Of a stretch of 64,000 bases of DNA, positions 1 through 64,000 are shown piece after piece. Where the stretch lies: contig WIXG01000105.1 in assembly GCA_009869945.1 (NCBI GenBank), positions 62,001 through 126,000 of the forward strand, in the 5' to 3' direction. This DNA comes from Mesaphorura yosii (Eukaryota > Arthropoda > Collembola > Poduromorpha > Tullbergiidae). Position numbers and translations under genes: made by a program. The notes under the pieces were generated by a model. That model saw only the letters and a program-made list of their open reading frames with translations, was not told where the DNA came from and did not search any database. Position 1 is the stretch's first letter; the number at the start of each line of letters is the position of its first letter.

Positions 1-1985
1 TTTACAGGTAGAGGATTCGCATTCGCTTTGTCCTCTTCGTGTCCGGATCATCTGCTTGGTCGAGCCAAAAATCTGTACACCGTTTGAAATATGAGGGTTT
101 TACACAAGAATCAACCTATTAACAAAGGTTTCTGTGTTAGCTAAGAAATTCGAAAAATTAAACTCGTGTTTTGTTATTATTATTCAATTCCTCGAAATGT
201 AATTTGCTCCAATAATTTGCTTTGTGTTTCTATTAAATTTACTCATTTACTCATCTACGCGTGCGCGTGTATTTTACGCTGTGCAGTAATTTGAAGCATC
301 AAATCAATCAGGCGCATCGCATTTGCTCGTGTTTGTGTACGCATTCATGTCTTAAGTATGATTAAACTGTAGGCCGGCCATTTCTCTCCATTTTACGCGT
401 ACCCGTTACGCCTGACTTTAATGCCCGTGCTTGTGCCGGAATAAGTTCCAATAATAACATTACTCGGGCGCGCGGATGAGAAAATTATTTTCTGCATGCA
501 AGCAAACGGCAACAATATCATAATATTTTTAAAGAGATTCAAAACTGGAACGGCAATGGCAATGGAACATGTGAATTTTGCATGATGGTGAGAGAATCAC
601 TTTAGCGTAATGTCCGTCTCACTTCTCTTCTCGTTCCCACCTTCACTTTCTCACTGTGCGGGAGAAAGCGAGCCACGCGGGTTGGGAAACAATAATAAAT
701 TCTCATTTGTTGGGATTCTCAAAACACTGACGGCCGGCCGCGACCGTGGAAAGAAAGTGTGAAAAGAGAGACAGAGAGATGATGAAGCCAGCCAGCCATC
801 AGCCAAGCCACGGTCTGCCTGCCTGCAGTAAAAAAGAAACTTTTGCGTGTGAAAATACCATCAAGAGGATATTTCTTTAAAAAGTTTGCACGCGATATGT
901 GCAGCCTGTCTCGGCTGAGGAGCCAGTCGGTCCGCGTCAGGTTCGATTTTATTGAGCGCACTGACCGCTGTCCACCGAAATCCGAAATAAGGCAGATTAG
1001 ACATTTTTGGACCAAAATTCAGATTAATTGGTATCGTGACCAGATTTTTACACGGAAAAATGAAATGTGCGTGTGCTTCACATGCAAGACAGCAAGATGC
1101 AAGCTGCCATTAAAAACCACTTTGTGCCGTGTAAATATTGTGTGCTCTGATAACTGGTTTACTTGGCAGTGTCGAGTCGAACTACGTGTGTGGACATTTT
1201 TGACCTTGCCTGGGACAATTAGCTAGCAATTGCGTACGCACGTCGTAATTGTAAATCCAATTCGAATTAGGAATGAATCCGGTAATTCAAAATCAATTCA
1301 GAGGGTAATAAAAAGGAAAGAGACTTGTAATGCAAAGCAACGTACAATTGCACGTTTCACGGCAATTTGGGCTTTGACTTTTGCTCTTGGCTCTTGGGTT
1401 TGTCAGTCGGTCGAAAGTCAATTTGGCTTGTTATTGGGCCAGCACGCCTCAGGAATCCGAATTCGAATCCACAGTCCACATGCAACTGCAATCAAGCAGT
1501 CAAGCAGCAAGCAATGGCAGTAATTGAGTTGATCGTCGAAAAATATGAAATGAAATTCGAGCAAAAGGCAAGAACAAATTCACTTCGGCCCTGCTGCACT
1601 GCTACAAATACAAAAGTACATTAAAAAGGAGTTTCGAGTCTCGAAGCATGAGGGAAATGAGCCTCCAGCCAGATTACTGCGCTGCGTACTCCAGAAACAA
1701 GAACCAAAGTACTGGAAATTTGATTCCTGCACTGCAGAAGGGGAAAAGTCAAGCCAAGTCAGCGCCTCGCTGCGCTGCTGCGACTGGAAAAGCATTAAAT
1801 CGCTATGAATATTTAAGAGTTTGTTTTACTTTCGTTTCAAGCCGTGAGAGCCTGAGCGGCTGAGCCGTGAACTTAAATAATATTTTCAAAATATTTTGAT
1901 TGTGAGCTCCCGAGAATTCGTAATACTATATGAATTTATTATTCGGGAGCGTAGTGAAAGTGCTACTGCTCTAAATCTCTTGCAT

Positions 1986-2002
1986 ACTGCATGCGGCATG
2001 CA
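1986..2002. repeat. Perfect 17-bp palindrome
   Basis: Two 8-bp arms flank a central G (CTGCATGC G GCATGCAG). The inner 15 bp recur as a palindrome near 58,588-58,603. No function is known; a dispersed short repeat or a protein-binding site are both possible. Confidence 0.6.
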
Positions 2003-3582
2003 GAATTCAGCGCACTTGATCAATATGCGAAAGCATACTTCTTCTGGATAAAATCTGGATAAAAGGATCGTGGAACAATTAATATTGAGAGGATGCGGTA
2101 AATTTCTTGCCAAAATCTGCGACAATGCGACAAAATTCACAATTTCCACTCCGTGAATGCATTTTGATGAATTTTCTCGACTCAGCTGGGTTTCTGCTCC
2201 TGCCTTGCAATTTGCCATTGCCACTCACTTCAAAATCCACTCCACATCATCATTATCACTTTATCATGTCTCAAGAATACATTGCAACTATGCACTGCAT
2301 GAATTTCTATTGTTATTCCCGCGTTATTTCGAGATTTGACCAAAACAGCCATTCGTTCTCGACGCGTTGCGTAAAGTATGAGGAAAAGGAAACGAATACC
2401 CGAAACACAATGAGAGAAGAATGCACGGAGAAAGAACAAAACTTCCGGAGTGCGTACGCGTACGCGATTTCAAAGCAGCGGGGGCTCCCATCAGCGCCTC
2501 ACACATTGCTTGTGCTCCAAGAAATTCAACGACCAGCGTGAGCAGCCAAGCCACGGCTTACGTAATTAGAAAGCTTACGGCTTACGCAAAGCTCACTCAA
2601 CACAAAACTCGAAACTCGGGACTGAAAACTCCAGCCAGGAATTATCTCACGCTTTCACTGCTTGCTAGCTCTGCTCTGCTTTCAGTACGTAAATCTCAAG
2701 TAGCGTGGATCAAACACAACACAGCACAGAAGCAGAGACAGAAACAGCATAGCAGTGGCATTTATCAGTAAACAAAGCAAGAAACAGCTTAATTAGTGAA
2801 TTATCGCTTGTAATCCGCCATCAGCCACTTTGGAACATAATCAACAATGTTTACAATAAAATACTCACATTCGAATACGAATCGGAATCTGCGTGAATTT
2901 GACGTGCTTTCGTATTCGTATTAATTATTCAACGCATTGGCACTCCATTTACCATTTACTTACCGAATCCATTAACAATTAGCATGCATGCGTGCTATGG
3001 TTCTTTTCAATCATCGCGTGAATGGACGCACAATAAAATTAGTGTTTTAGTGGTGTGCTTAGTAAATGGATCCATTTAGCAACGGCAGTTATGCCAGCCA
3101 CTTTGCGCCACGTCGAGTTGCGGGCGGATTTTCAATGGCTCCAATTGCAGCTGGCCACACTTGAAATTAACCATTCAAATTCTCGCATAAAATACAATAC
3201 ACAAAGCAGGATTCAGTTTCAGTTTCTGCCTGCGCTGCGCGCGGATCTGCACTTTATCTTTGCTTGTTAACAAAAGCATTTATTAAGAAGCTTGTTTACT
3301 CGACTTCGACTTGGTTCTGGTTTTCTCATCAAGAGCGCTCGCTAATAATAATTATTTATCATAACTCTCTCAATACCGCCCTCGTATTATCGATTTCCAT
3401 GCATGGCGGAATGGAAAATTGAGCGAAAAGCGAACAACGAACAGAATTCAAGTTTTTCAACCAGCCAGCCGAGTTCCAGTCGCCAGTTTGAAAAATTTTA
3501 ATTTCCGCCGCTGTAATTCAAATTTATTATAATTTTACTTCTGCTGCTGTTCGAGTTCGGCTTTCGATCGAGATAAAATACT

Positions 3583-3600
3583 TACGCGTACGCGTACGCG
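3583..3600. repeat. Alternating TACGCG tract (three units)
   Basis: Three tandem TACGCG hexamers give an 18-bp strictly alternating pyrimidine-purine run, a sequence type able to form Z-DNA. Very similar two- to three-unit runs occur at 2453-2466, 4305-4324, 29605-29620, 43752-43766, 49989-50002 and 54027-54039. Confidence 0.7.
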
Positions 3601-6600
3601 AGTGTTTAATTATTATTACAAAACCTTAAGGACAATGTGCGTCTGTCTGCAGTCGCAGTGGCAGTCGTTCTGCAGTTGCAGTCCGCAGTGTATCGCACAT
3701 TATTAGTATAATGCGCTCTCTGCGACTGCGGCTTGTATTTGTAGTGCTTTCGGAGACACAGCCACGACTCTGTGGTCTTGGTTTTGGTCTCGTACTCGCA
3801 ACTCGCGGTGCGGTGCAGGCAAGCAATAAATCTCTTCAAAACAAAAACACACAGCTGCCGCATAAACTAAAAACCAAACCAAATTTTTATTATGCTGTTA
3901 TTCAGCGCGCTGTCGGCGCGGGACGGCTTGAGTTTCCATCATCCAATATTAGCATTACTAGTCGTATTACTTTGCCATTGCTTGATGCTGTGTTCTGCAG
4001 CGCAGTTTGAATTCCCTCTGATTCACGTTATTGGCTTGTTTCGACCGTCGTAATCATTTCCAAGGCCTGGTAAACCATTTCTCAAGTCATACGGGGCACG
4101 ACGCACGGCAACAATGGTCAATAAAACTCGACACAGGACGAAGAAATACACGCAGAAGTGTGAAGGCGAGATAAGCAGAGTATTATTGTAAAAGTGCATC
4201 AAGACTGCGATTGTGATTGCGGCTGTGGTAAACAAACACACCTGGATTTATGCTCCGTATCGTATCGAGTCGAGTATTTGGTTACCTTTTCCTTCCTGTC
4301 AGCCCGCGTACGCGTACGCGCACGATAGAAATCTTTGCCTTGCCTTGCTTTTCGAGTCCAGATGAAAAGAACGACTGCATTATTATCACATCAAGTAACT
4401 CGACTCGACTCGAGTGAAGTGTGCCACGAGCCACTGTTTGCTGTTGCAGTAATCATTATCACTATCTTCAATCAATGAACGAACGAGCCAACCAGCAACT
4501 GCCGGCTCGCCGGCTGCTTCTCGTTCAGGCTGCTTTTGCTTTCGGGAGATGCTAGTGCTGGATGAATAAATAGACTAATTTATAAACAAACACGACACAA
4601 ACTTGAAGTGATACTGGCATAACGCATCGACGTGGATAAGAAAAGATTAGATTATGCGCCACAAGTTGACAAATTAACTGGTGAGGTGTTTGACAATTAA
4701 CCGGTAATCTTTTGATTTTCAATTTTATTTCCAGGCTGATTCCCTTCCGTAAGAATCTCATTTCATAAGACGCCATTTCTTAATTCGATTTTTCTACGAA
4801 CTGGACAAACGTTACAAAAAGTTTATTCCCAGTTTCTCTTCGTGGTTTTGCAAAAAGTGGGAAGTGCGTGCAGAATTTTCGCAATTTCACGTTTTGAGCC
4901 CATCACAAATATATTTTTCTTAAATTCAACCCGGACGGCTATAAATCGCAAATCAGTCTGCTAATTTCGTACCTATATCCTGTGGTACCTATACCTATAG
5001 CTTATATGAAATTTCCCTTGTATTAAAACTTTTAGCTGCATGCGAGTCTGGGGCTAATCAAATGTGCTTTAGAATCAGTGGGACCTAAGGTTTCTAAAAA
5101 TACTCAATTATTTAGTCTACTCGGAGATGGCCCCAAAACGGGCCAAACCCGGTAAAGTCCTTGAACGTTTCAACTCGCGAAAACTTCAGATTTTGCACAG
5201 GCAAGCGTCAACACTGCTTCAAAAATGCAAATACTGACGCGACAAATATACAAGTCCACAAATTGGCTAACGAAGCGGTGGCAGTGGCAAAGTGTCATAT
5301 TGCACAAATCTATCAAAATCACAACAAAGCATCACGTCTGCGTTCTTGGATTCGGGTTCTCGTCTTCCGGTCGGTTTTTGATCCTCGTCGGATTTGATTT
5401 GACTTGACACGCGTTGAACTTGGTCGAGCTTTGTTGTTTCGTATTTCTTTTTCGTCAGTGCAGCGTCAAGCAAAGCTCCGGTCTATTACCTCGGCTCATG
5501 TTTTAAATGCATAATTCATGACGCGGTGGCTCAGGAAAGGAAAAAAGTAACATTTCCGTTTTGAAACAGGCTAAAAATGTAACGCAGCCAAGTGCGAGTG
5601 TAACAAAGTTTAGTTGGTGGTCGAGTCTAATAAATGGTAAAAGATTCAGTTCGAGTTCACAATTCACTCAATAATACAACTTACTCAGACCGGCAGTGCA
5701 GGAGTGGCAGAATGGACGAGGAATACATAAGAATAAAGTAGTATCAAGTTATGTGACCGACCGTGCCTCCGTGCCACAACAAATATTAACCCTCTTCTGT
5801 AGTTCAAGAACAAAACCGAGAGAGCAAAAGCAAGAGTAAGCAGAGTCTTGGGCCTTATAATTTAACCCGTTGGGGATTATAAGAACAAAAGTTGGACTCG
5901 AAATCCAGGATGCGAATGCGAACGCGACTGCGGATTCACTTTCTTTCGACTATTCTGCTTTGCTACACGAAAATTTCAAGTACGTGATGGGAAAAATGAC
6001 TCCTGCGCCGAAAAATGTAGGAAAGTACATCGAAGCGCGAGATTTTTCAACTTTTCAATAAAAATTGCACTCACATTGCACTTACATTGCATTTTAGGTT
6101 CAGAATTTCCAAACTGTGTTTTAATGCAATGAAATGCATTTGCCACGGTCAGAAATCTGAATTGAGCGTATTTTTGGCAACAGTAATTCGATGCCAAGAT
6201 GACAACCGGTAACCTTTGGCTTAAGTGTCATTTCTTACCGAAGACGTAAATAAGCCAACCGAGTCTCACACAAACACGATAATGCTAACGCTTACCGTGA
6301 CAGAGAAATGTCAGGAGGGTCGCAACAAGTGTCCAGAGCCTTGCCAGGCCCATACCGGTGAACTTCCGGTTCTTCGTCGGCTGCGGCTGCATCATCAACT
6401 GCTGGAGACTGTGGCCCATCTTATTCTGTGGCGTTCTTACACAATTACGTACGTGGCTAACTTCACGACCGTCTCACCTCGACCGCCAATTCAAGGCAAA
6501 GTAACTTGAAAGCGAAAACAACACGCCAAATGGCCAAATGTAAGTTTTCGTATGTGGTAGTCCGTCCAGATCAAAATTCCAACTGGCTTGGGTTGGCGAA

Positions 6601-9600
6601 GAGCTCAACTGTCGAGATGAGATGATAATCTGTCAGCAAATCTGTCGTCAGAGATTGAACTCTGAACTGAGCTTACGCAGCGGTAGCACTTGCGCAATGA
6701 ATAAGATTATTCCATTGCGTACTTCGCAGGCAGGCAATCAAGGAGTAGAGCAGAAAGCAGTCAGCAGTGGGTGTTTCGCCGCTGTCTTGTCGTTGCTGCC
6801 GCAGAATGCGGGATGCTGATCTCTCAACACAGGATTCTAATCTGTAATCTCACCACTCACGTCATTATAATTTGTACGATTATGATTACGCAGCCGACGG
6901 ACGTTGAAGCTGCTTTTGTTGTTGTTGTTCTGCTGCTGCAGTGCTTGCTTGCTTGTACAGCTTAATCTCTGTTTTTCGCTTTCGCGTCCATCCGCGGACG
7001 TGTTCGTGAATTTTTGGCGTTCCGCTGCACAGACACAGGCACTGAAATTGGGTGGGAGTGGTGCTCTAATTTGTAAATTGAATCCTGCATTGAGCACTGC
7101 CGTCGGTCCGCTGGAGCCGTTTCACTCAACTGAACACTGAATTAACGACCAGTCGCAGCCTCGTACGTTTACCTGAATGAATGAATGAAAGCCGTGTCCG
7201 TGTTCGCGTCCGCGTGCCCCGTGACGTTGTTCTCTGCTCTCGGACCAACACTCGAATGACTAACGAAAACAAGCGTAGTGGTGGATAAAAGATCCGAGTC
7301 GAGTTCGAGTTGGAGTCTCAGTTTGCACTTCAGCATTCAACTCCAACTTCACACTCTCATTTTCGTTCTCGTTCTCGTGCTCGTACCGCTTTGGTTTCTG
7401 CCCCCCGTTCTTCTTCTTGCCTTGCCTTAGATTTTAGTGCAGATCGCATCTTGTTCGTCTGGAGTCGAAGTCAAAATCGAGGGGAAGATTGTTCGCTGTT
7501 GTGTTGTGTTTCGTTGTACAAAATGCCAGCCGAAATACGGTTCCAGGCGGCCCAGACCCCAAGAAACACGGAAGACGGAAGGCGTTTGATCTACAATCCG
7601 CAATCCACAATTCACGGCTCCGGCGTTTTTGATTCATTCATTCCAGCATAGCACTTGCTCACCCCAACACCGCTAAGATCTCTAATTTCTCTAGGCTGGA
7701 TTTGGGGATTGATTCCTTAATCTTGGTCTTGTTCGTGTGATCACCTGCTCTCTCAAAAATCCACCGAACCGAGCCTCGATTCACGCGCGAGTACTCGACA
7801 CGACAAAAACGCATAGCGTTCAAGCTCTTGGAAAAACACGTAGCAAACGCGCAGAAGGCCGATTTTGAGATTTCGCATTTCAGTCTAGTTGGCCAACGAT
7901 TTCCTCATTTGGAGCACTTCAACTAGCATTTTCAAAGGTCAAACACACTAATCAGACAAGGCAGAAGCTGACTGGACTGGACGAATATTTAACTGCCTGG
8001 ATGATTGCTTGGACAAATGTAAAGTGTTTTATTACAGTCGGTTTGCTTTGCTTTCCCGAGCTCGGCTGCTGTTATTCACGAACTCACGCATCACGCTGGA
8101 ATGCGTTCAATGTTGATACGAATATGAAAATAGGATTGATGGTGATCTCAATTGAGATGAGGGACCCGGCCGAGCCAAGCGTGATGCATAATGACTTTAC
8201 CATGTCAGTGGGCGATACACCGCGAATGGCAATCGCAATGGCATAAGTGCAGTGGCAGTCGCAGCGAGCGGCAATGTTTTTATTGTGTGCAATGTACTCG
8301 AGAAGGCTACGCCAAGCGACCGTGCGTGCATGAAAAAATTTAATTTAGTCGAGTAAAAAGAAGAAAATCTTGTCAAAGGGGCTCCGCACTTCATTTCCAT
8401 GGTACTTCACGAAGTGCATACGAAAGCCATAAACTGCGCATGCAGTTTCTGAATGTGATCATCATCATCGCGTGATGCAAGCAAATGGGCGCATAAGCGC
8501 ATTTATGAGCAAAGAGCGAGCAAAGGGTTGAAATTGCATTTCAGCAGCGTGCTGGCAGGTTCAAGAATGTTTACACGTTGTAATTCCTCACAATGCGACG
8601 CATTTCATAACGCTGATGACACGCAACGCAACAAATTGTAAATAATGATTGCGAGTCAGTACACAAAAGCATTGCATTTTTGTGCTCGTCAAGTGTGAAT
8701 TAAATTTTCAATCTCACAAGAATTTGTCGCGCGTCCACACGTCGATTTTTGTCCACAGTGCAGTGGAGAGTGGCTCAACCTTCCCAAGCCATTAATTTAC
8801 GAATTACGGAGTACGGCTCGCTTTTTATTACGAAGAGTGTTTCAAGTGGACGGGCAGGACCGCGCGCTACCACGCGTAGTGTAAAACGTAAAAGGGCACG
8901 AGCCACGCCACGCCGAGAGTTTGACATTGACTTTGGTTTTTTATTCAATTTACGAATTACGAATTTACGGACTCTGACATTTGTATTTGCCTTTGCGTAA
9001 TAGTAATAATATTTTCACTGCGTTACAAAACGGCGACGGCCCTGCCTTTGCTTTTGCCTTCTGATCTGTCCAAGAAGTAATTGCGCCGTGCCGCTGTCAA
9101 TGCAGATTATGATCACGATCTCGACGAGTTAAAGTCAGTCAGAGCCAGAGCATAGCGAAGGCGAGGGGAGCCAAAGATGAGTCACCAATTATGACATGAG
9201 TAGCAAGCAGCCCAGCCTGACTACAACTAATTTCAAATCCCATCCAGCAAGGCAAAACGCAAAGTGCCTGTATCTTTTGGTGAAAGATGAAAGCCGGAGC
9301 CGTCAGCCGTCAGAAGGGGAAAAGCAAGTCCAAGGCAGGCGCATAAAACATCGCATAACGCGCCTCATTACACTTCATATTTAATATATTCTGCTGCGCT
9401 GTATGCTTTTTTGATGCGATACAAAATGCTAAATGCACTTTGCCGATGCGGATGCGGACGCTTTCTGCTTTCACTTTGCTTTGCTCGTCCGCCGCTGCTC
9501 TAAATGACTGCTGAGCTGTTATTAGCCACGGATTGTTGAACTTTTCAGGCCAGCGATGGCGATGAGGGGTTTTTTGCTTTTATGCTGATGCTGACTTATT

Positions 9601-9731
9601 CCTGATGCGTCTTTTACGAACGCAATCCAATATTTCATGAATTCAGGTTGAATACAGGAGCTTGATTCTTTTGTTTATAAAATTAATCAGCACGTTGTAC
9701 GTGAATCGTGAATTATACGTGATTTATGGCC

Positions 9732-9737
9732 TTTATT
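9732..9737 (-). terminator. Poly(A) signal of the SH3b-domain gene
   Basis: On the minus strand this reads AATAAA, about 67 nt past the TAA/TGA end of the SH3b-domain gene, a normal distance for a short 3' UTR. Confidence 0.55.
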
Positions 9738-9803
9738 TAAATGCCAGTAATAAAATTGCATTCTAAACTCAAAGCTTGGCTTGGCCGCCACGGCCACGGC
9801 GCT

Positions 9804-10257
9804 TTACCACTCGTAGTTGAGGCACCAGAAAGGATGCCCTGGGCTGTCCAGTTGAATGTACGCACCAGGGACGTAGCCTCCGTCGATGAAGTACCAAATC
9901 CGGTTGCCGTAGACGTCCTCCCCGGTCGTCCGGCTCTGAATCCAGACTTTGTCACCGTTCTGCAGCTTGCCGATGGGCTCGCTGCCTGTGCTCGCCCGCG
10001 AGAAGATGTACAGGAAAGTGTCCAGGGCGACGGTACCAAAACATTCTTCTTTACGTGGTGGGAATTGCAAGGAGCCCGACCTACGGACAGGACAAGAAAT
10101 GAACTAGAAATTCAAGGCCTTTAGACTTTAGAACCTTTAGCCAGCTTGAACTATGGCGTTGCATGGCGTTGAGAACTTACCCGAACGTTGGCGCGTGGGC
10201 GCAGAGGAGGACAATGGCGGAGATGGCTGAGAGCCTCGTCCACGAAAATGAGGCCAT
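9804..10257 (-). CDS. Small secreted protein with a single SH3b-like domain
   Basis: Two exons: 10257-10181 (ATG, donor GTAAG) and 10080-9804 (acceptor CCGTAG). The phase-2 junction closes to give 117 aa. Residues 1-26 form a typical signal peptide (Met, Arg-containing start, then an Ala/Ile/Val/Leu core), so the product should be secreted or vesicular. Roughly residues 40-110 resemble an SH3b/bacterial-type SH3 fold: a GKLQNGDKVWIQSRTTG strand-turn, then GNRIWYFIDGGYVPGAYIQ. SH3b domains in bacteria often bind peptidoglycan or cell-wall peptides; here a ligand is unknown. There is no catalytic domain, so this is not a peptidase. A poly(A) signal follows at 9732-9737. A mariner element lies about 130 bp upstream and may have split its 5' flank. 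The exon model is strong; the domain assignment is by eye. Confidence 0.72.
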
Positions 10258-10388
10258 GATGCCAACTATAAATTTCGAGTTTGTGCTTCTTGACGACTGA
10301 TTGCGTTCAAATGGCCATGCGTATGCGCACTTGTAATAAGTTGGTCACTGCCACGATCACAATCGGACGTTAAGGCGAATTAGTTGTA

Positions 10389-10421
10389 CGAGGGTTGTTC
10401 AGAAAGAAATTACGGTTTTTA
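10389..10421 (+). repeat. Mariner left terminal inverted repeat
   Basis: Begins directly after the TA at 10387-10388 and pairs with 11632-11664 in inverted orientation, with two or three mismatches at the outer and inner edges. Confidence 0.88.
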
Positions 10422-11631
10422 TTTCATTTGTTATAATTACGCAAGCCAAGTTAGGATACATTTATTTCTCTACACAACCATCCTACAGCCTCACGCATTT
10501 TCCCCACCGGTGCTCTAGATCCGATATGCCTTTGTTGTAGAATGAGGAGGGTTGACTTCTCAACCAGTCACCCGAATACTTTTCCAATGAACTGTCGTCG
10601 GAAAATGTTCTCTTTCGTAGGAAGGTTTTCAGCTTAGGGACCAAATGATAGTCTGATGGAGCCAGGTGTAAGGTGGATGTTCAAGTTAGATGAATCCAAG
10701 TTGAGTTATTGTGGCTTGAGGTCATTTTGAAGTGTGTGAAGATGCGTTGTCATGAAGTAAGAAAATGCCATCCTCCCAAATCTCACCACGCTTCTTCTGG
10801 ACAACTTTCCTCAATTATTCTTTCAATATTTTTGCATAAACTTCACCATCATTGTGCTTCCTTTAGCAGAAAGCAGAACGCCAACTCTGCCCAAAAAACT
10901 AGCGCCATAAACTTCCTGATTGACAATTCCTTCATTGCTTTGATTGGAGCTTGTGAGCCGACAGGGAGCCATTCCATAGAATGTCGCTTTGATTCAGGTT
11001 CAAAATGACGAAGATATGTCTCGTCCCCCGTGTCAATTTGGCCTTCAAAACATTCCCTGTCCAAAGAATTCAATCGAAGGTTTTCTTGGCATGCAATTCG
11101 AATTCGCTTTTGTTCTGGTGTGAGAATTTTTGGAACCCATCTCCACAACGCAGCACGAGACCAAGGCAAAGTGAGATGATGTTGAATGCGATACCCAGTG
11201 TCAACTTTGCCTTTTTAGCGATCTCTCGAGTTGTCAGCCTTCTATCATTTTCCAGAAATTGCCTCATTTTGGTAATATTTTGATTACTTTGATTCGTTTT
11301 CGGTATTCCAGACTTCGGTCATCTCCAATTGTGAGATCTTCATCTGGGAATCTTTGCATCATTTTTCGACAGTGCTGAGACTGGGGTTTGCAAAAATGGA
11401 GATAGCTTTATCGCCTTCAGAATGACAGATGGAGACTTGCCTTGCAAGAACAAAAATTTTATTGCACTTTTTAATTCAAAGTTGCGAGACGCCATTGTCT
11501 TCACTCAGTGTGCTGTAACTTTGGATTAAAGTGAGCACACTGAATTAAACTTGGCGGGCGAAAAGAGTATATAGATATGCATTATCAATTTCTGATCCAG
11601 GTTCTATAGTGTACCGGAGATATGACTTATC

Positions 11632-11664
11632 AAAAAGCCGTAATTTCTTTCTGAACAACCCACG
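11632..11664 (-). repeat. Mariner right terminal inverted repeat
   Basis: Inverted copy of 10389-10421, followed by the TA target duplicate at 11665-11666. It lies at the 5' end of the transposase remnant, which reads on the minus strand. Confidence 0.88.
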
Positions 11665-12037
11665 TAGTTGGGGTTTGTCTTTTAGTCTTTTGTGGTTAAT
11701 GAATTAGGATTCCAAGAATTTGGAAATTGTACTCAGTGAGCAATGTCGGCTGTGACTTCCGGTTCCTACTGCTACTAATGTATTGCTTGTAAATTAGTCA
11801 TGCCCAAAGCGCTTTAATGCGAAGTAGAAGCAATTCAAAGAATTAAAAAGCTAATTCAGGCCAGGCATAAACGCTGTTACAATGCGCGGGCGCGGAATAT
11901 TTGCATTTAAATACTAAAAAATGAATTGCCACGCTAATGAACCACAAATAAGCCTATAATTACAACTTTAAACTGAACTCCGATTAGAACTGGAATAAAA
12001 AGTTTTTGTCAACGCTCAACACGCAATCGACGACGTT

Positions 12038-13318
12038 CTATTTGAAAGTTAACAACAAAATGATGGTCTTGCTGATTACAACACCCTCCATGAAGAGCAG
12101 AAAAGTGTCCCTCCTGCAGTACGACACATAATCGCCTGCCTGAAATTTGATTGGGCGACAAGACCTGAAAAACCGCCGATCATACGGCCGGATGGTGGCA
12201 TCATTCATGAGAAACGACTTCGGATAATTTACCGAGTGTTGACGAGTCTTGCAAGCCCGCACTTGGTAGATTGTGAATTGGATTACGGCGACCACGCCCG
12301 TAAGGCCCACGCGGAGTAGAAGTGGAAGGTGGGACCTTTCCATTGGGAATTTGATGACGGAGAAAAAAGACGTAATCACCATCAGCCCACCGGCGGAGAT
12401 GTGGACGAGCATGAGCGGCGTGAAAAATTCGAGACTGTTCACATGCAGAATTTGATGGGCACGGTAAAAGAGGCGGAAACTGGTCTTTTTCGCGGGCCAC
12501 ATGCCGCGCTTCCAACTGCAAACAATGCAATCAAACAGATTCAAGTTAGTCCGAATTCAGACAAATTTTCCAGTTTTGCCGTTAGACTTCAAATTCTACT
12601 CACACGAGGCGTCCGACCCAGTGCTGGGTCGAATTGACGTATATGGCAGTCAGGAACGAGAAGAAAAGTGTAATATTCCAGTTCATGGCCGTCCAAAAGG
12701 TCCACAGAAAAGCTGTCAGGACGTTGAATGATTTGTGTAACCAAAGACTCCGACTCCTTTGTTGATTAGCACTACACCGCTTGGGAAGTTTAAGCACAAC
12801 GCTTTCGTAATAGCCACCTTCATGATTTTCGCCACTCTTTCGAGCCCATCCACGAAATACGGCGGAACTTCGTAAAATCGAACTGGAACCCAAAGGTGAG
12901 ACTTTTCAAATTTAAAAGAGGCCCGGGAAAAGAAAGGAGCATCAAGGAAGTCAAGGATGCTTACGAAGCTGTTGGTTGAGCCGCAGAATTTTGTTGGTGA
13001 ACGCATGAATATTCCCTAATGCGCCAGAATGACTGATTGCATAATGATCGAGAAGGCGTACAGTGAAATGAAGAAGAGTGACAGGATATTCCTAATCGCA
13101 TGAAACTGCCCGTGCCTCGTGACCGAAATTATGAAGGTAATCACGACGAATCGGAAGGCAATGTTGATGTACGCGATGCAGTGCCAAATGCGAGTGTACA
13201 CGAGCTCCAGGTGATCGCTGTTTTCACGCTGCCAGTTCCAGCGATAAGGGAAGCAGCGGAACCATTGTCCAATCCGGATCGGGTACGTTCAATGTAGAAG
13301 AGTTCGGCGAGAAATCAT
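12038..13318 (-). pseudogene. Chemoreceptor-like seven-helix gene, copy A (broken)
   Basis: Same three-exon layout as its intact neighbours: exon 1 13318-12965, exon 2 12882-12604, exon 3 12515-12038, with all splice sites still present. Three lesions kill it. The Trp that is codon 10 in its neighbours is TGA (13291-13289). Exon 1 has lost one nucleotide near 13,014-13,018 (354 against 355 nt in copy C), which makes an immediate TAG. Exon 2 is 279 nt rather than 292, from a 13-nt loss near 12,726-12,745. Exon 3, by contrast, is intact at 478 nt and still encodes the conserved CRP(I/L)KFQ and LLLTFK end motifs, so the loss looks recent. An assembly error is unlikely to explain three separate lesions. 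Confidence 0.85.
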
Positions 13319-13596
13319 GGTCAGTGGCCAGTCACGGTCAGACCTAGACTGACTGTACTGACTTACGGGATTATGGGATCGTTCTCTCTTAATTGCTTGC
13401 GTGTCGTATGAGCGCTACGTCCTTAATTATTATTAATTAATGAGTTTGACTTCGTGACTCAGACTATCAGATGAGACACGAAATGCATGCATTTTCCCCT
13501 CTATTTTCTTAGGTAATGCCCATGGAAGGGATTTGAATTTTCACAAGAATAGCATAATCACAAATTTATAAAGGAAAGTACGACGTACGAATTGTT

Positions 13597-13602
13597 TTTA
13601 TT
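13597..13602 (-). terminator. Candidate poly(A) signal of chemoreceptor copy B
   Basis: Minus-strand AATAAA about 150 nt downstream of the copy B stop codon. Assigned on position only. Confidence 0.35.
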
Positions 13603-13753
13603 GCATCGAATTTTTATTATTAAGACTGAATGCCAAGTTCATGGCCCTTTTTGAATAAATGTGCCATCGAGTCAAGGTAGTAGCAAGGAGAGACGAGAAT
13701 CATTACTTAATTAACTCAAGCAAAGAGCAAACCAATGGCGAAAAGTTCTTGAC

Positions 13754-15059
13754 TTACTCGAAAGTTAGCAATAAATTGATTGTATTCCTGACTACAATCC
13801 CTTCTATGAAAATCAGGAAGAAGTCCCGCCTGCAGAAAGACACAAATCCGCCCGCCTGGAACTTGAGTGGCCGGCACGACTTGAAGAACGCTCTGTCATA
13901 CTTCTGGATGTTGGTTTCGTTCAGGAGAAATGATCGCGGATAGTTTTCTGAGTTCTCTTTAGTCTTACGGGCCCGCACTTGATAGATGGCAAATTCGACG
14001 ACGGCGACAACGCCCGTCAGGCCAACGCGGAAGAGGATTGGAACGTGAGACCTTTCGAACGGGAACTTGATGACGGAGTAGAAGGACGTGATCATCATCA
14101 TGCCGCCGGCTGTGATGTGGACGAGCATCAGCGCGGCGAAGAAGTCGACGCGAGTCGTGTGCAAGATTTGATGGGCACGATAGAGCAGGCGGTAGGCTTC
14201 CCTCTCCCCGAGGCGCATTCTTGGTTTCCACCTGCTCAAAAATGCTTCATTGTCGCTGATGAACTCGTCTTTTCAATATATTACTTACGCGAGCAACCCA
14301 ACCCAATGATGCGCAGAATTGACGTAGATGTTGGTCATGCACAGATAGAAAAGAGTGATTGTCCAGTCTGTGGCTTGAAAGAAGGTCCATATGGCAGCCG
14401 TCAAGACGTTGACCAGCCTGTGCGACGAACGAATGGCTCCAAACACACCGACTCCTTTGTTGATAAGCAGCACACCTAAAGCGATTATAGTATTTATTAT
14501 GAGCCCAGCCTGCTTTATGCAGTGCATTTAAATTTTACCGCTCGGAAAGTTCAAAAACAGTGCTGTCGTAATGGCCACTTTCATGACCTTCGCAATTCCT
14601 TCCATGCCATCAACCGAACCCGATGAAATTCCATAAAACCGAACTGAAATAAAAAAGTTAGAGGACTCTCGTAACGGAAAAGTTTAAAAGAATTAGCTTA
14701 CGAAGCTGTTGGTTGAGCCTCAGCATTTTGTTGATGAACACGTGAATATTCCGAAAGTGGATGACCATCACGGACTGCATGATGATTGAGAATGTGTACA
14801 GCGAGATGAAGAAGAGGGACAAAACAATCAGGACTGCATCGTCAAACTGGCTGCGGATGGTTACAACGATGATGAAAGTGACCACAAATATTCGGAGTGC
14901 AATGTTGCAGCACGCGATGCAGTACCATGTACATGTATAGACCAATTCTAGGCAATCGCCTTCGTCACGCTGCCAATTCCAGCGATAAGGCAGACAGCGG
15001 AGCCATCGGCCGATTAGGATCGGGTACGTCCAATGTTGAAGGGTGCGAAGAGAGATCAT
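13754..15059 (-). CDS. Seven-helix chemoreceptor-like protein, copy B
   Basis: Intact, 375 aa, four exons: 15059-14702, 14643-14539, 14475-14289 and 14231-13754, with phases 1, 1 and 2. It starts MISLR, like the MISRR of its neighbours. Hydrophobic segments can be seen in each exon: two in exon 1 (around residues 50-105), two in the exon 2 portion (around 135-215), and three in exon 3 ending at the C-terminal NLLLTF. This fits the insect gustatory/odorant receptor superfamily layout, whose last helix is also the most conserved, but the insect TYhhhhhQF motif is not present as such. The likely role is a ligand-gated channel in the dendrite membrane of chemosensory neurons, inferred from family only. 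It differs from copies A, C and E by a 63-nt intron (14538-14476) splitting the conserved NFPSG|VLLINKG stretch. Confidence 0.75.
14476..14538 (-). other. Copy-B-specific 63-nt intron
   Basis: Begins GTAAAA and ends TTTAG, and lies inside what is one uninterrupted exon in copies A, C and E. Removing it restores exactly the ancestral 18-nt context with no gain or loss of coding bases. It contains an in-frame TAA, so retention would truncate the protein. Confidence 0.8.
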
Positions 15060-15434
15060 TGCCAAGGCCAAGGTCAGCGAATCGCAGATACGACCACTTT
15101 CCAGTCGAATTCTGCCTGAACTGATGTGCTGGTGGACTTGACTTTTGCTTTTCTCATTGGGGAATGTCAATTCCGTGCCGCCAATGTCATTTTCGCCGCT
15201 ATTTGCTAGAATTAATGAGATGAACTACAATAACGCGAGGCCATATAATAGTCAAAAATGCGACTGACAAAGCCTGGCTCCTTTTGCACGTGTCGTTAGT
15301 GGGAAGAAATTCATAATGCTAATGTGCTGAACACATGAAATACAGATATTAAGTATAAAAATTTTTAATCTTGAAAGGAGGAAAGCAATCGGCGTTCAGA
15401 GGATTTAATTATAGGGCAAGGAAATTATCACTCA

Positions 15435-16731
15435 TCACTTAAAAGTCAGTAACAAATTGACCGTATTCCTGATTACAATTCCCTCGATGAAAAGGAGGAA
15501 GAAATCCCGCCTGCAGTACGACAGTAGCTCTCCCGTCTGAAATTTGAGCGGGCGGCAAGATCTGAAAAACCGGCGGTCATACTTCCGGAGAGCGGGGTCA
15601 TTCAGGAGGAACGATCTCGGGTAATCTTCTGAATAAGTCCGAGCTTTGCGCGCCCGCACCTGGTAAACTGTAAACTGGATTACGGCGACCACGCCCGTCA
15701 TTCCAACACGGAAAAGGATCGGAACGTGGGATTTCTCGAACGGGAATTTGATGACGGAGTAGAAGGACGTGATCATCATGAGCCCACCGGCAGAGATATG
15801 GACGAACATTAGCGGAGCCAAAAACTCGAGGCCTGTCGTATGCAGAATTCGAAACGTACGGTAGAGCAAGCGAATCGTGACCTTCGTCTTTGGGCGAATT
15901 CCTGCTTTCCAACTACATCAAACGGACACCGAATAAATCGGAAATTATTCCTGGTTAAAGTGCGTCCTTATCCTTTTCCTTATCGCAAATTCTTACGTTA
16001 GCCGTCCAACCCAATGCTGAGCCGTGTTGACGTAGACCAGTGTCAAGAACGAGTAAAAGAGTGTGATGTTCCAGTCCGTCGCCTGGAAGAATGTCCAGAC
16101 CAGCGCAGTCAAAACATTGACTGGCTTATGGGACGACCGAATCGAGCCAAACACTCCGACTCCTTTGTTGATAAGCACTACTCCGCTTGGGAAGTTTAAA
16201 AATAGCGCCGTTGTAATGGCCACCTTCATCGTTTTGCAGATGCCTTCGATTCCGTCAACGAAGTCACGCGGAACTCCGTAATAGATCACTGAAAAATAAG
16301 GTCAATTCGTGCTAACAATACGTTGCATGTAGAAGAGAAGCCAAGCCAACAAACAAAAAATGCAGCCGCTGCTTACGAAGTTTTTGATTGAGCCTCATCA
16401 TTTTGTTCATGAACCCATGAATATTTCGGTAGTGGCGGAGCATGACGAACTGCATGATGATCGAGAAAGTGTAGATGGAAATGAAGAACAGGGACAGGAC
16501 ATTGGTGACCGCGTCGAAATGGCTACGAAGTGTCACGAATATAATGCAGACGACCAACACACATCGAAACGCGATGTTGAGGCACACCAGGCAGTGCCAC
16601 AGCCTTGAGTAGACCAATTCCAGGTGACCACCGTCCTTCTTATTCCAATTCCACCGGAACGGGATGCTCTTCAACCAAAATCCTACTCGGATGGGGTACG
16701 TCCAATGCTGTAGGGTTCGACGAGAAATCAT
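15435..16731 (-). CDS. Seven-helix chemoreceptor-like protein, copy C
   Basis: Intact, 374 aa, three exons: 16731-16377 (355 nt), 16288-15997 (292 nt) and 15912-15435 (478 nt), intron phases 1 and 2. It is the best reference for the family in this window. Exon 1 encodes MISRRTLQHW, the LELVYSRLWHC segment and two predicted helices. Exon 2 encodes two helices around KVAITTALFLNFPSG and LVWTFFQATDWNIT. Exon 3 encodes three helices and the motifs YRTFRILH, SFYSVIKFPFE, SCRPLKFQTG and NLLLTFK. There is no signal peptide. The length of about 375 aa fits gustatory-receptor-like proteins of arthropods. Family assignment is by topology, length and clustering, not by a diagnostic motif; an unrelated lineage-specific membrane family remains possible. 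Confidence 0.75.
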
Positions 16732-17302
16732 GGTCGATGCACAAAATCTTCAAACTCGAAACTGACGTGTTCGTGTGTCCTGGTCGTTTTCGTCCAAAGC
16801 CTTAGTTTAGAATTGATGACATGGTTTTCAATACCCGAGCAATCCTTTAGCGAACAAGTGAACCCATTTCATTACGGATCGCGTGAATTCTGCAAACGTT
16901 GATGAATTAGTTTTGAATTATTCAAAAGAAGAGAGTTTGGCGGAGCGGCGGCAGACAACCTTCGAATGTAAATGCCAAGGATACATGTAGGACGAGCGAG
17001 CCTTGCGTGTTCGGCGTTGAGACGCGACGCCTCAAAGAGATAAGAGTTTAATTAGATCGAAGCCTGAAGAAATTGCTTTGGCTTTATTTCGTACAAATAT
17101 ACCAAAGTGAGTTCTAAGTCCCCGCCTTGACTTGACGTAGAAAGAATCCCACTCGCAAATCGCATTAATTTAAGCCTTAAGAGCTTGGACCTTAGCAGCC
17201 AATGTCAAGGATTGCGTCATTTCTTTATTCATGCATTTCTACTGAAGCTTTAATTAACAATGGCCGAGCCGAAGTCGAACCGCATGAAGTCATGAGCCTT
17301 TG

Positions 17303-17980
17303 CTTAAAAGTTTGCAGCAAATTGATCAAATTGTTGAGAAAAAATTCATCCAATATATCAGAACGAAGTCTCGGTCAGTGTGTAGCAGGCAGCTTATCTG
17401 AAACCTGAGCGGTCAACAAGACTTTTAGAAATGCCGGTCGTAATATCGCATGGTGATGACGTTCCGAAAAAAAAACCTCGGGTACTTTTCCGAGTTTTCG
17501 CGGACTCGTCGAGCTCGCGCGCGTTCAACCACAGTGAAGATTACAGCAAACAACCCAATCAAACCAACACAGACTGGTATATTGAGCCTTTCCAGTGGAA
17601 ACTTGATGACAGAATAGAAGGATGTGATCATCAACATGGAGCCGGCTGAGGCCGAGACGCTGAAAAATTCGAGGGCAGTTGCATGCAGGATTTGATGGGC
17701 GCGGTACGGCCGATGGAGCTGAGTCTTCGTTTCCAGGCACATTCCTCTCGTTCAACTTCATCAAAAACACTTGTTAAAAATATTAATTTGTTGATTCGAA
17801 CTGCGCTTAACACGAAAACTTACACAAGATGCCCAACCGAATGGTGAACAGAATTGACGTAAATCAGGCCCATATAAAAGAAAAAGTGCACTGTCGTGCA
17901 GGGACAGAATATTTGTGAACGGATCGAAATGAGAGAGAGTCGCCACAACAATAATGCTCGTAATAACGACGACTCGAAAT
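17303..17980 (-). pseudogene. Chemoreceptor-like gene, copy D (internally deleted relic)
   Basis: Reads on the minus strand. Around 17,975-17,895 a piece of exon 1 (VVVIT, SHFDPFTNILSL) is still readable. It then joins almost directly a relic of the end of exon 2 (YVNS, HHSVGHL, about 17,880-17,825), so the second half of exon 1, the intervening intron and most of exon 2 are gone. Exon 3 follows from about 17,760. Recognisable pieces are YRAHQILHATALEFFS, SAGSMLMITSFYSVIKFP and ENSEKYPR. It has small in-frame losses and stops in the FxKSCxPLxFQ region, and an NLLQTFK end at 17,323-17,303. The 5' start codon region is missing and replaced by AT-rich DNA. Confidence 0.82.
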
Positions 17981-17982
17981 GT

Positions 17983-18018
17983 GAAAATATATAAATATAT
18001 AATATATATCGAAATATA
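17983..18018. repeat. AT-rich simple repeat
   Basis: Imperfect TATA/ATAT run directly at the 5' breakpoint of chemoreceptor relic D. It marks where homology to the intact copies ends. Confidence 0.5.
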
Positions 18019-18556
18019 AATGCCCTTTCTTATCTTTCCTTTCTTTTCCTAATATTTTCACTTTCTTCAAAAAGTCCAGAAGTCATTTTTCAGGGGCTTG
18101 TCGTCGTCCAACCTGCTCCTGCGGATTAAACTTTAAGGGACGAGCGATGGGTGCTTGAGGAGATTTGTATTGGGCTTGATGAGGTACGCAACGAATGCAA
18201 CACCAGCGGTCGGCGCGGTAGCCAAGGGCCAAGACTTTTAAGCACTGAGCAGTGCCCCTCGAGCTCGCATTACAAAATTTGAAAATTTAAAGATTCGGTG
18301 TCGTAATTTAGAATTTATAAAACTAGCCTGAGCAACTAACTGAGCAAGAAGTGAATTGTCTTGTCTTTGCTCTTAATTTGCAGAAATGTAGGACATTTCT
18401 TTATAGCTCCATGAATATTTACTGAAAAATTTGATCAAGCTCATGAATTTTTACTTGTAGTTGAATGATTTCGTGGATACCCGAAAAATTGCCAATGTTG
18501 GACGGCATGCGATTTCTAACCCGAAGCACTTACGTAATCGATTTCACATATTCGTA

Positions 18557-18562
18557 TTTATT
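18557..18562 (-). terminator. Candidate poly(A) signal of chemoreceptor copy E
   Basis: Minus-strand AATAAA 67 nt beyond the copy E stop codon. Confidence 0.4.
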
Positions 18563-18628
18563 AGCAGATCAGCATGATTATGCTTATGCATTCACAGTTT
18601 TCTGTTGTGTGGTTTTTACACGTATCCC

Positions 18629-19901
18629 TTACTTGAATGTTAAGAGCAAGTTGATGGTATTGCTGACCACAAACCCTTCCAGAAAACTCAAAAGGAAGTC
18701 GCGACTGCAAAACAGCAGAAAGCACGTCTGAAACTTGAGTGGCCGACAAGATTTGAGAAACTGTCGGTCGTATTTCTGTGTGTTGGCGTCGTTCAGGAGA
18801 AACGACCTCGGGTAGTTTTCAGAGTACTCTCGGATCTTTCGAGCCCGCACAAGGTAGACTCCAGTGATGAGCAGACCTAGTACTCCGGTCATACCAACGC
18901 GGAGCATGATTGGTATATTGGGTCGATCGAATGAGAACTTGATAACCGAGTAAAAGGATGTGACCATTAACGTGCCCCCAGCTGACACCCACAGAAGCAT
19001 CACCGCGCTAAGAAACTCGAGGGCAGTAGAGTGAAGGATTTGATGTGTGCGGTACATCATTCGGAAAGTGGCCCTGGTTTTCTCGTCCAATTCGCTCCTC
19101 CAACTACATGAAATTTCGAGTTACGCTCAACTCGATGGAACAACATCGATATCGAGAACAGTCTTGTACTTACACAAGGCGTGTCACTGAATTCTGAGCC
19201 GAGTTGACGTAGATGGAACTCAAGTACAAGTAAAAGTGAATCACAGTCCAATCAGTAGCTTGCAAGAAAGTCCAGAGCAGGGCAGTCAAGATATTCACAG
19301 GTAGATATGAAGACCGAATGAATCGAAAGACTCCAGCGCCTTTGTTGATAAGGAGCACACCACCCGGGAAATTTAAGAATAGCGCCGTGATCACGCCTGT
19401 CTTCATAGCCTTCAGAATTCCTTCGGCCCCGTCGACAAAATCCGATGGGGTTTCATGCAACCGAACTGGAAGACGAACAGAAATCAGAAATAGGCATCTA
19501 ATTTGATTTAATTTGAAACATAGCTTAGATCACTTACGGAGCTGTCGATTGAGCACAAGCAAGTTGTTGATGAATGTGTGAATATTCTGGTAGTTGATTA
19601 GGAGGAGGGACTGCATGCCGATCGAGTAGGTGTAGACCGAAACGAAGAAGAGGGACAGAATATTTGTGATTGGATCGAAGTTGGAGCCAGCTGTCACCAG
19701 TATTATGGAGCTAATCACAACCACACGAAACGCGATGTTGAGGTACGCGATGCAGTGCCACAGCCACAGGCGCGAGTAGACCAACTCCAAGTGGTCACCT
19801 TTCTTGCTGCCCGCCCAATTCCACCGATAAGGAATACAGTGAAGCTGCAAACCGATTCGGATGGGGAAGGCAAAATAATGGAGAGACCGACGAGAAATCA
19901 T
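18629..19901 (-). CDS. Seven-helix chemoreceptor-like protein, copy E
   Basis: Intact, 376 aa, three exons: 19901-19538 (364 nt), 19465-19174 (292 nt) and 19103-18629 (475 nt), phases 1 and 2 as in copy C. It starts MISRRSLHYF and ends NLLLTFK. It is the most diverged intact copy. Exon 1 has two or three extra codons near SKKGDHLELVYSRLWLWHC. The exon 2 ending reads AQNSVTRL instead of AQHWVGRL, and exon 3 has replaced the VHISAGG context by LWVSAGGTLMVTSF. The SCRPLKFQ motif is kept. It is the first, most 5' member of the minus-strand array. A candidate poly(A) signal lies at 18557-18562. Role and caveats are as for copy C. Confidence 0.75.
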
Positions 19902-20475
19902 CGCTATAGGACACCCTCGAATTTGTTTTACTGTGAGCTATCACTGACTTCTCGAAAGACTGGCGTTCGTATCTTCTGCTCTATCATTTTATGTTAATCT
20001 GCTGTGTGAGGTATCATCTTGATGAAGAATATGCTGTTGCGCTGGGCCATGACGTCGATTCTATTAGATAGAAGTGAATTTATTAAGAGAGTGGGTCTGA
20101 GCGATTGCGAGAGCTTAAGGTTGATTGAAAATAGAAAAAAATACAAAACAATCCTATCAGGACTGATATCAGTTTTAACTTAATTTGCTGCTTTGAATAA
20201 TTTAGCTTAAGTTAAGTGATTGCGATCGTAGACTGCGCCGCGCAATCATTTCTGACGTAAATATTGGCCATTTCGGCCTCACCATTTGAGCGTACTGCCA
20301 ATTCCATCACAAATTCTGACCGGCTGAACTCTCGCTCCTCACTGAATGTCTCCTAATTGGATTTTATTTTTATCGACGAATGGAACGAACGCGAACGGGG
20401 CAAAACAAACCCCCTGTCGTGCTGCATGCGATTTTCCAACCCCAAACACCTTCAAATGCAGTTAATTCATGGTTA
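19902..20475. other. Spacer between chemoreceptor array and CxxC gene
   Basis: About 570 bp with no gene seen. It should hold the 5' flank of chemoreceptor copy E and the 3' flank of the CxxC gene. Confidence 0.5.
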
Positions 20476-20481
20476 TTTATT
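20476..20481 (-). terminator. Poly(A) signal of the CxxC gene
   Basis: Minus-strand AATAAA about 120 nt downstream of the stop codon at 20601. Confidence 0.5.
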
Positions 20482-20600
20482 CAGTTTGCGTAATTTTGAT
20501 AAGTGATAAGTAAATAGTGAAGGAATTTGGGTGTTGAATAATTTTGTTGAGTAGGGACTTGTGTGTCAGCGCCAGGCCAGACAGACGCTAAATGGCCAAA

Positions 20601-22151
20601 TTATGGAGAAATATCACGTCGCAGATCTTGATTGGTGACCCTGATGCGAAGTTTGATGTCATGCGCGTGAGTGTGCCGAGGGCTTGGTCCGAGATCACTG
20701 AATGCCGCCTTCAGGTTCAGGAACCGACGGCAGAACGGGCATGACAGGCCCATCCGATCAAATGACTGGTAGAACTCGGCGCGATACTCGAACGGAGGAA
20801 CCAAAGGGACGTGGTAAGCTTCGTCTCCTGACGGCACATTTGAGGCGCTCCCAGCTTCGGTCAGGCTGATGTAGTAGCCAATCTCCTGCTCCTTCGGATG
20901 ATAACCGGTCACTCCATTGTACTGGAAGTGAATGTGGAGGGCGCATCTATTGCCACAGCTAGGGCATTGAATGCGCATGTTTTGGAAGTCGAATCTGCGG
21001 ATTTCGGCAGCTGAAGGCGGGAGTCCTGTGCAAAACAGCAAAACTTCGTTTAGCACTTGCGCAGTGTACATTTCCGGCTTTTGCAGTGCAGTGAACCAAA
21101 TTTTTAATCCTTGCTTACCAAGTACGAGAGGCACCCCGCGATAAATCGACTCCTCGTTTAAACCAATTGCTTGAACAAAACTCGGATGACTGAGGAAGCT
21201 GAGTTCTCCGCCTGGTGACTGCGGAGAACCGACAGGCAACTGCTGCTGCTGACCTCCACCCGCGCCCGGGCTGACATTAAAAGTTGCATTTCCAGGAAGA
21301 TTTTGGTCGTTTGGAGGAGGGGTGCCACCACCGGCTGACTGTGGGGAGCCAGGAGGCTGCTGACTGCCACCGCCGCCTGGATTTGAAGAGTTGCTACCAC
21401 TGCCAAAGCTCCGATCGTTGTTAAAGCTGAAACCAGCGCCACCGGCTACCTCGGGGCTCCCAACAATAAGCTGCTGGTGACGGGCAGCAAAATTCTGATC
21501 ATCCAGAAAACCGAGACCACCTTCCGCTTCTGGAGTGCCAGGAGGCTTCTGCTGTTGCTGACCTCCGCCTCCGACTGGGCTTCCATTTTTTGATTGCGGA
21601 GAACCGAAGAGCAGACCCAGTCCGCTGTAGTAGCTGACATCCTTCCCACACGGCGTGCTGGGGCGACTGGCGAACGAATTTCCTGCTCCTGTCTGTCTGT
21701 CTGAAACAGAAGTCAACTGACTGTAGCCGCCTAATAAGCTGCTTGCCTTGCTTGACTGATCAGCTGCACCATCGCCTGGGCTGTTCCTGCTCACTGAACC
21801 AGAAGGTCCACGTCCGCCTGCGTCAACGTTGCTTTCATTTCTTGATTGTGGAGTACCAGAAGGCGAATGCGGCTGCTGACCTCCGCGGCTGACATTAAAA
21901 GTTGCATTGCCGGGAAAATTCTGATCATTCGGGAAGCTGGAGCCACCGCCTCCAGGGAAGTATTGTGGAGGTGGAGAAGCGTAGTCCACTCTTTCAATAA
22001 GCTGTCCGATGACTCGCGTGGCACAGTTCATCTCGTCAACCGATTCTCTCATGTTTGCAATCAAAGTCAACAACTGAGGAAGTGTTTCGTACGGGATGAA
22101 GCCGACGCCATGCTGTCCAGAGGGGTCGGCGACGGGCGAAGTCCCGGCCAT
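20601..22151 (-). CDS. Gly/Gln/Pro-rich protein with C-terminal CxxC-type domain, function unknown
   Basis: One open frame of 516 codons starting MAGTSPVADPSG. Residues 1-60 form a short, helical-looking N-terminus (LPQLLTLIANMRESVDEMN). Residues about 70-330 are low-complexity and probably disordered, built from imperfect repeats of a unit like NDQNFPGNATFNVS followed by Gly runs, GQQQ and PPGSPQS. The last 131 residues are non-repetitive: CPSC near 396-399, a further Cys at 403, CPFC near 471-474, and His-rich spacers, suggesting one zinc-binding module. A good GT-AG intron (21118-21026, 93 nt, stop-free and a multiple of three) lies inside the frame. The protein is therefore either 516 aa or, if it is spliced, 485 aa. 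Head-to-head with the kleisin gene. I do not recognise the family. Confidence 0.7.
   Translation of the reverse strand: MAGTSPVADPSGQHGVGFIPYETLPQLLTLIANMRESVDEMNCATRVIGQLIERVDYASPPPQYFPGGGGSSFPNDQNFPGNATFNVSRGGQQPHSPSGTPQSRNESNVDAGGRGPSGSVSRNSPGDGAADQSSKASSLLGGYSQLTSVSDRQTGAGNSFASRPSTPCGKDVSYYSGLGLLFGSPQSKNGSPVGGGGQQQQKPPGTPEAEGGLGFLDDQNFAARHQQLIVGSPEVAGGAGFSFNNDRSFGSGSNSSNPGGGGSQQPPGSPQSAGGGTPPPNDQNLPGNATFNVSPGAGGGQQQQLPVGSPQSPGGELSFLSHPSFVQAIGLNEESIYRGVPLVLGKQGLKIWFTALQKPEMYTAQVLNEVLLFCTGLPPSAAEIRRFDFQNMRIQCPSCGNRCALHIHFQYNGVTGYHPKEQEIGYYISLTEAGSASNVPSGDEAYHVPLVPPFEYRAEFYQSFDRMGLSCPFCRRFLNLKAAFSDLGPSPRHTHAHDIKLRIRVTNQDLRRDISP
21026..21118 (-). other. Possible in-frame intron (exitron-like), 93 nt
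   Basis: Starts GTAAGC and ends in a pyrimidine-rich stretch plus CACAG. It encodes 31 sense codons in the host frame (KQGLKIWFTALQ onward), so both the spliced and the retained transcript keep the frame. Intron-sized like the others in this window. Confidence 0.6.
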
Positions 22152-22813
22152 TTTGAAGATCTTGGCAGAAAAACGTTGAACGTTATCAGTGTGATTAGAA
22201 ATCGCAGGATTAGAATCTTTGCTTCTTTACGGCGAAATTCACGTTGGTGAAGGAAAATCTTACGTTTCGCAATGCACCCAATGAGCCCATGAAAATCCGA
22301 ATTTTGGTCCCTGTGGCCTTATTGTATTGTTTATTGGCCTAATTTGGGATATTCCAATGCGGTACCCGTGATTTGACACCAAATTTTGAGTAACTTCAGA
22401 TGCCAAATATCCGTGAAAAGAGGTTTGCATTTGTAATCGAAAGAATCTGAAATGAAAAGGCGTCGGGCCCAAGTGGAATTAAATTATGCTCATGTTTGTA
22501 GTTTGCTGCGTTGTTGTTCCTTTGTTTGCAAACGACGCAATCGTTTTTCGTTCTTCGTCGCCATTACAAAATGGTCGGCAGACAAAATCCAAAATTATTC
22601 GTCTTTTGTCTTGCAGCAACTCAAGTCGCGTATTTACCTTTTTCTTTACTTTCTGCTTTCATTCCGCTTATTTGTTTCGTTTGTAGTCTTATCTCTTATT
22701 GCGTTGCAGTTTCCTTTAGCTTATTGTAATTCTTATCAGTTTTGTCAGCGCTTGATTCAGTAATACGATAATTTGCCAGGAATTTAGTGTTGTGATAAGA
22801 CTGACTGCGAAAG
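22152..22813. promoter_or_regulatory. Shared 660-bp region between two divergent genes
   Basis: Start codons of the CxxC gene (minus) and the kleisin gene (plus) face away from each other across this stretch. It must contain both 5' UTRs and probably both promoters. I see no clear TATA box; the region nearer the kleisin is T-rich. It may be a bidirectional promoter. Confidence 0.5.
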
Positions 22814-25765
22814 ATGTCCACAGCTTTGACGGCTGACTTCAGCTTCACCAACAGCGAAGATGAAGAAGAGGAGCTCATGTCCAAGATGAAGATTAAAAAG
22901 GAGACATCGATGCCCGAAGGAGATGAAGGTAATTCAACTGACGAAGACTCGGAAATTGAAGAAGTCAATCTGGCTACCGAGAATGAAGACGAACACGAGG
23001 AACCCGAAACTGGGCGAAGTGCTCAAGATCAAGGACGAAGGGAGGCAGAGTCGAGTTATCGGAGCACAGGAGCCGATTTGGTCAGCGGGGACAGTATGGA
23101 AGGCATCGCTAGTGGAACCGTCGCCGGTGCACTGACAACTGAAGTTTCCGAAGGTGGAAGAACCCGTACCAGCAGCATAATAGGAAGAAGTGCATCCAGC
23201 ATTGCTACATACCCAAGTTCAGTGATTCTGTTTCAAGACGATGACGATGAGCAAGAATATTCTGAGTCTCGAAGTACGACAAGCAACAAAAGGAGCCGTG
23301 ATCAAGCTGACACTGAAGGAGATCCCGATGAACGGAGTTTGACTGCCAGAAGTGTCAGCAACGCCGTCAGTTCACAAAGATCAAGAACCGATGGTGCTAC
23401 AAGTGCTGCGACAGGCGAGGAAAGGATCACTTTATCGCATCTGAAGAATGGAGAATTGGCTTTGGTTTGGTTCGTTGGCAATGAAGAATTTTCCACCTTC
23501 AGCTCACAGAAAGTTAAGAAGGTTCGTCGCGCAACTGTCGAAGTGGATTTGATCGAACTTTGGTGAGAATTACCTTTAGCATTTCACAGCAGGAAATTTT
23601 TGCCAATTACATTACACCTGTTTCTATCTCACAGCGAGGCGGTTGAAAGAGTCTACCCCAAAATGATGAAGGCAGTTCGAGCTAAAAAAACCACGAGGAC
23701 AAACATCCGATTGACCCACATTGGCATGCTCTTGAAAGGATTGATGATTATATATCGTACACAATTGCAGGAACTCAAAAGTAAGAGAATGGACGGTGAA
23801 GATAATGATTGTATCAAATTAATACGTGCTGCATATTTTTTTTGTAGAAACATTTGTCGTTGAGTATGAAAAGCTGAAGAACCCAGTCCAGATAGCCATT
23901 GATTTGCCAACGTACGTTCTTTCTTGTGCTTTTCTCACTACTATAATTCATCGAAAAATTAATTTTTACAGGGACCTTTCTGCTAAGAATAAGAAAACGA
24001 AAACTCGGCCAGAAGAAGATGATAGATTTGCAATGGATGCAGCCGACTTGACCTTTGGAGTTTTCCATGCGGGACCTGGAGGCTCAGGTAAAATTCGACG
24101 GTGATATACAATTTATACAATGAAGGAGTGACGCTGCAACATTTTTCAATATTCAGATACGGAAGTCAGAGTTGCTGGCGGAGGTGAATATTTGGAATCA
24201 ACGATTGACGACGGAGACGACAATACACCCTCGAAAAATAAGAAGTCAAAGAAACAGCGAAAGCAAAAGCGCGTGCAAGAGCAGGACATTCTGAAATTAT
24301 TGGAACACCATGCTGATGAATTGCAACAAAATGGAGCAGCGCACATTTTGCCTGGAGCTGAAATTGACTTACCGGAACCACCGGCTGAGGAAATTATTAT
24401 GAAGAAACTGTTATAATTATACTTGTGTTGAATTTATTAAATTGTTCGAAATTTGCTCCTCCTTTCAGGGCGATCTTACTAATCTTCTGGACAGCTGCCA
24501 CATGTTTGATATCCTCGATCCCGAACCTGACCGTGAAGAAATTGAGAGAACAGGAAGAGAGGCACAAAAGAATGCAGAGAAGTCGCCACCTTCGAGTCAG
24601 CTGAATGGGAAACGAAATAATACTGAAGCAGTTCCAGTTGCCCCTCGAAAGCGAGCTCGAACTGAGTCTACCGGTTCTGAAAATAATGTAAGTTGAGCTA
24701 ATAATTACTTTAAGTTAATGCGTACTTGGAAGGAATCTTGTTATGCGGATACATTTTTCAGAGCTCATCCTTTGCTTTGAGCACACTGTCCTATGATACT
24801 AAAATAAGTGCTCGCAGAAGACGCCACCTCATTTTCAATCGAATTGACAAGAATCCAACAATTACCCTCCGAACTTTGGTAAAGGGACAAAAGACAGCGA
24901 ATTCGGAGGAGAAAAGAAGACTTCTGGTAAACAAAGCGCTTTAAAATAAACGTTTACAAGTTACCTAATTACATGTCAATTTGTCAATTCACAGGATGAG
25001 CGCATTGCGCAGACACTTTCGGCAATGAAGTTGGCTGGATTGAATTTGATTGCAAATTCTGGCAGAAAAATCGCAAATGTAAATCTTCAAGCTTTGGTTA
25101 AGCAGAGTTTACCAAAACCAGCAGAACTTCTCCGCCACGATGGGACAGATGTTGGGAGAAAGAAGAGAAAACGTGCAGAAAATGTTACAGATTTGGAAAT
25201 TGAACAAGAGCGAGCAAGGTAATGCTAAATAGAGCAATTAAGGCCCAATAACGAATTATTCAAAGTGCTTAAAGATTATGTGGTGTGCTTCAGGGCTGAG
25301 GAAGACCACGATCTTCACGAGTTCGTGAACGGATCACCGGCCGCCACGATCAATGCTGAGATTCCAGAAAACTTACCTTTCGGCGACATTTCGTTCCTCG
25401 ATGCTGAGATTATGGAACCTATGCAAGCTGAGCCCATCATCAATTCCGAAGACACGCAAGAGATATTGTTGAAAGCGCAAGGAGAAGAACAAGAACCAAA
25501 CCGTCAACGACTCAACACTCGACCAAAGAAAACGTTCACTCAAATCGTTGGAGTCAACGCAAACAAAATAAAAGCAGCTCATGTCTTCGTCGTTCTACTG
25601 AGTAAGTCAACCACAATCGAGAAAGGAAATTTGTTCTTAAATTAATGAAATTGCAAATGCCATTGATTTTTTTTAGAAATGCAAGCACAAAGGAAGATTC
25701 AGTTGATTCAAGGCGAGCCGTACGGAGAACTTTCAATTCAGCAATTGGAGAAACAGAAAAGGTGA
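22814..25765 (+). CDS. Cohesin alpha-kleisin, Rad21/Rec8-like, with long acidic N-terminal extension
   Basis: Ten exons: 22814-23562, 23635-23780, 23848-23911, 23972-24087, 24157-24410, 24469-24687, 24762-24926, 24995-25218, 25294-25601 and 25677-25765, about 777 aa. Residues ~205-320 match the Rad21/Rec8 N-terminal (SMC3-binding) domain: KNGELALVWFVG, then KVKKV, RTNIRLTHIGMLLKGLMIIYRTQ, and an IDLP element. The last ~50 residues match the C-terminal winged helix that binds SMC1: TQIVGVNANKIKAAHVFVVLL and QGEPYGELSI. Kleisins close the cohesin ring that holds sister chromatids together in the nucleus; a separase site in the Ser/Glu-rich middle is likely but not pinpointed. Oddities: about 200 acidic and Ser-rich residues precede the domain that normally starts the protein. 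At exon 5/6 the phase closes only if the exon ends at 24410, where no GT follows in register. Mitotic Rad21 or meiotic Rec8 cannot be decided. Confidence 0.78.
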
Positions 25766-28700
25766 TTTGGGTTGTTCTCTGTTCCGTCTGAAATAGAGCT
25801 AATTCAGGTCCAAGTTGAAATCTGACGTTAAAATCTCAGCCGAATGCTTCATGCTTCGCTTTAACATTTAATGCTAAGTCGCTAAGTAAGATATCATTCG
25901 CTGTAATTCTTCGTCACAAGTCCAGCGCAGGTATTCAAATTTGAAAATATCTTTTCCTTTCTTCTTTTCCTTCCTTTATACCGTTATTGGTTAAATGCTT
26001 CTTTTAACTGATTGTTCGTTCGTTCGTTAAGGTTGTTAGATGCTTACATGTTTGTTTGTCAACGCTTGCTTTCTTCAATACGGATTCAGCAAATACAGCT
26101 TAGCTAAATTAAGAAGCGCCTATGCCTTTGCAGTAATTTGAATTTTACGCTTTTATTCAGAACTCGCGCGTTGTTTGTTTGCTTTCTTAAATTGCCTTCA
26201 GAAAGCGTACAGAATTTTACCTGCCTTGCTTAGGCCTATTAGCTTGTAAATGTAGCTAGATTGAGTTCAGAGCTTTCTAGAAAGTTGATAGTTGACTAGC
26301 GGAACCAGCCATGCTAACGTCATGGCGTGGAAAATTGGAGACTCTCGCGCCAGCTAAACTCAAGAAATCAATAGAAGATCGTCTCTTGGCGTGGCGAAGG
26401 TTTCCAAATAATCATAAGTCGCTGGTAATGATCGTTTGATGGAAGCGATAACAAGTAAGAGGAAGACACGTACATCAAGAATCAAGTGCTTGCAAAGTGA
26501 AAGTTGAATTGTCTTAAGTGCATTTCTTTCTGTCTCAGCCCAGCCTCAACCTATTGTGCGATTTAGCGCCAGAGCCAGAGCTTATGAGCTGATGCTGATG
26601 GCCGTGCCGTGATGGCAAGTGGCAACTTTTTTCGTCGATGAGATCCGTCGCGGCTGCAAAATGATGGATGTCTTCTTGATGAGCCACCAAATGAACGAGC
26701 GAAGAAAAGCGCAGCGTGCAGTTTGGAAGTAAGTCCTTGTGTGGCCACAACGCGTGTGACTGCTGTCATTTTCCATTTCCCAACATTATCTCACTTTTTC
26801 TATTTTTTATTTCCACCCTCAGTTTCAGCTTCGGCGATTCACACTATCTCATTGCATCGTAGGAGCAGCCTGGCTGGGGCGAGATGGCGAGAAGCAGGCT
26901 GCCCTGCCATGCCATGGACGATTTAATCTCTTAAAAGTGTCAACAACACCCGTTCCACGTTCACTGCGTAGGAACAGCGACTGGAAGCTGATGCTGGAGC
27001 AGAAGAGACTCGAAACTGGACAGCCTTCAACTGCTGCTGGCTGCTGGAAATCTTCAATTCGGCCTTGAGACACTTCGAACTTCGAGTGAATCTCTTCTTT
27101 GCAAGTCCACTGGCGTGCCATTTTGCGATTTCGCTGGCTTCTGGCTCACTTATCATAAGACACCTTTCTCGAAGCACAGCAAAGACGACAAGACAAGAAG
27201 ACTTCGACTCCAATTTCACACATTCAACTTTCAACGTGATTCAACCTTCCACGGCGGACGACGTTGGAGATTATTACAAAGAAGCCTTTTACGGCGTGAA
27301 AAAGCTTTAGATTGTTTTATTTTCTGTATTTGTTAGCTACTGATTGTTGGTTTTAGTTAAAACGATTGCATGGAACCTCATTTAACACTAATCCTTTCCT
27401 TCAATAGAATCTGTGACTCTTGACCTTTTGTTAACCTTTTCTGTTTTCTCCCTTTTAGTATGGGTTTGAACAGTGTATTAAGTATTAAGTACGTTAGACC
27501 CAAAATAATGTCGTGTACTGTACTGTTATATAGCCGGTAGCCACGATCAACGATCGTATTTGTGATCGTATTCGTAATTTTGTGGGATTAATAAACATAA
27601 AGATAGGAGAGCAGCCATAAAATTAGAGTACAGTATTTTCATGGCATGGCGGGTGAAAGTATCACCTTCAAACAGCAGTAGTACCCGCGTCATTTACATT
27701 TATTATCATCGTAGCATAGCATAACGTAGCCTAGCGTTCTAGAGATAGAATTTGCGTTACATATTGCATATTGCTCGCTGCATATTGCTTATTGCATGCT
27801 TATGCAAAATTTTATCTGAGGCCAGGCCATAACATCGGAACGCGAACGCAAGATCAGATCATCTGCTGCTCTTGCAGCAGACCAGGAGCAGGAGTTGATC
27901 GCAGGTACGGCACGGCACGGAAATGGAGCTATAAAAGAAAATTTTCATCAGGCCGGCCCACTTTTAGATACATTTCATGTTCTAGAATCTTCGTGTATTG
28001 TTTTTTGCATAAGGAAGCGTCGTTGTTTTTATCGACAGTTACGTACTCATAATCGTAATCGTTACCTTTCTCTTTAGCGGCAAGTACAAGGCAGGCAAAC
28101 GCGACGCAGGAGATTCCAGAAGTAGGTAACCGTATCAATGTCAGTAATTTAAGCGAATACTTCCAGTATTACGGCAAGCAATGCAATGAGGTTAATTGTA
28201 TGTAGCGTGGTGTGGTAAATTGTAAATTTTTTGCGCTGGCGGCTCGATTTTGTTGCCTTCGCTCAATCGCAAAGTTTCGAGCGCCAAACTGGAAATTCTT
28301 ATTTTTTGGAAAGCAGCATCAAATTAATCGAATGTCACCATTTAATTTCAAGTAAACGTTGATTATTAAGTCTACATCAAGCAAATGACGTTTTTAAGTA
28401 GGATCATTAATTAGAGATAGGGAATGAGGTTAATTCACCTGTTAGGCCGGACGCAAGCCTCGCGCCCGCTGTGGGAATGGAAATTTGCCCGAAACAAAAA
28501 CGTGCAGCTTGCGCGCCCGAAAGTTGTTTTGATTTTAAGCCCGTTACTCAAAGAATTACAAAGTTTCAATAATTTCTATGTACGAAACCTAGCACCAAGC
28601 CAAGCCAAGCCGGAGTGGAGTGCGAATTATTTCCACCACATTTCTTATTTTTTACGCCAGCCAGGCCAGGCTCAGGTGGAATAACACAAATAAAATAAAG

Positions 28701-31700
28701 CGCTAGCACTTAAACTTTCATTTTTACAAAACTTTTCAATTTTTGCAAAAAGAACTCATCACCAAACGAAAAATATAAAAATTCGTATTTCGTAAATTCG
28801 TAAATTCACATCGCGGCCTTCGCCTTCGTAAATATCGAATCCTTCTGACTGAGCCGTACTCATGACCGTGGCTCGCAGTTAAAGACAAAATACCAAATAC
28901 AATGCGCGATACGCAATAGGCGAAGGCATAAGAAGTGGAGATAAAATTTTATGTTTAGCATCGAAGAAGCTCTACGCTCGAGTTCGAAAAGAACTCACCC
29001 AACTTTTTGCCGGCATTTTGCAGTTTTGCTCGACTTACTCGACTACTTTTCGCCTTTGGCTATTAAGGAGGCTTAAGTTTCGAATTTTCCGTGCCCTTTT
29101 TTATTTTAGGCACCGGCCTATTCCGAATTTGAAGATTTCAGTCGATAAGAAAGAGTAAAAAAAATGTACGGCAAGAATCCTTGGCTTTTCTACGCACGTC
29201 CATTTTTTCAGGCTTCCACGGTCAATTTCCAGTTTTACCATCCGAAATGCGCCAAATGCGGCTTTGCAGTTAGATTTTCACGTTGAACTTGCTGAGATAC
29301 AACAGAGATGCAGAATGCATGCAAGTGTGCGGTTGTGTGGTGACTTTGTACGAGCAGTTTGGGAATTGGGTAATTGTATTATCATTTGATGAAAAATGAC
29401 ACTGCATTGTGTACAAAGTGCACGGCTGACATTTATAAACACACGATTATTATGGCTTAGATTGTCGTTTGTCGCTTGTACTTCATGTGTGACAATGTGT
29501 GGGGACAAAATGCTACGTATTCTGCAAGTTTTCAGGCATATTGTCCATATGAGCTTGGAAAGATCGAAAAAACCACGTCGTGCGTAATCCGTAAAGGTTA
29601 TCTCGTACGCGTACGCGCGCACGTGCCCACCAGGTCATAATTTCTGAACGAACGCAAACGCACGTAAAAGTAAAGCACTTGGAGCCAAAAAAGAAATTCT
29701 TCCGTTTTCTTCTAATTGATTTGCAACCCAAGGACTAAGACTAAGCATTGAACATCAAACCAAGCAAAAGGACGAGCTGCCAATAAAAACGCCGTCCACT
29801 GTCCACGCTTGAGTCCAAGTCCGAGTCCAACTTTCTTAATTAAATTGGTTCAATTTATCTCATTCCAAAATTCTCGCCGTGCCAGCCAGCCAGCAGCCAT
29901 CAGCCAGGGCGGAAGTCAAGTCGGGTCCGCTTTCTGTTTTCTGCTTTCTGGTCATTCTCTGTTCCAGTATGCAGCTTTTGGCTAAATTCACGCGTCACGC
30001 CAGTCCAGTCCTCTCAATTATAATGGAGTCGGCTCAGTTCGGAGAGTGGAGAAAAGATCATCAGCGATATGCGATATGCGAGACGATAAGCGGAGGAAGA
30101 AATTCGAAACAGTGAATTCGGTTTCGTTTCGCGTAGTTGACACAAAAGTCACGTCTCCGTTTCAGTTTCAGTTTCTTATTCTTCTCGACGAGACAAATGT
30201 CTTTATTCTGGAACGCGGCCGTGACTGGTGCGTGTTGAGTGTATTTCCAGGCGCGGATGGGATCTCATCAAGTTTTATCGTGATGATTGTGACGAAGATG
30301 ACGATGAAGATGAAGATGAAGATGAGGTTCGATACTTCTGCTGCCGTACAGTTTTCACGGTCTCAGTAACTAAGACAAGACCAAAATTCTGGCCTGGCTC
30401 GCATTTCCCACAATCTTCAAAGGAATTGACGATTCGCTATTCGCATCTTTCGCATTCGCGTGCGCCGTGCATTTTCAGCATCTCGTAATGAAAAGATCAA
30501 AGGAAAAATTCGTAAATTCGCTGGCTCATTCATTCATTCTCTGGAATTCCTTGTAATAATCTAATAATATTCATAATTCCGGGCGTGAGCACTCGGCGAC
30601 TGGAACTTATGCAAATATCATTCTCAAGCATCTAAAGATCCACGAAGCATGATGCGAGAAACTTCACCTTAGGAACAGGCAGAGCAACGACAGGAAGAAA
30701 GAGAATTCTTGAGCAAGAACAAAACACATCATTATTTCAAGAATTGCGAATGCGAATTTTATACCGACTTTTAGAAAGGCTAGAAAAACAAGCAGCAGCA
30801 ACCTGTCATTTAAAGATTTATATCAGTCGAAGCCGGAAATGGGCCGAATTTTCAAGCAATCAAGTCAAAGAGGCAGATTCAGGTTGTCTTCTCTTTGCTG
30901 CATCTCTCGCCGTTGGATTTGTTTGCAAAAAGCGAAGATACACGCAAGTTTAACAGAAAGTTTGTCTTCCTGTCCATTGTTGATTGATGGAGCAGTTTTA
31001 AAGCGACAGTGCAGCTGAATTTGGTCTAGTTTCAGTGTCCCCTCTGGACGAAACTGGATTAAATCTAGATTGGCCCAGATTTAATAACAGAAGTTGGATA
31101 CGGCTAAATTAAGTCATCTGTCGTTGTCAATAATTCGAGCAGGAGTCGAGCCGAGGGCCAAATGTCCAAATTCGAGGGTCGCGTCTCACGTCATTGAAAG
31201 ATACGGGGCACCATCATTTTAACGCGGCTATTCGAGAAGTTGAATTGATCCGTCAGAAGTTGTGTGAAATCTTGTTTGTTCTCTATTTAATTTAGTGCGT
31301 CAAGAGAATTTAAGACTGGGGACTGAAACCCGTCGTCACTGTCACTGGACTGCACTACACTGGAATAACTGGAGTCCCGAGTTCAAGAGTAAAGAAAAAT
31401 TAATTATCTTGTAGTAAAGTTAAATTATTAACGAAACTCGTCTCGTCCTGCCTGGAACAACAACCCGACAAGAAGCAGTGGCATCGAAGCAGCGAAGGGA
31501 TTACGAATTACGAATCGCGAAGGACGAAGATGATTTATAATTTATGAAATCAAGACAATCAAGCAGCCATTCTTCTAGGCTCGTCTTGATTCGCTTCCTG
31601 AGCACAAACAGTGTCAAATTAGTACGTCTTCATCTTGCTAAGTACATGTATGGATCCAAACTCCGTCTAAATTTGGTGCCTTTCTCTTGCAAAAATCTTG

Positions 31701-32120
31701 TCTTGTTACTGTCACTGGTTAATTTTGCTTTCGCATTTGATGCTGCAGACTGACTGGCTGGTGGTCATCAAAAATTAAAGGATTCAAGAAGACAAGCACC
31801 GGCAATTTGCAAGTACTGACCTTAATTTGGATGTGACAACGACACAAGACAACAATTAAGACGAATAGTGCAGAAGTTCTCTGAATTTAAGTCCTAAGTT
31901 AAGACTTTACTTCCTATTCAACTCGGAACAACAAGCTAAAATTACCATTCAGAATCCTTCTTCATTTTGAAATGCAACAATGAAAACAACAACAAAGCTC
32001 GCTCAACTTTCGAACGTAATTTTGTAAGCCGTCTGGTGTTCTTCTGCATTGCGAAATGCGAATCCTCGCTTAAGCGAAGTCGAGCCGAGTTGGAGCGCGT
32101 CGTGGAGCTGCCCATTCTTC
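25766..32120. other. Gene-free stretch of 6.3 kb
   Basis: No exon series or recognisable protein. The first part presumably includes the kleisin 3' UTR; I see no AATAAA close to its stop codon. The tract near 27,589-27,600 (AATAAACATAAAG) could be a distal poly(A) signal. A GAY/GAW codon-like repeat lies at about 30,295-30,330 and a TACGCG run at 29,605-29,620. Confidence 0.55.
30295..30330 (+). repeat. GATGAA/GACGAT hexanucleotide-type microsatellite
   Basis: Imperfect tandem run of GATGAA-type units. It is not in a credible coding frame. Confidence 0.6.
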
Positions 32121-32996
32121 TCATCTTCGCCCGTGGCCATAACCACCGTGCCCGTATCCGTATTTTCCGTGCCCGTGCCCATGTCCACCACCGCCTTGTC
32201 CTCCGTGCCCTCCATGCCCTCCAGTTCCGCCATGCCCACCCGTTCCTCCGTGGCCTCCAACGCCTCCGTGGCTATTTTGCTCGATGACCACGTTGACAAA
32301 TTTCCCTTTGGAATTTTTCGCATTCATTCCGTACCCTTTTCCATGATAGCCGCCGCCACCGTGACCACTGTTAATTGCAGGCACGGGCATTAGCTTAGAC
32401 AAGGGAAACACTTCACCTAGTCGCGTAGGCTGTAATTACTGTCTGTACTGGTAATACTTACCCTCCACCGGCCCCGCTTCCGTAGCCAACGCCCCCGTAG
32501 CCACCGCCCCCGTAGCCACCGCCCCCGTAGCCGCCGCCTCCGTAGCCTCCTCCACCTGAACCTCCGTACCTAACAGATTCAAACGATGTAATTAACTTGG
32601 AAATTCTTTGTTATTGTACATTTGCTGGCAATTCTAACAAACTTCAAATGGCATTTTCTTCCGGTTGGCTCACAAACTATTTGAAATTCAAATTGACTTG
32701 AATTAAAATCCTTACCCGCCACCGCTGCCACTCCTTCCGTACGTTGAATGCCCGTAACCGCCACCGTGGCCATGGCCATGGCCGTACCCTTTCCCATGCC
32801 CGCCACCGCCTTGTCCCCCATGCCCTCCACTCCCTCCGCTCCCGCTGTTTCCTCCGTGCCCTCCCTGGCCGCCGTGCCCTCCAGCCTGATTCAGCCACAC
32901 CTTCACGTTGTTCCCCTTCTTCTGGCGCTGCGTCGTGAGGAGGAATGTGCCCGCCAGCAGCACGAGTACGGCAAGCGTTCTGAAGCTAGATCTCAT
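32121..32996 (-). CDS. Secreted Gly/His/Tyr-rich structural-type protein
   Basis: Three exons: 32996-32716, 32569-32462 and 32367-32121, both introns phase 2, 211 aa in total. Residues 1-21 are a signal peptide (MRSSFRTLAVLVLLAGTFLL). After a short basic stretch comes KVWLNQAGG and long GGHGG, GHGKGYGHGHG repeats. Exon 2 is pure GGYGG repeat. Exon 3 starts with more Gly/His/Tyr and contains KGKFVNVVIEQ before further GGHGGTGGHGG and a HGHGKYGYGHGGYGHGRR end. Such Gly/His/Tyr-rich secreted proteins occur in arthropod cuticle, silk-like secretions and as antimicrobial peptides; the His content allows metal binding. Which applies here is not shown. A TATA box and initiator lie upstream (33,072-33,038). 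Confidence 0.8.
32462..32569 (-). repeat. 15-bp minisatellite forming exon 2 of the Gly-rich gene
   Basis: The exon consists of tandem 15-nt units encoding G-Y-G-G-G with near-identical nucleotide copies in the middle. Its 108 nt (36 codons) lie between matching phase-2 introns, so copy number can change without breaking the frame. Confidence 0.75.
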
Positions 32997-33033
32997 CTTT
33001 GTGCTATGTCTTTAAGCCTGATTCTGAAGATTC

Positions 33034-33072
33034 TGACTGACGCAGACATTACGAAATTAACGAGCTTTTATA
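33034..33072 (-). promoter_or_regulatory. TATA box and initiator of the Gly-rich gene
   Basis: TATAAAAGC reads on the minus strand from 33072 to 33064. The arthropod initiator TCAGTC reads from 33040 to 33035, placing the start at about 33,038, 34 nt below the TATA start and about 40 nt above the ATG. Confidence 0.65.
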
Positions 33073-35740
33073 CGACGGAAGTGATAAGCAATCAAAGAAG
33101 ATCCAAAATCCAAAATCTCGCATGCTTTGCTCGACAATTGACTGAAGAGGAAGGAAGAACGATGACTGACGATTCTGAGGAAGATTCGATTGTCTTTTGT
33201 CTTTGACTGTCTTTTATCGTTTTATCGTGTCAGCGCTGTTTGCACTTTGAATTGAACTGATTTGTTTGCCGTGCGTATTCGAACATAACCGAGCAGGTGT
33301 CAGACTACTGACAACGGAAGTTGTGAAGTGTAACGTAAACGTTCTCGTTTTGTGTACACAGTGTCAGTTTAATGTTATTCAGTGATTCAGCGCTTAGGCG
33401 AACGTGGACGTGTAAGCGAACGTGTCGTACAACAAAAGAAAAGAAGATTTGCAAACAAATCAAACGAATAATCTCAAGATTTCCTTTGCCAATGCAATAC
33501 TTCACCAGTGCCAGTTAACCAGTGAGCCAGTGACACTAACGACGATGACGACATGGGCAAACAAGACCAAGAATGATTTGTGCCTCGTCGGTTTAAGCAA
33601 TTGATTTGTGGCGAAATTGGAAATTGCGAGACTGGCAAGACTGGCAAGACGAACTGAGAAAAGAGGACCGCAATTTCAGCACGACGGTCCAGATCAGCCC
33701 GATTAAGCAAGCATTTGGAGCTTTGGAGCAGTCACGCTGCTGGAGTGTCCTGGTTAGTATTCAGAGCACGAACACGCACTGTTCGTTGGTATTTCTCATG
33801 AATGGCGAATGGGCCGGGCGACTGCGGATTGCGAATCGCGAATGCATTGCAATATGAATTTAATATACTAAAAATATGCATTTGTCTTGTTACAGGCGCT
33901 TGGAAGCTCGGAAGAATTCCAAATTCGCACTCGTTCTCGTGCTCGCGAAGTGAGTTATGAATCTTTGAAAAATAATATAAAAATATACGCAGAACCCGAA
34001 GCAGGCAGAGCGAGTAACGTAATTTATTTTGCATATTTACAGTTTAGTTCGGAGTGCAGTGCGAAACATCTTGCGTGTTGTTTATTTATGTGCCTCGGCG
34101 CTTATTTACGGCCAGCCCGGAGAGTGGAGAACTGGAGGACGTGACCTGGCTCCTGAATATCTAACACGGGCGCGAGTCGCCGCCAGGACGGTTTATCATC
34201 GAAATTAACGACGCGGGGGCGGAATTCAGGCAACTATGAATATTTAGCAAAACAAATTGGCAGATCCTAAGCAATTTCATTTGGAAATCCACCTTCGAAG
34301 AAGCCTCAAGTTTCTTCAAGCCTTCAAGCTAAGTTGAGACGGGCAAGAATTGATTTCACTAATCACTTGTATTTGGATGGACACGCCGTGGACGTGGAAG
34401 AAAGCAACCAGCCTCTGCATTGCATTGTTGACTTCCCTGCCCGGCTTTTATCTTCTTGATGAGAAGATAAGTACAACCGGCGATTATTTTCTCATTAGCA
34501 GCCGCCGAGCGGAGAGTCGAGTCGAGAGTCGAGGGAACCACAACAGCAGACAGCAGCTGAAGATCTTCGGTGAGAATGCGCAAGAAGCCACTGCTCTGCA
34601 TTTTTCTTCTTTCACTTCCACCCTCAATTTATGATCCCGTCCGCATTTCATTCCATTAAAAGCCAAATGGGGCTCACGCACACGCGAGGTAAACAAGACA
34701 AGAAATACGTGTTCTCGCGGCACGGCTGCAGAGTGAGGTGGCGGAAGCAATTGAAGCCATTTTTCTTCACCTCCGCGATAAATTCGAAACATTTCAATTC
34801 AATTTCAGGTTCGATTCCTTTTTCTTCGTGAGAGAAGCGTCAAGCGTGGAATTTCGTATTCGGTATTCCAAAGGTGAGTGGCAGAAATATGGATCCGAAA
34901 ATGGGAATGAGTGCTTGGCATAAAATATTTACCGTTTGAGTAAGGTTCCAAGCTACAGCCATCTGGATGCGATGGTGAGACGGGTCTTTAAAGCTCGCAC
35001 TTGTTTCGTGGCGAATCACTAAAAATTTCAACGGCTGCTGAGACGGAGACGACGAGACGCGACTGACGCGACAGGTGAGTACATTAAAGAGATTAATTAA
35101 CTCTCATTTATAATCAACTTTGTCTGTTGATTGTGGATTGGCATTGTTTAAAACTTGAAGACGTTCAGAAGATGAAGAATGAGCTTCAAATGAAAGATGA
35201 ATCTTTTCTCCGTGTCTGATATGAAGTTTTCTCTTCTCGGGCACTCGCGAAGCGACTTCCTCAAACTTCATTTTGTGCCTGCCTGGGGCCACTGCAGGCC
35301 AGGAGACGAGAAGATGAGCTCCATCCAAAGTGATTGATTTTAATCGGAACAAAAAGACAGAGGCAAAGAAAGCGGCAGAAGCAGAAAGAGAGAAAGATAA
35401 AACTTTTACATCAAAAACTTTTCTTTTATGCATGCATGAATGAGCAAACAAGAAGAAATTCAGTGCGGATGATGATTATGAAGATGCGTGGATGAAGATG
35501 AGGATGTGGAGATTTTCTTGGTTGTGCGGCACAAAAATCCGGATCCTGAATTGAAACGCGGAAGACACAGAATCCAGAAACAATGAACTAAACTAACAAG
35601 AATGAATTAAGAAGCACGAGCGAACAAAGGAAAAATGGATAATAAATGATCGTGTTGCTTGTTGTTGCTTGTTACTGATAACTTTTCACTACTGCTAAAA
35701 TCCTCCAAATTTTGGAATCTTTCTGAGAAAATCGAGTCGT
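33073..35740. other. Spacer between Gly-rich gene and beat gene
   Basis: About 2.7 kb without a recognisable exon. Short ORFs up to about 115 codons look like chance. Confidence 0.5.
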
Positions 35741-35741
35741 A

Positions 35742-35747
35742 TTTATT
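35742..35747 (-). terminator. Candidate poly(A) signal of the beat gene
   Basis: Minus-strand AATAAA about 240 nt downstream of the beat stop codon (35986). Confidence 0.4.
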
Positions 35748-35985
35748 CCACTGGCGACTGGCCGCACATACATCGAAAGAATTACGAATACGAATTCTTA
35801 TATTATAATTTACACTTAATTAGCATAATTAATTATTTAATTAATTACGGATTTGCCGTTTGCCATTTGCAGCTTAATGAAAGATCTTTTTACAAAAATT
35901 AAACCGTCCACTTGACTTGATTAGATTTTTAGATTGCACGTCCCGTCACGAGATCACCGTTGCGCCAATTTTTGTCTTGAATTTC

Positions 35986-38900
35986 TTATCTTTGGAGCCC
36001 CAAGCAGAATTGGATAGAGTTAATCGTCGAGCTGAAGAACGTCGAGAGCGCCGTTGACAGCACGATGATGACACACGCGCTGTTCGAAGAGAAGTACGAT
36101 TGACTGGCAGCTCCTAGAATGACACAAACAAAATACAGGAATTAAGGCTTTGGCTTTAATAAATGCTTTATGCTGAATGCAGGGATGAAATGCGTATAAT
36201 GGCCGTATTCAATTTTCGAATACTTTAATTGCTGGTTGGCTACTATTTGCATTTGGTGCCCATGTATTTATGTTTTTACGTGGAAAATCATGCCATTCAT
36301 TCGAAGAAGAATCGGACAAGGCCGTAATTGATTGCAAAAATTCATGTTTCATTCCATGTTTCCTGTTGTATTTGTTATTTGCATAGCGAAGCAAGTGTTT
36401 TTGTGCGTGAGTCGCGACTCGCGAGTGGGCATTTAAAAAATTACAAAAAATGCGCGCGTACGCACGCCTGGCTTGGATTTCTTTGGAGCAGCAGTTCAGA
36501 GATAAGAAGCAAGAACCCAGCACCTGCCTGCCTATTCCATGAGTACACGTGTTTAATCGCTGTGTATATAACAGTAATTACAATTCTTGATAAAAATTCG
36601 GGGTCTTGGTCATTTTTCTTTTTTTCTATTTTTAGGCAGGCCGGGTAAAGAAACGTCACGGCCACCGTCAACGTCACGCGTGTCACAGAACATTTCCTTT
36701 GCATTGTTTCTGCAGTTCAGAGCAGAACAACAACGGCTAAAGTTTTGTACTTTGCTAACTGTTTCTAAATATTTTATGCGAGCCATCATCAAACTCAAGC
36801 ACAGAGCGCAGCGCAGTGCACAGATGAAATGACTTTTGTAGGATACGAACTCTCTAATGAATTACACAAGAAGCAAAGAGCAAATCACTAAACTGCCTAA
36901 ACACTAAACACGGGTTCAACGCTCAAGCATACAGAAAATCAGGCAGCCAAGCTACAAAGCTACAAAGCTACAAATCTTAATGGCTAAATGTACAAAGTGA
37001 ATAAGTTATGAAGGCAAGCAATCGCAAGACCCAAGATTAAGCCGAGCCAAACAGTGCAGCACAGTGCCGTGACGTGCATTTAGCGAGAAAACGACGACGA
37101 CTGGGACTGGACTGAGACTGACTGAGATTGGGACCTAAATAGGATCACGCATTACAGCATTTCAGTACATTAGCTCTGACGTTATTGTTATCGCCGTACG
37201 TACCTGAGCCGTACGTGGCCTTGCTCTCCATCGCCGGGCTCCGCTGCGGATGATCCTGAAGCAAACTTTCCTCGTTTGTCCGCCAATAAAAATCCTCAAT
37301 TTTTGCCACGCATTTAATTTTCAAGTCTTTATTCCGGAAATGATGTCTTTTCACCTGCAAACGAATAAACGCCGAAGCACGGCTGAGGTCGAGTGCATAA
37401 AACGCGAATTGCGAATGAGTGTGGCGTGGCTCGGCTCGTGTGTATTCCCTTCGGTCGAGTTGGACGGCTAATTTCGGTCGGGGCGAGAGAGAAAAGTTTT
37501 CAGGAGTGTGAGTGACTTGACTTTGACTCTGAGTTGACTTTCACTTTGAATAATAAAAAGAACTCTGGATGTCATTTTCGGTGTGGAGTCTCGAATCTCG
37601 CGCGCGCGACGGAACAACGAGAAAAAGTAAAAGAAATAAACTTTTAGGAGAAAAGATAAGAAAAACTTGAAATCCGGCAATCCAGGATAAACATGCCGCC
37701 GTAATAATACACGAAAGACGCGTAAGACGCCAGACTCCTCCACAGCGGGCGAATAGACTCCTGAGTACTTTATAATAGGGAAGTGTGGGTCTGGACCCGT
37801 GTCGTATGAGTGTGGTGTGTTACCTCAAATTGTAATCCCAAGACAGAAGTTTCTAGCCCGTTCTCATCTTGCATAATGGGATACCTTCGTACGAGTTGCT
37901 CGTCAGCCTGCGAACACACGCGAAAATGAGTGTACACCTACACGCACGCCCAAAAGACGCCAAAGTGGTAAAGGTTAAGCTGAAATCTAAATATTTTCAA
38001 TCAAAGCACCGCCACCGTATTGCATCGGAGCGAAATGCGGAAAAGGTACGCGAGGCGCTGATTTTAAAGCCTGAGTGGCAAAAGTCAATCAACGCTTGCG
38101 ACTTGCAAATTAATCCGATTTGCGGTTCATTTTTTTAAAAAGCGAAAATACGAGGCCGATATGCGAATTTCGAATTACCACTTCGCCGTTGATGTGCCAG
38201 ACGAGTTTGGCGGCCGGGACGGCGCGGGCCGACGTGCAGTTGACGCGGACGACATCTTCGAGGGAATAGCGCGAGTGGCCGCCATCGATGTGCGGGCCGT
38301 CGTCGGGCAGATCTGTGAAAGCGAAGGAAGAAGTGAACATTAAGCTCGTGCTCGTGCGTGGTGCTGTGCGAGTCGTGCCGAGGCGCAGATGTGCCGAGAG
38401 GAAATGTAAAAATGAAAATATGATCTTAAACATGCAACTTGCATTTTTATTGATTTGAATGAGTTTTGAATAACCAAACACAATACAAAATACACAATAC
38501 AATGACGCAATGTACTGGAAACAATTGCTGGCAGGGCACGGCAAGGCAATTGCATTTTTGTATCAAAGACCAGCCGGGCCTTTGCAATGGGCAGATGAGT
38601 CTCTTTTTCGTGTTTGTGCATTTGTATTCCACGCCAAGCCGAACTGCCACGCCAAGCCAAGAATGAATGAATGAATAAGCCAAGGCGAAGGCGAAACGCG
38701 AAAGGGTCTCGGGGGATTCATCGTTTTTCTTCCAACATTTCTATTTTAGAATACTACTTGTTCCTGTTGCGTGTGCGGGGCAAGACACAGAACGCAAAGA
38801 AAAGACACGACGCGGACGCGAAACACCAAACAAGTCAAGGGAAAAGTTGTTATGTTGTGTTGGCAGTGTGGGCTGCGAAAGAAAATAAGATAAAGTGGGA

Positions 38901-41900
38901 CTCATCTGTCTACAAAATGAAAATGGGCCCGGGCCCAAGCGCCAAGCTTCAGCTGCCTATAAAGAAAGTTAATAACTCCCGCTCTGCTCTGCTAAGAAAC
39001 TTCCTGCAAAATTTGAATTGCCCTGCCGCTGCCGTTGCCGCAATGCAGTGAGATACGCCAATACGTCTGACGCCAAGACTGAAATTTTAAAGCCCGCATG
39101 CATGCATTCAGGGAGAATTGGCACTTGACAGGAAAACATTTTGCACCTGCGCCAGGCTTCCACAAAGCGACAAACGGGCAAAAACGGACGAAAAGGCACA
39201 CATCGAGTCAGTCACGTTTTCTTAAACAATTTTAATTAGGCCCGAATTTTCTAAGGGTTCATGCTCGCATTCGTGAAGGCGCTGATCCAAATACGAATTG
39301 CGGTACGGATGTGAATTCACCATTTGCCATTCGCATTGGAGAGGATTCCCGTGACGTGGTTGCTTTCGCGAAAGTTTGGCATACACAAGAGTACAAAAGG
39401 CAAAGCAGTACAAAAGTACGGTGAAAGTACAGAGAAAGAAAAAGTGACACACTGAGCAATTTAATTAAGGAACTCAAAATAAGGGAAACGAATCATTCGA
39501 GTGCTTGGAACGTGGAGTCATTTGCGAATCAATTTAGCAATTGTCAATCGTCAAGCGGCCATCGCCAATTACTATTTGGTTATTCGTTTATGAGGTACAA
39601 AGACGCTCAAGGTCTAAGCTGTTTCACCTGAATTTCCGTTACGCATTACGCATTAATCGATTAATGCACTGAGCTGCGTAGATACTAGATCAGTAAATCA
39701 GTAAATTCGGCTGTGGAAAGTGGAATTACCTTGCCCGCACTGCACGGGGCCAGGAGAAAGAAATATCTTACATAAACTAAACGCACTCATCGCCTGGCAA
39801 TGACCATTTCGATCCCGGACTCCGGGCCAGGCCATTGTTTCTACTTCAAGCCGCCAGCAAGCCCCTTACTCTAACTCTCCATTATTGACTGGTGCGACGA
39901 CCGTGCGTACTCGTAATCGTAATAGAAAGCGTGTGTGGTGCGTCGCAAGGACTCGCAAGGAGTTGAGTTGAGTTGGTCGAGGAAAGCGGAAGAAAGCACC
40001 CTCCGCGTGCTCATAAATCCTAAATTGCCGACACCACCATCTTTTTCTCATCTCATTGCCCATCACATCAAAATGAGTGCGTGCGTGCGACCGTGCGAAG
40101 GTAAGAAACGAAGAAAAGAACGAGCGGCGGCTTTGGGTAATCTTTTCGACACTTTCCAAGTGTAGATGCAAGTGCCAAGCAAACAGCTTAACCCAAACTT
40201 ATAACCCGGTGCTGCTCCGCAGGAGATGAGCACATTTTGGTCCGCTGATAATGCTCATAAGTCTTTATTTCCTCACACGCACGCTGCACGCACTAGAGCT
40301 GGAGCGACTGAAGGAGAGGAAAGGAGCAACAGCCTGACGATAACAACGTTCGCACTCGCACAATCTTAAGTACAACTTATTACTTACGCATCCTTTCTTC
40401 TCTCTTATCTGATTCCTAATAACTCTCAACTAAGTGCTGCTATGCTGCTGTAAGACAAGGACAGGTCGTAGTGTGATTACAATTAACTTTCAGTCTCTCA
40501 GTGCGAAGGAATCGATAGCTGCTAAAAACCTTGATTCAAACTTACATTTCAGTTCCGTGTCACGAAATTCTAACGGCCTACATCTGCACGACTGAAATCA
40601 CTGCATTATTTTTGGAAATTTGGTGCAAAAGCCAAGCAAACTAATGTAAAGCAATTATCAAAAACCTCGTAATAGAAGCAATTATTTATTGCCCTGCCCG
40701 ATTTGATTGATTGATTAAACTGATTCCTGATGGATTGCACAATTACGATGATTGCAATATAAATTGCGTTGGCAGAAGAATTTGTCTTGTTCAGACAACT
40801 TAGGCTGTTAGGCAAGAGAAGTGCAATTAAGTAAAGCTCATTCACTTACCGACCACCACCATGTGACTATTTTCGCCGACTGTCTGAAAGGCAGGTGCTT
40901 CTCCGCTGACCTCACATTTGTAACTTCCTGATCCATCCAAATCCAACCCCGTCAGCACTACTGCGTTATCAGTGGAGTTCAGCAACTGAAAGCACAAAAG
41001 TAGTAGCACCAGAATCAGCACAGTTAGCTTAGCCCATAAGAAAGGGGATTTGGAGACGTTGAAAATAGAAACTTACGTCGACGGTGAATCCTGGCAGATC
41101 AAACGTCTGTGCTGGTGGATTATCGCCTGGAAGGAATCTGTAAAACTCCTTCCCGTCCTTGTACCACTTGACCGAGTACAGGGCTTCGTTCTCCAGGTCG
41201 TAGTGACACTCCAGGCGGACGGGCTGGCCACGGATTGTGTAGCGGGGAATGTGTAGGCTGGCTAATCTCACCATCGACACTTCTGCAAAAGAAAGGAGGA
41301 CAGAGCAATTAAAATTAAGAAACTAGGCTGCCAAATACAGTCGCCAGGCGCCAATCGCTATTATTCGGGTTTCGGGAAGACGACGGAAATAATTGTAAAG
41401 CACGGGCAGCACCGTAACACTGAATAAAACTAATTAGTTGGTCTCGCGCCAGAAAATGGAGCTTTTGTGTGCTCCGCCAGCCGCCCGTGCCGACAGAAAC
41501 TTTTCTTCTCGCTCCTGCGTCTTTTGTGCTCGCAGATTGCGGATGCACAATGATCTCATTCAAGTGGCCCATTTTTATTCTAATTTTTTATTGTGCGTGC
41601 GACTGCGGTTCGCAGTGCCGCCGAGTAACTTTATCATCGAGACTAATTAAAGTAATACGAGGAAATTTACACAAGAAAAGATTTTATTCATTTCACAGCA
41701 GCGAAGCGTTGGCGTTGGCGTTCGTGGAGCAGAATGCTAATTTCAGAATCCACTCCGAGGCGAAGGCAACTGGAATTTCACGGTGAGCCAAATATAAACA
41801 AAGGTGCGGAGGAAGAAGAAAGAAGAGAAAATTTTTAATGAAGACGAACGGCAGCAGCCCGAAAATTGTGGAACTTCACGCCTATGCTACACTTTGGAGT

Positions 41901-44900
41901 TTTTCTCCTATTCAGATTCAGATTCTTCTTTGTTCTGGCATAGCGGTTCAGGTAAGTAAGCCCGAATAAGTTTCAATTAATCGAGATTGAGAAACCGAGC
42001 CAAATTAAAAATTTGGGGATCCACATTTCGTTGGACGGGCGTAGATCAGATTAACATGATTGCATTGTTTTAGGTTTCATTCGTCAGTATTTGCCAGAAA
42101 CGGGACTCGAAAACATGATCAGACTCAAGATCGGAAGCAGAAAGAAGAAAGTGCTCCAAGTCAAGTCGGTAGTCGGTGCCGTGCAAGAAGGAAAATAAGA
42201 CAGGAAAGGGAAATGCAGGTGTCAAGGGACTAATCTTACGTCTGAAGCTCTGCTGGAGCACATGTCTTTATTATGCGGTCAGTAGAGATTCTCATACGAG
42301 CACGAAGAAATCTTGTCTGCAATGTTTTCGTCTTGCTTGGAGCATGGAAAAGAATTCTCGAAAGAAAAATGAAACAGTCAGTCAGATACACATCTCTATT
42401 TGCTCCTGCGAAGTGAAACAACTTCCACGCACGGTTCTACTGGAATCTGGAATCTTACTTGGAGGTATCTCGAAAGATGAATGAATCTCGTACATTCTGG
42501 CTCAGAGCACAGATTTTATTATTATATGAGATCAGAGATTTGGTATTTCAGATTTTTCCAGCGCGATGCGTGAAAAAGGCAGCCATGGCACAAAATTATG
42601 CTTTTGAGATTTAAAACAGGAGCAGGCGCAATAATTTTAACGTTACGCGCGTGCTCCTTGGCGCGCAGTGCCTCCAAGTTAATATTTTGCGTTTTGCCCA
42701 AATTCGTTGGGAGGAATACCAAAATGATCGAATACTTTGCAGTAAAAACGAGATACGAATGCGAATCTAAATGAAAATTGAATTTCCATAATCTTATTCA
42801 TAATATTTATTCAGGCCGAGCTGAAAAATAAGGCAAGTCAAGTCAAGTCAGCAGTCTGGAATTCATGACTTTTGTTCCAAAACAGGCGAGAGCAGGAGCG
42901 TGACATTGTCAACTCGAATGCGAGCCCAATTCATTTATTTAATATTTAAAAGTTAAGCCGAGAGCAGAGTGCCTGCCATGTTTCGCTTTTTCGCTTGGCT
43001 TTTGTGTTCTTAAATCTGCATTCGCGCTCGCGTTCGCGTGCTCGCATCAAAGAATCAAAGACACTTGACTGGGGCCGGCTTTTATCTTCTTTTTGTTATT
43101 TTTGTCACTTCTCACGCTCGCAAAGAGATTTTCACATTGTTTCTGATTTCAGGGAGCACGTAACTGACGATACGGGCGCTGCCTGCCTTTTGCCATTCTT
43201 GGAACGACGAAGCCGCAGTTTTCAGCCAGCCTGTTTTCGTAATGATGAAAGTTTTGTTTTTGTTTCGCGTATTGTTGTTTTACTCAGCGCCGGCACGCCA
43301 CGCGTCCGGCCGGGCCCTCCGCTAAAGCGTTCTGCTTTCCTGGCTCGGGTTTTGAATTTTAAAACTTTTAAGGGCTTAAACTGTAAAGTTTATCAAAACA
43401 AAGGTGGTAAAATTTAAAATCACGAGAATCGCGCCGTGCCGTGCATCGTGCCACGAAAAGTTCAAATCTGGCGCTGAAAGAGGCGAGGCGCCCGACGCCG
43501 ATTTCTGCGGGCTCTTTCAGCGTCAGGCGTGTCATGCCCATCAATAAGTCAGGCCAGGAAATGGGTCGTCCCATTTCCTGACTCCTTGGTGGAGTGTGAT
43601 TGTGTCTCTGACTGTTTTAGTACAAAATAAATTAAACGTTGTCCTTTCCACTGCAGGTTTTCTTGTTTCAGTGATTCACAACTCACAAGTTTTCTTGCCC
43701 CTGGAGCTGACGTGGCATTCGAGCCGAGACGGCTCATCGGCTGAAGTGAAACGTACGCGTACGCATGCAGGCAAGCATGAGACAAGGAACAAGGAACAAG
43801 TCATCGCCAAATGTTAATCGCCTGCAATATTTCCTCCGTCACCATCGCCGTCTCGCAATCTTTCCGATCTCGATCTTCTATTACGCGACGGACGAGCACG
43901 CTTCGCATAAACTCGTGATGATGGTGACATTGATGGGATGCACTGAACGAAAAACGCGAACGGAGGGAAAAACTGCTTGTCTCATCGAAATGTCACTTTT
44001 GCAAAATGTACGTGATTGTGACGAAGTAAAGCAACCAGCAGCTAGCAGTCGTACGGAGAAAACTGGAGACAGGACGATGAGTCGAGGACGGGGAAAGGAA
44101 GGAAGTTGTATAAAAGTGAAAGAAGTCTACTCTAGTCTAGTCAAAGGCGAATACGCGAAAGGATGGCATCGGCATATTTTCCCAATCAAAGGAACACGGC
44201 TAACGACGAATACGACGATGAACATGAACATGAGCACTGGCGATGGCGATGGCGACAAGACGAGACGAGGCGAAATCACTTTGTTGAACCAAATCCGATT
44301 TGGGATTTAAGCTTCACGCCCGGCTGGCTGCGGACGTACTACGGCGGACCTGCCACGCGGATGCGGGCAGGCGCCAAACGCGGGCCGAGCAGATAATCTG
44401 CAAATATGCAAATTTTGGGGTTCGCGAGGACGACAGACTAAATTGAGGTATGGCACAGTCGCTGCGTTCTGCAGAATTCACATTTTCATTTCCAATTGTT
44501 AAATCGAGCAAGCACTAAACGCCAACGCTCGGAGACGGAATCGACTTGTGATGCATAATTTTGTGTCTGGTTTGGCTGTGCCCCGTAAGCAGGAATTTGG
44601 ATGACTCACTTCGGATCTCGGACGGACGACGACGCGATGTAGATGCGGAATGGCGCCACGCGCCGTTTGGGATTTCCAGAATTTTCATGCAACGACACAA
44701 CTTTTAAATTCTTTGGTTCTCATGGAACATTTGGAGTCCGGGACGAAAAAGTGCTGCAATTGCGCATCGAGCGGAGTTGACATTCAATTGTCAATGATAT
44801 AAAATTATTATCGCAGACGCCGCCGCGCCTTCGACGTTTCCAGTGCATTGATGCACATGCACCCGCGCCCGCCCGCGACTTCTTTGGAACAAGATCTGTG

Positions 44901-47900
44901 ATATTATTTTCTGCCCCTCACATCTCTGCCGCACGCACATGTGATTCCTGATTCTGCTGATCCGCTGCATTCGCATCGCAACCGCATTCTGTTTGCCGTC
45001 GCCGTGCCGTGTCTTCTTTGTGCATGTGAATGACAGCAGAATTTATTAACAAAATTCAAGTATTTTGTTTTTGTAATAAAAAAGATATCGAACCGAATCC
45101 TCAAAACACAGTACAACAAAGAGCTGCACGACGGAGACAACAAACATGGAATTGGCGGATGCGATCAAAGAGACGGAGCACGAAAACTCGACGAGACGCG
45201 AGGCGAGGGGCTGAAGAACCGAGATGCAATGCGGTGCAGCCCGCCTGCAATTTTATTGTTCCATCGAATCCTCAAATTCCATCGTAGCGCTACAGTGCAG
45301 TGGAAACATAAAAATGAATACGAATACGAGTGGCTCGACGGCTGAGGATCAAAATATTTCTGTACTGCTGTTTACTATTTTCTATTTACAGAGATCATCT
45401 TCACACTCGCATTGCATACAACACGCAAAGTGTGAAACTTTTGTTACTGTTTCTGATCTCTTCACATTAGTATGAAAGTTTGCATGCGTGTATGTCTGCG
45501 TGCTCTGGCAATGACAACACCACCTTCACTTCATCTGCACCTTCATCGCAGTCGCGTCGCACTGCAGAGGAGGCACGAGAATTGTCTCCCGCATCTTTCT
45601 CCGGCATTTTGCGTATTTTACGCATTTCATCATCTCAATTTGGTGATAAAGGCAACAACGAACGATCCGTGTGCCGCAGACAAAAGTGACGCCAGTGCAG
45701 TACCACGAATTACGAATCCAGCAGGCAGGCAGAGAAAGCTAGCATTTCAATTGCAATCATCTTCGGACGTACGCGTGCGTGGCATTTGTACACGTATTTC
45801 AATGCAGAAGCAGGAAATGGCAACGGAAAGGAATCTTTATAAATGTAAATATGAATTGAGGTCATGAATCGCCCGTGCCTGCCGCCCACGAACAAATGCG
45901 AACGCGGATAAGTCCTTTTAGATTAAATTCTTTCCGGTGCACGTCAAAACGTGATACGTGACGCCACTGATATTTCTGCCATTGCGATCGCGTTTTTGCT
46001 ACTACTGCTGCTGCTGCTGGGTGAAAGGAATTTTGAAATGCAAATTCCACGCGACGCCACGCAAAAATCGAGCTGCGTTCGTTTCGACTGCGCGACTGGA
46101 ATCATATTTCAGGTCAATGCATGCATGAATTCAGCGATAGTAATGCGATGGGCTCCGCAAAGGCAAACGCAAAGCCGAGTGTGAAAATCTCAAGTGCTTT
46201 GCCTGTCATGTGATGAGATTTGGTGAAAGCAAAGTGAAAGCAGTGAACGCAATGAAAGGAGGCAGATTTGTATAAATTTGTCACATTTCTGGTTTCTGGC
46301 TCAGGTTGTTGTAGTACTTTGTGTTTGTGCGTATATTTGTATGTATTTTGTATGTTTACATGCGAATGCGACTTGCGAATGTGGCCAGCTGAGAGCTGGC
46401 TGGCTGGCTGGCTAAAGAACTAAAACTAAAACTAGGACGATTACGAGTTACAAGTAACAAGTTCCATTTACAAGACACTCCGCGCACGCTGTGTACGTAC
46501 GTACGCTTAATGCGAGATGTGTAATGCGTACAAGGCAAAGGCAAAGGCAAAGGCAAAGACGAGAAATTCATAACAAACTTCATCAAGCACGGCACAAGAG
46601 CTACAAGTCATAAACCAACAGAAGCAACATACAATTTAGACACGGGTACGAGTACGAACACGGTGAAAGTACAACCGAGGTGAGGTGCAAAAACGAATGC
46701 GAAGTCGAGTGTGTTGTAATCCCAAAAGTGTAACTTCCGATTCCGACTTACTGCAGCGCAGCGACTTTAAGTTTCTGTGTTTTCTGGCCATAAATGGCAT
46801 AAACATAGGCAGGTTACGTGGTATAATATTTTTGCAGGTGCATGCAGCAAATATGCAGAATTTGAGAGCAGGTTTTTGCGGTCACCGAAAGAAGTAAAAG
46901 AATAATTTGAATTGAACGAGTTTGATTCCTGAACAGCAATTTGCAGGCAATTGTATGGATTCCAGCCTCATTTTTTACGGTCTGCACGCGGGAGGCCGCG
47001 TGCCGGAGTTCCGGGTATTTAGTATTTAATTCACACGCACGTTGCTGCGTCAATAATTAAAGTCGAGTTCCAATTAAATGCAAAGTGCCTCAATCCATAA
47101 AAACTGCCTCCTGTGTTACTTTGCTCGTATCACTCGTATGCTTCACAGAATGCAGAAGTGAAAGCAAAAGTGAAAGCAGAAGTGAAAGTTGTGCATTTCT
47201 AAATTTCATTAAGTGGCAAGCAGCCTGCTGCGAACATCAAACTGCGAACTGCAGTGCAGAAATTTTAGGGACTTCTATCGTACGCACTTGGCTAGAATTT
47301 GAATGTGATTCGTGCTCGCATTTACATGACCAAGTCAAGTAGCTGTGGCTCTTTGCTCGCTCGTAGCACACGTTTATTTATAGAACAACAAGCCAGCGAA
47401 TGGCCAATTCGTATCGTAATGTGATGTAATTCGCTCGCATTCACTTCGTGCATTAAACATACAACAAGCAACACAACTACAACAACACGAACACACATTA
47501 CGGCCCATAATCGTACCATTTTCATTTTCACGGCCCGAAACACGCGTGAACGTAAATGATAAAATGTGAACAAAATGCGCACAAGTACAAAGTATAAAGT
47601 TTACAAGCAAGAATATCGTGTCCATGCCCAGACAAGCATGCAACAAAGATGCGATGCGGTTTTCCAGTATTTATGCTTATGATGGCTTGCTTGCGTTTTC
47701 ACCGCTTGTTCGTATGCGGGCACGTTGCTTAACGATGAGTTACTGAGAAAACCTCGCTCGGCTTTTGAATTAATAATTAACCAAAGTGTACTCAACGGCA
47801 AGTGAAATGCAACGGCAATGCGGAAATGCAATTCCGCGCGAGACGCGCTGCGCTGTGCGTGCGCCGTAAATTGTGATGATGAGGGAGTGCATGGCGATCA

Positions 47901-50900
47901 CGAATGCGAGTGCGATGGAGAAACGATTTATCTTCGTTAGCGTACACGTAAGCATTGTTTAAGCTAAGCTCGCCGTAGTTTTTGCTTGCTCTTTTATCAC
48001 GTGCATGCCATGCAATTATCCCGGTGAATCATTTCCTGAGTGCATAAATTATCAAATTAGAATTGACAGAGCTCGAAATGCGTCAGGCATCAATATCAAA
48101 GGCCGGCAGGTCGAGAACCAAAATTACAGCTGAAAATCGTCAATAAATGAACCGAGAGACAAGAAATGTCACATAGCCGCCGCCAGCCGCAAAGGAGTGC
48201 AAATGAAAAGTGATAGCCAAAGACACAAGAAGCTGAAGAAGGAGAAGAAACAGAAGCAGTGAACAAGAACGGGCGTTAGAACGAATGAACACCGACACTC
48301 TGACACGCTCTCATCAATGTTCTCAATTTACTTCTGCGATGCTGCTGCGATGTTCCAATGTAAGATGTAATGTAATCGTCTATTGAACCCACTTAAGAAA
48401 GGCGTACAGCCTCCAGCCGCCTGAGGAGTCAAAGCGTGCGAGGCGCGCCTGCGTTCCCTGCCTGAACTTGTTTTCTTGTGTTCCAAGATTGATTACGGTC
48501 ATTACTCTCTTTTACTCGTGCAGATACTCAGCCAACCAGCGTTTCCTGCGCGTTTAATCTCCCAGAACAGCGCCAGCGTCTTGTTAAATAGTTGGACAGA
48601 CTTTTCTGGGTCGCTTGTCTCTGTCGTCTTCGTCTCAGTTCTTCTGTCTTGCTGGCATTGCTGGCTGGGGTTGAGATAAGTAGTTCAACTCAAACTCGAA
48701 GAACTGGCGCCATAGCGCCAATGACAAATCGCGTCACGTCACGTGATCGGCGCTCCGCGCGCGATAAATTAAACCTGCGCTTGGACTGCAATGCAGCACG
48801 CATTCTCTCATTAGCCAAGCTCAATTTGTACTCAATACTCCGATCGCCGATCGAATTAGCCGCCCAGGTCGTCGTATTCCATTGTTGTTGACCATAAATT
48901 ACATTTTCTTGTTCAGGTCTCAATAGCACAAGGAAAGTACATGACCAAAGGCCGAAACTGCCGAAATCGAAACCAAGCCAAGGCATAAGGGTGAGACAGA
49001 TCGAATTTTCTCGCACTCGCTCAGCAGGCCGGCAGGTTGGTTGCAGGTGCCGGGTTCCTGGATTCAATTACTGTGCTATGCTGGGCTGCATTGTGCTTCC
49101 GATCCTGGACACTCTGCGCTACGCCACGCCGTTTCAAGTGGCGGACGTACGGGCACGTCCACGCGGCGAGTACGCGTAAGGCTTTATTGACATTTTCACA
49201 CTCTCACGGACGCGTCTTGCGTCTCGCCTCGCTCGCGTCCAATCCCAAGAAATTGATTACGATATTGTGTAACAACAGCAGAAGCAAAGTAACAGCATGC
49301 CTCTTTTGTCCACTCAAGCCTCATTTCTTGTTCACCTGCGTTCTTGTTCGTGTTAAAAGTAGAAGTGTCCGTGTCCGAAAATGCGAAAATCAATCACTCG
49401 CCCGCCCAGCAAAATTAAATTTACAGCCGGCCATCGATCGATGAAAAAATTGCTTCACGTCGAATTTCTTGAAGAATTTCTCAAGCGCACACGTACACCA
49501 ATTCACACTTTGCTTTTTCGTTTAAATTCATTTACTAATTAATTTGTAAGCCGCGGTGGCTCAGCGCGGCTTACGCGCTCAGTAGTGCTAAAGCACTCGT
49601 AATTCTTGTGCAAGACAATGGGCGATGATTACAGAGCGGCGGTTCGGTAGCGATGCGATGCGATGATGAAGTGGTTTAGCATCACCACGCAAGTAGTACA
49701 AGAAACACGAAGGAAGGGTTTACAATGGGATTTCGAAGATAATGCGCACACTGCTTTCTGCAGCCGAGTGAGTGAAGCAGTGAGATTGTGGCTCGTGCTA
49801 GAATAAAGAGATTCATACGCAAGATATAAAACAAAAGAAAAATCCATTAATGGAAAAAAGAAGAGACGAAGAAAGAAGGAGAGTTCTTAGTTCCTAGTTT
49901 TTGGAAAGAAGAGTCTCCCCACGACGAAGAATGAAGAAAAGACGGCAGCGGCGGCAGCATTTTGTTGGATTATGGGAAATTGAACACTCGTACGCGTACG
50001 CATCTTTCTACTTGCTTGCTACTTTGCAGGTTTTTTTTTAAAATTTCTCCAATTTTGGGAGAATGCACCGTACGCGTCGGCTCATAATGAATTTACAAAT
50101 CTATCGTGCTGTTGGTTTTTTAAAGCATCATCTTGTTTTTTACCAGCTCACGTCGTAGAATCCTCCAACTTCCTTACATTTGTGGTTAGTCGGCTTGTTC
50201 TTAAAAAATAGCAACGGCTTTGGTCAATTCCTGGCTTTTTTTTAGCCAATTTCGTCCAGCTACGCACGGTATTTTCATCCATTTTGGTATAATTCCAGCA
50301 TTTTTCGCCGATCCCGATGCTGTAACCGGCGATCAACCGTAAAACGCTGCAGAATTACGTTGCATAATACAAAATAACGCTGGCCCATCGCGATGTTACG
50401 CAATGCAAATGTAAATAGACAATTCATCATGTCAGGCTGGTCAGGCTGTTTGACAGCCAGGCGCATGACAGCCTGTCCGGCTCAGCACAAAAGCGAATAG
50501 CGCAGTCAAGCCACAAGAAAGCCAAGCCAAGCGGCATGACACGAACAATGAACAGGCGATTCAATCACCCGGCCAAGCCAAGCCGCGTCCGTGCGTGTGT
50601 CCGTGCGTGCGCGTGCGGAAAAATGCGGTATGCATAACTTTCTCTGTTGTGGCCGGCCGTGCTGTACAAAATATTGACATGAACATGACAACCAAGCCGA
50701 GCCACCAACTGAGACCCGAGCGAGAGTTTCAATGGCGTGGCTGACCGACCTCGGGTGCGAGTTTGGGTCTAAATTACATAATAAATAGATTCTGATCCAG
50801 TCATCGCGTGTCGCGGTCATTTTTCTCTTCGTCTGCTTTCTTCGTCTGCGTGCGTCGTTCTGTGAATGATTTAAGTTTAAAGAATGCGGCCCCCTGCAAA

Positions 50901-53900
50901 CACTGTGGCCCGGCGCGGCGTCCATCCGAGGCACTCGGTCATCAATTTCAGTCGGTCGTCGCCCTGTGCTGCGTCAACTTTAAACTTTCATGCACCTCGC
51001 CAGGCCAGGCCATAAAATTCCCGTTCGTCCGAGTAAACAGCGAAACGACCAATGATTTATCGCTGGACGAGCGAGCAGGACGGCGACGTCACAAAGACAA
51101 ATGTTGAAGGGAGATATTATTGTGGTTATTCAGCGGACTGTAATTTAATTGCATCCTGCTTGATGCGATGCTTCTGTATTCTGTTTCTGCCTCTGCACTG
51201 TCTGTATTTCGGGCAGTCATTTCCATTGCCACTGCCGTGGCCACTGCCACTTTGTCTCTTCCGAGCCAGTGTGCAAATTCCATTAAATTACAAACTCATT
51301 AAATTACAAACAAGAACGGCAAAGCAAAGCACAGAGAAAATCATGCATGCAGACATGGTTCAGCTCAAATGCGCACAAAATTCTGTGCTCGTGCTCGATC
51401 ACGCTGAAACCATTATGTTGGCTGCTTAACAAGTCTTATCACTTATCACATATTCGATAAGTCCATCAGCATAAATAAGCAAATAGCCCGCCAATAATTC
51501 ATAATTCAGCGGTGGCGGTACTTTTTCGAAATACATTGCCAATATTTCACGATCACGCAATGCGCAGCGTAAATATTTCGAGTTACCAGTTTAAAACCGG
51601 CCAACGCACCGACGTATTTACGAAATTCAGGAGATGCCGTACTCAAATCAAATCGGTGTAAATCAGAAGGGGAACAGAACAAAAACAGTAGCAGCCAGAA
51701 ACGGAAGGAAGACGTACCGCTCGCAAAGGGAAGGGAAAGGAAAGGAAAGAGAAAGTACTGTAATAGATTTTCATTCAGAAAAGAACTCCAACTGATAGAT
51801 TCCGACAAGGAGATGATAGCACCAACACTACACGGATCAGCTCATACTTCAGTCTTCAGCAGTCAGCAGCGGGGAATCGTCTCATTGCACATCGCATCGC
51901 GTGCCAGTCGAGCATCAACATCAGAACAGAATCAACCAGAAATCAGACATGCATGCATGAATGCACTGCCAACTGCATTGCGAATGCGAACTCTTCCCTC
52001 GGCAAGCGAGTCAACCTAACACCAAAACCAGTCGAAATTCTCGAAATCTTACTTAAGGTGTTGGCTGATGATGATCTGATGGCCTGCTGATGATGATGAC
52101 GGTAATTTATTCGTACTCGATGCACTGCTCCGCGCGTAATCGTCGATTTCTCGATTCTCGAGTAAAAGCCAAGCGAATTTCAACTGCGATGGAATTCCCA
52201 GGACAAAAGCATAAACATGAATTTAGCATTAAGCGTCATTTTCATTTCGCATTTCGCCGTTGCCTTTGCCCTGCTCGTCATTTCCGTGCTTTGTTGTGTG
52301 TGCGCGTGTGGCCTCGTCAAGCTGCTTTCACTTAACACTTTCGCGACTCGTCAGTGTCCCTACTACGTACGTAAATAATTACTTACTAGTTCACTTCACC
52401 ACAAAACATACCAAAATCAATTGTTGGCTGGCTGGGGCGGTACGAAAGCGAGAGCGGTGGTCTGTTATTATTACAGCCAAGTACAAGGCTGGAGTGAATA
52501 TCAATATTTTGACGATGACGACGGAGAATTGTGAATGTGAAGTGTATATTATTGAATAATACGTTCAATACGAATACGACACGATACACAAAGCAATGCT
52601 ATGCAATTCAAAGCTGGCTGTGGCTTAAACCCTTATTCACTCGGCAAAGCAAATCGAAAGCGAAAACGAAGCAAGACTCGAGTTTAATTCGATTCATTGA
52701 ACTCAGCGCTGCTTTCCCATTTCTCTATTCGCTCCGCGAGCTGAAGTGGGCCTACGCCGACTCGACTCACTCGACTACTTGAATGGAGGCAAGTCCCGAC
52801 GGCAATAAATTGAAGTGTTAATGTCTTTAACACATGACTTTGTTATTTATTCAAATCGGTCCGGCCCGCCGCCCGTGGCTGCATTTCGCATTTCACATTC
52901 AATTCCGACGAATCGCCGAATTTAACAACAAAACTGCAGCAAAAACATAAGCAAACGTGAAAAAGCGAGGAATTCCTGAGCGCGAATCGAAAACCAAAAT
53001 CTTGGATCCAGAAACCAAAAATCGTCGTCAGTCGTATTGTCATTAAACAGTAAACAGCTTTCACTTTTCTTCGTCTGGCTCGCTGGGCTCGGCAATGGTT
53101 TCCTGTTTCCTCTCAAAGCACTCAGCGCCCGCGTCCACGCAGCCACGCACACGTGTCTTTTATGGCCATTGTTATTGCATTATCAACGCCACGCCAAGAT
53201 TGTTATTGTGCGATTCTATTAAGGAAATTGCGAGTGTGAGAACCAGTACAAACGAAACCCGTAGTCGCAAAAATTAGTACAAAGAACGACGAGACGCAAA
53301 GGGAGGCGAAACTCACGTCTCGAGTCTCAAGCTGTGCGATGAGATTTCCGACGGACGCGACGCGTCCGTCTTTTTTCCGTCAGCGTCTTTTGTCAGTTTC
53401 TTGTCATTTGTCGTCGTCGTACGTGCGAGAACGACACTTTGTACCACTTAATTACTCAATCCACTCTACTCGCAATCGGAAACTTTCGCCGTCGCGTCAT
53501 GTCGCAGCATCATACAAATTCAAAATTCGGCGGAGCGCCACGCCACCCCGCGGTGCATAAATTAAGAGGGCCCAAAATGGCCATAGCATGGACCCATTTC
53601 GACACTTCCGATGCGGGCGAGCCGCCGCCATGGCGGAGAGCAGCTAGCAGGCTTCTTGGAAATTTATAATCATTCATATAAATGCATGGGCTCATATCCT
53701 GTGCAAAATTAATATTTCTCTCTGCGTCGCATCGCGTCGTATCGTACAATGTTCAGTGTTCAATTCATTCCATGGCCGTACTCGTACAGGAATATTCTTA
53801 CGATTCACCCACCAATTCAGCGTCAGCAGCACTCAAACAGAATACATCGAGCCACATTAAACCAGCTTCGGCATCGGCACTTTCTATGCAGTGTGCCAAG

Positions 53901-55142
53901 GCCCGCCTGGCGACAAGAAATCGTGCCCGTGCCGTTGCTTCATGTGTTCATGCTTCAATCTTCTACGACACGCTTTATTTAAATATTTTAACATTTCATA
54001 AAGGCATTCTCGTAAGCGTGTATTTTGTACGCGTACGCATGGAAAATCAATGGAATCACTCCGAAATTCAAATTCATATGTTTGTACTCGTGGAAGCCAG
54101 CAAATGCGTGTTGTCTGATGAGATGAGATTTGTTTCATTAATACGCACACCAAAATTTAGCAATAACAGCAGAAGCGGAAATTTGCCAGTTCCAATGCAC
54201 ACGGCGAACAATGGCTTTACACTTTTGAAGGCGGGCATTTGCATAAAATCGCGCAGGAAGGAAATGTAAACACTACCGTGCTCGTGCTCGATTTGACGAA
54301 TTCGCCCAGAAATCTGCCAATGCCGACAGTTATCAGAGCGGAAGGCGAATAATAATCAGGCGGTGGCTATTTTAATGATGATGAAGCAGAGTCGAGTCGA
54401 GCAAGCAGGCAGAATTTTGGAGCATTGATGTAATTCGTAATTGGAAAGCGGACGCGTCGTATTGGGGTTCACGTTCATGAATAAAGGTGAAATGCTTTCG
54501 CGTTTCGCCTTAAGACTTCCCTGCTGTGGTTTTGGTCTCTTAATCGGTTGGCTTAAGAAATTCGCTAGTCGCCATTCGCCTTCCGTATTCATGCTTGGTC
54601 AAGCATCTCATCAGTCGACCTGTCGGCCGTTGCTGCCGTGCGCGCTGAAAGGAGCCGACCTGCTGAAACGGCCGGTGGTCGTGGTCCATTACGGCACACC
54701 ACAATACAATGGAATGGCAGGCAGGAAGTCTGCTACAAATTGTTATGAACGCACGAGGCTCAAGGTCTTTGGACTTTCTTTTGTCTGGCAGCGACTGATT
54801 AAAGAAACCTCATAACGGCAACGGCTGGGTCGGGTCGGTTAATTCCCGAACTGAACCAACAAAAGCCCAAAGGTAATCCAATAATCATAATCACCTTTAC
54901 CTCATTTAAGACCTTTAAGAACAAATCTCTGCCACAGTCACAGCGCGTGCTGAGACCAAGACCAAGATCAGAACTGCATTATTGCATGACAGAATCGCGG
55001 CATGGGCCAGCGAGGTCATAATAATTAATGATTTACCCTAGAAAAGCATTAGAATTAACTTACCACTGCAGAAAAGCCCGAGGAGAAAAACAACGACGAA
55101 CGACGCAAGCGAGAGAAGCGATGCAAAGTACGCCGAAGTCAT
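35986..55142 (-). CDS. beat: Beaten path (Beat)-family immunoglobulin protein
   Basis: Seven exons, all phases closing to 305 aa: 55142-55064, 41282-41077, 40985-40850, 38312-38179, 37907-37824, 37354-37204 and 36113-35986. Residues 1-25 are a signal peptide. Ig domain 1 has C52, W66 and C119 with the family signature LECHYDLENEALYSVKWYKDG, EFYRFLPGDNPP and YKCEVSGEAPAFQTV. Ig domain 2 has C166 and C228 with RVNCTSARAVPAAKLVWHING, ETSVLGLQF and CVAKIEDFYWRTNEES. Two N-glycosylation sites (98, 165) are visible. The last ~25 residues are hydrophobic without a charged tail, which suggests a GPI anchor or a membrane-held form. Beat proteins of flies act on motor and other neurons to reduce axon adhesion at choice points and bind Side-family partners; that role is known for the family and inferred here. 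It cannot be assigned to a specific Beat subgroup. Confidence 0.93.
36114..37203 (-). other. Beat intron 6 (1.1 kb)
   Basis: GT-AG intron. An (AAGCTAC)-type tandem run lies at about 36,951-36,977. Nothing else recognised. Confidence 0.8.
37355..37823 (-). other. Beat intron 5 (0.47 kb)
   Basis: GT-AG intron between the short 84-nt exon 5 and exon 6. No feature seen. Confidence 0.8.
38313..40849 (-). other. Beat intron 3 (2.5 kb)
   Basis: Separates the first from the second Ig domain. It holds a short GAAT tetranucleotide run at about 38,661-38,676. No nested gene recognised. Confidence 0.75.
43555..43580. repeat. Perfect 11-bp stem with TCGT loop
   Basis: CAGGAAATGGG and its exact reverse complement are separated by four bases. 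It lies inside beat intron 1. It could be a chance hairpin, an RNA structure or a relic of a palindromic insertion. Confidence 0.7.
46395..46414. repeat. GGCT tetranucleotide microsatellite
   Basis: Four or five tandem CTGG/GGCT units within beat intron 1. Confidence 0.7.
46530..46559. repeat. AAGGCA hexanucleotide microsatellite
   Basis: Four to five tandem GGCAAA units within beat intron 1. Confidence 0.7.
49546..49620 (+). other. tRNA-like or SINE-head-like double hairpin
   Basis: A 9-bp inverted repeat (TAAGCCGCG / CGCGGCTTA) encloses GTGGCTCAGCG, which resembles a polymerase III A box. A second hairpin (AGTGCT AA AGCACT) follows within 10-15 bp. No convincing B box or CCA-adjacent acceptor stem is present, so it is not called a tRNA gene. 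Confidence 0.3.
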
Positions 55143-58100
55143 TTTGATTTTGAGGTCGAAGGTCCAAAATGCGAATTCTGAATATTAATTACGTTAAGTA
55201 CCTAAGTGCCTATGCGATTGAAAATCGATCTGAACGAGGAACGACGCAATAATCACTTGGTGTGTGATTCTTAATTAACTTAATTATGCCTGTTCAATAG
55301 ATTGTTCAATAAACCAACAAAAATCGGCTTCACAGCCACACCACGAAGACAATGCAAATGGATGGCTCCCGACGCGACGAGGTTATTTACGGCGTGGCGC
55401 GAGTTATAAAGTCAAGTTTTACGCACTGGTAGTAAATATGTCGGGGTTAATGAAGTGTTTTATTAATTTACGAGATTCTTTTGTGTTCAGGAAGTTCTTC
55501 GCGTTCGTCCGGGCCTGGCGTGGTTGGGCTCGACTAAGTTTGCATCTTCCTCGTAATCTTTTCTAATTTCACGAGCCCGGACAAGGAAACGACTTAATAT
55601 TCATTCACTAAGTTCCCGCTACCCGCTTGCTGGCCAGTTGACACCGTCTCCTGAGCAGCGAGCCTCGAGCAGCGCTTGGCGTTTTATGGCAGACGACACG
55701 TCAAACTCTTCTTAATTTACAGGTTGGTGGGTCGGTCGTGCTTTCCAATATTGAATTTTGCATTAAGTCGGAGTTCAATTTCACTAATTACAGACTTGGC
55801 TCGGGGTTTTCGTTGCAGTGCGGCGGTGCAGCACTTCAGAGTGCAAATAGTAAATATTGGCAGGCAAGAAACTCGGCGGATCGCTGGCGTTGGCGTGTTT
55901 CGGAGTTGGAGTTCAGTTTCGTGCTGTTGCCAGCCAAAAATCGGACTGAGACGTTTGGCCAAGTGATTCAACTTTTTGTGGCCTGCTGTAATTCAGTTGT
56001 TGGTTGTTCGTGCCTCGTGTTTGTAAATGTTGTCTCTGTTGTTTCTGTTTCAGTGTTTTCTTGGGTCGTGGATCAACTGAGCTCAAACACGCACCGAACT
56101 GGACCGCTGGAAACACACGCACCGCAAAACTGGCCTGGCACGCAATGTTGTGCAATGGCAATTTGTGACTTAGTCTTCGGCTCCTGAGTTTGGATTTGGG
56201 TTTGGAATGGATGGATCAAAACTTTCCCTCACCACCGCTAATGCCAATGCTGCTGCTGATATTATTCAATATTTATCCACACTTGGTTAAACAAGATCCC
56301 GATCACTCAAGCCCTGTCAAATCGATCTATTTTGTTTTGTAAATTGGTAACTCGAGACGAATCAGCCACAGAACTCCAACACCAACACCCAACTTGAATC
56401 TGCCGTGGATCGGGACAAGAGACAATAAGACATTGGAAAGCGCAGGAAAATAGAAAGTATAAATTGTAATTCGAGACGAAACGACAGTGAAAACGGCGGC
56501 GACGACTGTGTACAAGATAATCCTGTTGCCTGTTCGGTTCCGGGTCTGTTTGCTATTCGCTTTAAACTGTAACTGCGAGATGAGATGAGACTTGGAGGAG
56601 ACACTGACGCTGAGCCGAGAATCCGCACGCGACGCGTTGTTGATCGTCGAAAGCTCACAACTGGAATGAGGGAAAGTGAAGGCCGATACGAAGTTGAAAT
56701 AGGAATAGGAACTCGAGCAACTGGCTGGCTCGCTCTACTTCTTGGATTCAACAGAAAAGCCAAAGCCACTGCGTTGGGTTGGTTTGAGGGCGAGAGGGTT
56801 CGAGCTGGAGTTCGTCGTCCGCTACGCCAAAACACGGCTCAGCCAAGCCAAGCTGAGACATGGAAGAAGACAACTACAGTCGAGTCCTGCATCGTACGTA
56901 GAATTTATGGAACAGCAGCATTTGCTAATTTCAATTAAAACTCACGAAATGTGAAATGTGTAGACCAGGCGCAGGGCGGAAGATTTAAAATCCATCGCAA
57001 TGCATTGCATGAATTCCACAAATAACCCTGCCAAGCTCTGCCCTGCTCCTTACATCTGGCGTCCTGTCGTGCCCGAATGAAGATTGTACGCAGATTATGT
57101 CAAATTACCGTGAATTAAGAAAATACTTACAGAATTTTTCACTTCCTCGTCATGCGAGGGCAGTCGAAGAATTCCTGTGGTCAGGAAGATTGCGAGTCGC
57201 AACTTGGCGTAGCAAGTCTCCAAATTGAAAAAAATAAGTTTAATTTCTGCATGCAATTTATTTGTTTCGCAGCGGGGCACAATTTTCTAATTTCTTTCTG
57301 CTAAATTCTAAAATTTTAGCCTGAATTCGTCTTTTCCTTGATTCGTTCCACGACACGAATTTGCATTTAACCCGGGCAGGCGTGTCCCGTCATCATCGTA
57401 TCAAACGCTCAAGTAGTTTCTAATCTGGTGTACACGTGTAACGGATTAAATAATAAATAGAGTAATCTTGTTTGAGATTACAAGTACACTCTACTCTGCT
57501 TTTCTGGCCCGAACCGGGCCGTAGCACGAGCTTGTTAATAATACAGCAGCTAAATACAGCTTTAAGCCCTCCTAATCTACAATTCATAATAGACTACAAT
57601 ACGAATACGCTCGCTGCATTATTTTATGACGACAAAACTCGGCTCTGGCTCGGGCGGGCATTCTCTGGTACCATTATAAAGAAATCAGTGCAGGTATAAA
57701 TTATTCAGCATTAAGTTACCGAAAATACGAGCAACACGTTCGGGCAGCAGCTGAGGCCGAAAACAGGTCAAAAATTTCATTTTATTTTATTAGACACGAA
57801 AGTTTTCGTCAAGAATTCCAGGAACAAAGCCGAACGTGGCTTGGCCTGGTCGAGAGTTTACTTTTATAGGTTATAAACTGTTTCGTTTCATGTTCATAAT
57901 AATAATGAAATGCTGCTGCTGCATGCGGCGCGCTTGTGGAGAAAGTCCGGCTGGTCTTATCTCATTGTTCCCATCAGCATTCAGCGATACGATGCACGGG
58001 CACGACACACGATACAATATTTTATTAAGCCAGTCCAGGCCAAGCCAGGGATCAGGTTTTGGCGCATTTTGGGGCAACGCGGAGGAAATTCCTGGTCAAG

Positions 58101-59258
58101 AACCGTCGGTCGCGAAACTCGAAACGCGAGTAATTGGCATAATTCATTTTTAACTGCAACGTGTAATTATTCGCCGTATTTATTACAATGCAGTGACTTT
58201 CGAGCGAAGCGATTAGCATGTGATAACGAGACTCGTGCTTGGAAAAGAATTTACCGTGGCTCGTGACTCATATCACTCGTGTGTAAAACGTCCATCCAAA
58301 TTGTAGAATTTTTCCAATGAATTCCGTACAGTTAAATCTCTCTCTTTAAATCCTGCCCTGTCCTGCCGTATCGTGTCGTGTGCAAGATCGTAATTCTTTT
58401 GTTTAAAGAACAGGAGTCACGACTCACGACTGCGTCCCTGGTCGTACGTCTTTGTCTTGCGTTTCCGGTGATAAGGGGAACATGCTGTTTTCTCCTGTTT
58501 CTGTCTACAAAAAAACAGGCTGGTCCGATCCGGGTTTTTGGCCGCGCCTGCATTCTCCGCTTGTCACAACTATTTTTCTTCCTCCGGCTGCATGCGGCAT
58601 GCATGACTTTTATGCGTATGCGTAATCATAAATACGACAGGCAGGGCAGCAGCAGGGAATTGTTTTAATTGAAAACCCCGCTGCATGGGGTTTATGGAAT
58701 GGTTGGCAAGACCCGCGTCCACGCGCACATGAACTTGTTGATTACTGATTACTACAGTTAAATTTTTATATCGATACTAATTACACTTAACGCTTTACGA
58801 TGGCAGGCGGATTTTTATTACGACGGAGCCAGACGCGGTTCGCGGTTCTTGTCCGTTGTCCATAAAATACGTGGCGTTCCGTGACGTTAATTAGAAAATG
58901 GGCCCGCTTCGTCATCGTCAGTCCCAATAAGAAGCGTGATCTATGATCCAACGCGCGTGTCATGACGCGATGTGACATGACATGAAATTACTGAAAACGA
59001 GCATGACGTTGACATTGAGAGACGAGTACGCTTGTGGATCTTCTTAAATTAATGAAAATAGAAAATGTCCACCACGGTCACAGTCCCCATCACAGTCGAG
59101 GTGCAGTTCAAGTTTGGCAAGAGCACTAATTATTATTTGCAGTCCTTTCATTTGATTCACGGGAAAGAGTGCTTATTCTACCTTTTGGAGGTTTGTGTAT
59201 GATAATCCTCGTTTGAAAGAAGCCAAATGGAATCGCGATCTTCGTGCATAAATCACGA
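55143..59258. other. Upstream flank of the beat gene, no gene seen
   Basis: About 4.1 kb. It should hold the beat promoter and 5' UTR; no clear TATA box or upstream exon could be fixed. ORFs up to about 157 codons look random. Confidence 0.5.
58588..58603. repeat. Palindrome shared with 1986-2002
   Basis: TGCATGC G GCATGCA recurs here on the same central G. A half copy (CTGCATGCGGC) is at about 57,918. Confidence 0.55.
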
Positions 59259-59266
59259 GTCACGAC
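59259..59266 (+). repeat. Left 8-bp target-site duplication
   Basis: GTCACGAC, identical to 59814-59821. Confidence 0.9.
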
Positions 59267-59813
59267 CAGGGTTGGAAAAAATCGTGATTTTTTCGAAAAA
59301 ATCAATAAATCCGATTTTTTTTATTTAATCATGATTTATTTGATTTTTTTGATTTTTTCCCCATTTAAAAAAAAACGCTAAAATACGGCATTTCGCGCAT
59401 AATTTAGTCTCCTTATAAAGTTTTTCAATGAATCAGGTCATTGAGAAGCTGTTATTGTGATAATAAATCCAAAATTTTAGCGAAAACAATCAGAATTAAT
59501 GTCTAAAAATTTCAATAGTTACGAAGATTTCATTTTAAAAAAGATATTAGGCTATTAATAAATGCTTTTATTCCATATTTGTAGTGTTTATTTTACAAAT
59601 ATTACTCAACTTTACACAACAAATTTTTTAAATTGCCCAAATATGGGCAAATCTTATTTTCGGGGATTTGAAAAAATCACTGATTTTTTTGATTTTTTCC
59701 CGGTTTGGGCCTAAAAGCAGAAAGAATTACGTCTTACCTTATTTAAGATCGATTTACGAAAAAATCAAAAAAATCGTTGATTTAATCGTTGATTAAATCA
59801 GGTGCCAACCCTG
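59267..59813. mobile_element. hAT-type MITE (non-autonomous DNA transposon)
   Basis: A 547-bp, AT-rich element with termini CAGGGTTGG and, inverted, CCAACCCTG. It is flanked by a perfect 8-bp direct repeat, GTCACGAC, at 59259-59266 and 59814-59821, as expected for the hAT superfamily. The subterminal regions are rich in GATTTTTT/AAAAAATC words in both orientations, giving long imperfect inverted repeats. It has no coding capacity, so it would need a transposase from elsewhere. The intact TSD and termini suggest a fairly young insertion. Confidence 0.9.
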
Positions 59814-59821
59814 GTCACGAC
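59814..59821 (+). repeat. Right 8-bp target-site duplication
   Basis: GTCACGAC, identical to 59259-59266. Confidence 0.9.
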
Positions 59822-61884
59822 ACGATTTTGTTGGGTAAGCTGTGTCAAGATTCCGATTTTTGACAGCAATTTCCAGTTTATGAATGCATTATCACTAAAT
59901 TTTTGAATCGAAGACGAGACGCAACAACCAATAAATTCTTGTATTGAATTGAAACTGTCAAGAATTTGGCTTTGGCTCAAATCAGCAGCCGCTGGTGAAT
60001 AAAACTGGCAAAAAATGAAGCTTAAATAAACCAATTTTATTTATTCACATAAAAAAGAACGCAATTACCGACAAATTCGGGCTAATCACGAAATTAGCAT
60101 GGCTAAATTCTAAAATTGTGAAGAATTCTAATTTTGTGAATCAAAAGCCGATGACAAATTCAAAATACGTTCAATGAAAACGAAGTTACCCAAAGATTTA
60201 TCTACTCAAATAGGTCAGAAATAGTATGAAATGAAAAACAACGACCAGTCACAATCACACACGAAATCCGTATTGTACTTTAGTATTGTACACTGTAATT
60301 TTACTACTCAACTGCCTTTGCACACCGCTCGCACGAAGAAAGTGCTCGGTGAATGCGCATTCTTCGGCTGAGGACGTGAAAGTAGTTTTGTGAGCAAGTA
60401 AAACCGTTTTTTGACTAGATTGCACTTTTTGTCCCGTACTTTGCCTTGCGACAGTTCTGGCGACAGTCTTACCTTAAAAGCTTATCTAAAACCTTACTCG
60501 CAATCGCAATCGTACGCGTATTCCTAACTAACTACGGCCTAATTGTCTACTCTAACCTGCAGCCCCTCACGACGTACTCAGATCCTAGCTACTCAACTAA
60601 ATCTAATGTCATGGAATGTGATCGAAGTAGGAAGTGGAAGAACTCACAACTTAACGCAACGCTGTGCCGGCGGTTCTCCAGTTGACAATCCAACCCTTAG
60701 CCTATGTCCTAGCTTTCTAATACCCGTTTTCCGACCTTATCAGTAAGTGCCTATATTGGCTATACCCTGCAGAACAAGCTTAAACCTTACTTCCATGTAT
60801 CGACAAATAAATAAAACGCTTCGGAATTTGAGAACGAAGAATGTTTTGAATGAATTTACATACGCTTGGAAAAAAACGGCAGAACTTTAATTAATAATTA
60901 AGGTTTCAGGTTTTCCAGAGCCAAATCGTCACCTTGCTGGCCCTCCATCGTTCAGGTCAGTACAAGTACTCCAGAGTAGGAGCGGAGGATCCAAGAACAC
61001 CAAACTGTAGCAGAGCAGACTCCAAAACTGGCGGCTCTCACAGTTGATTCAGAACACCTGCCCTGCGTCTTCGGAGCCGTTGGAGTAATGCAGTATCCTG
61101 AAATTAACACCAACAGTACTAAAGTTAGGTTTGTAACTGTGGGGTCTTATTTACTGTGTGCTAACCTCCGACTTCCAGGGCCCAGATTTGTCAGATCGGC
61201 CTTCCGATTCCAGTGAAACCAAAATTCCGGTACCAACTAAGCCCAACGTAACTCTAGTTAATTAATAAACTCAAAATTAAACGAAACTTAAATTAAATCG
61301 CGGCGACGCGACGGCGACTAACTACATTTTGGTTGCAAGTGTGGAAATAAAATGCTGGCTAGTCTTGTTCGAGTAACACAGCAGTACGAGGGCTAAATTA
61401 ATCAATAAAGAGGGAAAGACACCGAAAGTGGAAATGCGCACAACAACCCGATTCGGAGGGACGCGACGCATGAGCGCAGCAAGAAGCAGCAGCGATGAGA
61501 TTCTCGGTAAGGCAGGCAAGGGAAAGTGAACAAATAATCGTGGACTGTGGACTCGTGCCCAGATGGATTTCGGACCGGCGCCGACTGACTGCCAGACTTC
61601 AGCGGACCGCCAGTTCAGTGCGCTGCATTGCACTGCACTGGTCAAAGGTTAACGAACTATAGAAACGGCCTGGATCCCAAAATATACCAAACAAGGGTTC
61701 CAGTAAAATTCAGCTTCTTTTATAATGCTCATTAGTTTCAGAAACTTTCATATTGTCAACGGCGTCCTAAATGCTTATCTCCACAACCAACCTTCCAACT
61801 GATTCGTGGTTTACAAAATTCTTTAACCAGTTAACTGACAATCAGTGATTTGATATTGGATCCACGTGCTACCTAAATTAAAGC
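59822..61884. other. Flank of the scramblase-like gene; possible noncoding transcript
   Basis: No protein recognised. From about 60,420 to 61,265 the plus strand changes texture (C-rich, many CTTA/CCTA words, acceptor-like TTTCCAG at about 60,910-60,918 and 61,180-61,187, AATAAAT at 60,807). It could be exons of an unrecognised noncoding RNA, an unrecognised 5' UTR exon, or a decayed mobile element. Confidence 0.35.
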
Positions 61885-63229
61885 ATGGTGAACGTCGCAC
61901 TGGCCATCAACTCGGTCCAGGTCGCCAACATCGCCGAGGCCATGGTGGACGAGGAGGTGAAGGAGATCCGCAACAAGGAGAAAAGAACACTGCTCCTCGC
62001 TTCACGAGACGAGGAGGATAAAGAAATGAACGAGAGGTTGTTGCCGGGAGGTCTTTTCAGTAAGCCAGTGCACGCGATAAGCACTAAACGTCATTAATTA
62101 AATGGTTTCGCTCGGTTAAAGCTTCAGTCGTTGGCGTTCCTCCTGGCATGAGCGTCATTCAGCAGACGAGGCACGTCTTCATTCGTAAAGCTGGCTCCGA
62201 GTTTGTCAACAGTAAGGAATAGCCAAAAACCTGTAGATTTACGAATTACTCCAATTAAGAAGGTTCACTGCTTTTTGATTGACCCTGCGCAGGATTTTAT
62301 GACCTTAAGAATCGCTACGAGTTGCTGGACACTGACGGAATTCGTCTGCTCTACGCTGGCGAGACATACGAAGACTTTGAGGACCAAAATGGGTGTTTGG
62401 GAGCCAGCGCGGTCACATTCGACCTCACCCTGCTCGGCGTGCGTGGCGGAGGCGTGCTCAGCGTCAAGGCTAACAAACAAGGGGCAAGTTGGAGTTGCTT
62501 GTGGATATTCTGTAGCTAATATATTAATATTTAATATCGATTAATGGTATTGACTCTTGCTAGGTTGTAACTATCAGCGACTTTCGAGATTCGCTCGGCT
62601 CCGTGAAGGACACGACCGGGTTCCTCTGCTATGCCAGCCACCGCACGTACTCAGTCCGCGACCCCAAAAGCATCGAGGCATTCCAAATTCGTGCCAGCAA
62701 ACACAGCACGAGAAAGGAGCCAGAGTTTGAGATTTACGATGCGGACCACAACAAGATTGGGTGCATGCGCAAGACGTGGGAGGATAACGACGATCCGGAG
62801 CACGCCCCAATGTCTGATGCACTGTTTGGGGTCTGTTTCCCACAAGATATGGAGACCTACGAGAAGATTCTGCTGGTGGCGTCACTGTTTACGATTGTAA
62901 GTCTACGGCGCTTGCTTGCCCAAATTCAATGACGGGTACATAAACTGACTTTTGGCGTGGTTCCGCAGTATTTCCAGCACGTGCACGAAGGAGGGCATGG
63001 CTCCGTTCGAAACCAGTACTGCATTCTGGTTGTGTACATCCTCATCGCGGTCCTCGTCATTGGACTGACGCTTGGACTCGTCATCTGGTTCGCTGCTGGA
63101 CAGTCGCTTGAGCAAGGGCTGAGCGACCGTCCCACGACGACAACCGAGCCTGCTCTGATATCTTCATCACCATCGCCAACAACGACGCATGCTTCGTCGT
63201 CATTGAAATCATCAACACCAATATCATAA
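61885..63229 (+). CDS. Phospholipid-scramblase-like membrane protein
   Basis: Five exons: 61885-62059, 62128-62211, 62293-62483, 62564-62896 and 62969-63229, phases 1, 1, 0, 0, total 347 aa. The protein follows the scramblase (PLSCR) pattern. A charged N-terminus is followed by VGVPPGMSVIQQ, then the beta-rich NRYELLDTDGIRLLYAGE. Next is EFEIYDADHNKIGCMRKTW, and then the membrane-proximal SDALFGVCFPQDMETYEKILLVASLF, equivalent to the calcium-binding segment plus helix of PLSCRs. It lacks the Cys-rich palmitoylation cluster. Unlike usual PLSCRs it continues past that helix into a second strong helix (about 278-302) and a Ser/Thr-rich tail. PLSCRs are linked to calcium-dependent lipid mixing at the plasma membrane; activity here is not proven. 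Intron 3 is GC-AG. Start chosen because AAGCATGG is the first ATG in frame. Confidence 0.75.
62484..62563 (+). other. GC-AG intron
   Basis: Donor reads GGG|GCAAGT, the usual context of GC donors, and the acceptor is TTGCTAG. Phase 0 on both sides, 80 nt. There is no GT donor that keeps the frame. Confidence 0.8.
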
Positions 63230-63470
63230 GCGATTTCATCGCCATCGCAGTGCATTCCTCTCCCGTTAGTGCCATGAATGCATGAAGTTAACAAGACAAA
63301 AAAGACGTCGCGTGACGATGCGATGACAGCTCGTCTTCATAATCTGGGCTCGGGTCTCGTCATTGTGCCCTTTTGTTCTTTTCAGTATTAAACTGTGACG
63401 AAACCGAAACCAAGCTTATGTGATTATGATGTGATTTTCCTTTCCATTGTGGGCTACGCTACGCAATTAC

Positions 63471-63476
63471 AATAAA
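63471..63476 (+). terminator. Poly(A) signal of the scramblase-like gene
   Basis: AATAAA about 240 nt beyond the stop codon. Confidence 0.5.
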
Positions 63477-64000
63477 CAGTCATTAACATGTATTCGTGTA
63501 CACATACAAAATTGGTTCACGTCAGTCTTGATCAGCCTGACGATGATGACGATGACGGTGCTGACATATTTACGATTGTCGTGGTCTAATCGAGTCGAGT
63601 CGTAATCCCGATGTCATAATTACAAAGGAGAGCCCAAGCACAAAGACCCCAGACCTCAAAATGTTACGGAAATCGTGAATCGCGTGGCTGTCGCTGTCGC
63701 CGTTCGTCCTGGAATGAATATCGACTCAATTAAGTTAATTGCCCGTCGAGTCATAGAACTGGCACCCTGTGGCCTGAGCGAAACTGAGCCAATGAGCCCT
63801 GTCAGTCGTGTGGCCGGGCCTTTTGACTAACGTCCAGGATTTCCTCAACGATAATTTCATTTTCTCGTCTCGACAGACTCGGCCATGATCCATGAATAAT
63901 GACTATGACTGCCACATGCATTGATTACACAACAATGAAAGCGCAAATTGGGCTCGGCTCAATGTGCCAGGGCCAGGAATTACGTTAATATGATGAGGTC
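63477..64000. other. 3' flank, nothing recognised
   Basis: About 520 bp of unique-looking DNA with GAY-type and CGAGT words; no exon, RNA or element seen. Confidence 0.5.

Follow-up and report, generated by a model that had tools for sequence, protein, structure and literature searches.

For most gained introns, no source is known. Among the novel introns of Drosophila described by Farlow et al. 2010 (PMC2809761), GTRAGT donors and CAG acceptors are found less often and premature stops more often, and the decay of unspliced messages was proposed there as a shelter for such introns. The review of Yenerall and Zhou (PMC3443670) covers insertion during break repair; as described in it, 43% of gains in Daphnia have flanking repeats, gained introns of Drosophila show no enrichment for flanking repeats of at least 5 nt, and thousands of intron gains are without known origin. 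For 187 gains in Drosophila, no definite mechanism is reported (PMC3296678). Receptor genes also feature in this literature: for the sugar-receptor lineage of insect gustatory receptors, the inferred numbers are 12 gains and 63-65 losses (PMC2667405). Given these published gains, the kind of event reported here is already known, receptor families included, and the 12 gains counted in the insect sugar receptors alone make it too strong to say, as a preliminary description of this locus did, that such gains are rarely caught.

Here we report a fresh case of this known event, a 63-nt GT...AG insert that is found in one copy of a tandemly repeated gene (copy B) of the collembolan Mesaphorura yosii and is probably a private, spliced intron gain. 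The insert resembles the novel introns of Drosophila (PMC2809761) in being private, in interrupting coding sequence, in having a non-GTRAGT donor and a non-CAG acceptor, in carrying an in-frame stop if retained, and in having no identified source. Whereas those introns were placed by orthologues, the insert of copy B is placed by paralogues within one genome and is known from DNA alone. Its flanking repeat is 3 nt long, compared with at least 8 nt in the repeat examples given for Drosophila (PMC2809761). Like the break-repair introns of Daphnia, as outlined in PMC3443670, the insert is flanked by direct repeats, here of 3 nt, and it is without a genomic copy. Introners and introner-like elements, as presented in the same review (PMC3443670), are alike in that an inserted sequence becomes an intron; for the insert of copy B no second copy was seen. 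As in the insect sugar receptors (PMC2667405), the receptor family evolves fast, private introns occur in it alongside shared ones that are old, and losses are many. Unlike the sugar receptors, the family studied here has no Pfam 7tm_7 match, and the gain is placed by paralogues of a single genome.

Taken alone, the putative intron of copy B adds a single example, and its interest is modest. Nevertheless, it is private, has weak splice sites, interrupts a gene that is intact in other respects, and has intact as well as dead paralogues with the site empty beside it. Such a situation allows a test, on a small scale and in nature, of the view that new introns begin as poorly spliced insertions, which are tolerated since failed splicing leads to a premature stop.

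The gene cluster and the insert in copy B

The window, that is, the whole stretch of DNA analysed, comprises 64,000 nucleotides (positions 62001-126000 of contig C105), and the assembly searched comprises 93 Mb in 1127 contigs. We identified five tandem members of a family of multi-pass-looking membrane proteins on the minus strand, at about 12.0-19.9 kb of the window. Two further close copies, on contigs C830 and C549, were found by a protein search with exon 2. The members of the cluster are:

12038..13318, minus strand: copy A, a pseudogene, without the insert at the site
13754..15059, minus strand: copy B, bearing the 63-nt insert
15435..16731, minus strand: copy C, frame intact, without the insert
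about 17353..18042 (bounds approximate), minus strand: copy D, a fragment with stops that ends short of the insert site
18629..19901, minus strand: copy E, frame intact, without the insert

The spliced frames of copies B, C and E and of those on C830 and C549 are intact and encode 374-376 aa. The pseudogenes, copies A and D, make up two of the five tandem copies; in copy A, codon 10 is a stop, and deletions have removed 1 nt towards the end of exon 1 and 13 nt from exon 2. Two introns of 57-88 nt are common to all six full copies (A, B, C, E, C830 and C549), and a third interruption, of 63 nt at 14476-14538, is present in copy B alone. The parts of copy B, in the order of transcription, are:

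14702..15059, minus strand: exon 1
14644..14701, minus strand: intron of 58 nt at family position ~119, common to copies A, C, E, C830 and C549
14539..14643, minus strand: portion of exon 2 that lies 5' of the insert
14537..14539, minus strand: GGT repeat unit at the 5' edge of the insert
14476..14538, minus strand: 63-nt GT...AG insert in exon 2, a putative gained intron private to copy B
14474..14476, minus strand: GGT repeat unit at the 3' edge of the insert
14289..14475, minus strand: portion of exon 2 that lies 3' of the insert
14232..14288, minus strand: shared intron of 57 nt at family position ~213-216
13754..14231, minus strand: last exon, ending in TAA; the spliced protein has 375 aa

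On the coding strand the insert reads GTAAAATTTAAATGCACTGCATAAAGCAGGCTGGGCTCATAATAAATACTATAATCGCTTTAG, starting with GTAAAA and finishing with CTTTAG. Its removal joins AGC G|GT GTG in phase 1 at the conserved Gly154 codon, giving the junction NFPSGVLLINKG, which is the aligned context in copies A, C, E, C830 and C549, and leaves an intact frame of 375 aa. The 1128 coding nt of copy B contain no other lesion. If the insert is retained, its length, a multiple of three, adds 21 codons, the third of which is TAA, i.e. the frame stops after two codons. The preliminary description is borne out in reporting a GT-AG insert of this length in exon 2 of copy B, its absence from copies A, C and E, and the ancestral codon context on its removal, with the caveat that comparator A is a pseudogene.

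The junction of the insert slides over the 3-nt direct repeat GGT. Among the 12 introns shared by the close copies, the slide is 0 nt in 10 and 2 nt in the other two. If GGT was duplicated at insertion, the target would supply both the donor GT and the acceptor's G, so that a GT...AG pair would need one matching base and would, by itself, be weak evidence for an intron.

Survey of the family at the insert site

Family members were gathered by the exon-2 protein search and by a full-length search (112 matches); part of these places was fetched, and the counts given here cover that part. A profile of five close copies was compared with the six-frame stretches of 86 loci, with identical stretches counted once. 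In this automatic comparison 40 distinct stretches, those of copies A, C, E, C830 and C549 and of 35 distant members, are open in one frame through family position 155. Automatic read-through was absent from 18 family-matching loci, five of which (L001, L009, L012, L035 and L036) are windows on copy B itself. Seven more non-B loci proved continuous on reading (L015, L030, L061, L063, L070, L072 and L081), with L015 read from a contig edge and L030 read past a TAG. Overall, the site is read through and the insert is absent at 47 of the 53 non-B family places examined (40 automatic, 7 manual). No outgroup intron at the position of the insert was found among these 53 places, of which L022 is broken near the site and L074, L079, L083, L084 and L085 gave no call either way.

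The L022 locus (C841:17089-18942) is a distant fragment at a contig end, and its frame, read by eye, breaks ~5-15 codons downstream of the site. The motifs GTAAGT, TACTAAC and TTCTCAG occur near the break. The six best candidate splices score 44.3-46.0 bits, less than 2 bits apart and too close to single out one of them; the break is possibly another private intron.

Introns at ~119 and ~213, the two shared positions, also occur in distant relatives. This indicates that those two introns are old and that the insert of copy B falls outside that set. Many distant members are single open frames of ~380-440 aa (378-442), for example C933, C784, C420, C641 and C452, and others retain the introns at ~119 and ~213; intron content is thus highly variable within one family.

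Phylogeny and age of the insertion

A protein tree was built from the six close copies together with 19 distant members, and in it the latter separate from the close copies with support of 100/100. If the insert had been present at the root, the best tree would call for four losses (in copy A, in C549, in the clade of C, E and C830, and in the distant members), a count that takes the distant members as one clade and rises to five if they are counted as two. For the sequences compared, a single gain in copy B is the shortest history. The branching among the six close copies is weakly supported, apart from the grouping of C with C830 in the DNA tree (99.8/98), and the DNA and protein trees disagree; this grouping is not repeated in the protein tree. 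The AU test does not reject a tree in which copy B is sister to all the other close copies (delta logL 4.7, AU p 0.33). The parsimony argument is weaker for that reason, since an older gain followed by one loss amounts to two events on this tree, compared with one event for a gain in copy B.

These results qualify two further statements of the preliminary description, that parsimony favours gain in copy B over repeated loss and that the gain is recent. The preference for a gain stands as the shortest history, with 47 of the 53 places lacking the insert, but the opposing scenario of repeated loss shrinks from four losses to two on the unrejected tree. Recency is neither supported nor excluded. 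Synonymous divergence (Nei-Gojobori) is near saturation, with a dS of 1.24 between A and B and of 1.46 between B and C, and the A-B value of ~1.2 bounds the age from above only, so we make no claim of age beyond the order of events. On the preferred reading of a gain in copy B, the insertion would be later than the split of B from the other copies.

Splice signals and coding constraint

With 63 nt and a GC content of 0.33, the insert is within the range of the 12 shared introns (57-88 nt, GC 0.31-0.44). Because the introns of the close copies occupy only two positions, a splice model built from these 12 was superseded by one built from 40 family introns. The larger set adds to the 12 a further 28 of the 35 introns inferred from distant members, several of which belong to near-identical paralogues; the seven left out are not clearly at shared positions, and one of them (L081, at 105-117) is near the first. 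The donor, GTAAAA, is without the G at +5 that is present in 35 of the 40 family introns, and it scores above only three of the 40 (weaker than 37). The sum of donor and acceptor scores exceeds that of only one family intron (weaker than 39 of 40). The acceptor, CGCTTTAG|G, is ordinary, as 15 of the 40 score no better. Exonic sites score at least as high as the donor at 86 of 380 GTs and at least as high as the acceptor at 44 of 272 AGs. In the model from the 12 close introns alone, the insert falls below all 12 at both ends, and both models argue against strong splicing. A branch-like CTCAT is located 24 nt from the end of the insert, and no competing AG precedes the terminal AG within 32 nt.

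The pN/pS of copy B relative to the majority of the other copies is 0.155 upstream and 0.19 downstream of the insert. Low pN/pS was considered as proof of present function of copy B and was dropped, since dead copy A is similar, with a value of 0.21 on both sides; the measure is therefore blind to recent death. In simulations, a B-like frame is still free of stops with a probability of 0.46 after 0.02 neutral substitutions per site, and of 0.05 after 0.08. This suggests that a long death of copy B is unlikely and that a recent one is possible.

Proposed mechanism and possible source of the insert

We propose that filler DNA was inserted in copy B after the split and is removed as a weak phase-1 intron, an explanation to which, taken as a whole, we assign a probability of about 0.73. 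Specifically, a short piece of filler DNA would have been inserted at GGT in exon 2 of copy B once this copy had separated from the others. The 3-nt flanking repeat suggests that the insertion most likely took place in the repair of a small staggered break. Both the donor GT and the acceptor's G would have come from the duplicated GGT. It is probable that the spliceosome excises the 63 nt as a phase-1 intron, which would restore the ancestral protein. In any message left unspliced, translation would end two codons into the insert, and nonsense-mediated decay could remove such a message.

One other candidate for the origin of the insert was set aside. Tandem genomic duplication of AGGT, in which the insert would copy the adjacent exon, does not fit the context of the site in copy B, AGCGGT, and the best match within the cluster is not the adjacent exon. 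For break repair by NHEJ, flanking direct repeats of at least 5 nt were considered as a criterion; the repeat found here, GGT, has 3 nt and falls short of it.

The preliminary description suggested looking for a source copy elsewhere in the genome, and this search matched only the insert itself. Specifically, no second copy of the insert was found in the 93-Mb assembly with all 63 nt as query and E up to 10, and the 24-nt core, with up to three mismatches, matched only itself genome-wide. Since the DNA search passes over words of very high frequency, the absence of a second copy is strong, not absolute. There is also no match to COX1 in the assembly, so that this absence applies to nuclear sources of the insert, not to mitochondrial ones.

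Within the cluster, the best match to the insert is the 3' flank of copy E (18549..18602, minus strand), just past the stop of that copy. The match is on the same strand and covers insert positions 1-53, with 39 of 55 alignment columns matching. This flank holds an AATAAA, and no other copy of the flank was seen in the genome. The score of the match is reached within the cluster by 3 and 2 of 1000 real-sequence controls, and by 6 and 4 of 1000 when the controls are taken from other contigs. Dinucleotide shuffles reach it in 3, 0, 0 and 2 of 200 cases on the sense strand, under four scorings, and in 81-185 of 200 on the antisense strand. In a search of both strands of the whole window, the score is reached by 11 of 150 controls; under the scoring used first, it was reached by 16 of 40 Markov-resampled sequences. 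Significance is lost in the whole-window control, and we regard the flank of copy E as a weak lead to a possible source, not as a finding. If this source were true, a new intron and its source would both survive in one cluster.

Alternative explanations

Alternatively, the insertion may be unspliced and may have recently killed copy B by truncation at ~156 residues, with GT...AG present by chance. Death of copies is documented in this cluster, where two of five are dead, and one chance base would make GT...AG if GGT is a target duplication. The donor score is matched or beaten by 86 of the 380 exonic GTs, and the low pN/pS, with dead copy A alike, is compatible with a recent death. However, copy B is otherwise free of lesions over 1128 coding nt, a lone 63-nt insertion would be an unusual first lesion, and the length, composition, acceptor and AG-free 3' end of the insert are all intron-like. 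We consider this loss of function unlikely, if deserving of serious attention. It is very improbable that the intron predates copy B, having been present in the ancestor of the close copies or of the whole family and then lost elsewhere, as 47 of the 53 non-B places are without the insert, including keepers of the introns at ~119 or ~213, and as its presence at the base of the whole family would entail four losses on the best tree. Such a history would be in line with the differences in introns among family members, many of which are single open frames of 378-442 aa, and with the break in the frame of L022 ~5-15 codons downstream; on the tree with copy B as sister (AU p 0.33) it would need a gain in the ancestor of the close copies and a single loss.

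The flanking GGT could be a short target-site duplication, as would suit a copy of a mobile introner-like element. Multiple genomic copies would be expected of such an element, whereas the searches with the 63 nt and with the 24-nt core found only the insert, and we regard an introner origin as barely credible. The intron may, as a special case of the explanation preferred here, have had the 3' flank of paralogue E as its template during break repair, with the AATAAA stretch included. Within the cluster no sequence matches better than this flank, which lies on the same strand and agrees in 39 of 55 columns, and 2-6 of 1000 within-cluster controls reach its score; but the match was picked out post hoc, and the score is also reached by 11 of 150 whole-window controls and by 16 of 40 Markov-resampled sequences. 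We therefore consider templating from this flank improbable. Overall, a filler insertion in copy B that is removed as a weak intron is the reading that we prefer.

Family assignment and other features of the window

Comparison of copy C with Pfam returned no family at E up to 1. Ten relatives gave no match to 7tm_7 (PF08395), and three of these have sub-cut-off matches to unrelated families. Also, a profile of 11 relatives found no solved relative by sequence. In the genome, 93 places match 7tm_7 with E up to 1 and no fewer than 45 of these exceed the curated cut-off, a number suggestive of an arthropod; one distant place of the family studied here (C68:252036-252401) overlaps a sub-cut-off 7tm_7 match of 22.6 bits. 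As there is no convincing Pfam match, we use 'chemoreceptor-like' as a working label.

Elsewhere in the window, an open frame of 516 aa at 20601-22151 (minus strand) overlaps a set of internal direct repeats; compared with Pfam, it matched no family at E up to 0.01. At 10385-11665 the window contains a degraded element, which we take to be mariner-like; its ends share the inverted sequence GGTTGTTCAGAAAGAAATTACGG, and its frames are broken by many stops.
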